Part shown: positions 1 through 64,000 of the stretch, one piece after another
How the letters are laid out: each line of letters starts with the position of its first letter
Numbering within the stretch: position 1 is the first letter of the stretch
Assembly: GCA_017798125.1 (NCBI GenBank)
Contig: CP059070.1
Span: 124,001-188,000, forward strand
DNA from: Cryomorphaceae bacterium
GTDB taxonomy: Bacteria; Bacteroidota; Bacteroidia; Flavobacteriales; ECT2AJA-044
Direction: 5' to 3'
DNA length: 64,000 nucleotides
Made by a program: the position numbers and the translations under genes
Notes under the pieces: generated by a model
What the model was told of the DNA's origin: nothing
The model's database searches: none
What the model saw: the letters and a program-made list of their open reading frames with translations, nothing else

Positions 1-31
1 TAGTCAAAGATAGTGCTTAGATTCGTGAGCA

Positions 32-1063
32 ATGCCGGTAACCAAAAACCAATTACTGCGAATTCGAGTCATCGACCGAGTACTACGGAACAAATTCCGT
101 ACCGCTCCAGCAACGAAGGAATACCTGCGAGCACAATGCATTGAAGAGCTCTTTGGAATTGAATCTGCTCGTGCGGGTAATGAGGTTTCGTTGTTTACCA
201 TAGACAAAGACCTTCGGCTAATGAGGGACGAGTATGACGCTCCGATCTCCTACGATCGCGGCACCAAAGAGTATTATTATGAAAACGCAGAATACTCGCT
301 TGATGGTTTGGGCATAGGCTCTAGAGAATTGGTGGCTCTTGAATCCGCTGCTCAGCTCCTGAGCGGCTTTGCGGAAAACCCTCTTCTTCGGCAATTTACA
401 CCGGCAATTTCTCGACTCAAAAGCCGGCTATCTCTTCAGAAAAAGGTCGAAGATGAGGATGATCACCTGATTGAATTCGAAGTCCTCTCAGACTATGCAG
501 GGTGGTCGTATATTGATCAAATATTCAATGCCATTAAAGAAGGGTGGGTGATCACCTTTGATTACTTCTACTTCGATCGTGAATCGACTCGGAAAATCAC
601 ACTCCACCCCTACTTATTGAAAGAATCTCAGCAGCGATGGTATGTCGTAGGATGGTCACCTGAGCGCAATGCGCTCCGATTGTACGGACTCGAGAGAATT
701 AGATCATTGGAAACCGGACATGAACGGTTCCCGCTCCAAGAGCGACGCAAGTTTGATGCGGGGGCTTATTTCAAACACACTTATGGCATTTATACACTTC
801 CCGATGAAGCCCCGTCACGCGTCGTTGTTGAAATGAATCGTCGAGAACTGCTCTACGCCCAATCAAAGCCATGGCACCCGTCTCAAATAGTGCTAAAGGA
901 GGGAGAGGATGGAGGACAATTGGCCTGGACGGTCCACATCACGCCGGATTTCAAAATGCAGTTACTCGCCCTTGGAGATCATGTTAAAGTTATTGAACCT
1001 CAGAATCTTAGATCAGAAATTCAACGCACCCTCCAGTCCGCTGCGAATCGGTACAAAGACTGA
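32..1063 (+). CDS. WYL-domain transcriptional regulator
   Basis: A 343-residue protein with the layout of YafY/PafC-type regulators. The N-terminal part (about residues 5-75) is a basic helix-turn-helix region. The WYL domain centres on residues 190-225 and carries the signature around W203-Y204-V205 (QRWYVVGWS). The C-terminal ~100 residues match the usual WCX extension. Family members bind DNA and sense nucleotides or ssDNA-type ligands through the WYL domain; the ligand here is unknown. It is the first gene of the window, so its upstream context is not visible. Nothing nearby looks like a defence locus, so a housekeeping or stress-response role is as likely as defence regulation. Confidence 0.85.
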   Translation: MPVTKNQLLRIRVIDRVLRNKFRTAPATKEYLRAQCIEELFGIESARAGNEVSLFTIDKDLRLMRDEYDAPISYDRGTKEYYYENAEYSLDGLGIGSRELVALESAAQLLSGFAENPLLRQFTPAISRLKSRLSLQKKVEDEDDHLIEFEVLSDYAGWSYIDQIFNAIKEGWVITFDYFYFDRESTRKITLHPYLLKESQQRWYVVGWSPERNALRLYGLERIRSLETGHERFPLQERRKFDAGAYFKHTYGIYTLPDEAPSRVVVEMNRRELLYAQSKPWHPSQIVLKEGEDGGQLAWTVHITPDFKMQLLALGDHVKVIEPQNLRSEIQRTLQSAANRYKD

Positions 1064-1132
1064 TCAATTCACTTTGTAAATAGACGCCAAAGTGACCTTC
1101 TAGCTTTGAAGTATCAAATCAAAGTAAAGATC

Positions 1133-1561
1133 ATGGCCGTTTCGCTAACCTCCTTTAATATCCTGATTCCCGTAGAACGTCTCGAAGCACTATGGGGGAA
1201 AGAAAAAACACACGTTTTCCTCCGCGAGCAGGCCCGACGCCGTGACCTTCACGTCAGCTGTGATGGCTCCTTATATCAAGAAGCGGTGAACACGATTCCT
1301 ACGCGTCGGGCGCGCTTGCACTTCTGGAGAAAGCAAGGACTGCAGTTCACAGAACAAACCGGTACGGGTCCCAAATGGAAGGATCTCTGTACCGTGTCAG
1401 AGCTCATGGGAACTTCCTACCCCTGCCCATGGCTTCGACTTAATATGTTTCGAGGTGAAGCAGAACTAAAAGAGGCCAAAAGTCTTGAACACAAGACTCT
1501 TGACCTCTTTGGTCAGCAATTACGTTTGGATGGTGGTGAATTCTTTTACCGCGCGGGTTAA
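1133..1561 (+). CDS. Hypothetical protein, 142 aa
   Basis: I do not recognise this family. The protein is basic, with several Trp and Arg residues and no signal peptide or membrane segment. I prefer the ATG at 1133; a TTG at 1106 in the same frame would add nine residues. It lies 70 bases after the WYL gene on the same strand and may be co-transcribed. Its stop codon lies in a TTAA shared with the stop of the convergent barrel gene, so the two genes end on the same four bases. Clean coding to the stop and sensible amino-acid use suggest it is real. Confidence 0.6.
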   Translation: MAVSLTSFNILIPVERLEALWGKEKTHVFLREQARRRDLHVSCDGSLYQEAVNTIPTRRARLHFWRKQGLQFTEQTGTGPKWKDLCTVSELMGTSYPCPWLRLNMFRGEAELKEAKSLEHKTLDLFGQQLRLDGGEFFYRAG

Positions 1562-2109
1562 AAACTAATACCAGCTCCAACTTGGAAATACTGATTGCGC
1601 AACCCAGTATCCGTTATATCATTCAGTCCCCAGTGGTACCGCGCGTCAACAGTGACTGGTCCGAGTTTAACCCCCAATCCTGTATGCCAGGGGAAGTCAT
1701 ACCACTCGGCCTTATTGTCATCCGTTTTGGTCTCTTCACCTAAAACAGTAATACTCTCCCCCACCTTAAAATTGATGGCAATCCCAACTTGAGCAAATAC
1801 GGGCCCGAGCTTTAATCGCGCCGCTTGAGGAAGGCTTAAGTAATGCAGCTTGCGATAATTATCATCATCCAAGCGAGCACCCATCTGCTGATACTCTAAG
1901 CCCTTATACCAGTGAAGTAGTGGAACGATTTTATCTGTGCGGAATGTTCCAATATAAAAGCCCTGTTGAGGATCCAATTGCTCATCTCCGTCAACGAATA
2001 GGCCCGCCGAACTCCAACCGGCGCGTAAACCGTGACTTGCATCCTGTGCCAAAGCTCCAATGCTCAAGCCAAAGACTGCGAGGGACAAGAAAAATAGTCG
2101 ACATTTCAT
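1558..2109 (-). CDS. Outer-membrane beta-barrel protein (porin family)
   Basis: A 183-residue exported protein. A signal peptide with a hydrophobic run over residues 3-19 ends at an Ala-Gln cleavage site (GALAQ). The mature part alternates polar and hydrophobic residues in short strands (for example YHWGLNDI and a final aromatic strand ending GISF), as in small 8-stranded barrels of the PorT/OmpA-like beta-barrel group of Bacteroidota. The terminal Phe fits outer-membrane insertion. It stands alone on the minus strand between two plus-strand genes. Its ligand or partner cannot be told from sequence. Confidence 0.75.
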   Translation of the reverse strand: MKCRLFFLSLAVFGLSIGALAQDASHGLRAGWSSAGLFVDGDEQLDPQQGFYIGTFRTDKIVPLLHWYKGLEYQQMGARLDDDNYRKLHYLSLPQAARLKLGPVFAQVGIAINFKVGESITVLGEETKTDDNKAEWYDFPWHTGLGVKLGPVTVDARYHWGLNDITDTGLRNQYFQVGAGISF

Positions 2110-2241
2110 AAGAGGGAATTTTTGGTTTGGTTCCTGAATTTAAGGTTTTTCCAACATTTTCTTGTCCATACCGGTTGATAAAGTGTCTTCTAACCCTTTA
2201 TTTCCCAAGGGAAAAAGTCATCTTGCAAGAAACCCAAGCAC

Positions 2242-3309
2242 ATGATCAATTCAGTCATCACCGGAACGGGCAGCTACATCCCGGAGCGCGTGGTCTCCAA
2301 TGGGGATTTCATGCGAAACGGATTTTACAATGACGATCAAACGGCACTCGAGTACGACAATGAGAAAATCATTGAAAAATTTGAGGCCATAACGGGTATT
2401 CGCGAGCGCCGCTATATTCGAGAAGATCAGACCTCTTCTGAAATAGCCACGGAAGCTTCGCGAATTGCCATAGCTGATGCTGGAGTTGATCCCGAAACCC
2501 TGGACTACATTATTGTCGCCCATAACTTCGGCGATGTGATGAAGCATACGATTCAAACGGATGTTCTCCCTGGCTTGGCCGCGCGGGTCAAACACAATCT
2601 AGGAATTGAAAATCCTAGATGTGTAGCCTACGATATTCTATTTGGATGTCCTGGCTGGATACAAGCCTTGATACAGGCTCATTTGTTTATCAAAGCAGGA
2701 GACGCCAAAAGGGTATTGGTTGTGGGTACGGAGACCTTGTCTCGGGTTTTGGACCATCACGATCGGGACGCCATGATTTTTGCGGATGGCGCAGGTGCAA
2801 CGGTGCTCGAAGCCAAGGAAGAAGAAACGAAGCGAGGCATTCTCTCCTACCGGACCATGACTCATACGACAGATGAGGCCTATTACTTGAGTCTTGGCAA
2901 ATCCAATTTTCCCGAGAGCGACCCACGTGTCCGCTACATCAAGATGGAAGGTCGAAAAATCTATGAGTACGCCTTAACGAAGGTTCCGGGAGCGATGAAA
3001 GAGTGCTACGACGCCTCTGGAAAACCCATTGAGGAATTGGAGAAGATTTTCATTCACCAGGCCAACGAAAAAATGGATCAGGCCATTGTACAACGATTCT
3101 ATCGCCAGTATAAGGCCAAAATGGAAGAAAAGGTATTGCCCATGAACATCCACACTCTGGGTAATAGTTCAGTAGCTACCGTTCCTACCCTTTACGATCA
3201 GGTCAAACGTGGGAACTTGGGAAGTCATAAACTCTACAACGGGGAAGTCATCTTATTTGCCAGCGTAGGTGCTGGGATGCACATCAATGCCGTGACGTAC
3301 CAACTCTAA
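2242..3309 (+). CDS. 3-oxoacyl-ACP synthase III family protein
   Basis: A 355-residue thiolase-fold condensing enzyme. All three catalytic residues of the KAS III family are visible: Cys136 in a LFGCPG context, His272 in FIHQAN and Asn308 in LGNSSVA. FabH-type enzymes condense an acyl-CoA starter with malonyl-ACP in the cytoplasm. At 355 residues it is longer than a typical FabH (about 320-335), and it has an insert near residues 20-45. No other fatty-acid genes (plsX, rpmF, accB) are adjacent. It may therefore be a paralogue for a specialised lipid, aryl-polyene or resorcinol product rather than the housekeeping FabH. Confidence 0.85.
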   Translation: MINSVITGTGSYIPERVVSNGDFMRNGFYNDDQTALEYDNEKIIEKFEAITGIRERRYIREDQTSSEIATEASRIAIADAGVDPETLDYIIVAHNFGDVMKHTIQTDVLPGLAARVKHNLGIENPRCVAYDILFGCPGWIQALIQAHLFIKAGDAKRVLVVGTETLSRVLDHHDRDAMIFADGAGATVLEAKEEETKRGILSYRTMTHTTDEAYYLSLGKSNFPESDPRVRYIKMEGRKIYEYALTKVPGAMKECYDASGKPIEELEKIFIHQANEKMDQAIVQRFYRQYKAKMEEKVLPMNIHTLGNSSVATVPTLYDQVKRGNLGSHKLYNGEVILFASVGAGMHINAVTYQL

Positions 3310-3357
3310 GTAGTTCGCGGGCAAATTCATAGATTGCGGGCCTCAACCTAACCATCT

Positions 3358-4656
3358 ATGAAGAAAGCTCTATTCTTAGCCATGGCCCTCGTTGGTGCCA
3401 TGACGATTCACGCCCAAACCTATACCCAGACCTATTCCACAGGAGATATTTTTGGGGTTTCACAAGTACAGACAAGCACGGCTCAAGTGAGCCCTTGCCC
3501 CGGAATTCTAACCTTCAGCAATATCCCTGCTGGGGTAAATGTGGATTCTATTCTGGTGGTGTATGACTTCTTCAGCACTTTTGCGGGCTTCCAGAGCCCA
3601 TTTGAACAGCGTTCCTATATCAACTGCCCAACGACCGGTCAAAAGGAAGCTACTTTGGCTCTTGCTCCTCCAACAGGCCCGGGACAAACCACGGTCACCT
3701 ATTCCCGAATACTCAGTGTTGCCAATGGCCCCATCACGGGAAATCTCGTCATTGAATTGCATGCCGGCACGACGGCGCTAATACCTGGATCCTGCACGGG
3801 TTCTGGCCACATTGTCATGAACAACACCTGGAGTGTAACGGTGTACACCAGCGGTTCGGCAGCTTGCCCAAATCCGACGGCCTTGAGCGTGACTCCTACC
3901 ACGAACAGTGCAGACTTTGACTGGACCCCTGGAGGCACTGAAACCACTTGGGAAATTCGTCACGGCTTTGAAGGAAATCCCGTAGCCGGTATGGCCTCCC
4001 AAATCGTAACCAGCCACCCGACTACCATTAGCTCCTTGGACTCGGCGACCTCCTATGATTTCTACGTACGCGCCGCATGTGGAGCTGGAGATACGAGTCA
4101 GTGGAGCGGACCATTTACGGCCATGACCGATACCCCTGTTTGCGCCATGCCCACCGATGGTTTGGTCACCGGAGTAACAGAGACGGAGGCTACAGTCGCC
4201 TGGCAGCAAGGCGGATTCACCACAGACTGGGATTTGGAATACGGCCCTCAGGGCTTCGCCTTAGGCTCGGGCACCATGATTTCAGGAGCTCAAAGTAACC
4301 CCTGGATTTTGCAAGGACTTACGCCCGACACGGACTACGAAGTTTACATTCGAAACAACTGCGTGCTGAACAAATCGGATTGGTTGGGACCGCTCGGGTT
4401 TACGACATTGGACCCGACCGTAGGGCTAACCGAACAGAAAGACCAATTGCGTCTCTATCCCAACCCTGCGAAAGATCGACTCACGGTTGAAACGAACTTC
4501 GAAGATCAATATCAAATCATTGACCCTACGGGTCGATGCGTGCTAAGTGGGCATCTGGCCGTAGGCCAAAATCACATCAACACAGCCAACCTGGCCTCTG
4601 GATGGTACGTATTTCAAAGCAGTACGTCCACCCAACCTGTGTTGATTCAGCCATGA
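3358..4656 (+). CDS. T9SS-sorted secreted protein with two fibronectin type III domains
   Basis: A 432-residue exported protein. A signal peptide covers residues 1-19 (ends AMTIHAQ). An N-terminal domain of about 145 residues is followed by two Fn3-like repeats, each marked by Cys-Pro at the start and a SYDFYVRA or DYEVYIRN strand. The C-terminal ~75 residues form a type A T9SS sorting domain (LYPNPAKDRLTVE, then a GR-V strand and SGWYVF). The family pattern is export by Sec, passage through the type IX secretion system and anchoring or release at the surface. The following lipoprotein overlaps by four bases (ATGA), so the two are probably co-translated. A palindromic GATGC element lies inside the sorting-domain codons. 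Confidence 0.85.
   Translation: MKKALFLAMALVGAMTIHAQTYTQTYSTGDIFGVSQVQTSTAQVSPCPGILTFSNIPAGVNVDSILVVYDFFSTFAGFQSPFEQRSYINCPTTGQKEATLALAPPTGPGQTTVTYSRILSVANGPITGNLVIELHAGTTALIPGSCTGSGHIVMNNTWSVTVYTSGSAACPNPTALSVTPTTNSADFDWTPGGTETTWEIRHGFEGNPVAGMASQIVTSHPTTISSLDSATSYDFYVRAACGAGDTSQWSGPFTAMTDTPVCAMPTDGLVTGVTETEATVAWQQGGFTTDWDLEYGPQGFALGSGTMISGAQSNPWILQGLTPDTDYEVYIRNNCVLNKSDWLGPLGFTTLDPTVGLTEQKDQLRLYPNPAKDRLTVETNFEDQYQIIDPTGRCVLSGHLAVGQNHINTANLASGWYVFQSSTSTQPVLIQP
4522..4539. repeat. GATGC palindromic element, in CDS
   Basis: Stem GACCC, loop TAC, stem GGGTC, then GATGC. It lies in the T9SS sorting-domain codons (DPTGRC). Confidence 0.5.
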
Positions 4657-5225
4657 GAACCATACTTATATTTCTGTCTTTAGTCGGTAGCTCTATTCTG
4701 TTTTCGGGATGCCCGTTGTGCGAATGTCCGGATGTGGTTCCCTACACCCGATGGAACAGCTATCTGATCCGGCCCGATCAAGCCGGGTATCCTGCCGAAG
4801 CGGACTCTTTAAACTTCACCTTGGAGGTGATGGAAATACAGTACTTGGCACAGGCTCAGACCGTACCGAGCTATGGTGGTGACGCAGCTATGGCGTGCTC
4901 TTGTGTGGATGACGGTTGGAATGGTTTCAAATACCCACTTGACAGCGTGGTCTTTCGAACAAGTTCGGACTGGAATGCGAATTTCCCTGCAGGCTCTTCA
5001 CTGGGTGACATCACACAGATCTATACCTACAACGGTGATTGGCAGAATGTCTGGATGGACTTTGAGGACCCCTCGCTAGTCTCGGGAAATAACTACGAAT
5101 ACTTCTATTATTTCCGATTTACCGAGGGCCCAGAAGAAGCCGGCGAATACGAGGTGACTTCCACGATTTACTACAGCAATGGAGCGTCACTTGACGGTCT
5201 TTCCATGACCATGGTGATCCAGTGA
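4653..5225 (+). CDS. Hypothetical lipoprotein
   Basis: A 190-residue protein starting at an ATG that overlaps the previous stop (ATGA). A hydrophobic leader is followed by the lipobox SGC with the lipidated Cys near residue 19, then a cluster of Cys (CPLCEC). The mature part is acidic and rich in Tyr and Trp, and looks beta-rich (EYFYYFRFTEGPEEAGEYEV). I do not recognise a family. Its coupling to the T9SS cargo gene upstream suggests a shared extracytoplasmic role. The same frame is open further upstream, but that stretch is inside the preceding gene and lacks a signal peptide, so the short start is preferred. Confidence 0.7.
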   Translation: MRTILIFLSLVGSSILFSGCPLCECPDVVPYTRWNSYLIRPDQAGYPAEADSLNFTLEVMEIQYLAQAQTVPSYGGDAAMACSCVDDGWNGFKYPLDSVVFRTSSDWNANFPAGSSLGDITQIYTYNGDWQNVWMDFEDPSLVSGNNYEYFYYFRFTEGPEEAGEYEVTSTIYYSNGASLDGLSMTMVIQ

Positions 5226-5252
5226 TGTGATTTTACCGGGATTTAATCCTTT

Positions 5253-5281
5253 GTACTGAACGGGGAAAGTCGCTACCTTCC
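5253..5281 (+). promoter_or_regulatory. Possible promoter for the TolB-like pair
   Basis: TTTG ends at 5253 and TACCTTCC starts at 5274, 20 bases later. This resembles the Bacteroidota TTTG/TAnnTTTG promoter, with a mismatched end to the -7 box. It sits just before the ATG at 5287. Confidence 0.3.
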
Positions 5282-5286
5282 GCTCC

Positions 5287-6279
5287 ATGCGAACCCGATT
5301 ACTATTTCTCTCTTTCTTGGTCTGTTCCCTGGTATCGGCACAGCCCCTTGAGCGATTCGCCTTCACCACCCAAGCGGGAGTGGCCAAAAGAGTAGCCTTA
5401 TTCGAGGATGGAAATATTTCATTCCTCTCACCGCCAGATTTGATGGCAGAATCCCCCATGATTCGTCCGGGCACACAGGATGTGTTCTATCTGGTCACAA
5501 CTGGATCCAATGAACGGGCGATCTATTCAACCAATGCCAAAACCAAGGACACCAAGAGTTGGAGTCCCGAAGGCGTTATGGAGGGAGGTATGGAATTCTC
5601 ACCAGATGGAAACTACCTCTATTTTGTAAGCACTCGAAGTGGCAGTCCGGGTGTCTTTCGCAGAGATCTACGATCGGGAAATATCGAGACCATCGCGGAC
5701 GGTCCTTGGCCTGAATTTGATCCGCGACTCTCCGTAGATGGCCGAGAACTCCTTTATGTGGAGTGGACGGATGATGGGTACTATCTGCATTCATGGAATA
5801 CGGAGAACAGAAGTCAAAGACAAGTCCTTCACGACAGCTTATTGATCTCCAATGTGCGGTGGTCTAAAAACGACTACTCCTTTGTTTACATCCGAAATGA
5901 AGCGCCCTATTGGGAAATCCGAGAATACTTCCCCTTGAGGGATTCAACTTTTAGTGTTCGTTGGGGAGTACCGACGATGGCAGATCCCGTGTTTTCACCC
6001 AACGGCGAGCAAATTTTCTACAGCATGGAGCACGATGGTCAATGGGACATCTTCGCCTATCGACGCTCAAGCGACAAACACCGGGGTATCATAGCGGGTA
6101 AAAAGGACGATCTGAAACCGAGATTCCATCCTTCAGGGGATTGGATTTGGTACAACGAGAAGACCAAGGACGGTTGGCGCATCATGAAAAAGGTGATTCG
6201 AGGAAAGTCCCCGCGTCCCATGATCAACGGGAAAGAGTTCTCCTGTTTCGACGCCGTTTGGTTCCCACCCGAAGAGTAA
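5287..6279 (+). CDS. Exported TolB-like (PD40/WD40-like) beta-propeller protein
   Basis: A 330-residue exported protein with a signal peptide of about 19 residues ending VSAQ. It contains several PD40-type blades, recognised by FSPDGNYLYFVS, SVDGRELLYVEW, FSPNGEQIFYSM and FHPSGDWIWYNE. These repeats build a TolB-like propeller, usually periplasmic and used for protein or carbohydrate binding. No peptidase domain follows, so it is not a DPP-type protease. The next gene, three bases downstream, has the same architecture as a lipoprotein, so the two are probably one operon and a related pair. Confidence 0.75.
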   Translation: MRTRLLFLSFLVCSLVSAQPLERFAFTTQAGVAKRVALFEDGNISFLSPPDLMAESPMIRPGTQDVFYLVTTGSNERAIYSTNAKTKDTKSWSPEGVMEGGMEFSPDGNYLYFVSTRSGSPGVFRRDLRSGNIETIADGPWPEFDPRLSVDGRELLYVEWTDDGYYLHSWNTENRSQRQVLHDSLLISNVRWSKNDYSFVYIRNEAPYWEIREYFPLRDSTFSVRWGVPTMADPVFSPNGEQIFYSMEHDGQWDIFAYRRSSDKHRGIIAGKKDDLKPRFHPSGDWIWYNEKTKDGWRIMKKVIRGKSPRPMINGKEFSCFDAVWFPPEE

Positions 6280-6281
6280 TC

Positions 6282-7184
6282 ATGAAGAACGTATTTGCCC
6301 TTCTTTTCTGTACCCTTCTTTTGGCCTGCGGCCGAGGCCCGAATCCGGTCAAAAGCCAAGGATTCCCTGTTGATGTTCGCCCTCACTGGCTGGTCTACCA
6401 CAGCACGGATTCCTCAGGAGTATTCCACATCTGGGCTTACGACCTTGCGAAGGACAGTACGTGGCCATTAACTTCAGGGGCAGATTGGCACTACCACCCC
6501 ATTCGCTGGAACGACAGCATTTTGGCCATCATGGGGCCTCATCAAGGGGAGACCAAACGACTAGCCCTGAATGTACGAACCGGGAAAAAGGAGCGCTTGC
6601 TGGAAGGTCTTTACGATAGTGATATGCTCTGGCCTTCTCCGAATGGACTCATGGTTGCTGGACAAACACAAGTCAACGACACGGCCCAGGTATTCTTGGC
6701 CCGAAAGGACGGAAAACGTCTTCAGTGGCTGACGTCTGGAACCGCTGGCGGTGTAGAACCCTCCTGGTCTCCCGACGGCCTAACGCTGCTTTATCGTTCC
6801 AATCAAGACGGCAATCCCGAACTCTACCTCTTTCCGCTCACCAGCGCATACCAACGTAGATTGACCCAACACGACAGTCTAGATCGGTATGCCGTCTGGC
6901 ATCCAAACGGCCGTAAGATTGCCTTTGCCAGCAATCGCCATCGGCCCGGAATGGAACTCTACCTCAAAGATGTGGCGACGGGCAAGAATCGGCGCCTCAC
7001 GGATAATGATTGGGAAAAAGGAGAACTGAGTTTCTCCCCCGATGGCCGATACCTAGCCTTCCACGCCCGCCCGCCCAAAGGTTCCTATGACCTGTACTTG
7101 TACGACCTAAAATCGGACAGTATTCTACAACTGACCGATACACCAGAGTACGATGGCTATCCAACCTGGGTTCTGGCCAAATAG
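6282..7184 (+). CDS. TolB-like beta-propeller lipoprotein
   Basis: A 300-residue lipoprotein. A short hydrophobic leader ends in the lipobox LLAC with the modified Cys near residue 14. PD40 repeats follow: WSPDGLTLLYRSNQDGNPELY, WHPNGRKIAFASNR and FSPDGRYLAFHARP. I take the ATG at 6282, two bases after the upstream stop. The same frame is open further upstream, but that stretch lies inside the preceding gene and would bury the lipobox. The pair of adjacent propeller proteins, one soluble and one lipid-anchored, suggests they cooperate in the periplasm or at the outer membrane. The ligand is unknown. Confidence 0.75.
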   Translation: MKNVFALLFCTLLLACGRGPNPVKSQGFPVDVRPHWLVYHSTDSSGVFHIWAYDLAKDSTWPLTSGADWHYHPIRWNDSILAIMGPHQGETKRLALNVRTGKKERLLEGLYDSDMLWPSPNGLMVAGQTQVNDTAQVFLARKDGKRLQWLTSGTAGGVEPSWSPDGLTLLYRSNQDGNPELYLFPLTSAYQRRLTQHDSLDRYAVWHPNGRKIAFASNRHRPGMELYLKDVATGKNRRLTDNDWEKGELSFSPDGRYLAFHARPPKGSYDLYLYDLKSDSILQLTDTPEYDGYPTWVLAK

Positions 7185-7280
7185 AACCACTCACCCCTCA
7201 AATACAGCAGCTTACCCTAATTAAGAAGTTGTGTTTGGATATATTCGGACATCTTCGCTGGGAACAAAAACACTTCCTCA

Positions 7281-7772
7281 ATGAAAACGATCTCTACACT
7301 GATCCGTCCGCTTCCGATGCAAAACTGGGCCTCGGACATCCTCATCTTTATTCCACGATTTGTCGGAGGAATGCTCCTCACTATTGACTTTGGCTCAAGT
7401 AAATTTGGGGTTCCCTGGAGCCCGGCAGAAAACGAGCTCGGATTCCTACAAGTAGCCTCTTGGTTTCCTGAAGACGTAGCCAACTTCGGCGCCCCCTTCA
7501 GCTGGGCTCCGGTCTTCTTCGCTTGGATGGCTGCCGCTTCAGAAACCATCGGTGGACTTTTGTTGGCCTTAGGGGTCGCCACCCGTCTCAACGCCTTTCT
7601 CATTGCCTGCACCATGCTGGTAGCCATCTTTTACCAGAAATGGGGGCAAGGTACCTGGAGCATGCTACCCGCTATGGGCTTTCTGTGGCTCTCGTTTTAT
7701 ACCTTAGTCGTTGGATCAGGTCGCCTCGGATTGGACTATTTAATCTCGCGAAAATGGCTACAAGACAAGTAA
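7281..7772 (+). CDS. DoxX family membrane protein
   Basis: A 163-residue integral membrane protein with four predicted hydrophobic helices, spanning roughly residues 18-40, 68-95, 100-120 and 128-150. The signatures near GGLLLALGVATRLNAFLIACTMLVA match the DoxX/SURF4-like family. DoxX relatives have been linked to redox or quinone processes, but most members are uncharacterised. The 3' end overlaps the next gene by 19 bases, so the two are probably co-translated. Confidence 0.75.
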   Translation: MKTISTLIRPLPMQNWASDILIFIPRFVGGMLLTIDFGSSKFGVPWSPAENELGFLQVASWFPEDVANFGAPFSWAPVFFAWMAAASETIGGLLLALGVATRLNAFLIACTMLVAIFYQKWGQGTWSMLPAMGFLWLSFYTLVVGSGRLGLDYLISRKWLQDK

Positions 7773-8440
7773 TACGGACCATCCTTTTATTGGGTGTTTT
7801 GGGCCTTACGGCCCGATGCACGCAGCCCAACGAACGTCGACGCCTCGAGTTGATTGATGACCAACAGGAAAGCTGGTCCATGAGTCGACAGCTCAATACC
7901 GAACCCGAGCTATTTTTTGAAGACCGCATCTACAAGACTCCCGATGGCAAGTCGTTCTCCGGAACCTTCTCGGAATACCACAAGAACGGAGTGCTGGCTT
8001 GGCAAGTGCCCGTATCCCGAGGGCGGATTCACGGTGAGGTCTTACACTACTATCCCAATGGACAATTGGCGCAAAGGCGCAACTACCAATACGGCATTCT
8101 TCAGGGCCCATTCGAAGAGTGGTACCCCAAGGGGGACTTGAAACTCAAAGGGCGGATCATTGGGCCTGCTGGATCTGGCGGCGATGAAATCGTTGACTTC
8201 ACCGTTGGGTTCTACAGCGAAGGGAAGCATCAAATGGTTGAGCGTAAAAGTGGTCGCATTCAAATGATCAATAGCGCAGGTCGAACGCCCTATGAGAACG
8301 AGATGATTGAGCTCACCACGCAGGAGGGCTACATGTTATTCGGATACACCTGGTGGGGCACATTGGAAGTTATTGCCACGGACAGCCGCGGGGAGTACGC
8401 CGCTTTTCAAGACTGGGATAACTACGAACCTGAAGAGTAA
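7754..8440 (+). CDS. MORN-repeat (YwqK-like) lipoprotein
   Basis: A 228-residue lipoprotein that starts inside the end of the DoxX gene. The leader ends at LTARC, a plausible lipobox. The central part has MORN-type repeats of the YwqK/antitoxin-like group: FSEYHKNGVLAW, LHYYPNGQLAQRRNY and FEEWYPKGDLKLKGR. In Bacteroidota such proteins are common envelope proteins with no defined biochemical role, and the antitoxin label often given to the fold is not supported by context here. A palindromic GATGC element lies within its leader codons. The convergent gene ends 22 bases downstream. Confidence 0.7.
   Translation: MATRQVIRTILLLGVLGLTARCTQPNERRRLELIDDQQESWSMSRQLNTEPELFFEDRIYKTPDGKSFSGTFSEYHKNGVLAWQVPVSRGRIHGEVLHYYPNGQLAQRRNYQYGILQGPFEEWYPKGDLKLKGRIIGPAGSGGDEIVDFTVGFYSEGKHQMVERKSGRIQMINSAGRTPYENEMIELTTQEGYMLFGYTWWGTLEVIATDSRGEYAAFQDWDNYEPEE
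7801..7819. repeat. GATGC palindromic element, in CDS
   Basis: Stem GGGCC, loop TTAC, stem GGCCC, then GATGC. It is located in the lipobox codons of the MORN-repeat lipoprotein. Confidence 0.5.
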
Positions 8441-8457
8441 CATCGGCCCGTAGGGCC
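8441..8457. repeat. GCATC palindromic element between convergent genes
   Basis: CATC, stem GGCCC, loop GTA, stem GGGCC. It starts on the base after one stop codon and ends six bases before the convergent stop. It could act as a bidirectional terminator. Confidence 0.6.
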
Positions 8458-8462
8458 ATACC

Positions 8463-9035
8463 CTATTCCTTTCGGCTGAAGTACTCTTCAAAAAGCACGT
8501 ACTCTCCAGCTTCCCAATCAGCTGAAATTGTATTCCCGTATTCATTTGAAGGGAGACTCATGTACCGAATGTGTCGTCGTATCAATTGGTCGTGGGAAAC
8601 TTCAAAGGCATATCGAGTTTCCGTCCAGGTAAATTCATTGTGTATAATGGTATCCTCAGCAGCGTTCAAGCGCCAATAACCACTGTTGGGCTGATCGTTG
8701 GGTTCCAAATGAGCACCTAAGGCATAGTTCCCCCTATTCTGCCATCGCAATTGATACATCTGATCCTCCAAGTAGCGAAATTGGCGTCTGAAAAGCTCGG
8801 AACGATGACCTCCAATACCAGAACTTAGGCTGCGTCCTGGATTCATGACGGTATCGGCATTGAAAAAGCTCTCACCGTCTACTACGATGCTGTCGTATAC
8901 CCACCACTGGCTGAGCAGTCGTTGCTTTTCCGAAGTGGATTCATCCACGGACGGTGGGGTAACCGATTCGGTACAGGAAATCAGAAAGGCTCCGCACAAA
9001 AGGGCCAGGAAACAGGTTTTATTCAAGTAGTCCAT
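8463..9035 (-). CDS. Hypothetical lipoprotein, last gene of the STAND operon
   Basis: A 190-residue lipoprotein. A hydrophobic leader ends in the lipobox LISC with Cys21. The mature part is charged and rich in Tyr, Trp and Arg and resembles small lipocalin-like or META-type envelope domains (YRLNAAEDTIIHNEFTWTETRYAFEV), but I cannot assign a family. It overlaps the preceding gene by 17 bases, which ties it to the five-gene operon. It may be a sensor or accessory subunit at the outer membrane. Confidence 0.7.
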   Translation of the reverse strand: MDYLNKTCFLALLCGAFLISCTESVTPPSVDESTSEKQRLLSQWWVYDSIVVDGESFFNADTVMNPGRSLSSGIGGHRSELFRRQFRYLEDQMYQLRWQNRGNYALGAHLEPNDQPNSGYWRLNAAEDTIIHNEFTWTETRYAFEVSHDQLIRRHIRYMSLPSNEYGNTISADWEAGEYVLFEEYFSRKE

Positions 9036-10329
9036 TGCTGTATGCTTTAATGAGTCGTGCTTTTTGGATGGATTCGTCTTGTGTGTAATTCTCAGGAATC
9101 AATAAGAAACCATCGGATGTTTGTGCGAAGCTTCCATTGACACCGCTGAACTCGCGTTGCCAAATCAACTGACCGTCAGCAGTGAGTTTGTACAATCGAG
9201 AGTAGACAAATGGGGCGCCATAAAGGAGGTTCGTCTGGAGTAACAGTTCACCATCTTCTGTCATTGAAGCATCTAGAGGGTATTCACCTTCCGACAACAC
9301 CTCAGGTCGAATATCTTCTTTAATCAAGTTCAAGTCTTCATCGAGATGGGTCAGAACAATGCTCTGTGGAGCATCCATATGCACCGCTATATATCCACCT
9401 TGAGGATTGTTAACGAGGAATGCGTTGTTTCCATTGACCTGACCTGGACCAACGCCATCATCTGCTACGTCTATAACTTCAGTAATACCAAAGCCTTCAG
9501 GGCCCCAATTATGAATAACCATTTTATTTCCTTCTTGACCGAACATCAACAGCTCTCCATCTGTGCTATACATGAGATCTCTTGTCAGACTAAGCCAAGG
9601 TGGGTTTGTATAAGTCGTTCGGACGTCAACAGCATTACCATCCTGATCTAGCGTAAATAAGGCGTACATGTGGGTGATATTCGCAACAGTTCTCAACCCA
9701 CTAGTGGCCAGTTTAATTTCTCCTGAAGGGCTAATGCATATATGGGCGTTTGTGAATACAATATTTGGGGTCAAAGGGCTCCCCATCACGGTTCTGAAAT
9801 TGGTAAGCTTCAAGTCTGAATCGAACTTGCACACAAAATTGGCATAGGCGGAAGGATCACCAGGTTCGAATTGCAGAAAACCCCATTGACCATTCGGGTC
9901 CCCACTGAATCCAGCGCCTCTCCATTCACCAAGGCATAAAAAACCTCCGTCGGGTGTGGGAATTACTTGAGTAAATGTCCCTCGATCACCAATACTGTTC
10001 AGGGTCATCAAGCCGTCGATTCGGATGTCCTCTGCACGGAATAAGCGTTTTTTAATTAATCGACCCTGAGGGCTGAGTAAAGCAATCATACAGCCCCGCT
10101 CTTGGATGTTGCCTTCGTAGTTCACTCCGACAGTGGCGGAGTAGTCGTAGGCTGGGTACCCTTGCTGTCCAACGACGACGACACGACCGTCTGAAAGAGA
10201 CTCTACATCAAGTATCACGTTGGCCATGCGGCCACCAACGCTTCTTACCCAGGTCTCATCCGGTTGCGGAGCCTCTTGACTGCAGGAAATCAGTAAAACG
10301 GACAGTAAGAAAATTGCTATCCTTTTCAT
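9019..10329 (-). CDS. Beta-propeller-like lipoprotein of the STAND operon
   Basis: A 436-residue lipoprotein with leader MKRIAIFLLSVLLISC (lipobox LISC, Cys16). The body has recurring segments of the type DGELLLQTNLL, DGELLMFGQEGNK, DGGFLCLGEW and DGFLLIPENY, spaced by about 50-70 residues. This pattern fits a six- or seven-bladed propeller like those in delta-60-repeat and Kelch-like secreted proteins. It overlaps both neighbours (ATGA upstream, 17 bases downstream), so expression is coupled to the barrel protein and the small lipoprotein. No catalytic motif is visible. I infer a ligand- or protein-binding role on the periplasmic side or cell surface. Confidence 0.75.
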   Translation of the reverse strand: MKRIAIFLLSVLLISCSQEAPQPDETWVRSVGGRMANVILDVESLSDGRVVVVGQQGYPAYDYSATVGVNYEGNIQERGCMIALLSPQGRLIKKRLFRAEDIRIDGLMTLNSIGDRGTFTQVIPTPDGGFLCLGEWRGAGFSGDPNGQWGFLQFEPGDPSAYANFVCKFDSDLKLTNFRTVMGSPLTPNIVFTNAHICISPSGEIKLATSGLRTVANITHMYALFTLDQDGNAVDVRTTYTNPPWLSLTRDLMYSTDGELLMFGQEGNKMVIHNWGPEGFGITEVIDVADDGVGPGQVNGNNAFLVNNPQGGYIAVHMDAPQSIVLTHLDEDLNLIKEDIRPEVLSEGEYPLDASMTEDGELLLQTNLLYGAPFVYSRLYKLTADGQLIWQREFSGVNGSFAQTSDGFLLIPENYTQDESIQKARLIKAYSNGLLE

Positions 10330-11357
10330 TTTACGTTCTTTTTAGGGGTGAAGAAATAGCGACGAACAGACAGTTCAATCGTCCACGCTGATAAAGTAAA
10401 ATCATCAGGCAAATAACCATACTCGTGAGTGGCCTCAAGGTCATGCCAACGCTCATCATCGTTGGTGATATTGGATTGGCCACCCTGATAATAGGTACCT
10501 AATCCAACAGCATAGAGGCCAATCCTTCGTTCCACGATCAAATGAGCAATAAAGCTGTGATTCCACGTATTTTTCCATGGCGTCAAGTCCACCGTTCCCA
10601 CTTTAGCTGGAGCATCCAGACCGGTTGGAATTTCACCCTCAATTGGAAATAGACTCAATTCACCCGATGAACGAGCAAGCCATTGAAACTGCCAACCTAA
10701 GCCTCCTTCGACATGCCAACTTCCTATTGGCAAAGACAGTTCAGCTTGTAGAGGTAATCCAACATATTCCATATGATCATTAACCCGAGCCTCTTGTGCC
10801 TCTAGCTGTAATTCAGAAAATTGATACGTCAGTGATTGATATTGAAGCCCTCCAGAGAGAGCCAGAAAGGGCATCAGAAAATAGCGTCCCTCTAGGGTTC
10901 CTGAGAATCCCACTTGGGTCTCGTACGAACTAGGCTCAAGTGCTGAAGAAGCGTAAGAATGATATTGGGTTATGACGATATTCGGCATCACTGCGCCAGA
11001 ACGCAAACCAAGACTCCACTTTCGATTAATGGAATAGGAGTCAACGATTTCCTTAAAAGACTGCAATTCCGAGCGGGAGTACTTATAAAGAGGATCCGCT
11101 TCTAGCAATCCTGCAACATGAAAGTCGCTTGTGGAATCCCGGCCCGTCAGAATCTCCGCCTTGGCCATCAGCTCTAGTGCATCTGACCGCACGGAGCGGT
11201 TCTCTGATTCCGAGCAAGGCTGCAGCAAAGAGATAACTTCATCAAATCGTCCATCGTAATAGGCACGTCGGGCCTCTTCAAGGGAACTCTCGCAGTCCTG
11301 GCCAAGCGTTCCAAAGCTGACCATTAGAGTCAGCCATATAAGAATGTTAGTTTTCAT
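10326..11357 (-). CDS. TPR-like plus outer-membrane beta-barrel protein of the STAND operon
   Basis: A 343-residue exported protein. I use the ATG at 11357, which gives a clean signal peptide ending TLGQ; a start further upstream at 11414 would add 19 residues from inside the previous gene. Residues about 22-110 look helical and TPR-like (EEARRAYYDGRFDEVISLLQP). The remainder is a beta-barrel with repeated aromatic strands and ends RRYFFTPKKNVK. It starts within the last 11 bases of the STAND ATPase gene and ends in an ATGA overlap with the propeller lipoprotein. An outer-membrane barrel embedded in an operon with a cytoplasmic ATPase argues for a trans-envelope assembly. Confidence 0.75.
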   Translation of the reverse strand: MKTNILIWLTLMVSFGTLGQDCESSLEEARRAYYDGRFDEVISLLQPCSESENRSVRSDALELMAKAEILTGRDSTSDFHVAGLLEADPLYKYSRSELQSFKEIVDSYSINRKWSLGLRSGAVMPNIVITQYHSYASSALEPSSYETQVGFSGTLEGRYFLMPFLALSGGLQYQSLTYQFSELQLEAQEARVNDHMEYVGLPLQAELSLPIGSWHVEGGLGWQFQWLARSSGELSLFPIEGEIPTGLDAPAKVGTVDLTPWKNTWNHSFIAHLIVERRIGLYAVGLGTYYQGGQSNITNDDERWHDLEATHEYGYLPDDFTLSAWTIELSVRRYFFTPKKNVK

Positions 11358-13824
11358 CACAAGGTGGGTTGTAATTAAGTTCATCACTGACATAGCGCTT
11401 CCAATCAGCTTCACTGATGGCGTTGGTTTTAGATTTACAGAAATAGGAGTACCATTCTGTTGCGGTCAGCGGAAAGCTGACTTTCTTTCCATCGAAATTA
11501 GTGTAGCTCCATCGCTGATCGCTCTCCCACGCAACGTGGGCGATCCATTTCTCTTGATCGAATACCTCTATGGGCTCAACGGTTTCTTCGGAAAGCAGCC
11601 AACGCCTTGCGGATCGATCATACGAAGCGCTTAACAGCTCGGTTCCAGAAGGAGAAAATTGCAAATCGGTTATTGCGGCTGTATGGCCCACAAGTCGCAG
11701 TTCGACTTCACCATTCTCACCATCAATCAACAAGATGGTCCCATCTGAATATCCAGCTGCAAGGATATTTCCATTCGGACTTTCTCGCAGAATGGTTAGA
11801 CGCGAGCCATATTCAAGGCTCCAAGGATTACTTCCTTCCTGGAGGGTAAGAACATTATTGGACCAAGCAAACCCAGCCGGGAAGATCAGCGCGGCCTGCT
11901 CCTCCTCTCCACGCGTCACATTACCTCTCGTAACACGAATCAATCCTTGATCGGGTAGGTTCTGATCCGCCGATAAGAAGGCTTGATAAAGCTCCGGGGT
12001 CCACTGAGGTCCGCGATTGGCTCGGTGCAATTCCGCAGCAATGAGGGCCAATTGAAGTCCTGTTTCAGCTTTAGGCGTTCGCAAAGACCTCAGGGCCAAC
12101 TCCCGACTCAAACTGAGCATTAATAGTTGCTCGGTACGGGATTCAGCGGCTTGCGCAATTCCCCGCTGCTGTTGAGCGATCTGGGCATTTTCCTCGGCCT
12201 CAGAGCGCGCCACATCTGCCTTTTGCTTTTCTTCTATGGCCCTACGGGCCGATGCTTTCGCAAGCCCCTCTTGAACAAGCGCTTCTTCCCGCGCCGCCTC
12301 GGCTTCTTCCGCAGATTGCAAAGCCGCCGCTGCATTCTCCTCCGCTGATTGCTCATTGGCTTCAGCCCTCTGGCGCTCTTGATCCGCGACTTCACTTTCC
12401 TGCTGAGCCACTTCCGCCAACTCACGAGCACGTTCAGATTGCTGTCGAGCCTGGAAGAATCCAATGACGGATAGGATCATTAAAAGCAGGATGACTCCTG
12501 AAATAACCGTTCTACGACGCTGACGCCTTCGGTGACTTTTGGTTTGTCTTTCGCTCGCTCGCAAGAAGGCGATTAGCTCCTCTGAAAGAGCGAGGTTCCG
12601 TTCGTAAAGGCCGATGTATTGCAGGTCCTCTTCGGTCAGTAGTTTTCCGCGTTTCTCGTATTCTTTAAAACTGAGGTTCAAGAAATTTCGGGCTTCCAGT
12701 AGCTCCCGTTCTTGAATGGAAATGCGTTCAAAAATTTTCTGCGCCAAGCTATCGTGACGGAACTCATATCGTCCATCATCGTCGCGGTCCGATAATATGC
12801 GTTTGTCGACAAAACTGCGCACCAAAAGCTCTACGGCTTGATCGTCCAAATCCAATCCAAGTTCTCGACAGCTTTGACGAATTTCTTCAAGAGTCTTCGG
12901 AATCTTAGTACCCTCAACAGACACCAAGGACTTGAGCACTCCCAGTGCAGCCTTAGGGTCATCCATTTTGAAGATCTGCTCGTCCACGAATTCGGCCAGT
13001 ACGTCACCGATATCGCCCATTTGATCGAGCTGATCCGTTGTGAACTTTAGGGGTCTACCCTCTGTCCCGCGTGCTCGAGCATCCTGATGAATACGGTCCA
13101 AGAAGACCTGCAAAAAGGTCAATTCGACATAGCTCTTATCTGGATTAATCTTGGACAACAGCTTTTCTTCAAAGTCCTCGTCCAATTCAATCCCGAAGGC
13201 ATCACAGGGTCCTTGAACACACTGACTTGCCTTGTGACGCGTCATTTTCTCAACGCGCACGCGGTTGTCAAAGAAATGAGGAATCTGCACTTCGAACTGG
13301 GTTAAGAATTCCAAGTACTCTCCGCGAAGGATGAAGATGAAATGAGCATCTAAATCGGAATCCAAGAAAGCGCGAACCGATTGAATAAAGGACTCAATCT
13401 CGTTTTGATCGCCAAAAATGAAGAGCTCTTCAAATTGATCAAAAATGAAGTACATGGGCTTGAAGTGCTCCATGAAGGCTGAAGTAGTAACTCCTTTCAG
13501 TACTTCTGAGTCGATGACCTCCGGTGCCGGCTCTTGGTTAAAGGTCCATTTATTGACTTGCTGGTACCACGAACGCAGAATATTCCCGCCTCTTCGGATG
13601 GAAATCGGCATCCAATCTTCTTCGGCAAATCGATTGGCCAGTCCGCAGTGAATGATGCTGGACTTACCCGTTCCCGAAGCTCCATAAACGAGCAATAATC
13701 GGCTCTGGAAGGACTTATCGTAAACTTCGTTTACTTCGGCGTCACGGCCAAAGAAGATGGATTGATCCTCTTTGCCAAAAGCATCGAGAAATTTAAATGG
13801 AGAATGTTCTGTTGCACTGCTCAT
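11347..13824 (-). CDS. Membrane-anchored STAND (nSTAND-like) ATPase with coiled coil and WD-like repeats
   Basis: An 825-residue protein. The N-terminal NTPase has Walker A GASGTGKSS (residues 48-56) and a STAND-type Walker B region DQFEELF (129-135); a winged-helix-like segment follows (about 270-370). A basic stretch RRRQRRR precedes a single transmembrane helix at about 439-457. The charge pattern places the ATPase in the cytoplasm and the C-terminal half outside. A long Ala/Glu-rich coiled coil (460-560) is followed by at least two WD-like repeats (about 670-790, for example VGHTAAITDLQFSPSGTELLSASYDRSARRW). STAND proteins are ligand-triggered oligomerising switches. The gene overlaps the AraC-HTH gene by ATGA. 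No protease, nuclease or TIR effector domain is fused, so the effector may be a neighbour. Confidence 0.85.
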   Translation of the reverse strand: MSSATEHSPFKFLDAFGKEDQSIFFGRDAEVNEVYDKSFQSRLLLVYGASGTGKSSIIHCGLANRFAEEDWMPISIRRGGNILRSWYQQVNKWTFNQEPAPEVIDSEVLKGVTTSAFMEHFKPMYFIFDQFEELFIFGDQNEIESFIQSVRAFLDSDLDAHFIFILRGEYLEFLTQFEVQIPHFFDNRVRVEKMTRHKASQCVQGPCDAFGIELDEDFEEKLLSKINPDKSYVELTFLQVFLDRIHQDARARGTEGRPLKFTTDQLDQMGDIGDVLAEFVDEQIFKMDDPKAALGVLKSLVSVEGTKIPKTLEEIRQSCRELGLDLDDQAVELLVRSFVDKRILSDRDDDGRYEFRHDSLAQKIFERISIQERELLEARNFLNLSFKEYEKRGKLLTEEDLQYIGLYERNLALSEELIAFLRASERQTKSHRRRQRRRTVISGVILLLMILSVIGFFQARQQSERARELAEVAQQESEVADQERQRAEANEQSAEENAAAALQSAEEAEAAREEALVQEGLAKASARRAIEEKQKADVARSEAEENAQIAQQQRGIAQAAESRTEQLLMLSLSRELALRSLRTPKAETGLQLALIAAELHRANRGPQWTPELYQAFLSADQNLPDQGLIRVTRGNVTRGEEEQAALIFPAGFAWSNNVLTLQEGSNPWSLEYGSRLTILRESPNGNILAAGYSDGTILLIDGENGEVELRLVGHTAAITDLQFSPSGTELLSASYDRSARRWLLSEETVEPIEVFDQEKWIAHVAWESDQRWSYTNFDGKKVSFPLTATEWYSYFCKSKTNAISEADWKRYVSDELNYNPPCDEN
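12238..12255. repeat. GCATC palindromic element, exact copy inside the STAND gene
   Basis: On the minus strand this reads GCATCGGCCCGTAGGGCC, identical to the intergenic copies. In frame it encodes ASARRA within the coiled coil. Confidence 0.6.
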
Positions 13825-15323
13825 TCTGCTTCTCCTTTAATTCTGTTAAACTCGAGGCTGAGATCATTCCAATGCTCCCATTTCATAAAATCCTGTTCCG
13901 CCTGACCATTGGCCCCTTGATACATGGCCGAATCTTCTGACAAGGATTGAAAGAGGTATATATCACTTCGAAGGCCTGCTGATCGCAGCAAGCCGATTTC
14001 GGCATCTTGGGTATCCACAATAAATGGGCTCAAATTCAGGTAATCACCGGTATCTTTTATACTCCTCAGCAGTAGCACGCTTCCGCTATCTGAAAACGTT
14101 TCGGCCAGCTCATCCATGGACTTAAACTGAGCATCCGTACTGTTCAAAAGGCGAAGTCTGTGGTTGAATCGCGCCTGTGTAAATTTTCGTTTACGAACCT
14201 CAATAGCGCTGACGTGCACCATTTTATAGTCGACTAGGAAGGCGCACTTCTTAAGCAAGAATACAGTCGTCTGCTCCATTTGAGCTACACTATCTGCTGC
14301 CGCTTCCTGAAACCATTGATCAGGAGTCTTGAGTAGGCTCCAATCTTCCAACTCACGGTAAAAAGCAGGCGTGAGAATGTCTTCCCATTCATTTAAAAAT
14401 CCGGGCTGACCTGATTTTTTCAAGACTTCATCGAGCGTCCGAATCCAACGAACTCGGTCTTCACGAGATTGAGGATTTAATCCGTACTCCAGAGCTTTTG
14501 CATCTACTTTTTGAACGCCCCCGAGTTCTCTGCACCGCAACCATTCGGAGGTGAGGATGAAGCTGAGCACCTCAACCATTCGGTCAACCGTTCTGGAAAG
14601 TTGTTTGTAGCGTAACTCGAGTTTGTCAAGCAAGTTGGCCGAGAACAACCGACGCAACTCCACTCCTATAACCCAAGGGTAACTTTTGATAATCTGATAG
14701 GCCAAAAGTCGGATATCGAGCACTTCGCCCTCATCTTCTTCAACCAACAAGAACTTCTGAAGAGATGGTTTAACCTCCGCCATGGCCACAAATACTTCTC
14801 GGACCAATTCCTCACTCGAGCTTGGGTGGAAGGCCTCGAAGAAGGGAACAAGAGGCTTAGATCCTTCTTGATTCGAAATCTGAGCCTTATCCGAGAAGGA
14901 AGATTCCTTAGCCGGCTCTTCAAGCCCTCGCTTTCGAGCTTCTCCAGGTGGAAAGCCATACGCCTCATTAAAACATCTGGTGAAATAGGTGTTGCTGGCA
15001 AATCCAACTCGATAAGCTACCTCACTAACATTCCCTACGTCTTGACGGAGCAATTCCATGCCTCGCTCTAATCGAATGGAACGTATAAATTGACTGGTAG
15101 AGACACCTATGATACTGGAAAGCCTTCGGTGAAGATGGGACCGGCTCATGGCAACCGCGTCGGCCAATTCCGATACTCCAAATCGCTCATCAGCCATTTC
15201 CGCTTTGACAATACTTTCGAGCTTTTGAATCAAAGCATCGTCCATAGACAGCTCTTTTGCCGGCTCCATTGGGCCGGTCTCTTGAGCGTTTTCTACTGGT
15301 CTATATTGCGGATTTTCAGGCAT
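13821..15323 (-). CDS. AraC-type HTH regulator with a large uncharacterised C-terminal region
   Basis: A 500-residue protein. Residues about 28-135 form a complete AraC/XylS double helix-turn-helix (VSELADAVAMSRSHLHRRL, then VSEVAYRVGFASNTYFTRCFNEAYG with the FPPGEARKR end). Most AraC proteins carry this domain at the C-terminus; here it is N-terminal and followed by about 365 residues I cannot assign. That region is mostly helical and charged (160-390), then has a mixed alpha/beta section near 410-490. No signal peptide or membrane segment is present. The stop overlaps the STAND ATPase start (ATGA), so it heads a five-gene operon. It probably controls its own operon and the divergent hydrolase through the repeats at 15380-15412. 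Confidence 0.8.
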   Translation of the reverse strand: MPENPQYRPVENAQETGPMEPAKELSMDDALIQKLESIVKAEMADERFGVSELADAVAMSRSHLHRRLSSIIGVSTSQFIRSIRLERGMELLRQDVGNVSEVAYRVGFASNTYFTRCFNEAYGFPPGEARKRGLEEPAKESSFSDKAQISNQEGSKPLVPFFEAFHPSSSEELVREVFVAMAEVKPSLQKFLLVEEDEGEVLDIRLLAYQIIKSYPWVIGVELRRLFSANLLDKLELRYKQLSRTVDRMVEVLSFILTSEWLRCRELGGVQKVDAKALEYGLNPQSREDRVRWIRTLDEVLKKSGQPGFLNEWEDILTPAFYRELEDWSLLKTPDQWFQEAAADSVAQMEQTTVFLLKKCAFLVDYKMVHVSAIEVRKRKFTQARFNHRLRLLNSTDAQFKSMDELAETFSDSGSVLLLRSIKDTGDYLNLSPFIVDTQDAEIGLLRSAGLRSDIYLFQSLSEDSAMYQGANGQAEQDFMKWEHWNDLSLEFNRIKGEAE

Positions 15324-15379
15324 CTACAGCTTATCTGTTGCCTAAATGTACAATTAATATAAGGCCATCCTTACCCAAA

Positions 15380-15412
15380 CAACATGTGTTCAATGCTTTG
15401 CAACATATGTTC
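15380..15412. promoter_or_regulatory. Tandem 12-bp direct repeats, candidate operator
   Basis: CAACATGTGTTC at 15380-15391 and CAACATATGTTC at 15401-15412 differ at one base. They are offset by exactly 21 bp, two turns of the helix. The core AACATATGTT is a perfect palindrome. They lie between the AraC-HTH gene (start 15323, minus) and the divergent hydrolase (start 15546, plus). Tandem sites on one face of the helix are typical for AraC-family dimers, so autoregulation is a reasonable inference. Confidence 0.55.
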
Positions 15413-15458
15413 CAAAGGGGCCAAGGACGTCTGAATACCTTGCACCTATGTCTCTGCA

Positions 15459-15472
15459 ATGTTCAGCAACAT
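15459..15472. promoter_or_regulatory. Inverted repeat ATGTT-N4-AACAT
   Basis: Five-base arms identical to half of the 15380-15412 repeats, separated by CAGC, about 50 bp closer to the hydrolase gene. It may be a third, differently spaced site for the same regulator. Confidence 0.35.
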
Positions 15473-15545
15473 AACTGTTAACCCTTGCCCTGTTTTCCGC
15501 CGGATGTTTGCGGTGTACTTACGTTTCACCCTAAATCAAATTATC

Positions 15546-16604
15546 ATGAAATCTTCAATTCTTAAGTATGCTGCTTTTTTCTTTTCAATGATCTTCTTAA
15601 CTGTCTTCACTTCTTGTGAGAAAGACGATCAAATTGCTCCTCAAGGAGTAGACGGATCACTAACCCAAAAAGGGGCTACCATTGATCCTTTTCAAAATGG
15701 AGCTTCTTCCGCTCTAAATGAGCTTGGAGAAGTAACCGGTCAAGAGGGACCCAACTTTGTAGATGAAATCTATGTAAACGTCACCTCTACAGTTTACACG
15801 TACGGATCCGGAACAGACAACACGATGGAAGTCTTTGTGTCTCCGGATAATAACCTCGCAGAAAAACCTGTGGTCATTCTTTATCCTGGTGGTGGATTTT
15901 CATCTCATACGCAGTTGAGCGGTCTAAACGCCTTTGCCCAAGAATTAGCCAGTAAGGGTTATTTGGCTGCTGTTTCCAAGTACTCTTTATCTGCGGACGC
16001 AAACATTGATGTGGACGACTGGGTATACGCCGTCCAAGATGTCCGCTCATCAATCCGGTTTGTGCGCAGTCAGGCGACAGCTTGGGGCGCCAGCACACAG
16101 AATATCTTTATTGGAGGGTGGTCCAACGGAGGGCAAATTGCCTTCAACCACGCCTTTATGAGTGCAAGCGAAACAGGAGACTTCACCGATCCAAATCTTC
16201 AGCCTTATGTAGCTGGCCGACTGAACGCCCTTGGATGGGACAACACAGATAATGTCGGGTTCTCTTCAGATATCAAAGGAATCATCGGCATGAACATCTA
16301 CACGCAAGGAGTCAATTTTGTAGACGCTGGAGATCCCGCACTCTACTTGGTCGCCTGCACCGATCAACAATTCAACGACGGTACCGTCACCTTTGATACC
16401 ACATTCACCTACGGCGGTATATCCTTCAACGGGCCAGAAGGCATCTATGCGCGTGCGCTTCATGAAGGCTACACAGAAAGCAAGGACCTCGTTTACGAAG
16501 TAGAGCAATGGCCTTCTCCGCTTTTCACACATCCAAACTTCACCACCCTAAATCGCGACTACTGGTACGACATGTCCGCATTTATGGCACGAAATATGGA
16601 CTAA
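15546..16604 (+). CDS. Lipoprotein alpha/beta hydrolase (esterase-like)
   Basis: A 352-residue lipoprotein starting at the ATG at 15546. The lipobox TSC has Cys24. The hydrolase core shows an oxyanion-hole segment LYPGGGF (113-118) and a nucleophile elbow GGWSNGG with Ser193, in the style of BD-FAE/Est-type carboxylesterases and deacetylases. An acidic linker (25-75) separates the anchor from the enzyme. It is divergent from the AraC-STAND operon across shared repeats, so it may be a target of that regulator. A weak -7-like box (TTACGTTTC) sits at 15519-15527. The substrate is unknown; acetylated polysaccharide or peptide esters are possible. Confidence 0.75.
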   Translation: MKSSILKYAAFFFSMIFLTVFTSCEKDDQIAPQGVDGSLTQKGATIDPFQNGASSALNELGEVTGQEGPNFVDEIYVNVTSTVYTYGSGTDNTMEVFVSPDNNLAEKPVVILYPGGGFSSHTQLSGLNAFAQELASKGYLAAVSKYSLSADANIDVDDWVYAVQDVRSSIRFVRSQATAWGASTQNIFIGGWSNGGQIAFNHAFMSASETGDFTDPNLQPYVAGRLNALGWDNTDNVGFSSDIKGIIGMNIYTQGVNFVDAGDPALYLVACTDQQFNDGTVTFDTTFTYGGISFNGPEGIYARALHEGYTESKDLVYEVEQWPSPLFTHPNFTTLNRDYWYDMSAFMARNMD

Positions 16605-16643
16605 TAAAGGCATAGGTTTAGTAGTTAACTTTCATAGGTTAGG

Positions 16644-16700
16644 AGGCCCGCGCGCACCTTTTCAGGGTGAGGCAGCGGGCCTTCTGGCTTTTGTTTATTT
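16644..16700 (+). terminator. Terminator after the hydrolase
   Basis: Outer stem AGGCCCGC (16644-16651) pairs with GCGGGCCT (16675-16682), enclosing a CACC/GGTG stem, followed by a T-rich run. Confidence 0.6.
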
Positions 16701-16727
16701 CTTCTTAAAAACTTGGAGCGGGGCGGG

Positions 16728-16758
16728 TTGTGCATCGGCCCGTAGGGCCTTATTTTTG
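16728..16758 (+). promoter_or_regulatory. Probable thyA promoter with a hairpin in its spacer
   Basis: TTG at 16728-16730, a 20-base spacer, then the perfect -7 box TATTTTTG at 16751-16758, 17 bases before the thyA start codon. The palindromic element at 16732-16749 fills almost the whole spacer. Confidence 0.55.
16732..16749. repeat. GCATC palindromic element in the thyA promoter spacer
   Basis: GCATCGGCCCGTAGGGCC, an exact copy of those at 52829 and (inverted) 12238, between the -33 and -7 elements. Confidence 0.6.
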
Positions 16759-16775
16759 ATAGAAATTCCCAGAAT

Positions 16776-17570
16776 ATGCAGCAGTATCACGACCTCATCA
16801 AGCGCGTGCTCGACGAAGGCGTCGCCAAGGAAGACAGAACGGGGACGGGAACCACTTCCGTTTTTGGACACCAAATGCGATTCGATCTTTCGAAGGGGTT
16901 TCCGCTGGTGACCACCAAGAAGCTGCATTTGCGGAGTATTATTCACGAGCTCTTGTGGTTTCTCAAAGGGGATAGCAACATCGCCTATCTGAAGGAAAAT
17001 GGTGTTCGAATCTGGGATGAATGGGCTGATGAGAACGGGGATCTGGGGCCTGTATACGGAGTTCAATGGCGTTCTTGGCCCACGCCTGATGGGGCGTCCA
17101 TCGATCAAATCACCCAGCTCATCCACAATATCAAGAACAATCCGGACAGCCGACGCCTGATTGTTTCGGCTTGGAATGTGAGCGAGATTCCCAATATGGC
17201 GCTCCCTCCCTGCCACACCTTCTTTCAGTTTTACGTAGCGGATGGCAAACTGAGCTGTCAACTGTATCAGCGCTCGGCGGACATCTTCTTGGGTGTACCT
17301 TTTAACATCGCTTCGTATGCGCTGTTGACCATGATGGTCGCTCAAGTCTGTGATCTAGAACTGGGCGATTTTGTGCACACCTTCGGTGACGCCCACATCT
17401 ACAGCAACCACATGGAACAAGTGGAATTGCAAATTAGCCGCGAGCCGCGAGCCTTGCCGACGATGAAGATCAACCCGACGGTCAAGGACATATTCGAGTT
17501 CAAGTTTGAAGATTTCGAATTGTTGAACTACGATCCATGGCCGCACATCAAAGGCGTGGTTGCCGTTTAA
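16776..17570 (+). CDS. thyA: Thymidylate synthase
   Basis: A 264-residue enzyme, the same length as E. coli ThyA. It makes dTMP from dUMP using methylene-tetrahydrofolate. Catalytic Cys146 sits in [12 protein letters not shown]. The [11 protein letters not shown] phosphate-binding segment (21-31) and the [20 protein letters not shown] dUMP-binding block are intact, and the end (HIKGVVAV) is complete. It is followed at once by a VIT1-like transporter, a small membrane protein and folA, so the two partner enzymes of the thymidylate-folate cycle are probably in one operon. Confidence 0.97.
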
Positions 17571-17586
17571 TCTTTTATTTTAGGGC

Positions 17587-18306
17587 ATGGAAAAGTACCA
17601 TCAGCCCCAGAATGCGTTCGTTCGCCGCTTTCAAGATTACTTGGGAGAATTCGTTTATGGCGGTATCGACGGCAGTGTGACCACCTTCGCTGTGGTTGCC
17701 GGATCGGTTGGAGCGGGTTTGGATACGGCCGTCATCATCATCCTCGGATTTGCCAACCTCATTGCCGATGGGTTTGCCATGTCCGTGGGTGCATTTCTCA
17801 GCACTAAATCGGAGATTCAGAATTACGAGAAGCACAAGAAAATCGAGTATTGGGAAGTGGACAACCTTCCTGAAAAAGAACGGGCTGAAATTCGTGAGAT
17901 TTATGAAGCGAAGGGATTCGAAGGCGAGTTACTGGAGCAGGTGGTCGATGTGATTTGTGCCGACCGCGACCGATGGGTCGATGTGATGATGAAGGAAGAA
18001 CTGGAGATGCAAGAGGAAACCAAATCTCCATTTGCCATGGGGGCCGTGACTTTCGTGAGCTTTATACTTGTTGGGCTCATTCCACTGCTGGTGTACGTCT
18101 ACGACTACGCCGCCGATGGATTGGAATTGGACTTGTTTGCTTGGTCCTGCGTCATGACCGGGGGCGCCTTTGTCCTCATCGGATACTTGAAGGCTCGCGT
18201 GACGGAAAATGACATCCTGCGAAGCATTGCTGAGACGCTCTTCCTGGGTGCTGCTGCAGCTATTCTGTCCTACGTTGTCGGAAACTACCTCGAGCGCCTG
18301 TTCTAA
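17587..18306 (+). CDS. VIT1/CCC1-family metal transporter
   Basis: A 239-residue membrane protein with the CCC1/VIT1 pattern: an N-terminal helix pair (about 25-75) containing GGIDGSVTTFAVVAGSVGAGLD and GFANLIADGFAMSVGAFLS, then a cytosolic charged insert (75-145) rich in Glu, then three more helices (150-235). Family members move Fe2+ or Mn2+ against protons; the acidic insert is typical of the metal-binding domain. It is 16 bases after thyA, and its stop overlaps the next start (TAATG). A link to folate synthesis is not obvious; the cluster may be only an operon of convenience. Confidence 0.85.
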   Translation: MEKYHQPQNAFVRRFQDYLGEFVYGGIDGSVTTFAVVAGSVGAGLDTAVIIILGFANLIADGFAMSVGAFLSTKSEIQNYEKHKKIEYWEVDNLPEKERAEIREIYEAKGFEGELLEQVVDVICADRDRWVDVMMKEELEMQEETKSPFAMGAVTFVSFILVGLIPLLVYVYDYAADGLELDLFAWSCVMTGGAFVLIGYLKARVTENDILRSIAETLFLGAAAAILSYVVGNYLERLF

Positions 18307-18674
18307 TGGATCGCAGAATTCACTTGATCTTGCGCGCTGCACTTGCCCTGACCTTTTTGGGGCATGGCATTTTCGCCCTCAACGGGCGGATGAGTTGGGT
18401 GCCCTATTTGACCACTCTAGGGATAGCCGAAAATCTGGCCATTTCCATTTTGCCCATGATCGGAGTACTGGATCTAATCGTTGCTGCGCTTCTGGTTTTC
18501 AAGCCGTTCAAATGGCTATACCTGTGGTGCTTCGTTTGGACGTTATCAACGGCTTTAATTCGCCCTCTGGTCGGTGAGTCTTGGTGGGAATTCATCGAGC
18601 GCGGAGCATTTTATGGCGTATCTTTAGCCCTGTACCTTCATTCGTTGCAACCCAAACCAAACCCAGCATCATGA
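18306..18674 (+). CDS. Small DoxX-like membrane protein
   Basis: A 122-residue protein with four hydrophobic helices. Its start overlaps the VIT1 stop by one base and its stop overlaps folA by ATGA. The helices and the motif LTFLGHGIFALNGRMSWVPYL resemble DoxX/DUF417-type proteins, but similarity is weak to the eye. A GATG palindromic element lies in codons for FALNGRM. The function is unknown. Confidence 0.6.
   Translation: MDRRIHLILRAALALTFLGHGIFALNGRMSWVPYLTTLGIAENLAISILPMIGVLDLIVAALLVFKPFKWLYLWCFVWTLSTALIRPLVGESWWEFIERGAFYGVSLALYLHSLQPKPNPAS
18374..18392. repeat. GATG palindromic element, in CDS
   Basis: Stem CGCCC, loop TCAAC, stem GGGCG, then GATG. The loop is longer than in the consensus copies. 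Confidence 0.45.
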
Positions 18675-19165
18675 TTCTTTCCATGATCGTCGCCGCTTCT
18701 GAGAACAACGCCATCGGCAAAGACAATCAGCTTCTTTGGCATCTGCCCAAGGACCTCAAATACTTCAAGGAAATGACTTCGGGCCACGTGATCATCATGG
18801 GCCGAAAAACCTTTGACAGCATTGGCAAACCTCTTCCAAAAAGAAGGAACATCGTCATCACCCGACGCGAGGATCTAGTCATTGAAGGCGCGGAAATCGC
18901 ACACGACATCGAATCCGCCATTGAGATGGTCGGCGAAGATCAAGAACCGTTTGTGGTGGGTGGAGCACAGGTTTACGAACAGGCTATTCATTACGTGAAC
19001 CGCATTTACCTTACCCGGGTCCACGCCCACGTCAACGGCGATACCTTCTTTCCAGAACTGGATCCCAACGAATGGCAGCGCGTCTTGCACGAATCGCACA
19101 AGAAGGACGCCAGTCATGCGTACAACTTCAGCTTTGAAGTTTGGGAACGGAAGAAAGAGGACTAA
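18671..19165 (+). CDS. folA: Dihydrofolate reductase
   Basis: A 164-residue enzyme that reduces dihydrofolate with NADPH. It has the N-terminal SMIVAASENNAIG, the WHLPKDL motif with the catalytic acid at Asp28, the cofactor segment VIIMGRKTFDSIGKPLP and the VVGGAQVYEQAI loop. Length is normal. The start at 18671 overlaps the previous stop (ATGA). Earlier starts in the same frame fall inside the upstream gene and add a non-homologous leader. It is the last gene of the thyA operon and converges with the second clpP. Confidence 0.95.
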   Translation: MILSMIVAASENNAIGKDNQLLWHLPKDLKYFKEMTSGHVIIMGRKTFDSIGKPLPKRRNIVITRREDLVIEGAEIAHDIESAIEMVGEDQEPFVVGGAQVYEQAIHYVNRIYLTRVHAHVNGDTFFPELDPNEWQRVLHESHKKDASHAYNFSFEVWERKKED

Positions 19166-19720
19166 TTAAGCCCCTTCTGCAATTCCGTCAACGATTCCAT
19201 AGGCCACTGATTCCTCAGCATCCATCCAATAATCGCGGTTGAAATCCTTCAGGATTTGCTCCATGCTCTGACCGCAATTGTCGGCCAAGATTTTGGCACC
19301 GATATCGCGGGTCTTCAAGATTTCCTTCATTTGGATTTCGATGTCTGAGGCCTGTCCTTGCGCTCCTCCGCTCGGTTGATGGATCATCACTCGACCGTAG
19401 GGCATCACAAAACGACGGCCCTTTTCTCCAGCGGACAGCAAAATAGAGCCCATGGATGCCGCCATACCTGCACACACCGTACTCACGGGGCTTGAGATTT
19501 GCTGCATGGTGTCGTGGATCGCCATTCCTGAGGTCACATATCCCCCAGGACTGTTGATGACGAATTGGATTTCTTTTCCCGGGGCCTCGAGTTCGAGGTA
19601 TAAAAGGCGGTCGATCACGTGCTTGGCACTTCGATCATCGACCTGTCCCCAAAGGAATACTTTACGCTCACCCAAGAGGCGTGCGTCTATCTGATCTTGT
19701 AAATTCTTGAATTCACTCAT
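19166..19720 (-). CDS. clpP: ClpP-type serine protease subunit, second copy
   Basis: A 184-residue ClpP fold with an intact catalytic triad: Ser89 in GMAASMG, His114 in VMIHQP and Asp163 in NRDYWM. It lacks the long N-terminal extension of the first copy, and its axial N-terminus is different (SEFKNLQDQIDARLLGERKVFLWG). The order here is tig, clpP1, clpX, then this gene, 12 bases after clpX. ClpP makes a barrel of two heptameric rings that degrades proteins unfolded by ClpX. Two active ClpPs in one locus suggest a mixed complex or alternative peptidases. Confidence 0.9.
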   Translation of the reverse strand: MSEFKNLQDQIDARLLGERKVFLWGQVDDRSAKHVIDRLLYLELEAPGKEIQFVINSPGGYVTSGMAIHDTMQQISSPVSTVCAGMAASMGSILLSAGEKGRRFVMPYGRVMIHQPSGGAQGQASDIEIQMKEILKTRDIGAKILADNCGQSMEQILKDFNRDYWMDAEESVAYGIVDGIAEGA

Positions 19721-19732
19721 TGTCTAATTTTA

Positions 19733-20959
19733 TTATGAAGCGGCCCGCAACTTTCTCAAGCTGCTGGCGCTTATTTTCTTTTCTGCATAGTCACGGGTCA
19801 AGCGAAGCTCTTGCTCACCTTCACCGCTGGGCAATTCAAACATAGCATCCACGAGCAATGCCTCACAGATGCTCCGAAGTCCACGAGCCCCCAACTTGAA
19901 TTCGACGGCCTTTTCAACGATAAAATCAATGGCTGATTCATCGTAGGAAAAGTCCACCTCATCCATAGCGAAAAGCTTGTGATACTGTTTCATTAGAGCA
20001 TTCTTAGGCTCGGTTAGAATGCGCTTCAACGCACTTGCGTCGAGCGGATCCAGATGAGTCAGCACAGGCATCCGCCCGATGAGCTCAGGAATCAAACCAA
20101 AGCTCTTCAAATCTTGGGGAGCTACGAATTGCAAGACGTTATCGTCATCAACTCGTTCCTGGGAAGCATTTCCATAACCAATGGCAGCCGTGTTCAGGCG
20201 GCGCTTGATGTGCAAGTCGATTCCATCAAATGCCCCTCCGGCTACGAAGAGAATATTGCTGGTATCGATCTCCACAAACTTCTGGTCTGGATGCTTTCGT
20301 CCTCCTTGCGGCGGAACGTTGACCTTAGAGCCTTCCAACAGCTTAAGCATAGCCTGCTGAACCCCTTCTCCACTCACATCGCGTGTGATGGACGGATTAT
20401 CGCTCTTGCGCGCAATTTTGTCGATCTCGTCGATGAACAGGATACCCCGCTCGGCTTTCCGAGGGTCGTAATCCGCAGCCTGCAATAATCGGGAAATGAT
20501 GCTTTCCACATCTTCTCCCACATACCCGGCTTCAGTCAAAATGGTGGCATCCACAATGGCGAAAGGAACATTCAACATCTTGGCAATGGTCTGAGCCAAC
20601 AGGGTCTTTCCAGTCCCTGTTTGGCCCACCATGATGATGTTGGATTTTTGGACTTCGATTTCATCGTCCGATGGAGCCAAGAGTCGTTTGTAGTGGTTGT
20701 ATACCGCTACGGAAAGGACCTTCTTCGCATCATCCTGACCGATGACGTACTCGTCCAAGAATGACTTGATCTCCTGTGGCTTGCGCAAGGTCATTTCTTG
20801 AGCCACCGATTCGAGTTCGCTGTCGCTCAATTCCTCCACCAAAATGCCGTGTGCCTGCTCGATGCATTGATCACATATGTGTGCATCGATCCCGGCGATC
20901 AAGATCTTGGTTTCGCTTTTCTTACGTCCACAAAAGGAACAACTCAATTCTTCTTTCAT
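19733..20959 (-). CDS. clpX: ATP-dependent Clp protease ATPase subunit ClpX
   Basis: A 408-residue AAA+ unfoldase. The N-terminal zinc domain has Cys7, Cys10, Cys29 and Cys32. Walker A is GQTGTGKT (112-119), the pore loop is GYVG (144-147) and Walker B is LFIDEID (173-179). Sensor and arginine-finger regions follow. ClpX unfolds tagged proteins and feeds them to ClpP. Its start overlaps the end of clpP1 by four bases, and a second clpP follows, so one transcript likely makes ATPase and both peptidases. Confidence 0.97.
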
Positions 20960-21642
20960 CCTGCTTTGGTCAATACTTCATCGATCATACCATACGCTTT
21001 GGCCTCATCCGACTTCATCCAGTAATCCCGGTCTCCATCTTCATAGACTTTATCGTAATCCTGACCGCTGTGCTTAGCGATGATCTGATAGAGCTCTTGC
21101 TTGAGCATCAAGATCTGCTTCGCGGTAATTTCAATATCTGAGGCCTGCCCTTGAGCACCGCCCAGAGGTTGGTGAATCATCACCCGACTATGGGTCAGGG
21201 CTGATCTCTTCCCGTCAGCACCGGCGCAGAGCAAGACAGCTCCCATAGAAGCCGCCATCCCGGTACAAATGGTCGCCACGTCAGGGGCAACCAACTGCAT
21301 GGTATCGTAGATGCCCAATCCGGCATAAACGCCACCACCCGGCGTGTTCAGATAGATTTGAATATCCTTTTTGGGGTCAACGCTCTGCAAAAAGAGGAGT
21401 TGTCCCTGAACGATATTCGAAACTTGATCATTGATAGGCACTCCGAGGAAGATGATTCGATCCATCATGAGGCGAGAAAAGATGTCCATAGACACCGCAT
21501 TCATTTGGCGCTCTTCGATGATGTTCGGGGTCAATCCCCGGGGCATTTGGCGGGTTGCAGCGCTCACGTACTCATCGTACGTCAAGCTGCTGACACCCAT
21601 ATGTTGTGTCGCGTATTTGCGAAACTCGTCGTTGTCAAACAT
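20956..21642 (-). CDS. clpP: ATP-dependent Clp protease proteolytic subunit ClpP
   Basis: A 228-residue protein with the long N-terminus (about 45 residues before [14 protein letters not shown]) typical of flavobacterial ClpP, and the triad Ser132 (GMAASMG), His157 (VMIHQP) and Asp206 (DGDRDYWM). It follows trigger factor at 47 bases and overlaps clpX by ATGA. Synteny tig-clpP-clpX is conserved in this phylum, so this is the orthologue of the main ClpP. Confidence 0.95.
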
Positions 21643-21689
21643 GATATATTGAGATTGTAAAACGTGTACTGATTACAACCTCAAATGTA

Positions 21690-23024
21690 TCATTTTGTTG
21701 CTTTCTCGACGAACTCGTCGTAGGTAACTTCTTTCTCGTCTAGTTTGAAGCTCTCTTTGAAGAAGGCGAGGAGTTTACGAGAGAAGATCTCATCGCTAAT
21801 ACGCTTGCTTTCTTCTTCGTTTTCCAAAACTTTAGAAGCGGTGTTTTTCACCATTTCTTCGTCTGGTTCCGGAATACCATACTGAAGCATTTGCGAGCGA
21901 ACAGCGTTCTCTGCAAATCCCAATACTTCTTCTCTGGTGATCTGCATGTCGTTGTCCTTAGCGATGCGGTTCTCGATCAATTGCCATTTGGTTGACAACT
22001 GGTATTGAGCGTACTCCGCTTCCACTTGCTCTTCCGTCAATGGATTCTCGCTTACGGTCATCAACCAACGCTTCAAGAAAGCGTCAGGAAGATCGAACTT
22101 GGTTTTGTCCAAGATATATTCCGTAGCATCGTTCAAGAATCGACGATCGCTTTCTTGCTCGTACATCTTCTCGATGTCCTCAGCTACTTTTGCTCGGAAC
22201 TCTTCGATTCCGTTCACATTCCCTTCACCGAAGATCTTGTCGAACAACTCTTGGTTCAATTCAGCAGGAACCAGGTGGTTCACACGAATGACCTGGAAGT
22301 TCCACTTCTTATTCTCATCTGTGATTTCTTCCTTAGGCAAGTTGAGCATAGAGCTCACTTCGGTCAAGTTGTTGTCGAAGGCTTTCAACACATCGAACTC
22401 AACAATATCATCCGGTCCAATTCCGATGAATTTCTTCTGAATTTTTGCGTCTTTGATGGCGCTGATCATGACCGTAGCCTCATTGCTGTGGTCACCTTCG
22501 CCAGCTGGTGTGAATTTCCCGTAGAGGGTATCTCCTTCTTCGCTTTTCTCGACATTGGTCATGGCGCCATAGCGACGAGCCAAGTCCTCTGTATAGCGAT
22601 CGATCGTCGCATCATCCGCTTTGATCTGGTAGAAAGGAAGTTTGTTTTTCTTGGTGATCTTCACTTCGAACTCAGGAGAAAGACCTACTTCAAACGAAAA
22701 TTCGAAGTCGTTTCCTTCGCTCCAGTCCACCTGCTCATTCTCGTCTGTAGGAATAGGGTTCCCGAGAATTTCCAAGTTTTCACTGTTCAGAAAATCAAAG
22801 ACCTGCTGCTGCATTAATTTGTTTACCTCCTCAACGAGTACACCCTTTCCGTACATCTTCTTCACCATGCCCATCGGCACTTTCCCTTTACGGAATCCAG
22901 GTACGCTTGCGGTTCTTCTGTAGTTCGAAAGTACTTCCTCTACTTTCGGTTGGTAATCTGCTGCGTCGATTTTGATGCGCAATTGTGCATTCAAATCATC
23001 GATCTCCACTTTCTTAATATCCAT
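21690..23024 (-). CDS. tig: Trigger factor
   Basis: A 444-residue ribosome-associated chaperone. The N-terminal ribosome-binding domain carries the signature VPGFRKGKVPMGMVKK (about residues 38-53). A middle PPIase-like domain follows (about 150-250; it lacks an obvious FKBP active-site motif, as in other Bacteroidota), then a helical C-terminal chaperone domain. It leads the tig-clpP-clpX-clpP block on the minus strand. A -7 box TACCTTTG lies on the minus strand at 23078-23085. Confidence 0.95.
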   Translation of the reverse strand: MDIKKVEIDDLNAQLRIKIDAADYQPKVEEVLSNYRRTASVPGFRKGKVPMGMVKKMYGKGVLVEEVNKLMQQQVFDFLNSENLEILGNPIPTDENEQVDWSEGNDFEFSFEVGLSPEFEVKITKKNKLPFYQIKADDATIDRYTEDLARRYGAMTNVEKSEEGDTLYGKFTPAGEGDHSNEATVMISAIKDAKIQKKFIGIGPDDIVEFDVLKAFDNNLTEVSSMLNLPKEEITDENKKWNFQVIRVNHLVPAELNQELFDKIFGEGNVNGIEEFRAKVAEDIEKMYEQESDRRFLNDATEYILDKTKFDLPDAFLKRWLMTVSENPLTEEQVEAEYAQYQLSTKWQLIENRIAKDNDMQITREEVLGFAENAVRSQMLQYGIPEPDEEMVKNTASKVLENEEESKRISDEIFSRKLLAFFKESFKLDEKEVTYDEFVEKATK

Positions 23025-23063
23025 AGAAAACGTCTTTTCCTTTGATGATGAGGGACTTCCCTC

Positions 23064-23750
23064 CTATTTCGAGGGCGCAAAGGTACGCATTTCCCTCAAG
23101 TTGTGGTAGTAAATAAAGCCTATCATCAGACTCCCGCTGAGGGCTCCAAAAATGTGCCAGAGGAAGTGGGTTCCCATGGGCAATAGACCCTGCGGGTCGA
23201 TGATACGCGCCGTCAAGGCCATGCCAAAAGCAAGGGTCGCTCCACCTACGTATCCTATATACGCCCAATCTCTTTGACGCAGAAAGAGCAGCGTTGGAAG
23301 CAAGACCATGACGGCCATAAAGAAGTAACTAATACTGGAAGCGTACTGATCGGCCACCATCAATGGTGAGAGGCCAGTCAAAACAAAGAGACCAAGCACA
23401 AAAAGGGAGGCCTTCCACCATTTTCCTGTCACTTTCCACATGAAATATACGCTGGCCAAGACGGTGAGGATGAGAATAGGAACCCAATCCATGAAAATCC
23501 ACACGGCGTGGTTTCGAAAACCGTGATACAGCGTTCCGCCAATTCCTCCGATGGCCAGAATGGGAAGTACGTACTGCAGAAAATGACCTCTAAACTCTGG
23601 CCGATAAACACGGTAGGCCCAATAAAGACACACACCAAGAAAGGCCGCTGCCGTAAGCGTATTGTACGGTTCCACGATCCATTGGTCAAAGTTCGTCTCG
23701 AAATAAATGGGCCCGCCGTCTACAGGATGAATCTGCGTGTCTTGTGCCAT
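23064..23750 (-). CDS. CREST-superfamily-like seven-helix membrane protein
   Basis: A 228-residue integral membrane protein with about seven hydrophobic helices. Conserved polar residues sit where CREST hydrolases (alkaline ceramidase, PAQR and relatives) place metal ligands: a Thr-xx-His pair in GGTLYHGF (about 74-81), an Asp in IFMDWVPI (about 91-98), and a C-terminal HxxxH in GTHFLWHIFGALSG (about 197-210). This supports a zinc-dependent amidase or lipid hydrolase in the inner membrane. The substrate is unknown; sphingolipids occur in many Bacteroidota. The gene is divergent from tRNA-Leu and precedes tig on the same strand. Confidence 0.65.
   Translation of the reverse strand: MAQDTQIHPVDGGPIYFETNFDQWIVEPYNTLTAAAFLGVCLYWAYRVYRPEFRGHFLQYVLPILAIGGIGGTLYHGFRNHAVWIFMDWVPILILTVLASVYFMWKVTGKWWKASLFVLGLFVLTGLSPLMVADQYASSISYFFMAVMVLLPTLLFLRQRDWAYIGYVGGATLAFGMALTARIIDPQGLLPMGTHFLWHIFGALSGSLMIGFIYYHNLREMRTFAPSK
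23078..23085 (-). promoter_or_regulatory. Probable -7 element for tig
   Basis: TACCTTTG on the minus strand, 53 bases upstream of the tig start. It matches TAnnTTTG exactly. No clear TTTG at the usual distance. Confidence 0.4.
23186..23202. repeat. GATG palindromic element, in CDS
   Basis: Stem GACCC, loop TGC, stem GGGTC, then GATG. Read on the minus strand it encodes IDPQG in the CREST-like protein. Confidence 0.45.
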
Positions 23751-23775
23751 GATTTTCAGAACCCGAAAATATCGC

Positions 23776-23802
23776 TTTGGTTCGTGAATCTTTGTATCTT
23801 TG
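23776..23802 (+). promoter_or_regulatory. Probable promoter for tRNA-Leu(TAG)
   Basis: TTTG at 23776-23779 and TATCTTTG at 23795-23802. The -7 box matches fully; the 15-base spacer is shorter than usual. The tRNA begins 32 bases downstream. Confidence 0.45.
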
Positions 23803-23833
23803 CCGTCCTTCCAATGGAAGGCAGTTCTTTTAA

Positions 23834-23915
23834 GCGGATATGGTGGAATTGGTAGACACGCTGGATTTAGGATCCAGTGCCGTGAGGCGTGTGGGTTCGA
23901 CTCCCTCTATCCGCA
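23834..23915 (+). tRNA. tRNA-Leu (anticodon TAG)
   Basis: An 82-base gene whose acceptor arm GCGGATA pairs with TATCCGC, discriminator A. The anticodon stem CTGGA/TCCAG encloses TTTAGGA with anticodon TAG. A class II variable arm is present, as for all tRNA-Leu. The T arm is GTGGGTTCGACTCCC-like. CCA is not encoded. Confidence 0.95.
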
Positions 23916-23926
23916 CAAGCAATAAG

Positions 23927-23961
23927 AAATCCGTTTGCGCTCTGCGCAAGCGGATTTTTTT
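23927..23961 (+). terminator. Terminator after tRNA-Leu(TAG)
   Basis: A 14-bp stem (23927-23940 with 23944-23957, one G-T pair), loop TCT, and a run of T. Confidence 0.8.
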
Positions 23962-24092
23962 ATCGATTTACTGAGCTTGCTCAAGGAAATCAGGGAAAAA
24001 ATCCGCGATGTCCTGGAAGGACCTAAACGGATTTCGTTGTGCTTGTTAGCACCTCCCAAACGGGTGCTTGCTTGCAAACTCATTTTAGACCC

Positions 24093-24175
24093 GCGGACGT
24101 GGCGGAATTGGTAGACGCGCTGTCTTCAGGCGGCAGTGTCACTTCGACGTGGGGGTTCGAGTCCCCCCGTCCGCA
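24093..24175 (+). tRNA. tRNA-Leu (anticodon CAG)
   Basis: An 83-base gene. Acceptor GCGGACG pairs with CGTCCGC, discriminator A. The anticodon loop TTCAGGC gives CAG. The long variable arm and TTCGAGTCC T-loop are intact. It shares much of its sequence with the tRNA 180 bases upstream, so the two are probably an old tandem duplication with a changed anticodon. CCA is not encoded. Confidence 0.95.
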
Positions 24176-24188
24176 CAAAAAAAAAGAA

Positions 24189-24220
24189 GCCCATTCGACA
24201 AAGTCGGATGGGCTCTTTGG
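24189..24220 (+). terminator. Terminator after tRNA-Leu(CAG)
   Basis: GCCCATTCGAC (24189-24199) pairs with GTCGGATGGGC (24203-24213) around an AAA loop, followed by TCTTTGG. Confidence 0.7.
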
Positions 24221-24250
24221 TTTCCGGAGCTGAAGGTCGCATCCGGAACC

Positions 24251-24268
24251 GCACCGGGCCGCAGGCCC
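24251..24268. repeat. GCACC palindromic element (variant)
   Basis: GCACC, stem GGGCC, loop GCA, stem GGCCC. The head has one change from GCATC. It lies just past the stop of the minus-strand lipoprotein. Confidence 0.45.
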
Positions 24269-24274
24269 AAATCA

Positions 24275-24919
24275 TTATTGCACCGAGTAGGAATACAACC
24301 TGCGAATTACGGCAGGCTTATCGCTCGAAGCGTAGGAAGAGGTGTCGTAGATCAGGCCTGTTCCCGAGGCATAGAAGAATCGATCCGTTGCGGGGAATTG
24401 ATCTCCTTGAGTCGTTTTCACATATCGCTCGGAAAACATGCACTCAAATTCGCCAGCTTCCACCGTCAAGGTGCTGTCATAGTCTTGAAGGGTCTCGTAT
24501 ACCGTACCCCAGTCCTCCGATTGGACAACTCGTTCTGAGTAATCCGTGTAGGTAAATTTGACGTCGCCATTTTCATTGACGAGTTGACCGTCCAGCGCGC
24601 GCAGGCGCTCGTAATGTTCGCCATTTGGATTGCACACGGTGAGGCCATCCTCATTTCCAACAGTATTTCTTCTGAAGACAAAATAGGTTTCGCCCGAAAT
24701 CTCCTCTGTAGCTGTAATGGATACGGAATCGACTACCGTTGACTCCAGATAGCTCTCCGAGGCAGAATCGTAGAGGTAGTTCTTGTAGACCCAAGAATTG
24801 CCCACCTTCAGAGCGAAAAAATCATTATCAGGGGAAGAGTTTTGATCACCGACGTCCTCCGATTTAGAACAGGAAACGACTGCGGCGGCGACACAAAAGA
24901 CAAGCAACAAACTTCTCAT
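24275..24919 (-). CDS. Hypothetical lipoprotein
   Basis: A 214-residue lipoprotein with leader MRSLLLVFCVAAAVVSC, lipobox VSC and Cys17. The mature part begins with a short acidic Ser/Asp linker and then has an FALKVGNSWVYKNY segment, which recalls secreted DUF-type domains found in many Bacteroidota lipoproteins that start at a G-x-x-WxY strand. No enzyme motif is visible. It is a single-gene unit, divergent from the barrel gene at 25132 across 212 bases that hold no clear gene or hairpin. Confidence 0.7.
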   Translation of the reverse strand: MRSLLLVFCVAAAVVSCSKSEDVGDQNSSPDNDFFALKVGNSWVYKNYLYDSASESYLESTVVDSVSITATEEISGETYFVFRRNTVGNEDGLTVCNPNGEHYERLRALDGQLVNENGDVKFTYTDYSERVVQSEDWGTVYETLQDYDSTLTVEAGEFECMFSERYVKTTQGDQFPATDRFFYASGTGLIYDTSSYASSDKPAVIRRLYSYSVQ

Positions 24920-25131
24920 TAAACATGGTTTTGAGATTAATAAAAAGTAGTGGTGTTGCGAAGGGAGAACAGTTTTGGTGACCTTCCATTAACGAGGGCT
25001 TTTTCGGAAAAATTTTGTGCGGTGCTAAAAATGCAGAAATCCGGCTGGAGCTTTACGGTTCATTTTTCATTGGCAAAAACAGGCGGAGAGCGGGATAATG
25101 TGATACTTTAAGTATCTAAAATCTCCGCTCA

Positions 25132-25737
25132 ATGAGAAGCACTATTCTTACCCTTGTAAGCGTACTTTTTGCTTGCAGCATGCATGCACAAACGGAAGAA
25201 GAAAACATTGTATCTCGCATCTTCCTCCCCTCTTTGGAAATTGGATTCGTGGATCACGGATCTGAATTCTTGTCGCCCGGTGTTATCGTGAAAACCTCTA
25301 TTGAATTGCGCTTGCGTAACAACAACGACTTCTTTTTTCGCGTGAACTACGATCCATATGATTCTGAATATCGGTTTGAGAATATCGACGGGACCTCGAA
25401 CGTCTTGTCGGGAAAGGTGCTCTTTACAGATATTCTCGGAGGTTTGGGCTACCGATTTGGAGACTCCAAGTTTCGTTGTTTTTTGATGGTCCAGCCTGGA
25501 ATCAAGCTGTACAACATCCCAACCGCAAGTATTTCAGACAACACCATTACGATTGAACAAGAGGGCAAGAGTATTTTCACGACCCGAACAACCGTAGGTT
25601 TTGAATACTACTTCGAAAAGAACGCCGCGCTTACCTTTGACATCTTTCAAAGTCAGGTGTGGGAAGAAACCGATTTCTGGATCGAGCGCGGAGGGGCTTG
25701 GGGCTTTTCGGTGGGCGTGATTACTGCGCTATTGTAG
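25132..25737 (+). CDS. Outer-membrane beta-barrel protein, small
   Basis: A 201-residue exported protein. The signal peptide ends near CSMHAQ. The mature part is a row of amphipathic strands with regular aromatic and Gly residues (YRFGDSKFRCFLMVQPGIKLY, TVGFEYYFEKNAALTFDIF), typical of 8-10 stranded outer-membrane barrels. A family cannot be named. It is followed by a palindromic element and another barrel gene on the same strand. Confidence 0.7.
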   Translation: MRSTILTLVSVLFACSMHAQTEEENIVSRIFLPSLEIGFVDHGSEFLSPGVIVKTSIELRLRNNNDFFFRVNYDPYDSEYRFENIDGTSNVLSGKVLFTDILGGLGYRFGDSKFRCFLMVQPGIKLYNIPTASISDNTITIEQEGKSIFTTRTTVGFEYYFEKNAALTFDIFQSQVWEETDFWIERGGAWGFSVGVITALL

Positions 25738-25755
25738 ATTGAGAGAGATCAGAGC

Positions 25756-25773
25756 GCATCGAGCCGTAGGCTC
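25756..25773. repeat. GCATC palindromic element with covaried stem
   Basis: GCATC, stem GAGCC, loop GTA, stem GGCTC. Both stem arms are changed relative to the GGCCC/GGGCC type, so pairing is kept. Confidence 0.55.
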
Positions 25774-25855
25774 AAAGTCAGGGAATGAAACAAATGATCC
25801 GCATATTTGCTTTACTATGCGCTCCGCCTACGTTTAACCTAACGATTGTCTATTG

Positions 25856-26968
25856 ATGTACAGAATTACCCTTCTGCTTTTGATCTTTTCCCTGGCCGTT
25901 CAAGCCCAAACCGACACGACTTCCGTGGAAGAGGACGAGTTCGATTTTTCTGAATTTGAGTTAGCTGCGCCGCCTTCAAAAAGCTTTTGTAACAACAAGG
26001 TCTTGGGGCAGAGTCCCACAACCTTGATTGGTGTTTCGTATACCTTTCAAGGAGCTCATGACTTCACAGCAGGCAACCCTTCAGATAACCCATTGGAAGG
26101 AACAGGCAACCCGGATCTCAGCGAGACGAACAACATTCAGAGTACACATGAATTTGGTTTGGCAGGGAACTTCCCGGTGGTCAGCCGAAACAACATCCTG
26201 ATCAATCTCAATGTCGTCTACACGGAGCAGCACTACAGCTTTACCAATGAGACGAGTAATCACCCGTTCACTCAAAGTCTTCAAGACAATCCACTTCGGA
26301 GCGCCAGTACCTTGGCCACTGTTTTCAAGCCCCTCAATGAAAAGCGATTCCTGCTGGGTCAAGTGGGGATAGCCTTGAACGGGGACTACAGCTACAGCAA
26401 TTTTGATCAGAGCTTGAGCACATTGCGCTATTCCGCCGCTTTGATCTACGGTTTTAAACCGCACGATCGTTTGATGTACGGTTTTGGTGTGGCTCGGACT
26501 TATTTGGGTGGTGCCTTGAACTACTTGCCTGTGGTGTACTACTACCACACCTTCAAGAATGAAAAATGGGGGACGGAAATTCTGCTCCCCTCACGCGCCT
26601 ACCTCCGCTATCGCTTCAACAGCACCAGCTTGATCGGTTTCGGATTTAATTTCTTGGGGAATACCTACCACCTCAACAATTTTGCGGATAATCCCGGCTC
26701 TTCGGTACCCGAGAATCCCATGGCCTTTCAAGGGCAAGACCTGGAATTGCGCAGATCGGAAGTCCGGTTTGGGGCTCGGTATATGCGTTCAATCAAGGGT
26801 TTCTTTTGGCTGATTGCCGAGGCGGGATACCGGTACAATTGGAGTTATGATATTGATGAAGACGGGGATTTCTTGCGCTTATTGGGTAGCGACGATCCCT
26901 ACTATATTGAAAACGAATTGGGCAATCCCTTTTACTTCACCATTGGGATTAGCTATGTAAGTCCTTAA
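25856..26968 (+). CDS. Outer-membrane beta-barrel protein (DUF6268-like)
   Basis: A 370-residue exported protein starting at the ATG at 25856 (a TTG lies one codon earlier). The signal peptide ends AVQAQ, and an acidic Glu/Asp stretch follows (residues 22-40). The rest forms long paired strands of a barrel with conserved NINVVYTEQHYSF, YGFKPHDRLMYGFGVARTYLGG and LLPSRAYLRYRFN segments. The pattern resembles the DUF6268 family of Bacteroidota barrels; this family name is from memory of the pattern. The substrate is unknown. Confidence 0.7.
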   Translation: MYRITLLLLIFSLAVQAQTDTTSVEEDEFDFSEFELAAPPSKSFCNNKVLGQSPTTLIGVSYTFQGAHDFTAGNPSDNPLEGTGNPDLSETNNIQSTHEFGLAGNFPVVSRNNILINLNVVYTEQHYSFTNETSNHPFTQSLQDNPLRSASTLATVFKPLNEKRFLLGQVGIALNGDYSYSNFDQSLSTLRYSAALIYGFKPHDRLMYGFGVARTYLGGALNYLPVVYYYHTFKNEKWGTEILLPSRAYLRYRFNSTSLIGFGFNFLGNTYHLNNFADNPGSSVPENPMAFQGQDLELRRSEVRFGARYMRSIKGFFWLIAEAGYRYNWSYDIDEDGDFLRLLGSDDPYYIENELGNPFYFTIGISYVSP

Positions 26969-26984
26969 GTAGATAGCATTCTAT

Positions 26985-27020
26985 AAAAAAGCCCCTCGGA
27001 ATTCGAAGGGCTTTTTTTTT
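26985..27020. terminator. Bidirectional terminator
   Basis: An AAAAAAGCCC...GGGCTTTTTT hairpin between two convergent genes. T-runs flank it on both strands; one C-A mismatch in the stem. Confidence 0.75.
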
Positions 27021-27031
27021 GCTCGATCGTC

Positions 27032-27502
27032 TTACTTCTTTTTCTTGACGAGTCTGGTCCAGACATCGGTTCGGCCAAAGACTGCTGCTCCCACAAAACC
27101 GCGAACTTCAATCTTATTCTCTTCGATGAGTTCGATCTTACAATCATAGGTGGTGCCGTTTTTGGGATCGTAGATGGTTCCGTCCTTCCACATTTCCTCT
27201 TCCGTATCGTAGATGAAGTCTTTCAATACGCGATAGCCTTTTAACGGTGTGCTGCGCAAAGACTCATCGGGATTGTTCTTATCGACCCGTGGATTACCAT
27301 TCTCATCATTGGGTTCCTTCAACCACACCACTCGCCCGAAGTACTTGTTCCCTATTTTCTCAATCTTCAAATAGCTACGTCCGTCGCTTGGTGACCAAAC
27401 ACCAATGAGTTGATCTCCAGGATCCGATGAAGTCTCTTGGCTATTGGCCGAAATCGGCAGCATAAGGAATGCACTAAAGAGGGCAGCAAAGAATAGTTTC
27501 AT
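27032..27502 (-). CDS. DUF2147 domain-containing exported protein
   Basis: A 156-residue protein. A signal peptide of about 21 residues ends SANSQ. The core matches DUF2147: GVWSPSDGRSYLKIEKIGNKYFGRVVWLKEPND near the start, GYRVLKDFIYDTEEEMWKDGTIYDPKNGTTYDCKIEL in the middle, and RGFVGAAVFGRTDVWTRL near the end. Members are periplasmic or extracellular beta-rich proteins of unknown role. It lies nine bases after a lipoprotein gene, so the two are one operon. Confidence 0.9.
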   Translation of the reverse strand: MKLFFAALFSAFLMLPISANSQETSSDPGDQLIGVWSPSDGRSYLKIEKIGNKYFGRVVWLKEPNDENGNPRVDKNNPDESLRSTPLKGYRVLKDFIYDTEEEMWKDGTIYDPKNGTTYDCKIELIEENKIEVRGFVGAAVFGRTDVWTRLVKKKK

Positions 27503-27510
27503 ATCGGTTC

Positions 27511-28002
27511 TTAGTTTTTGTAATTAATCATCAAGTTCAAATCCACAGAAGCATCCATTTCATCGAGAATATCTTCCGTGAGATTCACATCGAGTACCCA
27601 GGTAGCTCCTTCGTCTTTCAAAAAAGGTAAAAGATCGGTGTCTTCAGCCACGATAAGTTCAAAAGATGTACCACCCTCCAAAGGACTTAAGGTCCCTAGG
27701 GCCAACATCTCTTGGTTGTTACTGACGATCTGGAGCAGAAGACTTTCAGCCAAAGGCGCTTGTTCTACAGATAGGGCAACGGAAATTGCAGTTACGCCAA
27801 CACGCCGAATATCGTCTTGCGCAATACTCAGATCTTCTTCGAGCGAACCCAGACTCATGGAGACCGGTGCCTGAAGACTGTTGGGCCCGCTGAAAAGCAT
27901 CTCACCGGACACCACCGCATTCACATTGCTATTCACACTAGAGGTGCTGGTACAACCGACCAACATGACGGTCATCATTAAGCCTAAGACAAGGGTTCTC
28001 AT
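27511..28002 (-). CDS. Hypothetical lipoprotein
   Basis: A 163-residue protein with leader MRTLVLGLMMTVMLVGC, lipobox LVGC and Cys17, followed by a Ser/Asn-rich linker. The mature region is short and acidic (SLGSLEEDLSIAQDDIRRVG and a terminal LNLMINYKN strand). I do not recognise a family. It is the first gene of the two-gene unit with the DUF2147 protein. Confidence 0.65.
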   Translation of the reverse strand: MRTLVLGLMMTVMLVGCTSTSSVNSNVNAVVSGEMLFSGPNSLQAPVSMSLGSLEEDLSIAQDDIRRVGVTAISVALSVEQAPLAESLLLQIVSNNQEMLALGTLSPLEGGTSFELIVAEDTDLLPFLKDEGATWVLDVNLTEDILDEMDASVDLNLMINYKN

Positions 28003-28160
28003 TCGCTTTCAGATTTAGGAGCTCAAACAATTATGGACACCTGTTTCCCAGGGTCAGCGTCCCGCTAATTTACCGAATCAACCGAGAAAGGGGCCGTAAG
28101 TTCGGGTTCCGACCTATTCGGGCGCCCTTCATTGATTTCGATTTTACTAATTTCACTTAC

Positions 28161-29060
28161 ATGAGAACGCTTAAAAGCTATTTCCTTCTCGCATGCCTGA
28201 TGATTTTGGGCTTCTTGTGTCCCGCGCAAATCACCGGACATGTTTCTTTTGAATCCGTGGGTATTTCTTTTGATATACCCGAAGGATGGATGGGGCAAGA
28301 GGGAGACGATGTTCTTATACTAGGGTCGAATGAAACCCCCGGTTTTGTCCTTATTTCTTCACACACCAATTCTCTTTCGAAGTTGCAGAAAGAAGCCGCT
28401 GCGGGAATGCGCGATGAGTACGGGACGGATTTACGCCTATCCTCAGATTTAGAGTCTTTGAGTTCCAATGCCATTGGAGCCGCATTCGAAGGCTATATGG
28501 AGGGAGAGCCCGCTAAAGCATATATCATTGGAGCTGAAAACCCCTATCAAGGCCCCGGACTTATGATCTTGGTTGCTACTCAGTCCGAATTGTATTCCTC
28601 GGAGCACGAACAAGTTGCGAAAGATCTTCTATCGTCATTGACCTTCACCAAGGTGGACCGAGATGCAGAACTCTCGGAATGGAAAGCATGGCTGTCCGGA
28701 GTTCGGTTGACCTATATGGATTCGTACTATTCTTCTGGATATGGATCCTCTGGAATATCCGCCGGTTATACAACGGAAAAGAAAATCGATCTCTGCTCCG
28801 AAGGATACTTCCGGTCTAAGAGCTCCGATCACGATACGTTCACGGGGAGTCGTCATACGGGATACGACAACGACAGCTCCAAAGGTCATGGAACCTGGTC
28901 CATCATCATCGGCTCTTCAGGCGACCCTACGCTTAGGCTTTCTTTTTACACCGGGGAAGAGTACGACTATCGCCTGAACTATGAAGAGGAGGAGTTCCTC
29001 ATGAACGGCGATCGCTACTTCCGGACAACGGAAGGTGAATATGCGCCCGAGTGCCCCTAG
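28161..29060 (+). CDS. Exported hypothetical protein
   Basis: A 299-residue exported protein with a signal peptide ending PAQ near residue 20. The first half (about 25-155) looks like a PsbP/Mog1-type alpha-beta sandwich (VGISFDIPEGWMGQEGDDVLIL, and LLSSLTFTKV at its end). The second half (180-299) is Gly/Ser/Tyr-rich (YMDSYYSSGYGSSGISAGY) and ends in a beta-rich section (GTWSIIIGSSGDPTLRLSFYTG). The second half resembles domains often attached to stress-related secreted proteins. The function is unknown. Confidence 0.65.
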   Translation: MRTLKSYFLLACLMILGFLCPAQITGHVSFESVGISFDIPEGWMGQEGDDVLILGSNETPGFVLISSHTNSLSKLQKEAAAGMRDEYGTDLRLSSDLESLSSNAIGAAFEGYMEGEPAKAYIIGAENPYQGPGLMILVATQSELYSSEHEQVAKDLLSSLTFTKVDRDAELSEWKAWLSGVRLTYMDSYYSSGYGSSGISAGYTTEKKIDLCSEGYFRSKSSDHDTFTGSRHTGYDNDSSKGHGTWSIIIGSSGDPTLRLSFYTGEEYDYRLNYEEEEFLMNGDRYFRTTEGEYAPECP

Positions 29061-29122
29061 GGATTCAAAAAATTTAGGAGATAAAGTCAGTAATTCCGAT
29101 CACCTATTCTCTATTTATCGTA

Positions 29123-29144
29123 ATATTGCAATATATAAATATTG
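29123..29144. promoter_or_regulatory. ArsR-like operator upstream of DUF6428 gene
   Basis: Three half-sites in a row. ATATTGCAATAT (29123-29134) is a perfect palindrome. CAATAT (29129-29134) also pairs with ATATTG (29139-29144) over a four-base gap, ending three bases before the ATG at 29148. AT-rich palindromes of this kind are typical of ArsR/SmtB repressors, so repression by an unlinked ArsR is inferred. Confidence 0.45.
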
Positions 29145-29147
29145 ATC

Positions 29148-29615
29148 ATGCTATTATCTGAAGTCAAAAACGCGTTAAAAAAGGTTGAACGAAGTGAGTT
29201 TGAGTTGCCCAACGGCACCTTAGTTCCGGCTCACTTTCACGTCACCGAGGTCGGTCAAATTCAAAAGAACTTCATTGATTGCGGAGGGACCGTTCGCCGT
29301 GATTCCGTTGTGAGCTTTCAGTTGTGGAATGCGAACGACTATGACCATCGCCTCCACCCAGAAAAGCTCTTGAGTATAATTGAGCTCTCCGAAAAAGTCC
29401 TCGGTATAGAAGACCACGAAGTAGAAGTTGAATACCAAGGTGAAACCATAGGGAAATACGGCCTTGATTTTGACGGTCGTCGCTTTCAATTAGTAACGAA
29501 GAATACAGATTGCTTGGCTAAAGAAAACTGCGGTATTCCCGCATCTAAGCCCAAGGTCCGATTGAGCAGTTTACAGGCTTCCGAGAAATGCGCACCGGGA
29601 AGTGGTTGTTGCTAG
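29148..29615 (+). CDS. DUF6428-like protein
   Basis: A 155-residue cytoplasmic protein starting at the ATG at 29148. Features include LPNGTLVPAHFHVTEVGQIQKNFIDCGGTVRRDSVVSFQLW, and a C-terminus with Cys residues: a central CLAKENC pair and a terminal CAPGSGCC cluster. The pattern agrees with DUF6428, a family often seen beside arsR and arsenate-resistance genes; this link is from known context, not from this locus. No arsR, arsC or arsB is visible nearby. The Cys-rich tail could bind arsenite or another soft metal. Confidence 0.65.
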   Translation: MLLSEVKNALKKVERSEFELPNGTLVPAHFHVTEVGQIQKNFIDCGGTVRRDSVVSFQLWNANDYDHRLHPEKLLSIIELSEKVLGIEDHEVEVEYQGETIGKYGLDFDGRRFQLVTKNTDCLAKENCGIPASKPKVRLSSLQASEKCAPGSGCC

Positions 29616-29747
29616 GTCGATTGACCTAAGAAAGGAATCCTCGGGTAAAGAGGGTAACATCTTTTAAAACGTATGCAACATAAATAGAGAGGAAAGGCCG
29701 TAAATTGCGAGATCTTTGTCCGATACTACAACAAACTCGATTTTAAG

Positions 29748-30767
29748 ATGAAATTGAATAAATGGTTGGGCGCTCTAGCGCTTGCAAGTGTGCTCATCTC
29801 TTGTACAGAAGAGAATCCAACACCTTCTTCTCAATCACCCTCAGATTATCAAACGATTGAATTGAATTCACTGCCAGCTCCGGTAAAGAACCACGTGGAC
29901 AGCAACTTCCCGAGCAGTGAAATTGCAGAAGCCAAGAAAGACGTGAATCTCGGTTATGAGGTGCTGCTGGATATGGGCTGGGAATTGTACTACGACCTCA
30001 ATGGGAATCATCTCCACACCGAAGCACTGAGCTCCGGTGACGACGATACACCGGTCCCCGTGTCTAGTCTACCAGCGGCCATCACGACATACATCAGTCA
30101 GAATTATCCAGGCGAAACCATCGCATGGGCCGAGATGGACGATGACGAATACGAAGTTTATCTCAGTGACGGAACTGAGCTCTACTTCGACCTTAACGGT
30201 ATGTTCCTCTATGCGGAGCAAGATGATGACATCGACCCGGCGAACCTACCGGCCACTATTTTGACCTATATCACTCAAAACTACCCGAACGACAGTATCG
30301 TTGAAGCCGAACTAGACGATGATATCTACGAGGTTTATTTAAGCAGTGGTATTGAACTCTACTTTGACATTAATGGTGTTTTCCTTGGAATGGACGATGA
30401 TGACGATGATGATGACATTGATCCTGCCAATCTTCCTGCGGCAATCATTACGTACATCAACCAGAATTATCCGAACGACAGTATTGTAGAAGCCGAATTG
30501 GATGACGATATCTATGAAGTTTACCTGAGCAACGGTCTTGAACTCTATTTTGACATCAACGGTAACTTCATTGGCACGGATGACGACGATGATATTGATC
30601 CTGCAAATCTGCCGGCAGCCATCATCACGTACATCAATCAGAACTATCCAAATGCAACCATTGAAGAAGCTGAATTCGAAGACAACATCTACGAGATTGA
30701 GCTGGACAACGATTGGACCCTGTACTTTGATGCCAATGGCGTCTTCCTTTACGCGGAACAGGATTAA
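29748..30767 (+). CDS. Lipoprotein with five tandem PepSY-like repeats
   Basis: A 339-residue lipoprotein with lipobox ISC. Five tandem repeats of about 57-65 residues follow, each with LPAAIxTYIxQNYPxxxIxxAE, then DDxxYEVYLSxGxELYFDxNGxFL. Repeats 3 and 4 are nearly identical, including at the DNA level, so they are recent duplications. Linkers are runs of Asp, up to eight in a row (DDDDDDDD). The repeat matches the PepSY-like (DUF2874) fold found in exported proteins of Bacteroidota. It probably sits in the periplasm and may bind Ca2+ or a protein. Recombination between repeats could vary the repeat count. Confidence 0.85.
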   Translation: MKLNKWLGALALASVLISCTEENPTPSSQSPSDYQTIELNSLPAPVKNHVDSNFPSSEIAEAKKDVNLGYEVLLDMGWELYYDLNGNHLHTEALSSGDDDTPVPVSSLPAAITTYISQNYPGETIAWAEMDDDEYEVYLSDGTELYFDLNGMFLYAEQDDDIDPANLPATILTYITQNYPNDSIVEAELDDDIYEVYLSSGIELYFDINGVFLGMDDDDDDDDIDPANLPAAIITYINQNYPNDSIVEAELDDDIYEVYLSNGLELYFDINGNFIGTDDDDDIDPANLPAAIITYINQNYPNATIEEAEFEDNIYEIELDNDWTLYFDANGVFLYAEQD

Positions 30768-30790
30768 TCGGATGGTGAAAAGAAAGAAAA

Positions 30791-30814
30791 AGGGGGCCTT
30801 GAGCCCTCTTTTTT
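30791..30814 (+). terminator. Terminator after the PepSY-repeat gene
   Basis: AGGGGGC, loop CTTGA, GCCCTCT, then TTTTT. Confidence 0.65.
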
Positions 30815-30832
30815 GCATCGTGCCGCAGGCAC
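30815..30832. repeat. GCATC palindromic element with covaried stem
   Basis: GCATC, stem GTGCC, loop GCA, stem GGCAC, directly behind the terminator. Confidence 0.55.
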
Positions 30833-30874
30833 TACTTTTTATTAACAATGGGGTAATCCACGAGGCGATTTCTC

Positions 30875-30882
30875 TATCTTTG
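30875..30882 (+). promoter_or_regulatory. Probable -7 element for the flavin reductase gene
   Basis: TATCTTTG, 28 bases upstream of the ATG at 30911. It matches TAnnTTTG; no clear TTTG is seen at the usual distance. Confidence 0.4.
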
Positions 30883-30910
30883 AGCTTCTGATTCAGACTC
30901 CCATTACCTT

Positions 30911-31813
30911 ATGCTATCCGTAGATCCCAAGCAGCTTGAGACCAAAGACGTACACCAGTTTTTACTGGGCGCCATTGGCCCTCGCCCGATCGCCTTTGCA
31001 AGCACCATGGACGTGCACGGGAATCCCAATTTGAGCCCATTTAGTTTTTTCAATGTATTTAGCGCGAATCCTCCTGTATTGGTGTTTTCACCGGCACGCC
31101 GTGTGCGTAACAACACCACCAAGGATACGCTCAGCAACTGTGAAACGACCAAGGAAGTGGTCATCAATGTGGTCAATTTCACGATTACGGAGCAGATGAA
31201 TTTGAGCTCCACGGAGTATCCCAGCACCGTGAATGAATTCGTCAAAGCGGGATTGACGCCGATGGAATCCAAAACGGTACGTCCCTACCGCGTCAAAGAG
31301 AGTCCAGCGCAGTTCGAATGCACCGTTCGAGAAGTGGTCCACTTAGGTGAGAATGGAGGAGCGGGCAATCTAGTCATCTGCGAAGTGCAAATGATGCACT
31401 TCAGCGAAGCCATTTTGAACGATCAGCAAAAAATCGATCAGCACAAAATTGACTTGGTGGGTCGCATGGGCGGAGATTGGTATGTACGTGCCAATGGAGA
31501 GGCTTTGTTTGAAGTGGCCAAACCAAATCGCAACTTGGGCATTGGGATTGACATGATACCCGCGCGTATTCGGAACAGCTTTATTCTCACCGGAAACGAC
31601 CTCGGGAAACTCGGCAATGTAGAACGGATTCCCCATGATGAAGAAATTGATGCTATTCGCAAAGACCCTGCTGTAAGTGACATCTTGCGGCAGTCCGATG
31701 ACGCATATGTCCTTCGGGAGCTCTTGCACCAGCATGCACATGAATTATTGAAAGACAATAAGGTCCAAGAAGCTTGGGCGGTATTGTTAATCGACAAACT
31801 CAACAGAAATTAA
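30911..31813 (+). CDS. Flavin reductase family protein (FMN-binding split barrel)
   Basis: A 300-residue cytoplasmic protein. The N-terminal ~200 residues match the FMN-binding split-barrel flavin-reductase group: GPRPIAFASTMDVHGNPNLSPFSFFNVFSANPPVLVFSPAR is the diagnostic block, with TKDTLSN and NVVNF following. The C-terminal ~80 residues are helical (RIRNSFILTGNDLGKLG, and a final ELLKDNKVQEAWAVLL). Such proteins reduce flavins or act as flavin-linked oxidoreductases; the exact substrate is unknown. It is followed after five bases by the DUF3127 gene. Confidence 0.85.
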   Translation: MLSVDPKQLETKDVHQFLLGAIGPRPIAFASTMDVHGNPNLSPFSFFNVFSANPPVLVFSPARRVRNNTTKDTLSNCETTKEVVINVVNFTITEQMNLSSTEYPSTVNEFVKAGLTPMESKTVRPYRVKESPAQFECTVREVVHLGENGGAGNLVICEVQMMHFSEAILNDQQKIDQHKIDLVGRMGGDWYVRANGEALFEVAKPNRNLGIGIDMIPARIRNSFILTGNDLGKLGNVERIPHDEEIDAIRKDPAVSDILRQSDDAYVLRELLHQHAHELLKDNKVQEAWAVLLIDKLNRN

Positions 31814-31818
31814 GACCT

Positions 31819-32175
31819 ATGTCTCACGAACTGACTGGAACTATTAAAGTCATTTTTGACACCCAAACCTTCCCCAGCGGATTCTCTAAACGCGAATTCG
31901 TGGTGACGACTCAAGAACAATACCCTCAAGACGTAAAGTTTGAGGCCATTAAGGAAAAAGCCGATATGCTAGACGCCTACAACGAAGGCGAACAAGTCAC
32001 GGTTAAATTCAACATCCGAGGCAACGAATACAACGGCCGCTACTACGTGAATTTGCAAAGTTGGCAAATGTCGAAGGTGGACGGTGGCAGTGCTGGGGAC
32101 AGCATTCCTGACCTTCCACCATTGGAGCCCTCGCAAATGGATGGACCCGATGCAGAGGATGATTTGCCATTCTAA
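31819..32175 (+). CDS. DUF3127 protein with an SSB-like acidic tail
   Basis: A 118-residue protein. The core (residues 1-80) matches DUF3127: an OB-like beta fold with TGTIKVIFDTQTFPSGFSKREFVVTT and VKFNIRGNEYNGRYYVNLQSWQM. The C-terminal ~35 residues are Pro/Asp-rich and end DAEDDLPF, closely resembling the DDDIPF tip with which SSB recruits repair proteins. The ATG at 31819 is used; an upstream open stretch lies within the previous gene. The family is almost confined to Bacteroidota. A single-strand nucleic-acid or replication-linked role is inferred only from fold and tail. Confidence 0.85.
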   Translation: MSHELTGTIKVIFDTQTFPSGFSKREFVVTTQEQYPQDVKFEAIKEKADMLDAYNEGEQVTVKFNIRGNEYNGRYYVNLQSWQMSKVDGGSAGDSIPDLPPLEPSQMDGPDAEDDLPF

Positions 32176-32179
32176 GTAG

Positions 32180-33562
32180 ATGGGGTTTTCGAGTACGGTT
32201 GAACGCGCGTTCCGATGGCTACTGCCATCCCCCTTCACCATTGCCGTACTCCTCACCTTACTGACCTATATTTTGGCCCTCTGGGCCACTCCAGAACCGG
32301 TCTCTTGGACCAAGGCTGGGGAGCTATTGAATTTCTGGGACGATGGGCTCTGGAACAACGCCTTATTGGTGTTTGCCGTCCAAATGATGCTCATGCTCGT
32401 CCTCGGTCATGTACTGGCCCTAACCGAACCTTTTGATCGGCTCATTCGACGCGTCACGAGATACTGTACCACAACTGCATCCGCCGCGGCTTGGGTGACG
32501 CTTTTGACCGTGGCGGTCGGGCTATTCAATTGGGGCTTCGCCCTCATCTTTGGAGCTATTTTCGCTCGTAAGGTTGGGGAACAGGCCCTCACGGGCCGAT
32601 ATGAAATCAACTACCCCTTAGTCGGCGCTGCCGGTTATTCTGGTCTTCTAGTCTGGCATGGCGGATTGTCCGGCAGTTCATTGACCAAGGTTGCAGAATC
32701 CGGGCATTTGGCCTCGCTGATGACCGGCATCTTGCCCGAAGCGGAATTAGCTGCACTCCCCTCCTCCATAACTTTTGCCGAGACAGTCTTCAGTCCGATG
32801 AACATGACCGTTTCTCTTTTGCTCTTGATCGCCTTGCCCGTGACCATGTGGCTGCTCGGAAAACGCGTATCAGCCCATCCCCTTCAGTTGAAATCTCGAA
32901 TGTCAATTGATCAGAGCAGCGAACGACCTATCGGAGCGGAAGTATTGGACCGCAGTCGCTGGTTTTCACTCGTCTTTGGTCTAGTCATCTTGGGATACGT
33001 GATTCAAAAGGCTTGGACCATGCCTTCCGGGCTGCTCGCCTTTTTTACCCCCAACAACATCAATTTGCTCTTGCTCGGCCTGAGCCTCGCCCTTCACTCC
33101 AGCTTCCGTAGTTTTCTCTCGGCTGTTGAAGAAGCCATTGGCGGGGTGTCTGGAATTCTCATTCAATTCCCCCTGTATTTCGGAATTATGGGCATCATGA
33201 AAAGTAGCGGTCTGGTCGGGCAGATTTCAGCGTATTTTGTTGAGATCAGCACCGAGTCGACCTACCCCATTTTCACCTTCTTCTCTGCTGGTTTAGTTAA
33301 CATATTTGTGCCGTCTGGAGGAGGTCAATGGGCGATTCAAGGGCCCATCATTGTACAGGCCGCGGATCAACTGGGCGTTTCCTTATCCAAGTGCATCATG
33401 GCCATGGCTTATGGGGATCAGTTGACCAATATGCTTCAGCCCTTTTGGGCACTCCCCCTACTCGGAATTACCGGGCTTAAAGCGCGGGAGATTCTGCCCT
33501 ATACGGTCGTGTTGATGCTCGTGGCCCTATTGATTTTCTTGACTGCCTTACTCCTTTTCTGA
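32180..33562 (+). CDS. AtoE-like short-chain fatty-acid transporter
   Basis: A 460-residue membrane protein with about 12 hydrophobic helices. It matches the AtoE/TIGR00366 family over its whole length: the start FRWLLPSPFTIAVLLTLLTYILAL, the block ASAAAWVTLLTVAVGLFNWGFALIFGAIFARKV, and the conserved FVPSGGGQWAIQGPIIVQAA with MAYGDQLTNMLQPFWALPLLGI near the end. Family members take up acetoacetate or short fatty acids. The gene starts four bases after DUF3127 and overlaps aat by one base. No atoDAB genes are adjacent, so the substrate here is uncertain. Confidence 0.9.
   Translation: MGFSSTVERAFRWLLPSPFTIAVLLTLLTYILALWATPEPVSWTKAGELLNFWDDGLWNNALLVFAVQMMLMLVLGHVLALTEPFDRLIRRVTRYCTTTASAAAWVTLLTVAVGLFNWGFALIFGAIFARKVGEQALTGRYEINYPLVGAAGYSGLLVWHGGLSGSSLTKVAESGHLASLMTGILPEAELAALPSSITFAETVFSPMNMTVSLLLLIALPVTMWLLGKRVSAHPLQLKSRMSIDQSSERPIGAEVLDRSRWFSLVFGLVILGYVIQKAWTMPSGLLAFFTPNNINLLLLGLSLALHSSFRSFLSAVEEAIGGVSGILIQFPLYFGIMGIMKSSGLVGQISAYFVEISTESTYPIFTFFSAGLVNIFVPSGGGQWAIQGPIIVQAADQLGVSLSKCIMAMAYGDQLTNMLQPFWALPLLGITGLKAREILPYTVVLMLVALLIFLTALLLF
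32584..32600. repeat. GAT palindromic element, in CDS
   Basis: Stem GGCCC, loop TCAC, stem GGGCC, then GAT. It codes ALTGRYE in the transporter. Confidence 0.4.
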
Positions 33563-34251
33563 TGCCCATCTATGCTTTGAGTGATCGGCTCGAATTTCCT
33601 CATCCTGAGTTGACGGACCCTTCGGGGATTCTTGCTGTTGGCGGGGACCTACGGCCCGAACGTTTGTTGTTGGCTTACCAGCTTGGCATTTTCCCGTGGT
33701 TTAACGCGGACGAGCCGCCGATGTGGTGGTGTCCCGATCCGCGCATGGTTCTATATCCAGGAGAATTGAAGGTCAGCAAAAGCATGCGCTCCACACTCAA
33801 TCGCAAGGCCTTCAAAGTCACCTGTGACCAGGCCTTTGAAGAGGTAATTCAAGCCTGCGGGACCATCCCTAGGCCCGGGCAGGATGGAACATGGATTACG
33901 CCGGAGATTATATCGGGCTACTCGGAGCTGCACCGCCAGGGTTTTGCCCACAGCGTTGAAGTTTGGTCTGATGACACCTTAGTGGGAGGGCTATACGGAG
34001 TGTCACTGGGGCGGGCATTCTTCGGTGAGAGCATGTTCAGTCGTCAATCCAATGCCAGTAAATACGGCTTCATCTCCTTGGTTCAAGCCTTGGCGGATCG
34101 TGGATTTTCATTGATTGACTGCCAAGTACACACCGAGCATTTGGCCTCGCTTGGGGCTAAGGAAATCGATCGAGATGTGTTTCTCGAAGAGATTGCCGTG
34201 GCTCAAGAGACCGAAACAATGAGAGGATCATGGACGTTCTTGTTCCCATGA
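33562..34251 (+). CDS. aat: Leucyl/phenylalanyl-tRNA--protein transferase
   Basis: A 229-residue enzyme that adds Leu or Phe to N-terminal Lys/Arg of proteins, creating N-degrons for ClpAP. The family blocks are present: GGDLRPERLLLAYQLGIFPWF near the start, PMWWCPDPRMVL, then WITPEIISGYSELHRQGFAHSVEVW and GGLYGVSLGRAFFGESMFSRQSNASK, and CQVHTEHLASLGA. The start overlaps the upstream stop (TGATG). It shares its last bases with the next gene (ATGA). Confidence 0.95.
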   Translation: MPIYALSDRLEFPHPELTDPSGILAVGGDLRPERLLLAYQLGIFPWFNADEPPMWWCPDPRMVLYPGELKVSKSMRSTLNRKAFKVTCDQAFEEVIQACGTIPRPGQDGTWITPEIISGYSELHRQGFAHSVEVWSDDTLVGGLYGVSLGRAFFGESMFSRQSNASKYGFISLVQALADRGFSLIDCQVHTEHLASLGAKEIDRDVFLEEIAVAQETETMRGSWTFLFP

Positions 34252-34832
34252 AGACGTGGATGTGGACCTTGTTGTTGGTGATGCTTATCGCGCCGTTAGG
34301 CGCAGATGCTCAAGACCTCATCACTTTTAATCAGGATCGGCTCGATATCAATCGATCGGGGATGTACGTGCTGGGCGGATGGGCCGCCGGAAACATGGCC
34401 CTCAGCGGTTGGCAGTATTACCAGACTGACGGCTCCACGAAGTATTTCCATCAAATGAATGTCTTTTGGAATTTGGTCAATCTGAGCATCGCTGGGATTG
34501 GCTATTACGGGGCCGTGACCGGAGCAACGGATTTGGACTTGGCCAACAGCCTCATCGAGCAGCGGAAAATTGAAAAGATCCTCCTGTTCAATGCCGGACT
34601 CGACGTTGCCTATGTTACGGCGGGCTTCTTGTTGCGCGAGCGAGCAAAGGTCAAAACGGATCGTATGGATCAGTTCACCGGTTGGGGTAACAGCCTCATA
34701 CTTCAGGGAAGCTTTTTGTTTGTCTTTGATCTGGTGATGCACCAAATTCATAGGAATCACGCCTCCGAGCTATTGAATGGACTCGACGTTTCCGTTGGTC
34801 TCTCGGGGCTTGCTTTGCGATACACCTTCTAG
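34248..34832 (+). CDS. Hypothetical exported membrane protein
   Basis: A 194-residue protein starting at an ATGA overlap with aat. A signal peptide ends near ADAQ. The mature part has about four hydrophobic segments (GGWAAGNMALSGWQY, FWNLVNLSIAGIGYYG, LFNAGLDVAYVTAGFLL, SLILQGSFLFVFDLVMHQI). The fold resembles small inner-membrane proteins often seen in Bacteroidota, but I cannot give a family with confidence. The 3' end overlaps a convergent small gene by about 60 bases. Confidence 0.65.
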   Translation: MKTWMWTLLLVMLIAPLGADAQDLITFNQDRLDINRSGMYVLGGWAAGNMALSGWQYYQTDGSTKYFHQMNVFWNLVNLSIAGIGYYGAVTGATDLDLANSLIEQRKIEKILLFNAGLDVAYVTAGFLLRERAKVKTDRMDQFTGWGNSLILQGSFLFVFDLVMHQIHRNHASELLNGLDVSVGLSGLALRYTF

Positions 34833-34967
34833 GTGCACCTTTTCGCGCTCCACCAGTTCATCCTGTGTAGGCTTGGGCTTTCCTTTTCCTCCAGCCATGA
34901 AGATCACCAGTCCCACAGCCGCAAATAACGGAAGGGAAAGGCAGACCAAATAGAGGAAGGTTTTCAT
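34770..34967 (-). CDS. Small single-pass membrane protein, doubtful
   Basis: A 65-residue frame with a leading hydrophobic helix (residues 4-25, LYLVCLSLPLFAAVGLVIFMAG) and a charged tail (GKGKPKPTQDELVEREKVHLEG). It overlaps the convergent gene's 3' end by 63 bases. The hydrophobic-then-charged pattern is typical of real small membrane proteins and lies mostly in otherwise empty sequence. It could equally be chance. Confidence 0.4.
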   Translation of the reverse strand: MKTFLYLVCLSLPLFAAVGLVIFMAGGKGKPKPTQDELVEREKVHLEGVSQSKPRETNGNVESIQ

Positions 34968-35019
34968 GAGGAGGAATTTAGAGCTTCTCCTCGATTTTGA
35001 ACATGACAGATGTTGCTGC

Positions 35020-35919
35020 CTAAGCGCGTTTTACATCAAGGGCGTCTCGCAGTGCATTTCCGACCAACATGAAGCTCATCACCAACAAGAGTATGGCGAC
35101 ACCAGGAATGATAGCCAGGTAGGCCTTATCCACAATGATGTAGCTGTAGTGGTCCTTGATCATCCCGCCCCAAGTTGGAATGGGTGGCTGAGCCCCAATT
35201 CCCAGGAAACTCAAACCGCTTTCGATCAAAATCGCGGAGGCAAAATTGGCCGCTGAAATGACGATTACTGGCGACCACACATTGGGGAGCACGTGAACGA
35301 AAAGGGCTCTCAGCGATTGAAAGCCGAGGGCTTCCGTAGCCTCGACGAATTCTTTTTCTTTCAAGGACATGACTTGTCCGCGAACGACACGAGCGACTTC
35401 GACCCACATGGTGAGGCCAACGGCCACAAATACTTGCCAAAACCCTTTGCCCAAGGCTAGTGTGATGGCAATGACCAGCAAAAGCGTTGGGATGCTCCAA
35501 ACAACGTTGATGAGCCACATGATGAAGGTGTCGACTCTTCCTCCGTAAAAACCGGCCAGTGCACCAAGTGTAACGCCCACCAGCAAGGAAATAAAGACGC
35601 TAATGAATCCTACGGCCAAGCTCACGCGCGCGCCGAGGACCATTCGGCTCAATAAGTCTCGGCCAAAGCGATCGGTCCCCAGCCAGAATGTTCGGTGGGT
35701 TGGCGTTCCGTTGACCTCGATTTTAGCGGTCGTTCCGGGTTTTTGAGCGGCCAAACTCAGGTCCATTTGATTGGCGTGAGCACTCTGGTCTGGGATAAAA
35801 AAGGGGCCAACTATGGCCGTGAAGGTGATGAGCACGATAAGCGAGAGACCAATCATACCCAAGGGCTGAGATCGGAATTGCTTCCACGCTCGAGCTGATG
35901 GAGAATCAGTCCAAGTCAT
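35020..35919 (-). CDS. ABC transporter permease (OppC/DppC type)
   Basis: A 299-residue inner-membrane permease with the OppC/DppC layout: an N-terminal helix near 18-42, then a periplasmic loop, then FWLGTDRFGRDLLSRMVLGARVSLAVGF and the cytoplasmic EAA loop EATEALGFQSLRALFVHVLPN, followed by GLSFLGIGAQPPIPTWGGMI. It would partner with OppB and the ATPases OppD/F for peptide or small-solute import. None of these is in the window, so this is a detached subunit. Its start overlaps the protease gene's end by 14 bases. Confidence 0.88.
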   Translation of the reverse strand: MTWTDSPSARAWKQFRSQPLGMIGLSLIVLITFTAIVGPFFIPDQSAHANQMDLSLAAQKPGTTAKIEVNGTPTHRTFWLGTDRFGRDLLSRMVLGARVSLAVGFISVFISLLVGVTLGALAGFYGGRVDTFIMWLINVVWSIPTLLLVIAITLALGKGFWQVFVAVGLTMWVEVARVVRGQVMSLKEKEFVEATEALGFQSLRALFVHVLPNVWSPVIVISAANFASAILIESGLSFLGIGAQPPIPTWGGMIKDHYSYIIVDKAYLAIIPGVAILLLVMSFMLVGNALRDALDVKRA

Positions 35920-37978
35920 CCACTATCAATAGTGCTTCTGCCAGCTCGACATCTTTGGTCAGACGTTCTTGAAAACGGCGGGTTTTCTCGAGCTGAACGG
36001 TATCGCGTTCAGCTGTCGCCATAACCAATTCGGTTGCCGTGAAATCTGCCTTGAACTCATCAATGGCCTTGAACTTCTCCGACTTATCCTCCCAGTCAGC
36101 GAGCAATTTCTGGTATGCTTCAAGCTGAAGCGGGAATTGGGAGAAATCGTCTTGCTCCTCTAGCCAGAGCGCTTCTCCTTGAATCAACTGAAACGTCTTG
36201 TTCTTTCCAACGCGTTTACCGGACTTGGCCTTAATTTGCTCCATCCGATCACCAACACTCCCAACGGTGGCGTAGTCCGCAGGTTTGATCTCATCCCAAG
36301 CGAGTGGAAACTCCAATTCTTTCTCTCCAAAATCCACCAGGTTATAAGAATTGGGGAGGACTACGTCTGGGGTGACTCCGCGAAGTTGGGTCGTGGTTCC
36401 GTCGATTCGGTAGAACTTTTGAATCGTCAATTTCAAAGCTCCGAGTGGCTTGAGTGCATCCGCCTGTCCACGTACCAAGTCATCAAACTCAAATACGTTC
36501 TGAACGGTGCCCTTGCCAAAAGTATGTGCCGCACCGACAACTACGGCTCGATCATAATCTTGTAACGCTCCCGCCAGGATTTCAGAGGCGCTTGCGCTAA
36601 AAGCGTTGACCAAGACAACCAAGGGTCCGTCATAAATAACTCCCTTTGCTTCGTCTTGCAAAACAACAGGGCTCTGACCTTTGGCCTTGACCTGTACAAC
36701 CGGGCCTTGGTCGATGAATAAGCCGGCAATATCAATAGCGCCTTGCAGAGATCCACCGCCGTTGTTTCGGAGATCAAAAACAACCCCTTCAATATCTTCT
36801 TTTTGAAGTTTGAGTAGCTCGTTCTTGACGTCTTCGCCGCAATCTCGACCGCTCCCATCAAAGCTCAAATAGAATTTCGGCAAACGGATATAACCGTACT
36901 TATCACCGTCATGCTCGATTACTGCGGAGCGGGCAAAAGTCTCTTCCAACACCACGACATCTCGAATAATCGAGATCTCTGTCATGGTTCCGTTGAGCTT
37001 ACGGAGGGTCAGGCGTACCTCGGTACCCTTGGGCCCTCGGATCAACTGAACTACATCCTCTATCCGCATATCCACCACATCAACGGGTTCTTCGTCGGCT
37101 TGAGCCACCTTGAGTATTTGGTCTCCTACTTTGAGTTCACCCATTCTCCAGCTCGGACTTCCGGATACAATTCGGGTCACTTCGACAAAACCGTCTTTGC
37201 TCACGAGTTGAGCGCCAATCCCCTCTAGCTGACCGGACATTTGAATTTCAAAGGCGTCTTGATCGTATGGGGGGAAGTACTGGGTATGCGGGTCAAAAAC
37301 CGCCGTGATGGAATTAATGTAGACCGCATGCCAATCCTTACGTTCCATTTCATCCATTCGGTCGTACCAGTCATCATGGCTCTTTAGGACCTTTTTGCGT
37401 GCCTTCACTTCAATTTCCTCGAGACTCAGACTATCGCCTTGACGCTCGAGCAAGTCATCGACCCGCAACATGGTTCGGTATTTCAAATACTGTCTCCAGT
37501 ATTCCTTTTGTTCTTCTGTGGTTGTGGCATAAGCGAGCTTACTCGGATCCGTCTCAATGTACTCTTCGACGGTGAAGTCAAAAGGTTCGGCAAGAATTTC
37601 TTGATAATGGGACTTGGTCTGCCCTATCCGCATCATGAGCGTCTCGTAAGTCGAATCGAAAAAGGTGTAATCCGAGGTTAAGACCGCATTGTCCAAATCG
37701 TTTCGATAGGCTGCCCATCCTTCAACATCAGCAGCCAAGAAGAATCGCTTTCCAGGATCCAAGGACTCCAAGTAAAAGTCGAACATGCGTTCGCTAAAGC
37801 TATTGTCGAAGGCCTGTGGTGCAAAGTGCGCCTGCTGAAGGCCACTGGTTACAAGCTGAATAATGAGCTCTTCTTTTTCCGCCTCAGACGGGCGATAAAA
37901 ACTGTATACAACTCCAACACTGAGCACAAGTGTGCCCAAAACAATCATCCACTTTTTTAACATATTCAAATGTGCCAT
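35906..37978 (-). CDS. Carboxy-terminal processing protease (Prc/Tsp family, S41)
   Basis: A 690-residue periplasmic S41A protease. A signal/anchor segment (residues 9-27) is followed by a helical N-domain and a PDZ domain (about 245-335, GIGAQLVSKDGFVEVTRIVSGSPSWRMGELKVGDQILKV). The catalytic domain has Ser463 in FSASASEI and Lys489 in TFGKGTVQ, spaced as in E. coli Prc (one residue longer). The length fits Prc rather than the shorter CtpA type. It trims C-termini of periplasmic substrates. It is co-transcribed with the OppC permease. Confidence 0.93.
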   Translation of the reverse strand: MAHLNMLKKWMIVLGTLVLSVGVVYSFYRPSEAEKEELIIQLVTSGLQQAHFAPQAFDNSFSERMFDFYLESLDPGKRFFLAADVEGWAAYRNDLDNAVLTSDYTFFDSTYETLMMRIGQTKSHYQEILAEPFDFTVEEYIETDPSKLAYATTTEEQKEYWRQYLKYRTMLRVDDLLERQGDSLSLEEIEVKARKKVLKSHDDWYDRMDEMERKDWHAVYINSITAVFDPHTQYFPPYDQDAFEIQMSGQLEGIGAQLVSKDGFVEVTRIVSGSPSWRMGELKVGDQILKVAQADEEPVDVVDMRIEDVVQLIRGPKGTEVRLTLRKLNGTMTEISIIRDVVVLEETFARSAVIEHDGDKYGYIRLPKFYLSFDGSGRDCGEDVKNELLKLQKEDIEGVVFDLRNNGGGSLQGAIDIAGLFIDQGPVVQVKAKGQSPVVLQDEAKGVIYDGPLVVLVNAFSASASEILAGALQDYDRAVVVGAAHTFGKGTVQNVFEFDDLVRGQADALKPLGALKLTIQKFYRIDGTTTQLRGVTPDVVLPNSYNLVDFGEKELEFPLAWDEIKPADYATVGSVGDRMEQIKAKSGKRVGKNKTFQLIQGEALWLEEQDDFSQFPLQLEAYQKLLADWEDKSEKFKAIDEFKADFTATELVMATAERDTVQLEKTRRFQERLTKDVELAEALLIVDDLD

Positions 37979-38000
37979 TTTTCGTTGACATTTACCCGCT

Positions 38001-38031
38001 TTTGCGGGTTAAGCAGGGCTCCCTACCTTTG
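38001..38031 (+). promoter_or_regulatory. Promoter for the MscS/LDT operon
   Basis: TTTG at 38001-38004, a 19-base spacer and TACCTTTG at 38024-38031: a full match to the Bacteroidota sigma-A pattern, 20 bases before the ATG at 38051. The TTTG is the loop end of an ACCCGC-TTTT-GCGGGT hairpin (37994-38009). Confidence 0.65.
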
Positions 38032-38050
38032 TCTTTTATAACTCAGACCT

Positions 38051-39334
38051 ATGCCACAAGGTTTCGCTAACAATTGGAGCAAAGAATATGCCCCAGATCA
38101 CTGGACTCGGAAGCTTCTCGAGAATTACGGTGTACAAGAAGACATTATTGCCTACGTAGGACTTGGTATCGATATTTTGATCCTCCTGCTTTTGGCCTGG
38201 ATTGCAGATCGTATAGCCAAATCCTTCATTCTCCGCATGGTCCGTGCCTACGTGACCCGTTCCAAAAATGAGTGGGACGACCTGCTCCTCGAACGGAAGG
38301 TATTCAACAACTTAGCCCACCTTGCCCCCGCTTTCGTGGTATACGAATTGTTTCCCTTTTTCTTTCAGGACTTTCCAGAAGCCACGGGACTGCTTCTGCA
38401 AGCGGTTGAAATTTACGCCATCGTTGTGGTCATCATGGTGGCCAATAGTTTTCTAAATGCGGTTCGGGACATTCTCTTTAAAACGGAGCGGTTCAAGGAC
38501 AAACCCATTGGCAGCTATGTGCAACTCGGAAAAATCATCCTGTACCTTTTCGGAGGAGTTTATCTAATCTCTTTAATTCTAGGAGTAAACCCACTTTCAA
38601 TCCTCGCTGGAATGGGAGCAGCTACAGCAGTGATGTTGCTCATCTTTCGGGATACAATTCTGGGTTTGGTGGCTTCCATTACGATTTCAGCGAACGACAT
38701 GGTCCGCATTGGGGACTGGGTCAGCTTTTCCAAATACGGAGCCGATGGTGACGTCATCGAGATTTCCTTGACGACTGTGAAAGTCCAGAACTGGGATGCA
38801 ACCATCACCACTGTTCCTACATACGCCTTTATGAGCGATGCCTTCAAAAACTGGAGGAACATGCAGGCTCTGGGCGTTCGACGAATCAAGCGATCGTTGC
38901 ACTTTAAGATGGGGACCGTCAAACTGGTCGACGGCGATATGCTTGAACGATTCAAGAAAATCGAGTTGGTGAAAGACTACATCGACGTCCGTCAAACCGA
39001 AATCGACACCTTCAACAAGGAGCACAACATTGACCGGGACACCCTGATCAATGGAAGAAACATGACGAACATCGGTGTATTCCGCCATTATGCCCAGGCC
39101 TACTTGGCCCAAAACCCGATGGTGGCAAAGGATCAAACCATGATGGTGCGTCAATTAGAACCGACGGAAAGTGGTATTCCGTTGGAAATCTACTGCTTTA
39201 GCACAGATACACGATGGGTGTACTACGAGGGGATTCAGGCGGACATTATGGACCACTTGATGGCTGCCGCCCGATACTTCGATCTTGAGATCTTTGAAAA
39301 TCCGACTGGGGATTTCAGCGTTCTTAAGAAATGA
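38051..39334 (+). CDS. MscS-family mechanosensitive channel (YbdG-like)
   Basis: A 427-residue membrane protein. About five hydrophobic helices (residues 35-60, 90-105, 115-140, 160-185 and 188-225) end in the MscS pore helix GMGAATAVMLLIFRDTILGLVASI, followed by the beta domain NDMVRIGDWVSF. The length and long loops fit the YbdG/MscM-type subgroup (about 415 residues). It releases solutes on membrane tension. Its stop overlaps the L,D-transpeptidase start (ATGA), a sensible pairing of osmotic safety and cell-wall crosslinking. Confidence 0.9.
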   Translation: MPQGFANNWSKEYAPDHWTRKLLENYGVQEDIIAYVGLGIDILILLLLAWIADRIAKSFILRMVRAYVTRSKNEWDDLLLERKVFNNLAHLAPAFVVYELFPFFFQDFPEATGLLLQAVEIYAIVVVIMVANSFLNAVRDILFKTERFKDKPIGSYVQLGKIILYLFGGVYLISLILGVNPLSILAGMGAATAVMLLIFRDTILGLVASITISANDMVRIGDWVSFSKYGADGDVIEISLTTVKVQNWDATITTVPTYAFMSDAFKNWRNMQALGVRRIKRSLHFKMGTVKLVDGDMLERFKKIELVKDYIDVRQTEIDTFNKEHNIDRDTLINGRNMTNIGVFRHYAQAYLAQNPMVAKDQTMMVRQLEPTESGIPLEIYCFSTDTRWVYYEGIQADIMDHLMAAARYFDLEIFENPTGDFSVLKK

Positions 39335-39870
39335 AAGTGCTTCTGGTTTTGATCTTGACATCGAGCTTTTCACTGAAGGCTCAGACCTCCGTGGATTCCA
39401 TTGTCGTCGATATATCGGAACAGAGACTATACACCTACAGTGGTCAAGACATCCTTGCCCGATATCCAGTCAGCACTTCCGCATACGGAATCGGATCTCA
39501 GTCGGGAAGCAACCGCACGCCCTTGGGCTGGCATCGGGTTCACAGTAAATACGGAGATGACTTGGCCCCAGGTGCCATTTTGAAAGGTCGAGTGCCCACT
39601 GGAGAAATGGCCGAGATTATTTCAGCGCCAAGAGCTTCGAATGAAGACCATGTCACTACCCGAATACTGTGGTTGGAAGGCCTTGAAAAGGGCAAAAATA
39701 AGGGAGAAGGGGTTGATTCCTTCCAAAGGTACATCTACATCCACGGGACACATGAGGAGGGCTTGATTGGTCAGCCTGCGTCCCACGGTTGTGTTCGCAT
39801 GATGAATGATGAAGTGATCGAGCTTTATCGCATCGTGCCGCAAGGCACATCCGTATATATTCAGCGCTAG
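39331..39870 (+). CDS. L,D-transpeptidase (YkuD family)
   Basis: A 179-residue exported protein with signal peptide MKVLLVLILTSSFSLKAQ. The YkuD catalytic block is intact: His138 in YIHGTH, and SHGCVRM with catalytic Cys154 and Arg156. It forms 3-3 peptidoglycan crosslinks or attaches proteins to peptidoglycan in the periplasm. It is in operon with the MscS gene. A palindromic element is found in the codons for RIVPQGT. Confidence 0.9.
   Translation: MKVLLVLILTSSFSLKAQTSVDSIVVDISEQRLYTYSGQDILARYPVSTSAYGIGSQSGSNRTPLGWHRVHSKYGDDLAPGAILKGRVPTGEMAEIISAPRASNEDHVTTRILWLEGLEKGKNKGEGVDSFQRYIYIHGTHEEGLIGQPASHGCVRMMNDEVIELYRIVPQGTSVYIQR
39830..39848. repeat. GCATC palindromic element, in CDS
   Basis: GCATC, stem GTGCC, loop GCAA, stem GGCAC. 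It matches the 30815 copy except for one extra loop base. Confidence 0.5.
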
Positions 39871-40991
39871 GCCTTGGTTTTACGTCCTTTCCATTCCACA
39901 TCGCCCAATTGGCTGTGGATGGCCGTCCCTACGATGGCAAAGGGATAGAGTACCGCCGTTGCCAGAGCGTCCCCCAGGGACAGTTTTTGGCCTTGAAGGT
40001 CAGCGTAGCTTTTGAGCATGGGGTAGTCAATCAAGAACTTGGCGATGAAGGCCCACCACCACGCTCCTGGAACGTGTCCTTCTCGAAGTCCCCAGATCAA
40101 TACGACGACGAGGAAGAGGTTGTACAAGAAGACTATCCAACTCACGCTTTGTGCATCCTTGTCCTTATAGTAGGCAGATTTGGACGCCCATCTTCGACGT
40201 TGGGTCCACCATTCAGAGTACGTTTTTGGCGGCGGAGTACTGACCATTGCCCGTCCATCCCAAACGAAGTCAATACTCTCTGGTTTGGATTTTGCTTGAT
40301 GGATCAAAAACAAGTCGTCACCGCTCGCGAAATTTAGATCTGCCCTACTCGACCATGATGACAGAAAAAAAGCTCGTCGCACGGCTAGGTTTCCACCACC
40401 AGCCATCAGCGCTCTTCCACTCGCAATTGAACCTGCCACAGAAGCCATAAGACTTGTAAATTCCAAAGCCATGTATCTTTGGTGCGGCCGCAATGACGGA
40501 CTCAATTGAACGGGACCTGCAACTACGCTCTTATCGACCCGCAAATATTTCGACATGGTGAATAACCAATATGGACCTGTCGTTGTGTCTGCATCTGTGC
40601 AAATTACCCATGGGGTTGAGGCCTTTTTAAAACCTAGATGGAGGCCAAATTTCTTTCCATGAATTCCAACTGGTAGGTCAAGGATCTGGTACTTCAGTTG
40701 ACTTCGCTCTAATAATTCTCTTAAAACGACTTCACCACCATCTTCGCTATGGTCATTGATGAATAAGTACTCTACTGATCCAGGGTAATCCTGCTCCTCG
40801 GCAGAAGACACGAAGGCTCTCCAGCTATCTTTTTCATTTCTAAAGGGAACGACAACCGTGAGATCGGGATGCTCACTAGACAAAGAAGGGCTTCGTGCTA
40901 CAAGAGAATCTATTCCCTTTCTATAGGAAAGGATAAGTCGAAAATAAAATATCAACAAAATAACGCCAATACACCAAGCAGCCGTGTTCAT
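39867..40991 (-). CDS. Glycosyltransferase family 2 protein
   Basis: A 374-residue membrane-bound GT2. An N-terminal helix (3-20) precedes the GT-A domain: LTVVVPFRNEKDSW, the DxD motif CTDADT (Asp133, Asp135), GGGNLAVRR, SGDDLFL and the WTQRRRWASKSAY motif (the Q/RxxRW type of processive or polyprenol-phosphate enzymes). Two C-terminal helices follow. It is translationally coupled (ATGA) to a flippase-like protein, so the pair likely makes and moves a lipid-linked glycan or glycolipid. Confidence 0.9.
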   Translation of the reverse strand: MNTAAWCIGVILLIFYFRLILSYRKGIDSLVARSPSLSSEHPDLTVVVPFRNEKDSWRAFVSSAEEQDYPGSVEYLFINDHSEDGGEVVLRELLERSQLKYQILDLPVGIHGKKFGLHLGFKKASTPWVICTDADTTTGPYWLFTMSKYLRVDKSVVAGPVQLSPSLRPHQRYMALEFTSLMASVAGSIASGRALMAGGGNLAVRRAFFLSSWSSRADLNFASGDDLFLIHQAKSKPESIDFVWDGRAMVSTPPPKTYSEWWTQRRRWASKSAYYKDKDAQSVSWIVFLYNLFLVVVLIWGLREGHVPGAWWWAFIAKFLIDYPMLKSYADLQGQKLSLGDALATAVLYPFAIVGTAIHSQLGDVEWKGRKTKA

Positions 40992-41941
40992 GCTCTCGAG
41001 TTTAAGGGCTCCTTAATCAATAGAATCAATCCGAAAATCATGGGAATAACAGTCATAAAAAACCAATTCACAAATACAGCCAGAACTACTTTCCCAGGAT
41101 CAAACCCGAAAGGACCAGAGAGTACAAGAACCAGAGAAGACTTTACGACAACATCAAATAATGAGAGGACTGGGAGAGCCAATGCAAGAAGATAAATCGC
41201 CTGAAACAGGCAAAATATAAGCCAATAATCACAAGACAGTCCAAGTGAGCACCAGATAAGTATATTTCCAATCGAGTAGCTCATAAAGCGAAACAGATTT
41301 AATACTGAAAGAATTCTCATTCTTGATGAATCCAAGCGAGCTCCCTCAGGAATCGCAGCACCTTTCAGCCGCCAGGATAATGGTATGAATACATGAAAAA
41401 TGCCCTCAAAACTTTTGTAGAGAAAAATGAACAACAATAAGAGAAGAACCCATAGAATCAGCAGGTATGGTGCAGGGTTCCAGTTTAGATCAAGAATCTT
41501 TGTAAGGAAATAGATTGCCGCAGGCCCACCAACCAGGGCCTTGACAAAATTTAAGTTCAGGTTATTCAACCACTGGCGTCCTAGGGCAAACTTACCCAGT
41601 TCTTTAGGGACTAAATACGATCTAAATCCATATTCGCCAGCTTTGAAGGGGGATATTAGACCGGCTACATGTGAAATAAGTACAACCTTCAGGCTTCTTG
41701 ACACCGTTTGCTCGAATTCTATTTGAAAAAGTAATTTCCACTTCAAGGCTTCGGAGATCCACGATGTTAAACTGAGTACAAGCAAAAGAAAGACCAACCT
41801 AATAAAGCCTAATCCACTTTCCTTTTTTAACAGAATGCCTTCATAGTCTTGAAGAGAAATATCCTGAAAGCGCTGGTATAAATACCAGATCGATCCAGCG
41901 ACAATGACTACCTTTAATATCCTGAAGGCCCAGATTTGCAT
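40988..41941 (-). CDS. Flippase-like (LPG-synthase TM / UPF0104) membrane protein
   Basis: A 317-residue protein with about eight hydrophobic helices. The patterns WISEALKWKLLFQI, ISHVAGLISPFKAGEYGFRSYL and LFDVVVKSSLVLVLSGPFGFD match the lysylphosphatidylglycerol-synthase transmembrane/AglD family, known to flip or anchor lipid-linked products. It lacks the cytoplasmic catalytic MprF domain. It is first in the pair with the GT2 gene and is divergent from ruvC by 27 bases. Confidence 0.8.
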   Translation of the reverse strand: MQIWAFRILKVVIVAGSIWYLYQRFQDISLQDYEGILLKKESGLGFIRLVFLLLVLSLTSWISEALKWKLLFQIEFEQTVSRSLKVVLISHVAGLISPFKAGEYGFRSYLVPKELGKFALGRQWLNNLNLNFVKALVGGPAAIYFLTKILDLNWNPAPYLLILWVLLLLLFIFLYKSFEGIFHVFIPLSWRLKGAAIPEGARLDSSRMRILSVLNLFRFMSYSIGNILIWCSLGLSCDYWLIFCLFQAIYLLALALPVLSLFDVVVKSSLVLVLSGPFGFDPGKVVLAVFVNWFFMTVIPMIFGLILLIKEPLNSRA

Positions 41942-41968
41942 GGGCTAAACATACGCTAAATCGAGGGA

Positions 41969-42520
41969 GTGAAGGAGAAAATCATCTTAGGGATTGACCC
42001 GGGTACACAGGTGCTTGGATGGGGGCTGATCGAGTGTAAAGGAAAGCAAATGAAATACCTCGACATGGGGGTCTATCGTATGCACTACAAAACAGGGGAT
42101 CATTTCTACCGACTGCACTCTGTCTACAAGCACATGCTCGAGCTCATCGAAAAGACGCGTCCAGATGAAATGGCTGCTGAATCTCCGTACTTTGGAAAGA
42201 ATGTGCAATCAATGCTGAAATTAGGGCGGGCTCAAGGGGTTATCATGGCCACTTCCTTTCAGCATCAGATACCGGTCTTTGAATACTCGCCCAGACGTAT
42301 AAAACAGGCGATTACCGGGCAGGGAGCTTCCAGCAAAGAACAAGTGGCCGGAATGCTGCAAAACTTGCTTAAAATCAAAGAAATGAAGGGTCCCTTAGAT
42401 GCTACGGATGGTTTAGCTGCTGCTGTTTGCCACCATTTCTCCAGTTCAGGCCCAGTTTCAACAGGAGGTCATAAAGACTGGGGCGACTTTCTGAAGAAGA
42501 ATCCTGATCGACTGGGTTAG
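41969..42520 (+). CDS. ruvC: Holliday junction resolvase RuvC
   Basis: A 183-residue endonuclease that cuts Holliday junctions with RuvAB. Catalytic acids are Asp10 (GIDPGT), Glu71 (AAESPYF), and Asp144 and Asp147 (DATDGLA), with the same spacing as in E. coli. The start is GTG at 41969, directly before the conserved EKIILGIDPG. No ATG is available in this position. The converging HIT gene overlaps its end by four bases. Confidence 0.95.
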   Translation: MKEKIILGIDPGTQVLGWGLIECKGKQMKYLDMGVYRMHYKTGDHFYRLHSVYKHMLELIEKTRPDEMAAESPYFGKNVQSMLKLGRAQGVIMATSFQHQIPVFEYSPRRIKQAITGQGASSKEQVAGMLQNLLKIKEMKGPLDATDGLAAAVCHHFSSSGPVSTGGHKDWGDFLKKNPDRLG

Positions 42521-42918
42521 TCCGATGTCAGTGCCGAAGCAATCTCTTGAGCTGTAGAAGACATGACCTCCGCTGAGAATTCCTTCTTGGGCGCCGAAAA
42601 ATTGATGTCCCCGACATGATTGATGGGAACCAAATGAATGTGCGCGTGGGGTACTTCGAGTCCAATGACCGCAACTCCAATTCGCTCGCATGGAATGACA
42701 CGATCCATTCCCTTGGCAACCTTCTGAGCGAAAGTCCAAAGTGCCCCGTGCTTATCACTCTCTAGGTCAAAGATATAGTCGGTTTCTTCCTTGGGTATGA
42801 CAAGGACATGACCTCTAACCAAAGGTTGAATATCCAAAAAGGCCAAATGGCGATCATCTTCAGCCACCTTGTAACAAGGTATCTCTCCCTGAACTATTTT
42901 GCTAAAGATCGATGCCAC
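42517..42918 (-). CDS. HIT family protein
   Basis: A 133-residue nucleotide hydrolase/transferase. The HIT motif HAHIHLVP (His91, His93, His95) is intact, with FLDIQPLVRGHVLVIPK in the N-terminal half. Members hydrolyse adenosine nucleotides such as AMP-lysine or ADP-linked substrates. The start overlaps the end of greA by one base. Confidence 0.92.
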   Translation of the reverse strand: MASIFSKIVQGEIPCYKVAEDDRHLAFLDIQPLVRGHVLVIPKEETDYIFDLESDKHGALWTFAQKVAKGMDRVIPCERIGVAVIGLEVPHAHIHLVPINHVGDINFSAPKKEFSAEVMSSTAQEIASALTSD

Positions 42919-43394
42919 TATTCACGGGTAATTTCAATGATCTCCAACTCGATCTCTCCAGCTGGAACTTGAATCTTAGCGCTATCTCCAACTGATTTAC
43001 CTAAGAGTCCTTTTCCAATAGGGCTGTTTACGGAGATACGGCCAGTTTTGAGGTCAGCCTCAGTCTCCGAGACTAGGGTGTACTTCATCTTAGCCCCATT
43101 CACCTTATTCTTTAAAGTCACCGTCGATAGAATAAGCACTTTTGAGGTATCCATTTGACTTTCATCGACAATACGCGCATTGGCGACGGTTTCTTTCAAC
43201 TTTGCAATCTTCAACTCCAATAGCCCTTGCGCCTCCTTCGCAGCATCGTATTCCGCGTTCTCAGAAAGATCGCCTTTATCTCGAGCCTCAGCTATTTGTT
43301 GGGATATCTTGGGTCGTTCTACAAACTCCAGCTCTTCCAATTCCTTTTTGAGCTTCTGAAGCCCTTCAGGAGTGTAGTATGATAACTTAGACAT
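42918..43394 (-). CDS. greA: Transcription elongation factor GreA
   Basis: A 158-residue protein with the GreA layout: a long N-terminal coiled coil (residues 1-75, with EGLQKLKKELEELEFVERPKISQQIAEARDKGDLSENAEYDAAKEAQGLLELKI) whose tip carries the DLSENAEYDAAKE acidic patch, and a C-terminal globular domain with SPIGKGLLGKSVGDSAKIQVP. It stimulates transcript cleavage by stalled RNA polymerase. The leader (43400-43470) has two mutually exclusive hairpins. Confidence 0.95.
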   Translation of the reverse strand: MSKLSYYTPEGLQKLKKELEELEFVERPKISQQIAEARDKGDLSENAEYDAAKEAQGLLELKIAKLKETVANARIVDESQMDTSKVLILSTVTLKNKVNGAKMKYTLVSETEADLKTGRISVNSPIGKGLLGKSVGDSAKIQVPAGEIELEIIEITRE

Positions 43395-43438
43395 AATTCA
43401 AGGATTAGTTCTCACTGGTCTTCTATAAATGCAAAAGA

Positions 43439-43465
43439 AGACCGAAAAACGGTCTCCAGCGAGAC
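43439..43465 (-). promoter_or_regulatory. Possible greA leader hairpins
   Basis: On the minus strand AGACCG-TTTTT-CGGTCT (43455-43439) is followed by TCTTTTG, like a terminator. An overlapping GTCTC-GCTG-GAGAC hairpin (43465-43452) would exclude it. A TATATTGC box lies just upstream (43475-43468), so the outer hairpin may start at the transcription start. Confidence 0.3.
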
Positions 43466-43484
43466 GTGCAATATACAAAAAGAA

Positions 43485-43509
43485 AGGCGCCTCTTTTGGG
43501 GAGGCGCCT
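43485..43509 (-). terminator. Terminator of the PorV-like/TonB operon
   Basis: AGGCGCCTC and GAGGCGCCT arms around a seven-base loop, followed on the minus strand by TTCTTTTTG. Confidence 0.7.
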
Positions 43510-43532
43510 CTCGAAGTCTTGGTCTATTCGAT

Positions 43533-44582
43533 TTACAAACTGATTTTGGCGCCAAAAGTGTTGAACCCGCCAAAGTCTCTTGTGTGTCGATAAGCATAAT
43601 CGATTCCGAATGTGGTGCCGCTGTCCCCCAGTGGTACCTCGAAACTCAATCCTCCGTTAAAGCCAGAGAAAATCGTTTGCGAAACCGCAGCATCGAAGAT
43701 TTCGTTCTCATAGACATATCCTGCGCGGAGCATCACCCACTCTTTGTAGCTGAATTCCAAACCTGCTCCAATCTGATCACGTGTGAACGAATTGGAAGTA
43801 AAGTTGGCGGCAGCCGTCAAACGAGTGTCTGTCCACAAAAAGTCATAAGATCCACCGATATTCAGCAGCGATGGAAGCTCGAAGTTACTTGAGCGTTGCT
43901 CCACTGTAGCGTCGAAGTTTCCAAACAACGTCGGCAAGCTCAAAGACAATCCATCTCCCTGGAAGCTCATTGCTGGACCTACGTTTTTCAATCCGATTCC
44001 GAATTTGATATTATCCTTCTCTCCTGTGACATACTGGATACCCGCATCAAAGCAAACACCAGCTGCATTCAAATCAGGAAGAGAGTGACTGATCAACTTC
44101 ACGGTCACACCCCCGTAGATGTTCTCGGTAAATTTCTTAGCGTAAGAAACTCCCAAGTTCAAATAGGTTGCGCTATACGTCCCCAAACCTCCGTCTGGAA
44201 GCTCCGTGGTAGTGATTTCGATATCACCAAAGCCCATGGCCATGATGGTCACACTCAATGCACCAGTTTCACCCACTCGTTGGGTGAAACCGAATGCATC
44301 GACGTTAATATCGGCATCTCCAAACCAGTCGGTGTGGGAGAATACTAGTTCTGTACGCTCTGTGAAGGCTGTACCAGCGACGTTCAAGAACACCGCTTCA
44401 ACTCCTCGTGCTCCAGCGGTATTAATACCACCCCATCCAGCGGATCGAGCCCAAGGGTTAATCAACAATTCACCTGCACCTGCAGAACCTGCACGCTGCT
44501 CATTACCTGCATAGCTATTGAATGGCACTACCAGTAGTGCGATCAAAAGTGCGGATAATGCTATCTGTAGATATCTTTTCAT
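43533..44582 (-). CDS. PorV/PorQ-like outer-membrane barrel protein
   Basis: A 349-residue exported protein with a signal peptide ending SYAG, preferring the ATG at 44582 over an upstream one. It begins with the family pattern GAGELLINPWARSAGWGGINTAGARGVEAVFLNVAGTAFTERTELVFSHTDWFGDADI, typical of the PorV/PorQ family, which forms 14-strand FadL-like barrels that in T9SS carry cargo or attach it to the translocon. It is last in the operon with the 1267-aa exported protein and a TonB receptor. A paralogue of PorV serving this cargo is the best reading. Confidence 0.8.
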   Translation of the reverse strand: MKRYLQIALSALLIALLVVPFNSYAGNEQRAGSAGAGELLINPWARSAGWGGINTAGARGVEAVFLNVAGTAFTERTELVFSHTDWFGDADINVDAFGFTQRVGETGALSVTIMAMGFGDIEITTTELPDGGLGTYSATYLNLGVSYAKKFTENIYGGVTVKLISHSLPDLNAAGVCFDAGIQYVTGEKDNIKFGIGLKNVGPAMSFQGDGLSLSLPTLFGNFDATVEQRSSNFELPSLLNIGGSYDFLWTDTRLTAAANFTSNSFTRDQIGAGLEFSYKEWVMLRAGYVYENEIFDAAVSQTIFSGFNGGLSFEVPLGDSGTTFGIDYAYRHTRDFGGFNTFGAKISL

Positions 44583-44617
44583 AATCATTGGTTTCAAGAT
44601 TCGACGTTTTAGGTTCA

Positions 44618-47600
44618 TTAGAATGTATCAAGGTCAACCGGACGCATCGCTCCGAACCATTTCACAAAGGTCTCTCCAATACCTTCGGCTTTGACGTGAA
44701 TAACGTACATACCACTTGCGATAGGCACGGCATTCGTATTGGTCAAATCCCATTCAATGAATGTACTTGGATTATCCTTATTGAATCGACGAACCAAAGT
44801 ACCATTGGTCGTGTAGACACTCACCACACAACGAGGTGGTAGGTTTGTAATCTTCACACGATTATCCAACTGATTGGTTTCGTACGCTGAGTAAGCATAG
44901 TAAGGATTAGGTACCACACGTACGATATCAAGTGCATTTTCAGCTGTTGCTTGATCGTTCGTGATGGTCGAAATATCATCCGTGTTGAACATGTACATCG
45001 GATTACCTTCGTTGCTACCATCCAACTCATATGCTTCGTACTCTTTGCTCACACGCAACTTCACAGTCACGTCTGTAGCGAGTTGAGAGAACCCTGGGTT
45101 CAACAATGGAATCGTTACCCAAGTGCAGGCTCCGAACAAGGTACGCTTGTTCACATCTGTTGGGTCATTCAACGCATCGTAGTAAGGGTTCATGGTCTCA
45201 TCATCTCCAGCGTATGGTGCCAACTCGTTTTGATACTCAGGTCCCATAATGTAAAGGAAGTGCTTTCCACCAAAGGACACCTGTCCCAACTCGTTGATGA
45301 CCGTTTCGCTAGGGTTGAAGATCATATCGTTTCCATTCTCACCTGTTTGCCAGCTGTCTTCCGCGAACATAATGTTCAAGCGAATTCCGCGCTCCAAATC
45401 AATGGCGTATCCTGGGAACCATCCCCAACCGGTACCTGTTCCATCTGGATTACCGTCCTTTCCGACAGACTGAGCAGCTCGGAGATTTAGTTTCCCAGCG
45501 TTACCTTCTGCCAATTCAGGTAAATCAGAAGATTCCAATACAGGTACACGCGTCCACAGATCCTGGTTATCCGTAAGGACAACATCAACACTATTCAAGT
45601 TCTCCAAACGAGAAAGAGCTTTGAACTTCTCCCAAGCGGGACCACTTCCAAATGGAGTGTTCGTCGATACGACATCACCACTACATAGACGATAAGGTGC
45701 CCATGTTCCACCGAGAACGGTTTCATATACCTCGTCATCATCACCGGCTTCATCTGGGTAGTTACCCGTGCTGTTTGTTCCTGAACGAATCCAGTTAAAT
45801 GGTGAGTCACCATCAATGTCGGCCAAACCCGTAAACCACGCTTGAGTATTGTCTTCAAAGAGCAACTCAGCTCCCAAGAATCCATTTCCGTTGAACATGT
45901 CATCTCCTGGGTTGTCCGCATCCACGGCTGTAACACTCATACCCCAGAACTCTCCATCGCTGTTCACGAGCAACTGCTCACGACCAATTTCGATTGTTCC
46001 AGTAGAGTAGATGGTATCACTAGGGTCTCCACCAGGAAGGCGAACAATGTACCAAGTAGCGTTGATGTTCGATCCACTAAAGACGATTTGATAATCACCC
46101 GTCGGTACACTCAAAGGATCTACAACTTTCACGATGACCGGTCCTTGACCGTTTTCGTAGGTTGGATTATCCATAGTGTAGTTCATGACGATTTCTTCAG
46201 CAGATTCCACTTTGAACTCGAGCATGTTGGCACAGTTTCCTGTTCCTTCAATTCGAGTCAATTCAGGACCATCACCGTATTCTGCTTGTTGCACAGTTCC
46301 TGATTCCTCAGGAGTGACGATGTGCGGAATACCTACGTATGTCTTAATGTTACGACGACCTGCCTTGTACGGCTTCGTTTGACCGTCAAGACCATTAGGA
46401 TCTGTTGGGTTGTAAGGCTTAAACTCATTGAAACCGTAGGCAATTACTGTGTAATAGTAAGGCTTGTGATTCACAAGGGTAGGATCCCCTGTAGCAAATA
46501 AGTCTTCAGTCAGTTTGAAGGTTGCCTGTGTACCAGCGTCATTTGCACCTAGGGTCATTTCCTGAGGAACAGGAACACCTAGTGTAGGATCAGTTTCATA
46601 GTTGATCAATGTGGTCACACCATTTTGCAAGTCACACTGAGCTACCATACGGGCCAAATCTGGATTGTAGATGTCTGTAATAGATACAGTCGCATCTTTC
46701 AACTGGAAGATTTGGTAACCTTCAAATACATAGGTTGAATCGTCAAAACCGATGATCAATGGATCTACTTCTTCGTAAGATTCATTGAAGTTATTTGAAG
46801 ACTCAGAGTTAGAGAGCATCAAGATTAACTCTTGATCCAACTCCTGAATGTTCACATCTGGTGCATCCGGTCCGTTCAATACCTTGAAACAGTTATCGAA
46901 CAATGCCTGTGCTTTATCATCCGCTAGACGCATTAATTCAACAGAAGCCAAACGACCTCCAGATGTAGCACGTGCCCACACAACTCCAGTGGTAATGTAG
47001 TTTACAGCACCTGGTTGAAGTGTAAATGGTCCAGCTGATTGCAAGAAACGACGGTCAGCAGGAGTGTTACCTGCAGTAGCCTCCGTCCAGTTATCTCCTG
47101 GGAACGCAGGGTCCGTATCACCTGGGAACATAAAGTCCGTTGATGGTCCAGGACCACCAGTAGGCTCGTGTCCATTAGTACCGTTACGAACAATACCCGT
47201 GTTGTCTTTCCAGATTCCCTGCAAGTAGTTGTAGAAGTGACTCGCTTGAGATGGGTTTCCTACTACAGTAAAGTCGTTGTTGTAGTAGACGAACTTACTC
47301 ATGATGATTTGCTCGCCGATTTCATCGATGGTACCATCACGGTCATTATCAATTCCATCATTCGGATCGGCTAGAGGTCCTTGGAAGAAGTCCACACCGA
47401 TAGAAGGTGGATTCAATCCGTATCCTGTAGCACCGTCGTCGTCCTCATCACCATTGTAGCAATATCCCAATCCACGACCGACGTCACATCCGACGTAGTC
47501 ATCTTGGTACTGCCCCAAATCTGGGTCAACCCACTGTCCGAAATACGTGTTCTTCAGTACAAAAGATGCCCGGTTCACGATCTTGTAGCTGTAGAACGTC

Positions 47601-48421
47601 ATGTTGTTGATCTCGTCATTCGTTGCAAAGGCAAAGGCCTGAGCTTGAATCTCGAGTCCGATAGGTTCTGCATTCGTCTCAGTGTGAATGTTACCCTTAT
47701 CGTTAAATACCCACCAGAGTGTTTGGTCTCCAAAAAGCAAATCCGCGCCTTGACAATCGGCTTCTCCAGATAAATCATATGCCGGGTAGTCACCTGCGGA
47801 TGGGTCATAGAAACCGTCGCCGTCTGCATCGAAGAACGGTGCAAGCGTCTCAGCTCCAAATTGTGAGTAAGTATCGGGGTAGTTTCCTGGCCACTCCAGT
47901 ATGACCGTAGGAACTGTGTAGTTAGGATCGTCATTGGTTCCATTTAACCAAGCAACGTAATCCTCTACTTGCTGACGCGTAATCTGATAGTGCTCGTCAA
48001 ATTCAGCACAAATGATGTCGTCAACAGATGCTGTGGCTGCATCAAGCGGACCAGGCCAAAAGTCAGATCCGTCCTGACGGTAGGTCATCGCGGCTACTTT
48101 CAACTGATCACCCTCATCCTGGCCACCGATCCATAAGGCTCCGGCGAACAGAGAGTGCTTGTTACTTTCACGAGGAATCTCATAGATTCCATTGTTCAAG
48201 TCCCACCACATATCTCCCCCTGCAAGAATACGCGTACGAACGTTGTTCACCGCCAGGTCCGTTTGGGCACTGGCTGGAGCACAGCTCGCTGCTAAGTTCT
48301 TAGGAGCAGGAGAAGCAGCGGAATTCGAACTTCCGGGTACATTGACACTTTCCTTCGCCGAGAGACCGCTAAACGAACCCAGGGCTACAGCAAATGCCAA
48401 TAATGTCAATCTGCTTTTCAT
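44618..48421 (-). CDS. Large exported protein with EF-hand-like motifs
   Basis: A 1267-residue exported protein with a signal peptide ending LSAKE. Acidic, EF-hand-like segments include DADGDGFYDPSAGDYPAYD (about residue 200) and DGIDNDRDGTIDEIGE (about 360). Several sandwich-like beta domains follow. The C-terminal ~90 residues form a FlgD/T9SS-like Ig domain (RVVPNPYYAYSAYETNQLDNRVKITNLPPRCVVSVYTTNGTLVRRF, ending SGMYVIHVKAEG...VKWFGAMRPVDLDTF). It lies between a PorV-like gene and a TonB receptor, an arrangement repeated in many Bacteroidota genomes. The function is unknown; surface display is likely. Confidence 0.8.
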   Translation of the reverse strand: MKSRLTLLAFAVALGSFSGLSAKESVNVPGSSNSAASPAPKNLAASCAPASAQTDLAVNNVRTRILAGGDMWWDLNNGIYEIPRESNKHSLFAGALWIGGQDEGDQLKVAAMTYRQDGSDFWPGPLDAATASVDDIICAEFDEHYQITRQQVEDYVAWLNGTNDDPNYTVPTVILEWPGNYPDTYSQFGAETLAPFFDADGDGFYDPSAGDYPAYDLSGEADCQGADLLFGDQTLWWVFNDKGNIHTETNAEPIGLEIQAQAFAFATNDEINNMTFYSYKIVNRASFVLKNTYFGQWVDPDLGQYQDDYVGCDVGRGLGYCYNGDEDDDGATGYGLNPPSIGVDFFQGPLADPNDGIDNDRDGTIDEIGEQIIMSKFVYYNNDFTVVGNPSQASHFYNYLQGIWKDNTGIVRNGTNGHEPTGGPGPSTDFMFPGDTDPAFPGDNWTEATAGNTPADRRFLQSAGPFTLQPGAVNYITTGVVWARATSGGRLASVELMRLADDKAQALFDNCFKVLNGPDAPDVNIQELDQELILMLSNSESSNNFNESYEEVDPLIIGFDDSTYVFEGYQIFQLKDATVSITDIYNPDLARMVAQCDLQNGVTTLINYETDPTLGVPVPQEMTLGANDAGTQATFKLTEDLFATGDPTLVNHKPYYYTVIAYGFNEFKPYNPTDPNGLDGQTKPYKAGRRNIKTYVGIPHIVTPEESGTVQQAEYGDGPELTRIEGTGNCANMLEFKVESAEEIVMNYTMDNPTYENGQGPVIVKVVDPLSVPTGDYQIVFSGSNINATWYIVRLPGGDPSDTIYSTGTIEIGREQLLVNSDGEFWGMSVTAVDADNPGDDMFNGNGFLGAELLFEDNTQAWFTGLADIDGDSPFNWIRSGTNSTGNYPDEAGDDDEVYETVLGGTWAPYRLCSGDVVSTNTPFGSGPAWEKFKALSRLENLNSVDVVLTDNQDLWTRVPVLESSDLPELAEGNAGKLNLRAAQSVGKDGNPDGTGTGWGWFPGYAIDLERGIRLNIMFAEDSWQTGENGNDMIFNPSETVINELGQVSFGGKHFLYIMGPEYQNELAPYAGDDETMNPYYDALNDPTDVNKRTLFGACTWVTIPLLNPGFSQLATDVTVKLRVSKEYEAYELDGSNEGNPMYMFNTDDISTITNDQATAENALDIVRVVPNPYYAYSAYETNQLDNRVKITNLPPRCVVSVYTTNGTLVRRFNKDNPSTFIEWDLTNTNAVPIASGMYVIHVKAEGIGETFVKWFGAMRPVDLDTF

Positions 48422-48473
48422 GATTTATCTGGTTTTCCTATTAAAATTTTTATTCAAATGTTTGGGTTATCGC

Positions 48474-51400
48474 TTAGAAGCTCAACAGTACTCCCAATCG
48501 CATACGGCGTGGTAAGCTATAGTTGAATGGGCTGTTGACCTTAACAGTGTACAAGTCGATGAAGGACTGGCTATCTGTTTGCTGTGCAATGATCTCCTGT
48601 GCTTCAGCACTTGACAAGAATCCGTCATCATCAGGGTTACCCGTGTAACGGTATACGTTGATGACGTTCAAGGCATTCAACAAGTTTTGAACATCCAAAT
48701 AGACGTTCATGTTCGCTGATCTTTGCTTGCTTCCGTCTTCTTTTCCACCCCACTTCAAGTTGAACTGCTTGTTCAAACGCATATCGATACGGAACTGCCA
48801 TGGAAGGCGTGAACCGTTGATAGAACCTTGAAGAATTGGGCGTTGGTTAATACCGAATGACGCAGACTGCAATACGTTCGCCTGACGTGTGTAAGGTGTA
48901 CCGGATCCGGCACGGAACGTAAAGTTAGCACCAGCGTTTTCAAAGACACGTGATCCGAACCAAACCGGTCCGTTGTAGTCTTTTCCAGAGCTGAAGCGGT
49001 AGTCTACTACGGCTACTAAAGTATGACGTTGGTCAAAGTCCAATGGTTGGATTACACGAAGGTTAGGCTGGCCTTGTTGTACCAAGCTCAAACCAGTTGT
49101 TGCGTTAGATCCTGAACCGTCAGCAAACTGCAAGGTATAGTTGAAGTTCAAGCTCACGTTTCCAGTACGACGCAAATCGTAGCTCACGCTGAATCCTTTA
49201 ACTGTACCGAAATCAAGGTTACCGAATGTGGTATAGTTCACCGGATATGCGAAGTTGATCTGAGTCGCCTGAATCATGTCACGCAATTCACGGTAGAACG
49301 CGCTTAAGGTAATCGCAGAGCGCTTGCTCAAGGTTTGCTTAAATCCAACCTCGTAATCAATCGTCCGCTCTGGGCGAAGATTCGGGTTGTTCAAGACGTT
49401 ACCTTGGTTTGCTTCCAAGTACAAGTAATCTGTTGGATCGAAACGCACGTTACTCTGTGGACGCTGCGTCAAGATATCATAGTGTGCAAAGAACAACGCC
49501 TGATCAGAAATCGGGAAGTTGAATGAGATACGTGGCATCACATTCACTTGTGGCGTATAATCTTCGAATGACTCAGCGGTCAAATCTGTAGCCAAGTTGG
49601 TATTATCCGGATCTTCTAAATATGGAGTAATTACACCAGTCGTTGTTGCTTGAGCAATGCTCTGTGGATCCGCAATTTGGTTTCCATCCGCATCATACCA
49701 CTGATTGTCATCACGGTATCCAACGACACGTGTTGGCTCAGTCAAGTCATTGACGTATACGACGAAATCGTCACCGATGTTCGCAGGCAAAGCATCAACT
49801 CCAAGAGCACCCTCTTGCAACATCTCTTGTGCGGAAATAGTCGGGAACATGCTGTACTGGTCGATGAGTACTTTCTGGTTCGCATCAAAACGGTCAACAC
49901 GCACCCCAATGTTAAATACGAGATCGTTGAACTGGAATTTGTCTTGGATGTAACCTGCAATGTAAATCGGACGGAAGGCATCGATGTGACGCTTCAAGTT
50001 TCCGTTTTCATCGGTTTCTGAGAAGAAGTCTTCAAAACTAGTTGGGCCATCCAATTTGTTTCCGAAAGCATCGTATCCCGCGTAGGCAACAATGGCATTA
50101 CCATTGTTCAAAAGCTCATCTGCACTGAAGTACTCGATGTCCAATTGATTTGGGTCTAGAGCGTCAGTGTTGATGAATGAAACATCGTCAACGGCAAGAC
50201 CCAATGAAGTTCTCAACTGCTGATCAAAATAACTCTGTGTTGCTCCGTTGTAGAAACGGTTGTACGAAATGGTGTCGTTAAAGTTTCCATTACCATCCGT
50301 TCCGATGATTGGATTTTCAAAATCCAATTCGGTCAGGTGAGCGTTGGTCAACTGACGAGCAAGTCCCCATAGCCCTACTGGTGCTACGCTCCAGAAGCGG
50401 TCTACACGCTGCTCGTACTCAAATCCTAAGATGATGCTGTGGTTTTTGATATCCGCAGAACCCGATCCAACAACACGGAACTGGTTGTTATCCGTAAAGT
50501 TGTAACCGTTCCACTGACGTCCAGTGTTGAACCACAGTGAATAGTTGTTGGCTGGACGTTGTCCGTTCAACAAGGCTCCCTGACCCTGTGCTACGAAAAT
50601 ACTGTTCACGTCTCCGTTGACGAAATCCCAGTACTGCTCGGTATAATTAGTTGCGTTTGGATTCTTATCGCCTGGCTCAAATGTAACCAAGGTATCAACA
50701 ATATTCGTTTGCAACCATCCGGTCAAACCTGAAACGGTGTCCAAACCATAAGAGTAGGTTGGCGCTTGCAAGCGATCGAATTTCCCGATGTATCCATAAT
50801 CCCACAAACGCTCAAAGTGCGTGTCATCCTGAGTCAAGCGGTACACTTCACTGTAATCCACTTGCAAAGAATAAAACGCATTCTTGATGTTGTTCGCAGC
50901 CGACTCATCCTCAGCATCCACGAAACGTTGCTGGAAACGAGCGAATACACGCCAGTCACGGTTCCGGAACTCTGGGTTATTGGTAGGGTTCAACAGGGAG
51001 TAGTTGTACTGCCAAGCTTGGCCCATTGCCCAGTTGAAGGTACCTCCAAACGTCAAGTTCGTCGTCTTGCTCGTTTTCAAGTCAAACTTCGCCGAGAAGC
51101 GAAGGTCTTGACGTTGGTTATTTTGTTTGTAGTCGATGTTTCTCAAATCGCTTTCACGAAGGAATTCCGAGTTGCGAAGTACACCACCACCGAAACCAGC
51201 TGGACGGTATGGGCTCTGCTCTAGTTCTCGCAACAACCCATCATTGACCTTCCAGGTACCGATCGCCGATGGACGAGGGTCACGTTGGTACTGATACTCC
51301 CCAGCGATAAAGAACCCGAAAAGCGGAGATCCATCCTTACGACGTGCAAGAGGTCCGGATAGGCTAAATCCGAGCAACGATTGGTTGTATTCGTCGAAGA

Positions 51401-52118
51401 TGGACGAGGTATTCGCCTCAAGTCCTCCAAAGTACTTGTTGGAAGGACCTCTTGTGGTCATACTAATGATACCTCCTGTCGCATCTCCATACTGTGCAGG
51501 AAGACCACCAGTAATAATGGTCAACTGGTCAATCGCAGTCTGAGGAATTGTAGTAGCTCCACGAACCTTGATACCATCGATGTAAACATCGGTAGCATTG
51601 GAACGCGATCCACGTACGTTAATTCCAGAACCATCATCCTGCTGGTAAACCCCGGCAGAAGTCGACGCGATAGACGCCACATCACGTTGAGGTAGGTTTT
51701 GGATTTCTTCTCCAGTTGCTGTCTTACCTTGTTTGTCCGGATCAATTAGAGGTACGGTATATTCAATTACCTCTACTTCCCCAAGTACTTCAGCTTCTTC
51801 GGTCAATCCCGCATTCAGCGTAGTGGTTTTGTTTGGAGAAATGATCACGCCTGTAAAAGGCTGTGTCGCATAACCGAGGAAAGACATTTCTACCTCGTAG
51901 CGGCCCGGATCAATGGGCTTAATGACATAACGACCATCAAAGTCGGTCGTAGTACCACTAACGGGCTCGCCATTCAGCTTGACCACCACGTTAGCCAGCG
52001 GCACCGGTTCCCCGGTCATTTTGTCGGTCACTTGTCCTCTAAGCTCCCCTGGACGTTGCTGTCCAACGGCTGCGAAGAGTGTCCCAATAAATAAGACAGT
52101 GAGTAGTTTTCGTAGCAT
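48474..52118 (-). CDS. TonB-dependent receptor with carboxypeptidase-regulatory domain
   Basis: A 1214-residue outer-membrane receptor. Signal peptide (ends FAAVGQ), then a carboxypeptidase-D-like domain (about 25-110, GQVTDKMTGEPVPLANVVVKLNGEPVSGTTTDFDGRYVIKPI). The plug (about 125-240) has the SSAGVYQQDDGSGINVRGSRSNATDVYIDGIKVRG block. A long barrel follows, ending LPRRMRLGVLLSF. It lacks a SusD partner. The next genes encode the 1267-aa exported protein and a PorV-like barrel, so this trio is one operon on the minus strand. The substrate is unknown. Confidence 0.92.
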   Translation of the reverse strand: MLRKLLTVLFIGTLFAAVGQQRPGELRGQVTDKMTGEPVPLANVVVKLNGEPVSGTTTDFDGRYVIKPIDPGRYEVEMSFLGYATQPFTGVIISPNKTTTLNAGLTEEAEVLGEVEVIEYTVPLIDPDKQGKTATGEEIQNLPQRDVASIASTSAGVYQQDDGSGINVRGSRSNATDVYIDGIKVRGATTIPQTAIDQLTIITGGLPAQYGDATGGIISMTTRGPSNKYFGGLEANTSSIFDEYNQSLLGFSLSGPLARRKDGSPLFGFFIAGEYQYQRDPRPSAIGTWKVNDGLLRELEQSPYRPAGFGGGVLRNSEFLRESDLRNIDYKQNNQRQDLRFSAKFDLKTSKTTNLTFGGTFNWAMGQAWQYNYSLLNPTNNPEFRNRDWRVFARFQQRFVDAEDESAANNIKNAFYSLQVDYSEVYRLTQDDTHFERLWDYGYIGKFDRLQAPTYSYGLDTVSGLTGWLQTNIVDTLVTFEPGDKNPNATNYTEQYWDFVNGDVNSIFVAQGQGALLNGQRPANNYSLWFNTGRQWNGYNFTDNNQFRVVGSGSADIKNHSIILGFEYEQRVDRFWSVAPVGLWGLARQLTNAHLTELDFENPIIGTDGNGNFNDTISYNRFYNGATQSYFDQQLRTSLGLAVDDVSFINTDALDPNQLDIEYFSADELLNNGNAIVAYAGYDAFGNKLDGPTSFEDFFSETDENGNLKRHIDAFRPIYIAGYIQDKFQFNDLVFNIGVRVDRFDANQKVLIDQYSMFPTISAQEMLQEGALGVDALPANIGDDFVVYVNDLTEPTRVVGYRDDNQWYDADGNQIADPQSIAQATTTGVITPYLEDPDNTNLATDLTAESFEDYTPQVNVMPRISFNFPISDQALFFAHYDILTQRPQSNVRFDPTDYLYLEANQGNVLNNPNLRPERTIDYEVGFKQTLSKRSAITLSAFYRELRDMIQATQINFAYPVNYTTFGNLDFGTVKGFSVSYDLRRTGNVSLNFNYTLQFADGSGSNATTGLSLVQQGQPNLRVIQPLDFDQRHTLVAVVDYRFSSGKDYNGPVWFGSRVFENAGANFTFRAGSGTPYTRQANVLQSASFGINQRPILQGSINGSRLPWQFRIDMRLNKQFNLKWGGKEDGSKQRSANMNVYLDVQNLLNALNVINVYRYTGNPDDDGFLSSAEAQEIIAQQTDSQSFIDLYTVKVNSPFNYSLPRRMRLGVLLSF

Positions 52119-52308
52119 AAACCAATCGTTTAAGTTAACCTAATGTTTAGATTTCGTAAATATAAAAACAATAAAAGCGGACAGGCAAATATAATCTTCG
52201 CCATAAATCACAATTTCGAACCGCTTGTTTTAGCGCTCGTATCGGATGTTTCGTAAGGAAAGTACGCTTTGCACTATCTTGCGCAAAACGGCGTTAGGAG
52301 TAAGTGCG

Positions 52309-52746
52309 ATGAAAATAGGAAAATCCATTCAATTGTTCGCCCTACTGGGTTTATTTTCTGTTTTCGCCCTCACGGGCGGATGCGGGAACACCATAGAGGG
52401 CGGGGTGCCCAATGTTGCGGTCAACATTACGATTTACCCCAGTCAACCGGAGTATTTTGACCTTCAAGTTCCGGGAGGATGGGTATATATTACAGGCGGA
52501 TATCGCGGAATCATCGTTTACCGTCATTCTGAATCGGAGTTCCGTTCCTACGACCGCGCTTGTCCCATTCACTTCGATGAGCCCTGTGGTCGTGTTGATG
52601 TCGACGAGACCAATAACGTCTTGGCCACCTGCCCTTGTGATTCTCTAGTTTGGAGCATTATTGATGGCGGCCCGGTCAGTGCTTCCCTTCCCCTTCAAGG
52701 GTACAGCACGTTTTACGACGGAAACCGGGTAGACATCATTAACTGA
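52309..52746 (+). CDS. Lipoprotein with a degenerate Rieske-like domain
   Basis: A 145-residue lipoprotein starting at the ATG at 52309; an upstream open stretch would bury the lipobox GGC (Cys25). The Rieske fold is visible: YRGIIVYRHSESEFRSYDRACPIHF... then ATCPCDSLVWSIIDGGPVSASLPLQGY. The cluster ligands are altered: box I is Cys85-x-x-His88 with Cys93 instead of C-x-H...C, and box II is Cys108-Pro-Cys110-Asp111 where His is normal. It therefore probably binds no [2Fe-2S] cluster, or an unusual one; a disulfide between Cys residues is possible. A palindromic element lies in the leader codons. Confidence 0.6.
   Translation: MKIGKSIQLFALLGLFSVFALTGGCGNTIEGGVPNVAVNITIYPSQPEYFDLQVPGGWVYITGGYRGIIVYRHSESEFRSYDRACPIHFDEPCGRVDVDETNNVLATCPCDSLVWSIIDGGPVSASLPLQGYSTFYDGNRVDIIN
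52365..52383. repeat. GATGC palindromic element, in CDS
   Basis: Stem CGCCC, loop TCAC, stem GGGCG, then GATGC. It is in the signal-peptide codons of the Rieske-like lipoprotein. Confidence 0.45.
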
Positions 52747-52781
52747 GCCGACGAAACCTATACCTTATATATACAGCACAT

Positions 52782-52815
52782 AAAAAAAACGCCCCCTGAA
52801 AGCAGGGAGCGCCTA
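52782..52815 (-). terminator. Terminator of ahcY
   Basis: GCGCTCCCTG/CAGGGGGC hairpin read on the minus strand, followed by eight T. Also suitable for the plus-strand Rieske-like gene. Confidence 0.75.
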
Positions 52816-52828
52816 AAATCACAGTTCT

Positions 52829-52846
52829 GCATCGGCCCGTAGGGCC
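52829..52846. repeat. GCATC palindromic element by ahcY
   Basis: GCATCGGCCCGTAGGGCC, exact copy, five bases past the end of ahcY. Confidence 0.6.
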
Positions 52847-52851
52847 AAGGC

Positions 52852-54171
52852 TTAGTATCTGTAGTATTCTGGCTTGAACGGACCAGCTACCTCCACTCCG
52901 ATGTACTCGGCTTGGTCTTGGCGCAAAGTATCGAGCTCAACGCCGATTTTAGCCAAGTGAAGAGCCGCAACTTTTTCATCGAGGTGTTTCGGCAAGGTAT
53001 ACACCTTGTTCTCGTAGCGCTCCAAGTGGTTCCACAATTCAATCTGAGCCAATACTTGGTTGGTAAAGCTGTTACTCATTACAAAGCTCGGGTGACCCGT
53101 AGCGCAACCTAAGTTCACCAATCGTCCTTCGGCCAACAAAATGATATCGTTGCCATCGAGGTTGTACTTGTCTACTTGTGGCTTGATTTGCGCACGCTCC
53201 GCATTGTCCTTCAACCAGGCGACATCGATTTCATTGTCGAAGTGTCCGATGTTACAAACGATCGTTTTGTCGTTCATCAAGCGGAAGTGCTCTTCAGAGA
53301 TAATATCCTTGTTACCCGTGGCGGTAACGATGATGTCTGCACGAGGAACGGCATTGACCATCTTCTTGACTTCGTATCCATCCATCGCAGCTTGCAAAGC
53401 ACAGATTGGATCGATCTCGGTGACAATCACTCGTGCTCCAGCTCCGCTCAAAGAAGCGGCAGTCCCTTTACCTACGTCACCATACCCTGCAACCACGGCT
53501 ACTTTTCCGGCAACCATTACATCGGTAGCACGACGGATCGCGTCAACTGCTGATTCCTTACAACCGTACTTGTTGTCGAATTTCGACTTGGTCACGGAGT
53601 CGTTGACGTTGATCGCTGGCATAGGAAGGGTTCCTTTAGCCATACGCTCATACAAGCGGTGTACTCCCGTAGTAGTTTCTTCTGACAATCCATTGATCCC
53701 TTCAACCAATTCTGGGTAACGATCCAAAACCATGTTGGTCAAATCCCCACCGTCGTCCAAGATCATGTTCAAGGGCTTTCCTCCTTCAAATGCGGTTAAG
53801 GTTTGCTCAATACACCAGTCGAATTCCTCTTCGGTTTGCCCTTTCCAAGCAAAAACAGGGATTCCAGCTTTGGCGATGGCCGCTGCAGCTTGATCTTGCG
53901 TACTGAAGATGTTACAGCTGGACCACGTCACTTCTGCTCCAAGAGCTTGAAGGGTCTCAATTAAAACAGCCGTTTGAATCGTCATGTGCAAACAACCGGC
54001 AATTCGAGCTCCTTTGAGTGGTTGCTCATCACCGTATTCTTCGCGGAGCGCCATCAAACCGGGCATTTCTGCTTCGGCCAATTCGATCTCCATACGTCCC
54101 CAATCTGCGAGGGAAATATCTTTGACTTTATAGTTCACTTGTTCTTGCGTTTCTGCGCTCATGTGCTTCAT
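52852..54171 (-). CDS. ahcY: Adenosylhomocysteinase
   Basis: A 439-residue cytoplasmic enzyme that splits S-adenosylhomocysteine to adenosine and homocysteine and keeps methylation running. The start block [34 protein letters not shown] and the substrate segment [23 protein letters not shown] are intact. The NAD site is [30 protein letters not shown]. The C-terminus ends KPEYYRY as in other family members. A -7 box TACCTTTG lies upstream on the minus strand (54185-54192). Confidence 0.97.
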
Positions 54172-54184
54172 TTTAAAACCTTTG

Positions 54185-54192
54185 CAAAGGTA
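54185..54192 (-). promoter_or_regulatory. Probable -7 element for ahcY
   Basis: TACCTTTG on the minus strand, 13 bases before the start codon. Confidence 0.4.
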
Positions 54193-54235
54193 CTCATTAG
54201 CCTTCTAAAAAACGAACCCGGAAAGCTTAGGACTC

Positions 54236-54268
54236 TTTGCAACGGGTCCGACATTAATTCTATCTTTG
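54236..54268 (+). promoter_or_regulatory. Promoter for the PcrB operon
   Basis: TTTG at 54236-54239, 21-base spacer, TATCTTTG at 54261-54268, then the ATG at 54290. Confidence 0.6.
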
Positions 54269-54289
54269 AATTCAACCACGAAATCAACC

Positions 54290-55036
54290 ATGGAAGCCAA
54301 AGTGCTACGTCATCTTAATGCGCGCTCGACGTCAGGTCGCAAGCAACTTGCGGTCTTGGTAGATCCAGACAAGTCCACGCCAAGTTCATTGGCTGAATTG
54401 GGCAACCTGGTGCATCGTGCATCGGTAGAACACATTTTTGTGGGAGGAAGTTTGATGACCAGCGGAGAAATGGAGCAAACGTTGAAGATTCTCCGTGAGA
54501 ACTGCGAAGCGCACTTGACCATTTTCCCCGGGAGTATCAATCAAATCAGCAGTCGGGCCGACGCCCTTTTCTTACTCAGCCTCATCAGTGGACGCAATGC
54601 CGATTTGTTGATCGGGAAGCATGTGGAGGCCGCCCCGTCCTTGAAGCGCAGCGGACTTGAATTAATCCCAACGGGCTATATGCTCGTCGATGGTGGTCAG
54701 CCCACAACAGCCAGTTACATGAGCAACACCTTCCCTATTCCACGCGATAAAGAGGAGATTGCCATGAGTACGGCTATGGCCGGTGAAATGCTAGGGCTTC
54801 AATGCATTTATTTGGATGCCGGATCTGGTGCGCAACATCCGATTCCCGAACCCATGATCGAATGTGTGAAAAATGCAGTGAACATCCCGCTCATTGTCGG
54901 AGGGGGTATGCGTACACAAGAAGATGTGGCTGCAGCCTTGACTGCGGGTGCAGATGTTGCCGTAGTCGGCAATGCTTTTGAGCATAATCCGGAACTCATT
55001 CTTTCCATGGCCGAAACGGTCCATCAATTTGCCTGA
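54290..55036 (+). CDS. Geranylgeranylglyceryl/heptaprenylglyceryl phosphate synthase (PcrB/GGGPS family)
   Basis: A 248-residue TIM-barrel prenyltransferase that couples a polyprenyl diphosphate to glycerol-1-phosphate. The family blocks are present: LAVLVDPDKSTPSSLAELGNLVHRASVEHIFVGGSLMTS, ELIPTGYMLVDGGQPTTASYM, IYLDAGSGAQHPIPEPMIECVKNAVNIPLIVGGGMRTQEDVAAALTAGADVAVVGNAFE. GGGPS-like enzymes occur in many Bacteroidota, though their final lipid is not settled. It is three bases from a thiamine-binding protein gene. Confidence 0.9.
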   Translation: MEAKVLRHLNARSTSGRKQLAVLVDPDKSTPSSLAELGNLVHRASVEHIFVGGSLMTSGEMEQTLKILRENCEAHLTIFPGSINQISSRADALFLLSLISGRNADLLIGKHVEAAPSLKRSGLELIPTGYMLVDGGQPTTASYMSNTFPIPRDKEEIAMSTAMAGEMLGLQCIYLDAGSGAQHPIPEPMIECVKNAVNIPLIVGGGMRTQEDVAAALTAGADVAVVGNAFEHNPELILSMAETVHQFA

Positions 55037-55038
55037 GC

Positions 55039-55302
55039 ATGGATGCCTTAATCGACGTCAGTATGTACCCACTGACCGACGACTTCACACCTCATATTGA
55101 CACCTTTATATACAAGGTCCAAAATCACCCTAATCTCGAGGTTTCGGTTTCAGACACCTCAACGACCATAAGAGGGCCGTACGATACCGTCATGTCCGTT
55201 GTCACGGAAGCGATGAAGGAAAGCCTCAGTAGCGTACCCTGCACCTTTAATCTGCGCATTCTCGGCGGTCAGACGGCAAACGTTGAAAACAAACATCGCT
55301 AA
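55039..55302 (+). CDS. YkoF/MTH1187-type thiamine-binding domain protein
   Basis: An 87-residue alpha-beta protein. It matches the YkoF/MTH1187 (DUF77-type) pattern: MDALIDVSMYPLTDDFTPHIDTFIYKVQNHPNLEVSVSDTSTTIRGPYDTVMSVVTEAM. Such proteins bind thiamine or an HMP moiety and are often near thiamine transport genes. It sits three bases after the PcrB gene and overlaps a NadR-like kinase by one base. A TPP riboswitch with a TonB receptor lies about 560 bases downstream, which supports the thiamine reading. Confidence 0.75.
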   Translation: MDALIDVSMYPLTDDFTPHIDTFIYKVQNHPNLEVSVSDTSTTIRGPYDTVMSVVTEAMKESLSSVPCTFNLRILGGQTANVENKHR

Positions 55303-55823
55303 TGCCATTGCGGATCTCTGTCACGGGTCCGGAATCCACCGGAAAAAGCCACTTAAGCCATCACCTAGCCGACAAGCTGGGACTGGGTTGGGTCCCGGAG
55401 GTTGCCCGATCGTATTTAAATGAACTAGGGCGTCCCTATGAAGAGCAGGACCTCAGCGAAATCCTCCGAGAGCAACTGGCTTTGGAAAACGAAACGCTCC
55501 AACACTTTCCCAAGGGATTGGTGTCAGACACAGATCCGCTAGTCCTAGAAGTTTGGAGCGAATTCAAGTATGGTCGCGTTGACTCCGCAATACATGAAAC
55601 CGTGCTGGGTCATCGCTACGACCATTACCTCATTTGTGATGTCGACCTACCCTGGGAACCCGATCCATTGCGCGAACACCCCGACCAGCGCAAGGAACTA
55701 CTCGATATCTACATTGCTAAATGCGAGTCTTACCAATTTCCCTACACCCTCATTTCGGGGGAAGGTGATGCCCGAATCTTAGCCGCTCAAGCAGCTGTCA
55801 CTCATCTTATCGATCAACTCTAG
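55302..55823 (+). CDS. NadR-like P-loop kinase
   Basis: A 173-residue kinase. Walker A is GPESTGKS (residues 9-16). The motif VPEVARSYLNELGRPYEEQDLSEILREQLALE, then LVSDTDPLVLEVWSEFKYG and DLPWEPDPLREHPDQRKELLDIY, match the kinase domain of NadR/Ttd14. Nicotinamide riboside is the standard substrate, but no pnuC is adjacent. Because it is co-translated with a thiamine-binding protein and precedes a TPP-riboswitch gene, phosphorylation of thiamine or a precursor is an alternative I consider plausible. Confidence 0.8.
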   Translation: MPLRISVTGPESTGKSHLSHHLADKLGLGWVPEVARSYLNELGRPYEEQDLSEILREQLALENETLQHFPKGLVSDTDPLVLEVWSEFKYGRVDSAIHETVLGHRYDHYLICDVDLPWEPDPLREHPDQRKELLDIYIAKCESYQFPYTLISGEGDARILAAQAAVTHLIDQL

Positions 55824-55845
55824 AACTCTAGATTGATTTTTCAGT

Positions 55846-55853
55846 TACCTTTG
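55846..55853 (+). promoter_or_regulatory. Probable -7 element for the riboswitch transcript
   Basis: TACCTTTG, matching TAnnTTTG, a few bases upstream of the riboswitch. The -33 box is not clear. Confidence 0.5.
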
Positions 55854-55860
55854 CTGCGTC

Positions 55861-55948
55861 TCAAAAGGGGTGCCCTACGCTTCGGCGCGATGGGCTGAGA
55901 TCATACCCAATGAACCTGGGCGGGTCATGCCGCCAAGGGAAATTTTAA
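55861..55948 (+). promoter_or_regulatory. TPP riboswitch (THI element)
   Basis: Conserved blocks in order: GGGGTGCCC (55867-), GGGCTGAGATCATACCC, AATGAACCTG, and GTCATGCC...AAGGGAAA. The P3 arm carries a short hairpin. It covers the leader of the TonB receptor, whose start is at 55996. TPP binding would normally reduce its expression. An open frame running in from upstream (from 55870) crosses the riboswitch and is not a real N-terminus. Confidence 0.93.
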
Positions 55949-55995
55949 CCACAACACCAGCGAGTCACCCCTTTCTCGTGATTAAAGTCTTAATC

Positions 55996-58452
55996 ATGCA
56001 GAAATTTATTTCGACTGCTGTGTTCTTCCTGATTTGCGCCATTGGCGCCACTGCTCAGGACGTCACCAACATTCAAGGTCGCGTCATCGACGCACAAACC
56101 CGCGAAGGCCTACCCTACGCCAATGTCTCCTTTGGAGGGATTTCCATGGGACCAGGCGTTAGCGCTGATGCCCAAGGATATTTCGAACTCGAGATGGCCT
56201 CCGAGGGCGCTGCCAATTTCGAAGTCACCTATGTCGGCTATCGATCCCAGTTCGTTTCCGTCACCTTGGACGGTCCTTCCAAGTCCGTAACGGTCGCCAT
56301 GGAGCGCGCGACAGAGGAAATCGCTGAAGTTGTCGTAGAGGCCCTACGGGCCGATGACGATGCTCCCGTCGCCTACACCAACGTCACCAAAAAGGAAATC
56401 CAAGAGGTCAATCTGGGCCAGGATCTACCCATGCTATTGGACCAGACCGCCAGCGTCGTTACGAGTTCAGATGCAGGTGCGGGTATTGGTTACACGAACA
56501 TGCGTATCCGAGGAACGGACCAAACACGCATTAACGTCACCGTAAATGGCATCCCCATCAATGATTCAGAGTCCCAAGGAGTCTTTTGGGTCAACATGCC
56601 AGACCTGAGCTCCAGCACCTCGAGTATTCAGATTCAGCGCGGGGTGGGAACCTCGACCAACGGTGCGGCGGCTTTTGGTGCCACGGTCAACTTGAACACC
56701 GACGTTTTCAACGCCGACCCTTATGCCAACCTCACCATTGGCGGTGGAAGCTTCAACACCCTCAAACGCAATTTGGAATTCGGAACCGGACTCATCGGTG
56801 ATCGTTTCATGGTCGAGGGGCGCTTATCGCACATTACCTCGGATGGCTACATCGACCGGGCCAGTAGCAACCTACGGAGTTACTACTTCAATGCCGGATA
56901 CTACGGCGACAAAACCACGCTGAAGTTCATCACTTTTGCCGGTCGCGAACGTACTTACCAAAGCTGGTGGGGTACTCCTCAAAGCCGCTTAGAAGATGAC
57001 TCCACAGGAATGTACAACCACGCCATCAACAACGGCCTCGATTCGGCTCAGACATACAACCTATTCAACAGCGGGCGTACCTATAACTTCTACGAGTACG
57101 AAGACCAAGTAGACAACTACGGTCAAGATCACTATCAATTACACTGGACCCGGCGTGTTAGCGAATCTTTCAAGGCAAAAGCTGCCCTCCATTATACACG
57201 CGGAGAAGGGTACTTTGAAGAGTTCAGAGCGGGTGAGGACTACGGGGACTACGGACTTGAGAATCCCGTCATAGGCGCGGACACCCTGACTTCAACCGAC
57301 CTTGTTCGCCGTCGTTGGTTGGACAATGACTTCTATGGTATTACTTTCTCCATGGATTACAACGGTCGCGACTTGGATGTGATTGTAGGTGGGGGATGGA
57401 ATAGATATGAAGGACTTCACTACGGTGAAATCATCTGGATGGAAAACGCCTTTGACACTCCCAAGGACTTCCGCTACTACGAAGGAGACGCCGTTAAAAC
57501 CGACGGTAATCTCTTTGTGAAGGCCACCTACGACTTGCGTTCATTCCGTTTTTACGGAGACCTTCAGGTGCGAAGCATTTCCTATGAAACGGCTGGTACG
57601 GACAATGATTTGGTCAATTACGATGTGGATGCCAATTTCAACTTCTTCAACCCAAAGTTTGGATTCACGTATTTCTTGAGCAATCGCCAACAGGTTTATG
57701 CGAGTTTTGCCATGGCGGGTCGTGAGCCTGTTCGAAATGACTTTATCGATGCACTCGATGGAGAAGTTCCCACGGCTGAAACCTTGATGGACTACGAAGT
57801 AGGATACCGATTCCAGGGGCAGAACTTGGCCTTTGAGGCCAACGGGTACTTCATGGATTACACCGATCAGCTAGTCGTCACCGGGGAGTTGAATGACGTG
57901 GGCTCCAACATCCGAACCAATGTAGTGGAAAGCTATCGAGCGGGAATTGAATTGAACATCAGCTACGCCATTACACCTGCAGTGACCTTGGGCGGAAACT
58001 GGGCTCTGTCTCAAAACAAAATCGCCAACTTCTCGGAAACCATCTACGACTACACCAATGGGTTCGACGTCATTGTGAACGAGTATGAGGATACAGACAT
58101 CGCCTTGAGCCCAAACTCGGTCGGTGCTGTATACGTGGAATATAGTCCCGCTGAACGTGCGCTTATTCGCCTTCAAGGAAAGTACGTTGGACAACAGTTC
58201 TTGGACAACACCTCCAATGAGAACAGGATCATTGAGTCCTTCTTTGTGGCGGACTTGGTAGCCGGTTACACCTTTGAACCGAAAGGAATCGAAGGTATTG
58301 ATGTACAGCTAAAGGTGAACAACCTATTCAATACCCTATACAGCACTTTTGGTTATACCTATAGCTATGTTGTCGGCGACATGATCACGGAGAATTTTTA
58401 TTATCCCCAGGCCACGATTAACTTCTTAGGACAGATTACGGTCAGACTCTGA
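55996..58452 (+). CDS. TPP-riboswitch-controlled TonB-dependent receptor (probable thiamine receptor)
   Basis: An 818-residue receptor starting at the ATG at 55996, which gives the signal peptide ending ATAQ. A carboxypeptidase-regulatory domain (about 25-110, GRVIDAQTREGLPYANVSFGGISMGPGVSADAQGYFELEM) precedes the plug (about 130-240, SSDAGAGIGYTNMRIRGTDQTRINVTVNGIPIND) and a C-terminal barrel ending in aromatic strands (FYYPQATINFLGQITVRL). The riboswitch upstream makes it a likely outer-membrane receptor for thiamine or a precursor. An inner-membrane partner such as PnuT is not seen here. An exact GATG palindromic element lies in the codons for EALRADD. Confidence 0.9.
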   Translation: MQKFISTAVFFLICAIGATAQDVTNIQGRVIDAQTREGLPYANVSFGGISMGPGVSADAQGYFELEMASEGAANFEVTYVGYRSQFVSVTLDGPSKSVTVAMERATEEIAEVVVEALRADDDAPVAYTNVTKKEIQEVNLGQDLPMLLDQTASVVTSSDAGAGIGYTNMRIRGTDQTRINVTVNGIPINDSESQGVFWVNMPDLSSSTSSIQIQRGVGTSTNGAAAFGATVNLNTDVFNADPYANLTIGGGSFNTLKRNLEFGTGLIGDRFMVEGRLSHITSDGYIDRASSNLRSYYFNAGYYGDKTTLKFITFAGRERTYQSWWGTPQSRLEDDSTGMYNHAINNGLDSAQTYNLFNSGRTYNFYEYEDQVDNYGQDHYQLHWTRRVSESFKAKAALHYTRGEGYFEEFRAGEDYGDYGLENPVIGADTLTSTDLVRRRWLDNDFYGITFSMDYNGRDLDVIVGGGWNRYEGLHYGEIIWMENAFDTPKDFRYYEGDAVKTDGNLFVKATYDLRSFRFYGDLQVRSISYETAGTDNDLVNYDVDANFNFFNPKFGFTYFLSNRQQVYASFAMAGREPVRNDFIDALDGEVPTAETLMDYEVGYRFQGQNLAFEANGYFMDYTDQLVVTGELNDVGSNIRTNVVESYRAGIELNISYAITPAVTLGGNWALSQNKIANFSETIYDYTNGFDVIVNEYEDTDIALSPNSVGAVYVEYSPAERALIRLQGKYVGQQFLDNTSNENRIIESFFVADLVAGYTFEPKGIEGIDVQLKVNNLFNTLYSTFGYTYSYVVGDMITENFYYPQATINFLGQITVRL
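56340..56356. repeat. GATG palindromic element, exact copy inside the TonB gene
   Basis: GGCCCTACGGGCCGATG, the inverted form of the copies at 8441, 16732 and 52829. In frame it codes for ALRAD. Confidence 0.6.
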
Positions 58453-58727
58453 CCGGGTTTCACTTTGCCAAACTTGGTTGCGGGCCAGGAGGTATTCGAA
58501 GCGCGAATTGACTTTTGCGGAGTAAAAACATAATGTCACATATGAATGCGAATAATCTTGTGCGCCGCAGAAATTAACCATGGCTACGGCATAGAAGACA
58601 CTCCAAGCTTCCAATTACAACATGAACTTTAGGTTAAATTACTGAAATGCCATGTATTTGAATTTGTAAATTGGTATATTCAGATGATTGCGTTATTCAA
58701 TCTCACACCTTTTTATTTCCCACCAAT

Positions 58728-59513
58728 ATGAAAACAACTCCCCCCCAAGAAACCAAGAGGGTAACGGCTTACAATAGGCAGTATAGCCTTGCTCCACTTT
58801 TGACCGTTGTGCTGCTTTTCTTTAACCCATTCACCTACGCTCAAAGCACTTGTGCAACTGCTGTTGATATTGGGAGTAGTAATGCAGATACAGCTTTCTT
58901 TTCTGGATCCGATGTGTGGTTTAAGTTTCAGGCGAGCGATACCGAACATCGAATTCGGTTTGGTTCCCAAGGAGAAGATACACCCAGCTTTGATTTAACA
59001 CTCTATTCAGGAACGTGCTCGACGCTTACTCAAGAAGGGTCAGTAAGAAGCCTTCCCGAGCACAATGATATTATTGATACTGAATTCAATGGCCTCACAA
59101 CAAACGACTACTATTACCTGAAGTTTAGCACGTCCAACACGGGTCAGACCTTCGTACAATCCGCATCATCCGTACTGCCCTGCTCTTGTATAGATCCACC
59201 GGATAACTGTGAACGCGTATGCAATGGTGATTTTGAGGATTTGGGTTCACCAGGCTACGCTACAGGATTATTTTCTAACGATGTTGAGCGGGCATGCCCT
59301 TGGAATAAGGGGCTGACCGCAAATAGCGCCTTTAGATCAACGCCGGATCACTACTTTCAGACTGGTTTAGGTTTAGGGGTTAGTTCAGATGGCATTTTAG
59401 GGTTTTCCTGTGGCTCAGGGTCAGGATTTACCACTCAAGAGTATGCGTATATCGAGTTACAGGACCCCATTTTGCCTGGTGAAAGTGCATTAGTCAGTTA
59501 TTATATTGAGTGA
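58728..59513 (+). CDS. 5' part of an interrupted T9SS cargo gene
   Basis: A 261-residue product with a signal peptide (ends PFTYAQ near residue 44), then a beta-sandwich domain (about 45-150, SSNADTAFFSGSDVWFKFQASDTEHRIRFG) and a Cys-rich segment CERVCNGDFEDLGSP leading into a jellyroll domain. The frame ends at TGA 59511-59513 in the middle of that domain. The reading frame continues without a shift downstream. This is the front half of one gene of about 1235 codons, either a pseudogene or one affected by a sequencing error. Confidence 0.65.
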   Translation: MKTTPPQETKRVTAYNRQYSLAPLLTVVLLFFNPFTYAQSTCATAVDIGSSNADTAFFSGSDVWFKFQASDTEHRIRFGSQGEDTPSFDLTLYSGTCSTLTQEGSVRSLPEHNDIIDTEFNGLTTNDYYYLKFSTSNTGQTFVQSASSVLPCSCIDPPDNCERVCNGDFEDLGSPGYATGLFSNDVERACPWNKGLTANSAFRSTPDHYFQTGLGLGVSSDGILGFSCGSGSGFTTQEYAYIELQDPILPGESALVSYYIE

Positions 59514-59522
59514 GAAGAACAA

Positions 59523-62432
59523 GTGCCAACAACATCTTTGACGTATGAGTACACTGTTGACCACTTCGCGGCTGTCTTGTCTAATGGAATACTGCTGGCC
59601 GACCCCATAACCACGAATATGGCTATTCCTGCTGGCGCAATTGAGGTGGATTATAATGGCACAACTCCATCAACCTGGACTCAAGTCACCGATATTGTGA
59701 CGAACAACTCAGGGGCTGATCTAAACTACTTGACGTTAGGGGTATTCGAACTGGATGCGAATCTAAACTATACGGTTATTAATTCAGGTGGCTCGATTCC
59801 AATTGCCTACACCTTGATTGATCAAGTATCCGTTACAAACTTAGACAACTGCAGCAAGTATCTTCAAGTATGTGAAGAAGATACTGTAATTCTTGATTTT
59901 CCCAACCTCCCAAGTACTGGATATACCTATCAATGGTATGATCCAAACGGGAGTTTGATATCTGGAGCTACGGGCACATCCATTAATCTTGGTCTTGTTG
60001 GATTATCAGATGCCGGACTGTATGAATTAGTCGTAAGCGACGGAACTTCATCCTTTACCCTCACCTATGAACTTGATATATTCCTTTGCTGTGATAGGTC
60101 GGTTGATATAAAAGTGCCAATAGGCCACAACACCTCAAGCTATTTGATTAACAGTTTAAATGGCGGTAACCCAATAGTCTCCAACAGAACAGTAAGAATC
60201 AATGGCAACTTTGAGGTGGACCAAAAGATAACTTTCCAAAACTGCACCATATACTTAGGGACAGATGCAAAAATGAACATTGATAATTTCAAAACCCTTT
60301 ACATTTTGGAAAGTCGTGTTGAACCGTGTGATATCTACATGTTTGAAGGGATCATTGCCGATGCTCCTTCCGACTCCCTCCACTTTATCGATAGTAAAAT
60401 ATTAGGTGGAAAAACAGCTATCCAGTCAAAGAACAATGGCTACTTAAAGATAAGGTTTAGCAGCTTCGAAGATAACCATATTGGTATCGGAGTTTATGAT
60501 TATCAGCCTACAACATTTCCGTACGCACCGAATCTAATTGGCATAGATGGAAACGAATTTATACACTCTGGAAGCAACCTAATTATTCCTTACCAAACTC
60601 AGCCCTATCCATATAAATGTATTGATGTAGCCAACGTCAACGATTTAAAGATTGGTGGTGTTGAACCCAATACTTTTCAAGATTTTCAATACGGTATTTA
60701 TGCCAATACGAGTGAAATAGAGGTGTTCAACGCTGAGTTTGACCAAAATGCAACAATCGTACTTTCCAATCCTGATCCTGACCATGCCGCCATTTATTGC
60801 GTAGGCCCCACTGGAACATTGGATTATTTTGAGGAAGCAAGCTGTACCGTTACCAATACCTTTGACAAGGTACAGTTCACCGATTGTCAGGTGGCCATTT
60901 TTTGCAGGGAGTTCTACCTATCGTGTAACGATGCCCGTGGCATTGGGAATGGATATGATATTCGGATGCGCGATTTTGATGGGGCCGATATTTGGGACAA
61001 TGACTTTGATGGGACTAATGGAACATCGGTCGTTTCAGTTTCATGTCAGAATGCTACACCAAGATTACTGGATGTGGATATCTACGGAAATGAGATCAGC
61101 TCGTACCGCTACGGAATCCAAGTGTTCAACGTCCTTGGAAATGGGTCGAATTATGAAACAAAGGTGTATAACAACGACGTAGATTTCACGGCATCGCTCG
61201 CCGCTGTCTTTCGTCAAGGTATTACGATCTTAGGGTGTACGTATTCGGAAGTTTATAATAACTCCGTTGAAAAGACCTTTGGCGTTTCAAGCTCTGAGGC
61301 AACATTTTTAGTCGGAATCAGAGTAGAACAAACGACCAATGCCGACATCTATGAAAATACCATTGATGAAATGGGCAGAGCCATACTGGGTAGAGACAAC
61401 CTTTCTGGAACTCAGTATTGGTGTAATACCATGGATGGATATTACGAAGGCTGGTTTTTTGATAACGCAACCCTTTCAAATCAATTGATCTCGGGTGGTG
61501 TGCAGGATAACAGATGGTACAATCCGGCTGCTCCACCTCGTACGGACATCACGGGAACAGCGACAACAAATCCAACTCTCTACAGGAGTACGGGAGGAGC
61601 TGGCCTAGATCCGGATCAACAAGTTGCAAGCGGCGGACCAATATTCACAGAGATTGTTTCTGTAGCCCAATCGCCCTGTTCCAGTGGAGGCGGAACGCAG
61701 ACCCTTTCAGGTGGTGGGCTTACGGGTAGCAGCACAAGTAGCGCGACTTTACCCAATGTAGTTTTACCCGAGCGGGATCAAGAATACAATGCTATTTTAA
61801 GTGCCCAAACAGTCTTGGATTCGGCTGAATCATCCGGTCTCCCCTTAGTTCTGAGCAACACGCCAGAAGAGCAAATGGGCGCCATGTATTACAACCTACA
61901 AAACGGAAATTGGAATAATTTAACTTCAAGCGCCTTAGCTCTCTCTGCCGATACTGCAAAATACTATGCTGAAACATCCAAAATTGTGGATGCCTACGTG
62001 AACTACTATGCGCAGAGAATCGACTTCCCAACATCTGTTCGCAACGATCTATTGGCCATAGCCTATTCTGGTGGAATTGCCGAATACGGCCCCAATGTAC
62101 TGAGCGCCTGGGTCATGCTCGGTATGGATGGAAACTCCGATATAGAAAATAAGTCTGTTGGATTCCGGAACTACGATTTCGAGAAAGTAAACGTGTACCC
62201 AAACCCTACTTCTGGAAGACTCGTGATTGAAAGTAAAGACTTATTCCAAGCCGAAGATCAAGAAGTCAACATAGAAATCATGGACATTTTTGGTAGAAAA
62301 GTTTATAGAAACGACGTGGTATTCACGGGAAAAGCATACGGGTTCTACCTGAATGATATGCCCGCAGGGGTTTATCAATTAAACCTCCAATACAACAACA
62401 CGAGTGAGGTGCATTCAATCGTGATCAAGTGA
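59523..62432 (+). CDS. 3' part of an interrupted T9SS cargo gene, with C-terminal sorting domain
   Basis: A 969-residue frame in the same phase as the 5' part, starting only from a GTG at 59523. It continues the jellyroll domain, then a PKD/Ig-like segment (about 120-190, FPNLPSTGYTYQWYDPNGSL), a long right-handed beta-helix of parallel repeats (about 220-650, DGNEFIHSGSNLI, VYNNDVDFTAS, EIYENTIDEMGRAI-like turns), and a type A T9SS sorting domain (VNVYPNPTSGRLVIE...PAGVYQLNLQY). It lacks its own signal peptide, so it is not exported unless the two parts are joined. The gene at 62429 overlaps its end by GTGA. Confidence 0.65.
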   Translation: MPTTSLTYEYTVDHFAAVLSNGILLADPITTNMAIPAGAIEVDYNGTTPSTWTQVTDIVTNNSGADLNYLTLGVFELDANLNYTVINSGGSIPIAYTLIDQVSVTNLDNCSKYLQVCEEDTVILDFPNLPSTGYTYQWYDPNGSLISGATGTSINLGLVGLSDAGLYELVVSDGTSSFTLTYELDIFLCCDRSVDIKVPIGHNTSSYLINSLNGGNPIVSNRTVRINGNFEVDQKITFQNCTIYLGTDAKMNIDNFKTLYILESRVEPCDIYMFEGIIADAPSDSLHFIDSKILGGKTAIQSKNNGYLKIRFSSFEDNHIGIGVYDYQPTTFPYAPNLIGIDGNEFIHSGSNLIIPYQTQPYPYKCIDVANVNDLKIGGVEPNTFQDFQYGIYANTSEIEVFNAEFDQNATIVLSNPDPDHAAIYCVGPTGTLDYFEEASCTVTNTFDKVQFTDCQVAIFCREFYLSCNDARGIGNGYDIRMRDFDGADIWDNDFDGTNGTSVVSVSCQNATPRLLDVDIYGNEISSYRYGIQVFNVLGNGSNYETKVYNNDVDFTASLAAVFRQGITILGCTYSEVYNNSVEKTFGVSSSEATFLVGIRVEQTTNADIYENTIDEMGRAILGRDNLSGTQYWCNTMDGYYEGWFFDNATLSNQLISGGVQDNRWYNPAAPPRTDITGTATTNPTLYRSTGGAGLDPDQQVASGGPIFTEIVSVAQSPCSSGGGTQTLSGGGLTGSSTSSATLPNVVLPERDQEYNAILSAQTVLDSAESSGLPLVLSNTPEEQMGAMYYNLQNGNWNNLTSSALALSADTAKYYAETSKIVDAYVNYYAQRIDFPTSVRNDLLAIAYSGGIAEYGPNVLSAWVMLGMDGNSDIENKSVGFRNYDFEKVNVYPNPTSGRLVIESKDLFQAEDQEVNIEIMDIFGRKVYRNDVVFTGKAYGFYLNDMPAGVYQLNLQYNNTSEVHSIVIK

Positions 62433-63643
62433 TCGCTAAAAGAGCAATATCGAGCATCGTTATAGGTGTCGTCGTAATGACGGCACCTATTTGTGCTCAA
62501 AACTTGATTGTTAACCCTTCTTTTGAAGAGTACAGTGTTCCTTGCGAGGATATAATTGGTCAAGGGCGAATCTATGACTCGTACGGGTGGGAGCGAGCAA
62601 CTAGAAACTATAACGGAGCCAGCGATTTAATAAGCCCATGTTCTATTACTGGCTATATTCCCCCGGACGTTGTGCATGGCTTTCAACAACCTCTATACGG
62701 ATTCAATTATGCTTTCATTGGTTTTGACCTAAACTGGTTTAGTCAAAGTAATCATGATTTTCTTATTGAATCCATTCAACCAACCTTAAAGGAGCCATTG
62801 GTTCTAGGAAAGTGCTATCAAATAGACCTTTCCATTAGCTTGGCAGACTATTCTAGCACAGACTGGAGTTTTGGATTAGACTGTTATTTCAGTGCCGAAG
62901 AGTTTACCATGGAGGTGTATTCTCCCCCTGGAATTACACCTCAAATTTCTTTCTCTAGCCTAGATACCCTTTCCAAAACAGAATGGAGAAGATTAAAAAG
63001 TTCTTTTACACCTTCAGATACGCTTAAGCACTTAACTATTGGGTGGCTTTCAAGTAATTGGGTGTTCACAGATCATTCATTTTTTGAATCTGGCTTTTTC
63101 ATCGACAACGTCGCTTTGTATCCCTGTGATGCCCCGGTGTATGTTGCAGATGCCGGTGCAGATGTAAGCGTATGTAAAGGTGATTCCGTGGAATTGTCTA
63201 CTCCGTACCGAAACGATGAATACATGTACTGGTGGGTTAACAGCTTCGGAGACACCATCAGTACAGAAAGAACGATTATGGTAGATGATTCGCCAAGCAC
63301 CTACTTCCTCGCTCAAATGGACTTTAAGTTCGACGTCACCTGGGATACTGTAAGTGTATTCAATGAATCGTGCTTGGAACTGGAACTGCCGAATGTTTTT
63401 ACACCGAATGGTGATGGTGAAAATGATGTTTGGATACCAATCGGCAAGGACATTGAGGAAATCGATTTGCAGGTCTATTCTCGCTGGGGAAAGCTCGTTT
63501 GGAGCTATTCTGGAAGATTCGACGAACTTGAAGGCTGGAACGGCGGCGCTGTCCCCGAAGGAAACTACTACCTTGTGGCCAAAGGCATAGGCAGTGACGG
63601 AAAAACCGTTGAAGAAAAGGGATCGATTACTTTATTGCGCTAG
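62429..63643 (+). CDS. Secreted protein with CHU_C (type B T9SS) sorting domain
   Basis: A 404-residue exported protein starting at GTG 62429, overlapping the previous stop. Signal peptide ends ICAQ. The first domain is a jellyroll beginning NLIVNPSFEEYS, and a short PKD-like domain follows (about 240-305, DAGADVSVCKGDSVELS). The C-terminal ~80 residues are a gliding-motility-associated CHU_C domain (NVFTPNGDGENDVWIPIGKDIEEIDLQVYSRWGKLVW...GWNGGAVPEGNYYLVAKGIG), which directs T9SS export and attachment via SprF-type partners. Confidence 0.85.
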   Translation: MIAKRAISSIVIGVVVMTAPICAQNLIVNPSFEEYSVPCEDIIGQGRIYDSYGWERATRNYNGASDLISPCSITGYIPPDVVHGFQQPLYGFNYAFIGFDLNWFSQSNHDFLIESIQPTLKEPLVLGKCYQIDLSISLADYSSTDWSFGLDCYFSAEEFTMEVYSPPGITPQISFSSLDTLSKTEWRRLKSSFTPSDTLKHLTIGWLSSNWVFTDHSFFESGFFIDNVALYPCDAPVYVADAGADVSVCKGDSVELSTPYRNDEYMYWWVNSFGDTISTERTIMVDDSPSTYFLAQMDFKFDVTWDTVSVFNESCLELELPNVFTPNGDGENDVWIPIGKDIEEIDLQVYSRWGKLVWSYSGRFDELEGWNGGAVPEGNYYLVAKGIGSDGKTVEEKGSITLLR

Positions 63644-63649
63644 GGCGAA

Positions 63650-63936
63650 AGTGTTATCCGTGGCAGAAGTACTATAATTGGTATAAGTGGAGTATTACAC
63701 TGCTCAAACAGAGCCCATTCGCGGCCTTGCCGCGAGTAAATGCCTAAAGGAGTAAATAGCCTTTTAACCAAGCACCGACAGCATTCTAAAGTCTTGGACC
63801 TAGAATCTTGGGCCTAGAGTCGAATCCTGTGCGCTTTCGACCTTGAGCGGTATATTACCAATTCTGAAAAAAGAGGCCTCTTCCTCACAAGAATTTCAGT
63901 CAACTAAGAACTCAAAACTAAGACCTAAGAACCAAG
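63650..63936. other. Gene-poor tail region with simple repeats
   Basis: No gene is supported here. It has a TCGCGGC-CTT-GCCGCGA hairpin (63719-63735), a 13-base direct repeat TCTTGGRCCTAGA at 63792-63804 and 63806-63818, and an AAGAGGCCTCTT palindrome (63871-63882) followed on the minus strand by T. Near 63900 the sequence is repetitive (AACTAAGAACT-like), as often found in Bacteroidota intergenic regions. Confidence 0.4.
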
Positions 63937-64000
63937 TCAGTGACAATTACAGCTCTTGTTGAACTTGAGTTCGGTATTGGGAAAACGTTTGGTAAGCTCA
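63937..64000 (-). CDS. Possible partial CDS at the window edge
   Basis: On the minus strand the last 20 codons read ELTKRFPNTELKFNKSCNCH and then a TGA at 63937-63939. The composition is protein-like, and the following bases look non-coding. This could be the 3' end of a gene outside the window, but 20 codons are too few to be sure. Confidence 0.3.
   Translation of the reverse strand, partial: ELTKRFPNTELKFNKSCNCH

Follow-up and report, generated by a model that had tools for sequence, protein, structure and literature searches.

The window, a 64,000-nucleotide stretch of contig CP059070.1 from a Cryomorphaceae bacterium, contains a run of features at 54266-58452 that comprises pcrB, a YkoF/Thiamine_BP-like gene, a NadR-type kinase, a TPP riboswitch, and a TonB receptor (Table 1). 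The original prediction placed a YkoF-type gene and a NadR-like kinase gene, overlapping by one base, upstream of a TPP riboswitch and a TonB receptor; all four are present, and the last A of the TAA of the YkoF-like open reading frame is the A of the ATG of the kinase. The first gene of the run is probably a housekeeping neighbor outside thiamine metabolism; pcrB lies 5' of the kinase in 25 of the 30 loci from the window's order, but in only 7 of 80 named loci.

Table 1. Features of the gene run and of the receptor leader, in window coordinates.
Feature	Position	Strand	Evidence
pcrB-type prenylglyceryl phosphate synthase, first in run	54266..55036	+	PF01884 131.5 bits, NF003198 270.7 bits
Small 87-aa YkoF/MTH1187-like protein that may bind thiamine	55039..55302	+	PF01910 and PF07615 near cut-offs
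NadR-type P-loop kinase, 173 aa; proposed thiamine kinase	55302..55823	+	AAA_28, TIGR01526 kinase half, AlphaFold2
TPP riboswitch aptamer, leader of receptor gene	55856..55959	+	RF00059 43.1 bits; model R1 79.7 bits
5' arm of possible anti-aptamer helix (AAAGGGGTG), within aptamer	55864..55872	+	exact 9-nt complement at 55966-55974
3' arm of possible anti-aptamer helix (CACCCCTTT)	55966..55974	+	complement of 55864-55872
9-bp hairpin with receptor ATG (55996-55998) in its 3' arm	55977..55998	+	pairing in 6 leaders
TonB-dependent outer-membrane receptor (N-terminal domain carboxypeptidase-regulatory-like); thiamine receptor by proposal	55996..58452	+	PF00593, PF07715, PF13715

The receptor has plug and barrel domains (PF00593, 80.8 bits; PF07715, 42.3 bits; PF13715, 56.3 bits). 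It probably starts at the ATG at 55996, because the mechanically called open reading frame begins with a GTG (55870) that falls within the riboswitch. Of the 30 loci from the order, 17 have a related receptor 3' on the same strand. The YkoF-like protein scores narrowly under the Pfam cut-offs (24.2 versus 24.9 for PF01910; 20.6 versus 21 for PF07615), five of ten relatives tested exceed one of these two cut-offs, and its PDB matches are weak (1lxj, E 0.03; YkoF 1s7h, E 0.35). It shares a short domain match with the YkoF/MTH1187 thiamine-binding proteins, but it is a single domain with sub-cut-off scores and an unmatched C-terminal part.

The TPP riboswitch is the sole RF00059 match in the genome (E 4.4e-7 genome-wide), and the alignment is full length (model positions 1 to 105) with the core letters intact. 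Its score lies under the Rfam gathering score of 54.3, and it is therefore missing from a default Rfam scan; sub-gathering TPP scores also occur in 41 of the 65 panel genomes that have a match, and a congener (G013) has a match of 36.7 bits at the equivalent place. On the strength of genome-wide and permissive scans, together with recurrence in relatives, we rejected the reading of a false positive. Our own model R1, which gives the higher score in Table 1, was built from 20 copies that include the window copy. The arms of the possible anti-aptamer helix are paired in the minimum-energy fold, and when the 90 nt downstream were put through 200 mononucleotide shuffles, one shuffle reached a complement of this length. 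For the start-codon hairpin, 54 of 54 cells are paired across six hand-picked leaders, with two pairs altered on both sides. We propose that the riboswitch controls the receptor gene.

The kinase matches AAA_28 in Pfam (97.8 bits), and the NadR model TIGR01526 aligns to it over the kinase half only (profile positions 164 to 319; 60.7 bits versus a cut-off of 341); the NMN adenylyltransferase domain that is N-terminal in NadR is absent from this 173-aa protein. The AlphaFold2 model (pLDDT 96.1) has NadR 8x7f as its best PDB match, with a Z score of 22.2 and an rmsd of 1.9 over 172 residues at 21% identity. In common with NadR kinase domains (TIGR01526; PDB 8x7f, 1lw7, and 6gye), it has the whole-length fold, Walker A, the DT motif, and the lid arginine, and the catalytic residues Walker A, E33, R36, D76, and R124 are shared. 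The two groups differ in the lid, which reads D-G in 7 of 7 NadR rows but D-P, D-D, or D-E in 109 of 121 solo kinases, and at W85, which is present in 103 of 121 solo kinases and replaced by Y or F in all 7 NadR rows. The missing adenylyltransferase domain and the changed lid residue indicate a NadR-type kinase that is not NadR itself. The window kinase has no Pfam match to the TPK (PF04263) or APH family at E <= 1, and a tblastn comparison of the kinase with plasmids gave 8 records, none above 60% identity. We make no argument from the substrate pocket, because the residues named in PMC13256911 come from docking and PMC7221760 describes the kinase site of Lactococcus lactis NadR with no substrate observed; the residue comparison is one of conservation only.

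The gene order recurs in relatives with pnuC between ykoF and the kinase, and the window copy thus looks like a thiamine-salvage operon that has been split. A TPP match was found in 17 of 20 loci scanned among the 30 kinase loci from the window's order. Among the 53 kinase-bearing genomes of our panel, 30 have a TPP match within 3 kb of the kinase and 39 within 10 kb, and 37 of these 39 matches are downstream on the same strand; relatives do keep the kinase near the riboswitch, a point that the original prediction had left to be checked and one that separates the solo kinases from NadR. The linkage in 30 of 53 genomes is far above chance, given that these genomes of 1.6 to 5.4 Mb mostly have one to three TPP matches each. 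The remaining 14 genomes have no match within 10 kb, 10 of them having one only on another contig and one having none. Among 80 named loci, an aptamer was found in 38, 50 have pnuC as a same-strand neighbor within 300 bp, and 15 have neither an adjacent pnuC nor an aptamer; Fisher tests on these loci (7.7e-8 and 3.8e-4) take no account of common descent or of the hand-picked nature of the panel and were not relied on.

The usual inner-membrane partner had been described as absent, which is wrong for the genome: a PnuC-family gene (PF04973, 190.5 bits, over the cut-off) is present at G000:C1:120192-120725, 59 kb upstream of the kinase locus and 3.3 kb beyond the window edge. It matches the PnuC structure 4QTN (E 2.9e-10), and no TPP aptamer was found beside it. 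In a quick tree with long branches, its group (SH-aLRT 99) comprises 63 rows, of which 21 are aptamer-linked and none is NadR-linked; the aptamer count here and in the kinase tree is too low, as the aptamer-bearing loci L139, L157, L158, and L160 were labelled as lacking an aptamer, and the NadR tree group includes three loci in which the NadR match is wholly or largely to the kinase half (L146, L149, and L150) and one outside the NadR scan (L148). Structure 4QTN belongs to the same family but is named as a nicotinamide riboside transporter, whereas our copy is placed among aptamer-linked genes. Pairs of PnuC with a complete, two-domain NadR are set apart, and no aptamer was found in nine NadR-like loci of 4.4 to 4.5 kb each. 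The kinase does literally stand next to pnuC in relatives, which the original prediction had named as grounds for giving up a thiamine role. We do not regard this as a refutation, since many of these pnuC genes lie in aptamer loci and our own copy groups there, while PnuC-NadR pairs are separate and no aptamer was found with them.

Judged by its distribution, the kinase seems to substitute for thiamine pyrophosphokinase (TPK). The latter (PF04263) was detected in 3 of the 53 kinase-bearing panel genomes versus 12 of the 16 in which the kinase is lacking or weak, although these counts are not independent, as 27 of the 53 belong to one family and 8 of the 16 to one genus (g5), and the 16 were chosen from 20 listed genomes (of 133 without a match) together with the weakest matches. 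ThiE is missing from 44 panel genomes; of these, 40 have the kinase only, 3 have TPK only, none has both, and one genome of 0.3 Mb has neither. A second draw covered 158 genomes of the phylum and partly overlaps the 69-genome panel; in it, 30 of 35 solo-kinase genomes are without TPK, and TPK is present in all 5 listed members of the class without the kinase. Six genomes have both enzymes (G002, G045, and G245 in the panel; G002, G017, G045, G053, and G095 in the second draw), and all except G245 belong to genus g3. In profile searches of the window genome, TPK was not found at E <= 0.001 and ThiC and ThiE gave no match, while a full ThiL is present (315.7 bits). The same pattern holds in 40 of the 53 kinase-bearing genomes, and ThiL is over its cut-off in all 53.

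Taken together, we give a probability of roughly 70% to the interpretation that the locus is a split Bacteroidota thiamine-salvage operon, in which the NadR-type kinase would make thiamine monophosphate (TMP) from imported thiamine and ThiL would then make TPP. The TonB receptor, with expression controlled by the riboswitch in its leader, would bring thiamine across the outer membrane, and the PnuT-like carrier, encoded at a distance of 59 kb, would bring it across the inner one; the YkoF-like protein may bind it in the cytoplasm. The kinase would trap thiamine by using ATP to add a single phosphate at the hydroxyethyl group, in place of a thiamine pyrophosphokinase (ThiN/Tnr3) or ThiK, and TPP formed by ThiL from TMP would act on the riboswitch. 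The computation establishes gene content, the recurring neighborhood, the riboswitch, the predicted fold, the complementarity with TPK, the lack of ThiC, ThiE, and TPK matches, and the presence of ThiL. What the kinase acts on, the single phosphate in its product, what the YkoF-like protein does, what the receptor and the carrier transport, and the direction of riboswitch control are inferred. Activity on thiamine, as originally predicted, stands as a candidate function that TPP linkage, PnuT-like carriers, and the near-exclusive pattern with TPK favor; the positions of the riboswitch 3' of the kinase gene and of the PnuC carrier outside the run both count against it.

An unlikely alternative is that the enzyme is a nicotinamide riboside kinase, in which case PnuC would import nicotinamide riboside for conversion to NMN and the riboswitch would belong to the next gene only. 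The closest solved structures are NadR kinase domains with the same catalytic residues, and PnuC-family genes are frequent beside the kinase, all of which would fit; however, the adenylyltransferase domain is missing, the lid glycine is replaced, no aptamer was found in the nine NadR-like loci, and the near-exclusive pattern with TPK would be left unexplained. Moreover, three genomes (G424, G339, and G359) have, besides the solo kinase, a two-domain NadR, and in two of the three this NadR lies beside a pnuC. Still less likely is that the kinase acts on HMP, the pyrimidine, or on some other product of thiamine breakdown instead of intact thiamine. The riboswitch and transporter are compatible with any B1 vitamer, and YkoF of Bacillus has been linked to HMP uptake, but ThiE gave no match in 40 of the 53 kinase-bearing genomes, including that of the window, and phosphorylated HMP could then not be joined to the thiazole by the known route. 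It is very doubtful that the kinase makes TPP in one step: TPK, which it seems to replace, is itself a direct TPP maker, but NadR- and thymidylate-kinase-type folds are known as those of single-phosphate kinases, and ThiL accompanies the kinase in all 53 kinase-bearing panel genomes. ThiL also occurs in TPK-bearing genomes without ThiE (G054 and G153), so that its retention alone is no sign of a TMP-forming kinase. It is just as improbable that the kinase is an operon bystander or regulator and that an unrecognized enzyme elsewhere phosphorylates thiamine; the distance to any aptamer in the 14 genomes would fit, and the frequency of pcrB despite its lack of a known thiamine role makes neighborhood alone weak proof, but complementary presence with TPK and conserved catalytic residues point to an enzyme in that role.

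Extending the thiamine-kinase interpretation beyond the window, it is probable, with somewhat less confidence, that solo NadR-type enzymes serve as the thiamine kinase in most members of the window's order, which its named relatives mark as Flavobacteriales, and in many further Bacteroidota. They would have displaced TPK in entire families and, with ThiL, would provide a two-step salvage from thiamine through TMP to TPP in B1 auxotrophs. Nicotinamide riboside and thiamine kinases would then be sister enzymes, each with its own PnuC-family carrier, and the YkoF-like protein would hand imported thiamine to the kinase. According to PMC10881298, the majority of aquatic bacterioplankton cannot synthesize vitamin B1. 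Among the kinase-bearing panel genomes, ThiC is missing in 47 of 53 and TPK in 50 of 53, which leaves the activation of scavenged thiamine as a gap in metabolic maps that a NadR-type thiamine kinase would fill. Such an enzyme would also give a function to a gene that profiles assign to nothing more specific than a general family of AAA domains, sharpen predictions of which bacteria need which B1 vitamer, and show that a carrier family (PnuC) and a kinase fold have been jointly reused for a different vitamin. We found no description of a NadR-type thiamine kinase in the open-licence PMC literature, and an earlier prediction elsewhere is possible.

The proposed reaction, ATP-dependent phosphorylation of thiamine, is akin to those of ThiK (YcfN) and TPK (ThiN; see Melnick et al. 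2004). ThiK has an aminoglycoside-phosphotransferase-like domain, and both enzymes belong to families other than that of the window kinase. PMC5613172 describes Bacteroides OMthi and pnuT-tnr3 loci that likewise combine a TPP riboswitch, an outer-membrane receptor, a PnuC-family carrier, and a thiamine enzyme beside the carrier, but the enzyme there is Tnr3, termed a thiamine pyrophosphorylase, whereas the window type has a NadR-type kinase and a YkoF-like gene. Among the pnuC neighbors scanned in TPK-bearing genomes, we found no pnuC-TPK pair at the corresponding place; these neighbors include unassigned open reading frames, DAP epimerase, and phosphopantetheinyl-transferase-like open reading frames, among others.

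The proposed thiamine kinase lies in a run of same-strand genes (see the table) within the 2.84-Mb, single-contig genome that is the source of the window (G000:C1:124001-188000). We searched this genome for thiamine pyrophosphokinase (TPK), ThiC, and ThiE and recovered no match for any of them; a full ThiL is present (315.7 bits). ThiL requires thiamine monophosphate (TMP), which a genome with no ThiE can make by phosphorylating thiamine with a kinase or obtain from outside. A NadR-type kinase without the adenylyltransferase domain shares its locus here with a vitamin B1 riboswitch and a receptor, to which relatives add a carrier, and it probably does the work of TPK. Judging from genome context only, we put the chance that it has thiamine kinase activity, as the original prediction proposed, at a little under three in four. 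HMP makes little sense as the substrate, given that ThiE is absent. The window locus looks like a widespread salvage operon in split form, and the finding is more than the curiosity of one genome.

Features of the thiamine-linked locus, in window coordinates
Feature	Position	Strand	Remark
pcrB	54266-55036	+	First in the same-strand run
YkoF/Thiamine_BP-like ORF, 87 aa	55039-55302	+	Slightly below both Pfam cutoffs
Kinase, 173 aa	55302-55823	+	One base shared with the preceding YkoF-like ORF
TPP aptamer	55856-55959	+	RF00059, 43.1 bits
TonB receptor	55996 (likely start, ATG)-58452	+	3' of the TPP aptamer

The aptamer falls below the Rfam gathering score of 54.3 bits, with an E value of 4.4e-7 in the genome-wide scan, and is the sole TPP match in the genome. 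YkoF-like proteins from 5 of 10 tested relatives clear one Pfam cutoff.

The presence of the kinase and of TPK was compared over a panel of 69 genomes, comprising 53 kinase-bearing genomes (mostly one per genus) and 16 with no kinase or a weak hit only, hand-picked for completeness among the genomes listed in a search of the order. TPK was found in 3 of the 53 kinase-bearing genomes versus 12 of the 16 others, ThiC in 6 versus 9, ThiE (E <= 0.001) in 13 versus 12, and ThiL above its cutoff in 53 versus 14, in counts that ignore kinship (27 of the 53 belong to one family and 8 of the 16 to one genus). Among the 44 panel genomes without a ThiE match, 40 have the kinase but no TPK, 3 have TPK but no kinase (G054, G026, and G153, the last with a weak kinase match only, E 3.5e-5), none has both, and 1, the 0.3-Mb G015, has neither; the other three panel genomes without kinase and TPK (G009, G011, and G012) all have ThiE. 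ThiL by itself says little, because the TPK-bearing, ThiE-less G054 and G153 also retain it, and the kinase is not always the sole route, since six genomes have both kinase and TPK. In six genomes (G237, G097, G131, G210, G046, and G092) a ThiE-like gene below the thiE cutoff adjoins a second, low-scoring ThiL-like gene, and all of these pairs except the one in G131 have a TPP match above the gathering score no more than about 2 kb away.

A second sample of 158 genomes from the phylum, drawn separately and partly overlapping the panel, contained 35 whose best kinase match exceeds 145 bits, and each of the 35 belongs to the window's class (Bacteroidia). TPK occurs in 5 of these 35 solo-kinase genomes, all of genus g3, which the kinase tree shows as Flavobacterium-like, and in all five class members without a kinase match among those listed; these counts, too, ignore kinship. 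Weaker kinase matches, in longer ORFs, come from six TPK-less genomes outside the class: two-domain NadR is present in three of them (G307, G324, and, by likeness, G411), and the match is confined to the NadR kinase half in G320, G414, and mostly G380.

Searching the order gave a kinase match in 163 of 296 genomes (weakest about E 1e-5), and 30 of the loci were examined for 1.5 kb on each side with profiles seeded with the proteins of the window and of a relative's locus, L002. Same-strand genes 5' of the kinase included pcrB (25 loci), a YkoF-like gene (16 loci), and pnuC (18 loci), with all three present in 7; where the genes were present, the order pcrB-ykoF-pnuC-kinase held in 30 of 30. 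Downstream of the kinase, 17 loci have a receptor on the kinase strand and 2 have one on the opposite strand. Permissive Rfam settings were applied to 20 of these 30 loci, and 17 of the 20 have a TPP match (36.7 to 58.9 bits). We also scanned 80 loci from named genomes (the best 80 of 154 relatives) with an aptamer model built from 20 aptamers of kinase loci, 4 of which (L036, L037, L049, and L059) were searched again there. Among these best 80 of 154, pnuC lies within 300 bp of the kinase on the same strand in 50, a YkoF-like gene within 1.5 kb in 19, and pcrB 5' of the kinase in only 7; 38 have an aptamer (36 of the 68 with at least 3 kb downstream), and 15 have neither an adjacent pnuC nor an aptamer, some of them truncated by contig ends. 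The aptamer lies immediately 5' of pnuC-kinase in L089 and immediately 5' of a pnuC in L065 and L138 to L140; in the last three, from TPK-bearing genomes (G153, G028, and G210), an acyl-CoA-dehydrogenase-like gene (weak Pfam matches) follows pnuC. Two tandem TPP aptamer matches (33.6 and 25.5 bits) lie between kinase and TonB receptor at L160:4555-4750, and a fluoride riboswitch (RF01734, 55.3 bits) is found in a Mongoliibacter locus neighbourhood (L036:2896-2963). On the L070 contig, labelled as a Gammaproteobacteria MAG, a TPP aptamer-TonB-ykoF-pnuC run is divergent from the kinase; the label reflects either transfer or a binning error.

A neutral count of RF00059 across the 69-genome panel gave a match at E <= 0.01 in 65 genomes, 24 of them above the gathering score. 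The nearest TPP match is no more than 3 kb from the kinase in 30 of the 53 kinase-bearing genomes and no more than 10 kb away in 39, of which 37 have it downstream on the same strand; in the other 14 it is farther than 10 kb, on another contig, or absent.

The best structural match to the predicted kinase model (pLDDT 96.1) is NadR (8x7f; Z 22.2, with an rmsd of 1.9 for 172 residues), and thymidylate kinases come next (Z <= 17.2). The kinase has Walker A, E33, R36, D76, D121, and R124 in common with NadR. At the lid position following D121, all 7 NadR rows carry G, and 109 of the 121 solo kinases carry P, D, or E; this difference would fit a changed substrate without proving it. Among eight NadR-like proteins scanned, TIGR01526 matches both halves in five (L142 to L145 and L147; 163 to 241 bits, all under the cutoff of 341), four of which adjoin pnuC; it matches the kinase half only in L146 and L149, and L150 from profile position 127 onward. 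An aptamer search in the nine NadR-like loci L142 to L150 (4.4 to 4.5 kb each) found none. Two-half NadR and a solo kinase occur together in G424, G339, and G359. A tree built from 130 kinase domains, 59 of whose 127 inner branches are weakly supported, places the NadR-like rows either outside the solo kinases or at their base; among the solo kinases, those with and without a linked aptamer are intermixed.

The inner-membrane partner, absent according to the original prediction, may lie elsewhere: the genome's only PF04973 (PnuC) match is a minus-strand gene at G000:C1:120192-120725, 59 kb upstream of the kinase and 3.3 kb beyond the window edge. An aptamer scan beside this gene found none. 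In a 114-row PnuC tree, made by a quick method and with many long branches, it and the copy from the congener G013 sit in a 63-row set (support 99) with 21 rows labelled aptamer-linked and no NadR-linked rows; L139 is labelled otherwise, yet has an aptamer. We infer that this protein is the PnuT of the kinase operon, moved to a new site. In published accounts, Bacteroides has OMthi and pnuT-tnr3 as its TPP-regulated uptake genes, and PnuT reportedly carries thiamine on expression in Escherichia coli (PMC5613172); a gut-genome reconstruction gives ThiL/ThiN as the last step, counts PnuT as one of the thiamine carriers, and assigns NadR to nicotinamide riboside (PMC6593275); and expression in Baltic Bacteroidetes is mainly of omr1 and pnuC, with thiazole and B1 synthesis genes and no HMP synthesis (PMC12442306). 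A search of open-licence literature turned up no mention of a NadR-type kinase for thiamine.

Folding of 55850-56010 in the receptor leader gives an alternative minimum-energy structure (z -2.3) that pairs the aptamer strand AAAGGGGTG (55864-55872) with CACCCCTTT (55966-55974). Across 51 leaders the longest exact downstream complement averages 5.6 nt versus 4.6 nt in mononucleotide shuffles, so such anti-aptamer pairing is clear only in the window, the congener, and some relatives. If TPP simply released the C-rich strand, it is not obvious that the expected shut-off would follow. Further 3' of the aptamer, a 9-bp hairpin (55977-55998) encloses the receptor start codon in six leaders picked for likeness (the window, L004, L007, L008, L011, and L028). 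All 54 cells are paired, two pairs have changes on both sides, and slid controls have at most 57% of cells paired. Its both-side-changed cells and covariation score are above 500 of 500 shuffles; its number of both-side-changed pairs is not beyond them, being reached in 199 of 500. A smaller hairpin 5' of this one is less certain, is not separable from shuffles, and shares bases with the lower stem of the 9-bp hairpin; its loop carries the C-rich anti-aptamer strand.

A DUF4301 domain (PF14134) is joined to the kinase in one ORF in L024 (624 bits for PF14134), L027, L029, L079, L091, and L103, and DUF4301 is the next gene after the kinase in L083, L088, L094, L100, L104 to L106, L108, and L110 to L112. 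In L114 (from G059 of genus g3, with TPK present and no kinase match) pcrB-pnuC-DUF4301 is kept with no kinase between. The model predicted for DUF4301 (pLDDT 81.9) most resembles pyrophosphorylases for UDP-glucose and UDP-GlcNAc (lowest E 1.4e-9, TM of about 0.33 to 0.5), and on this basis the protein is probably nucleotidyltransferase-like.
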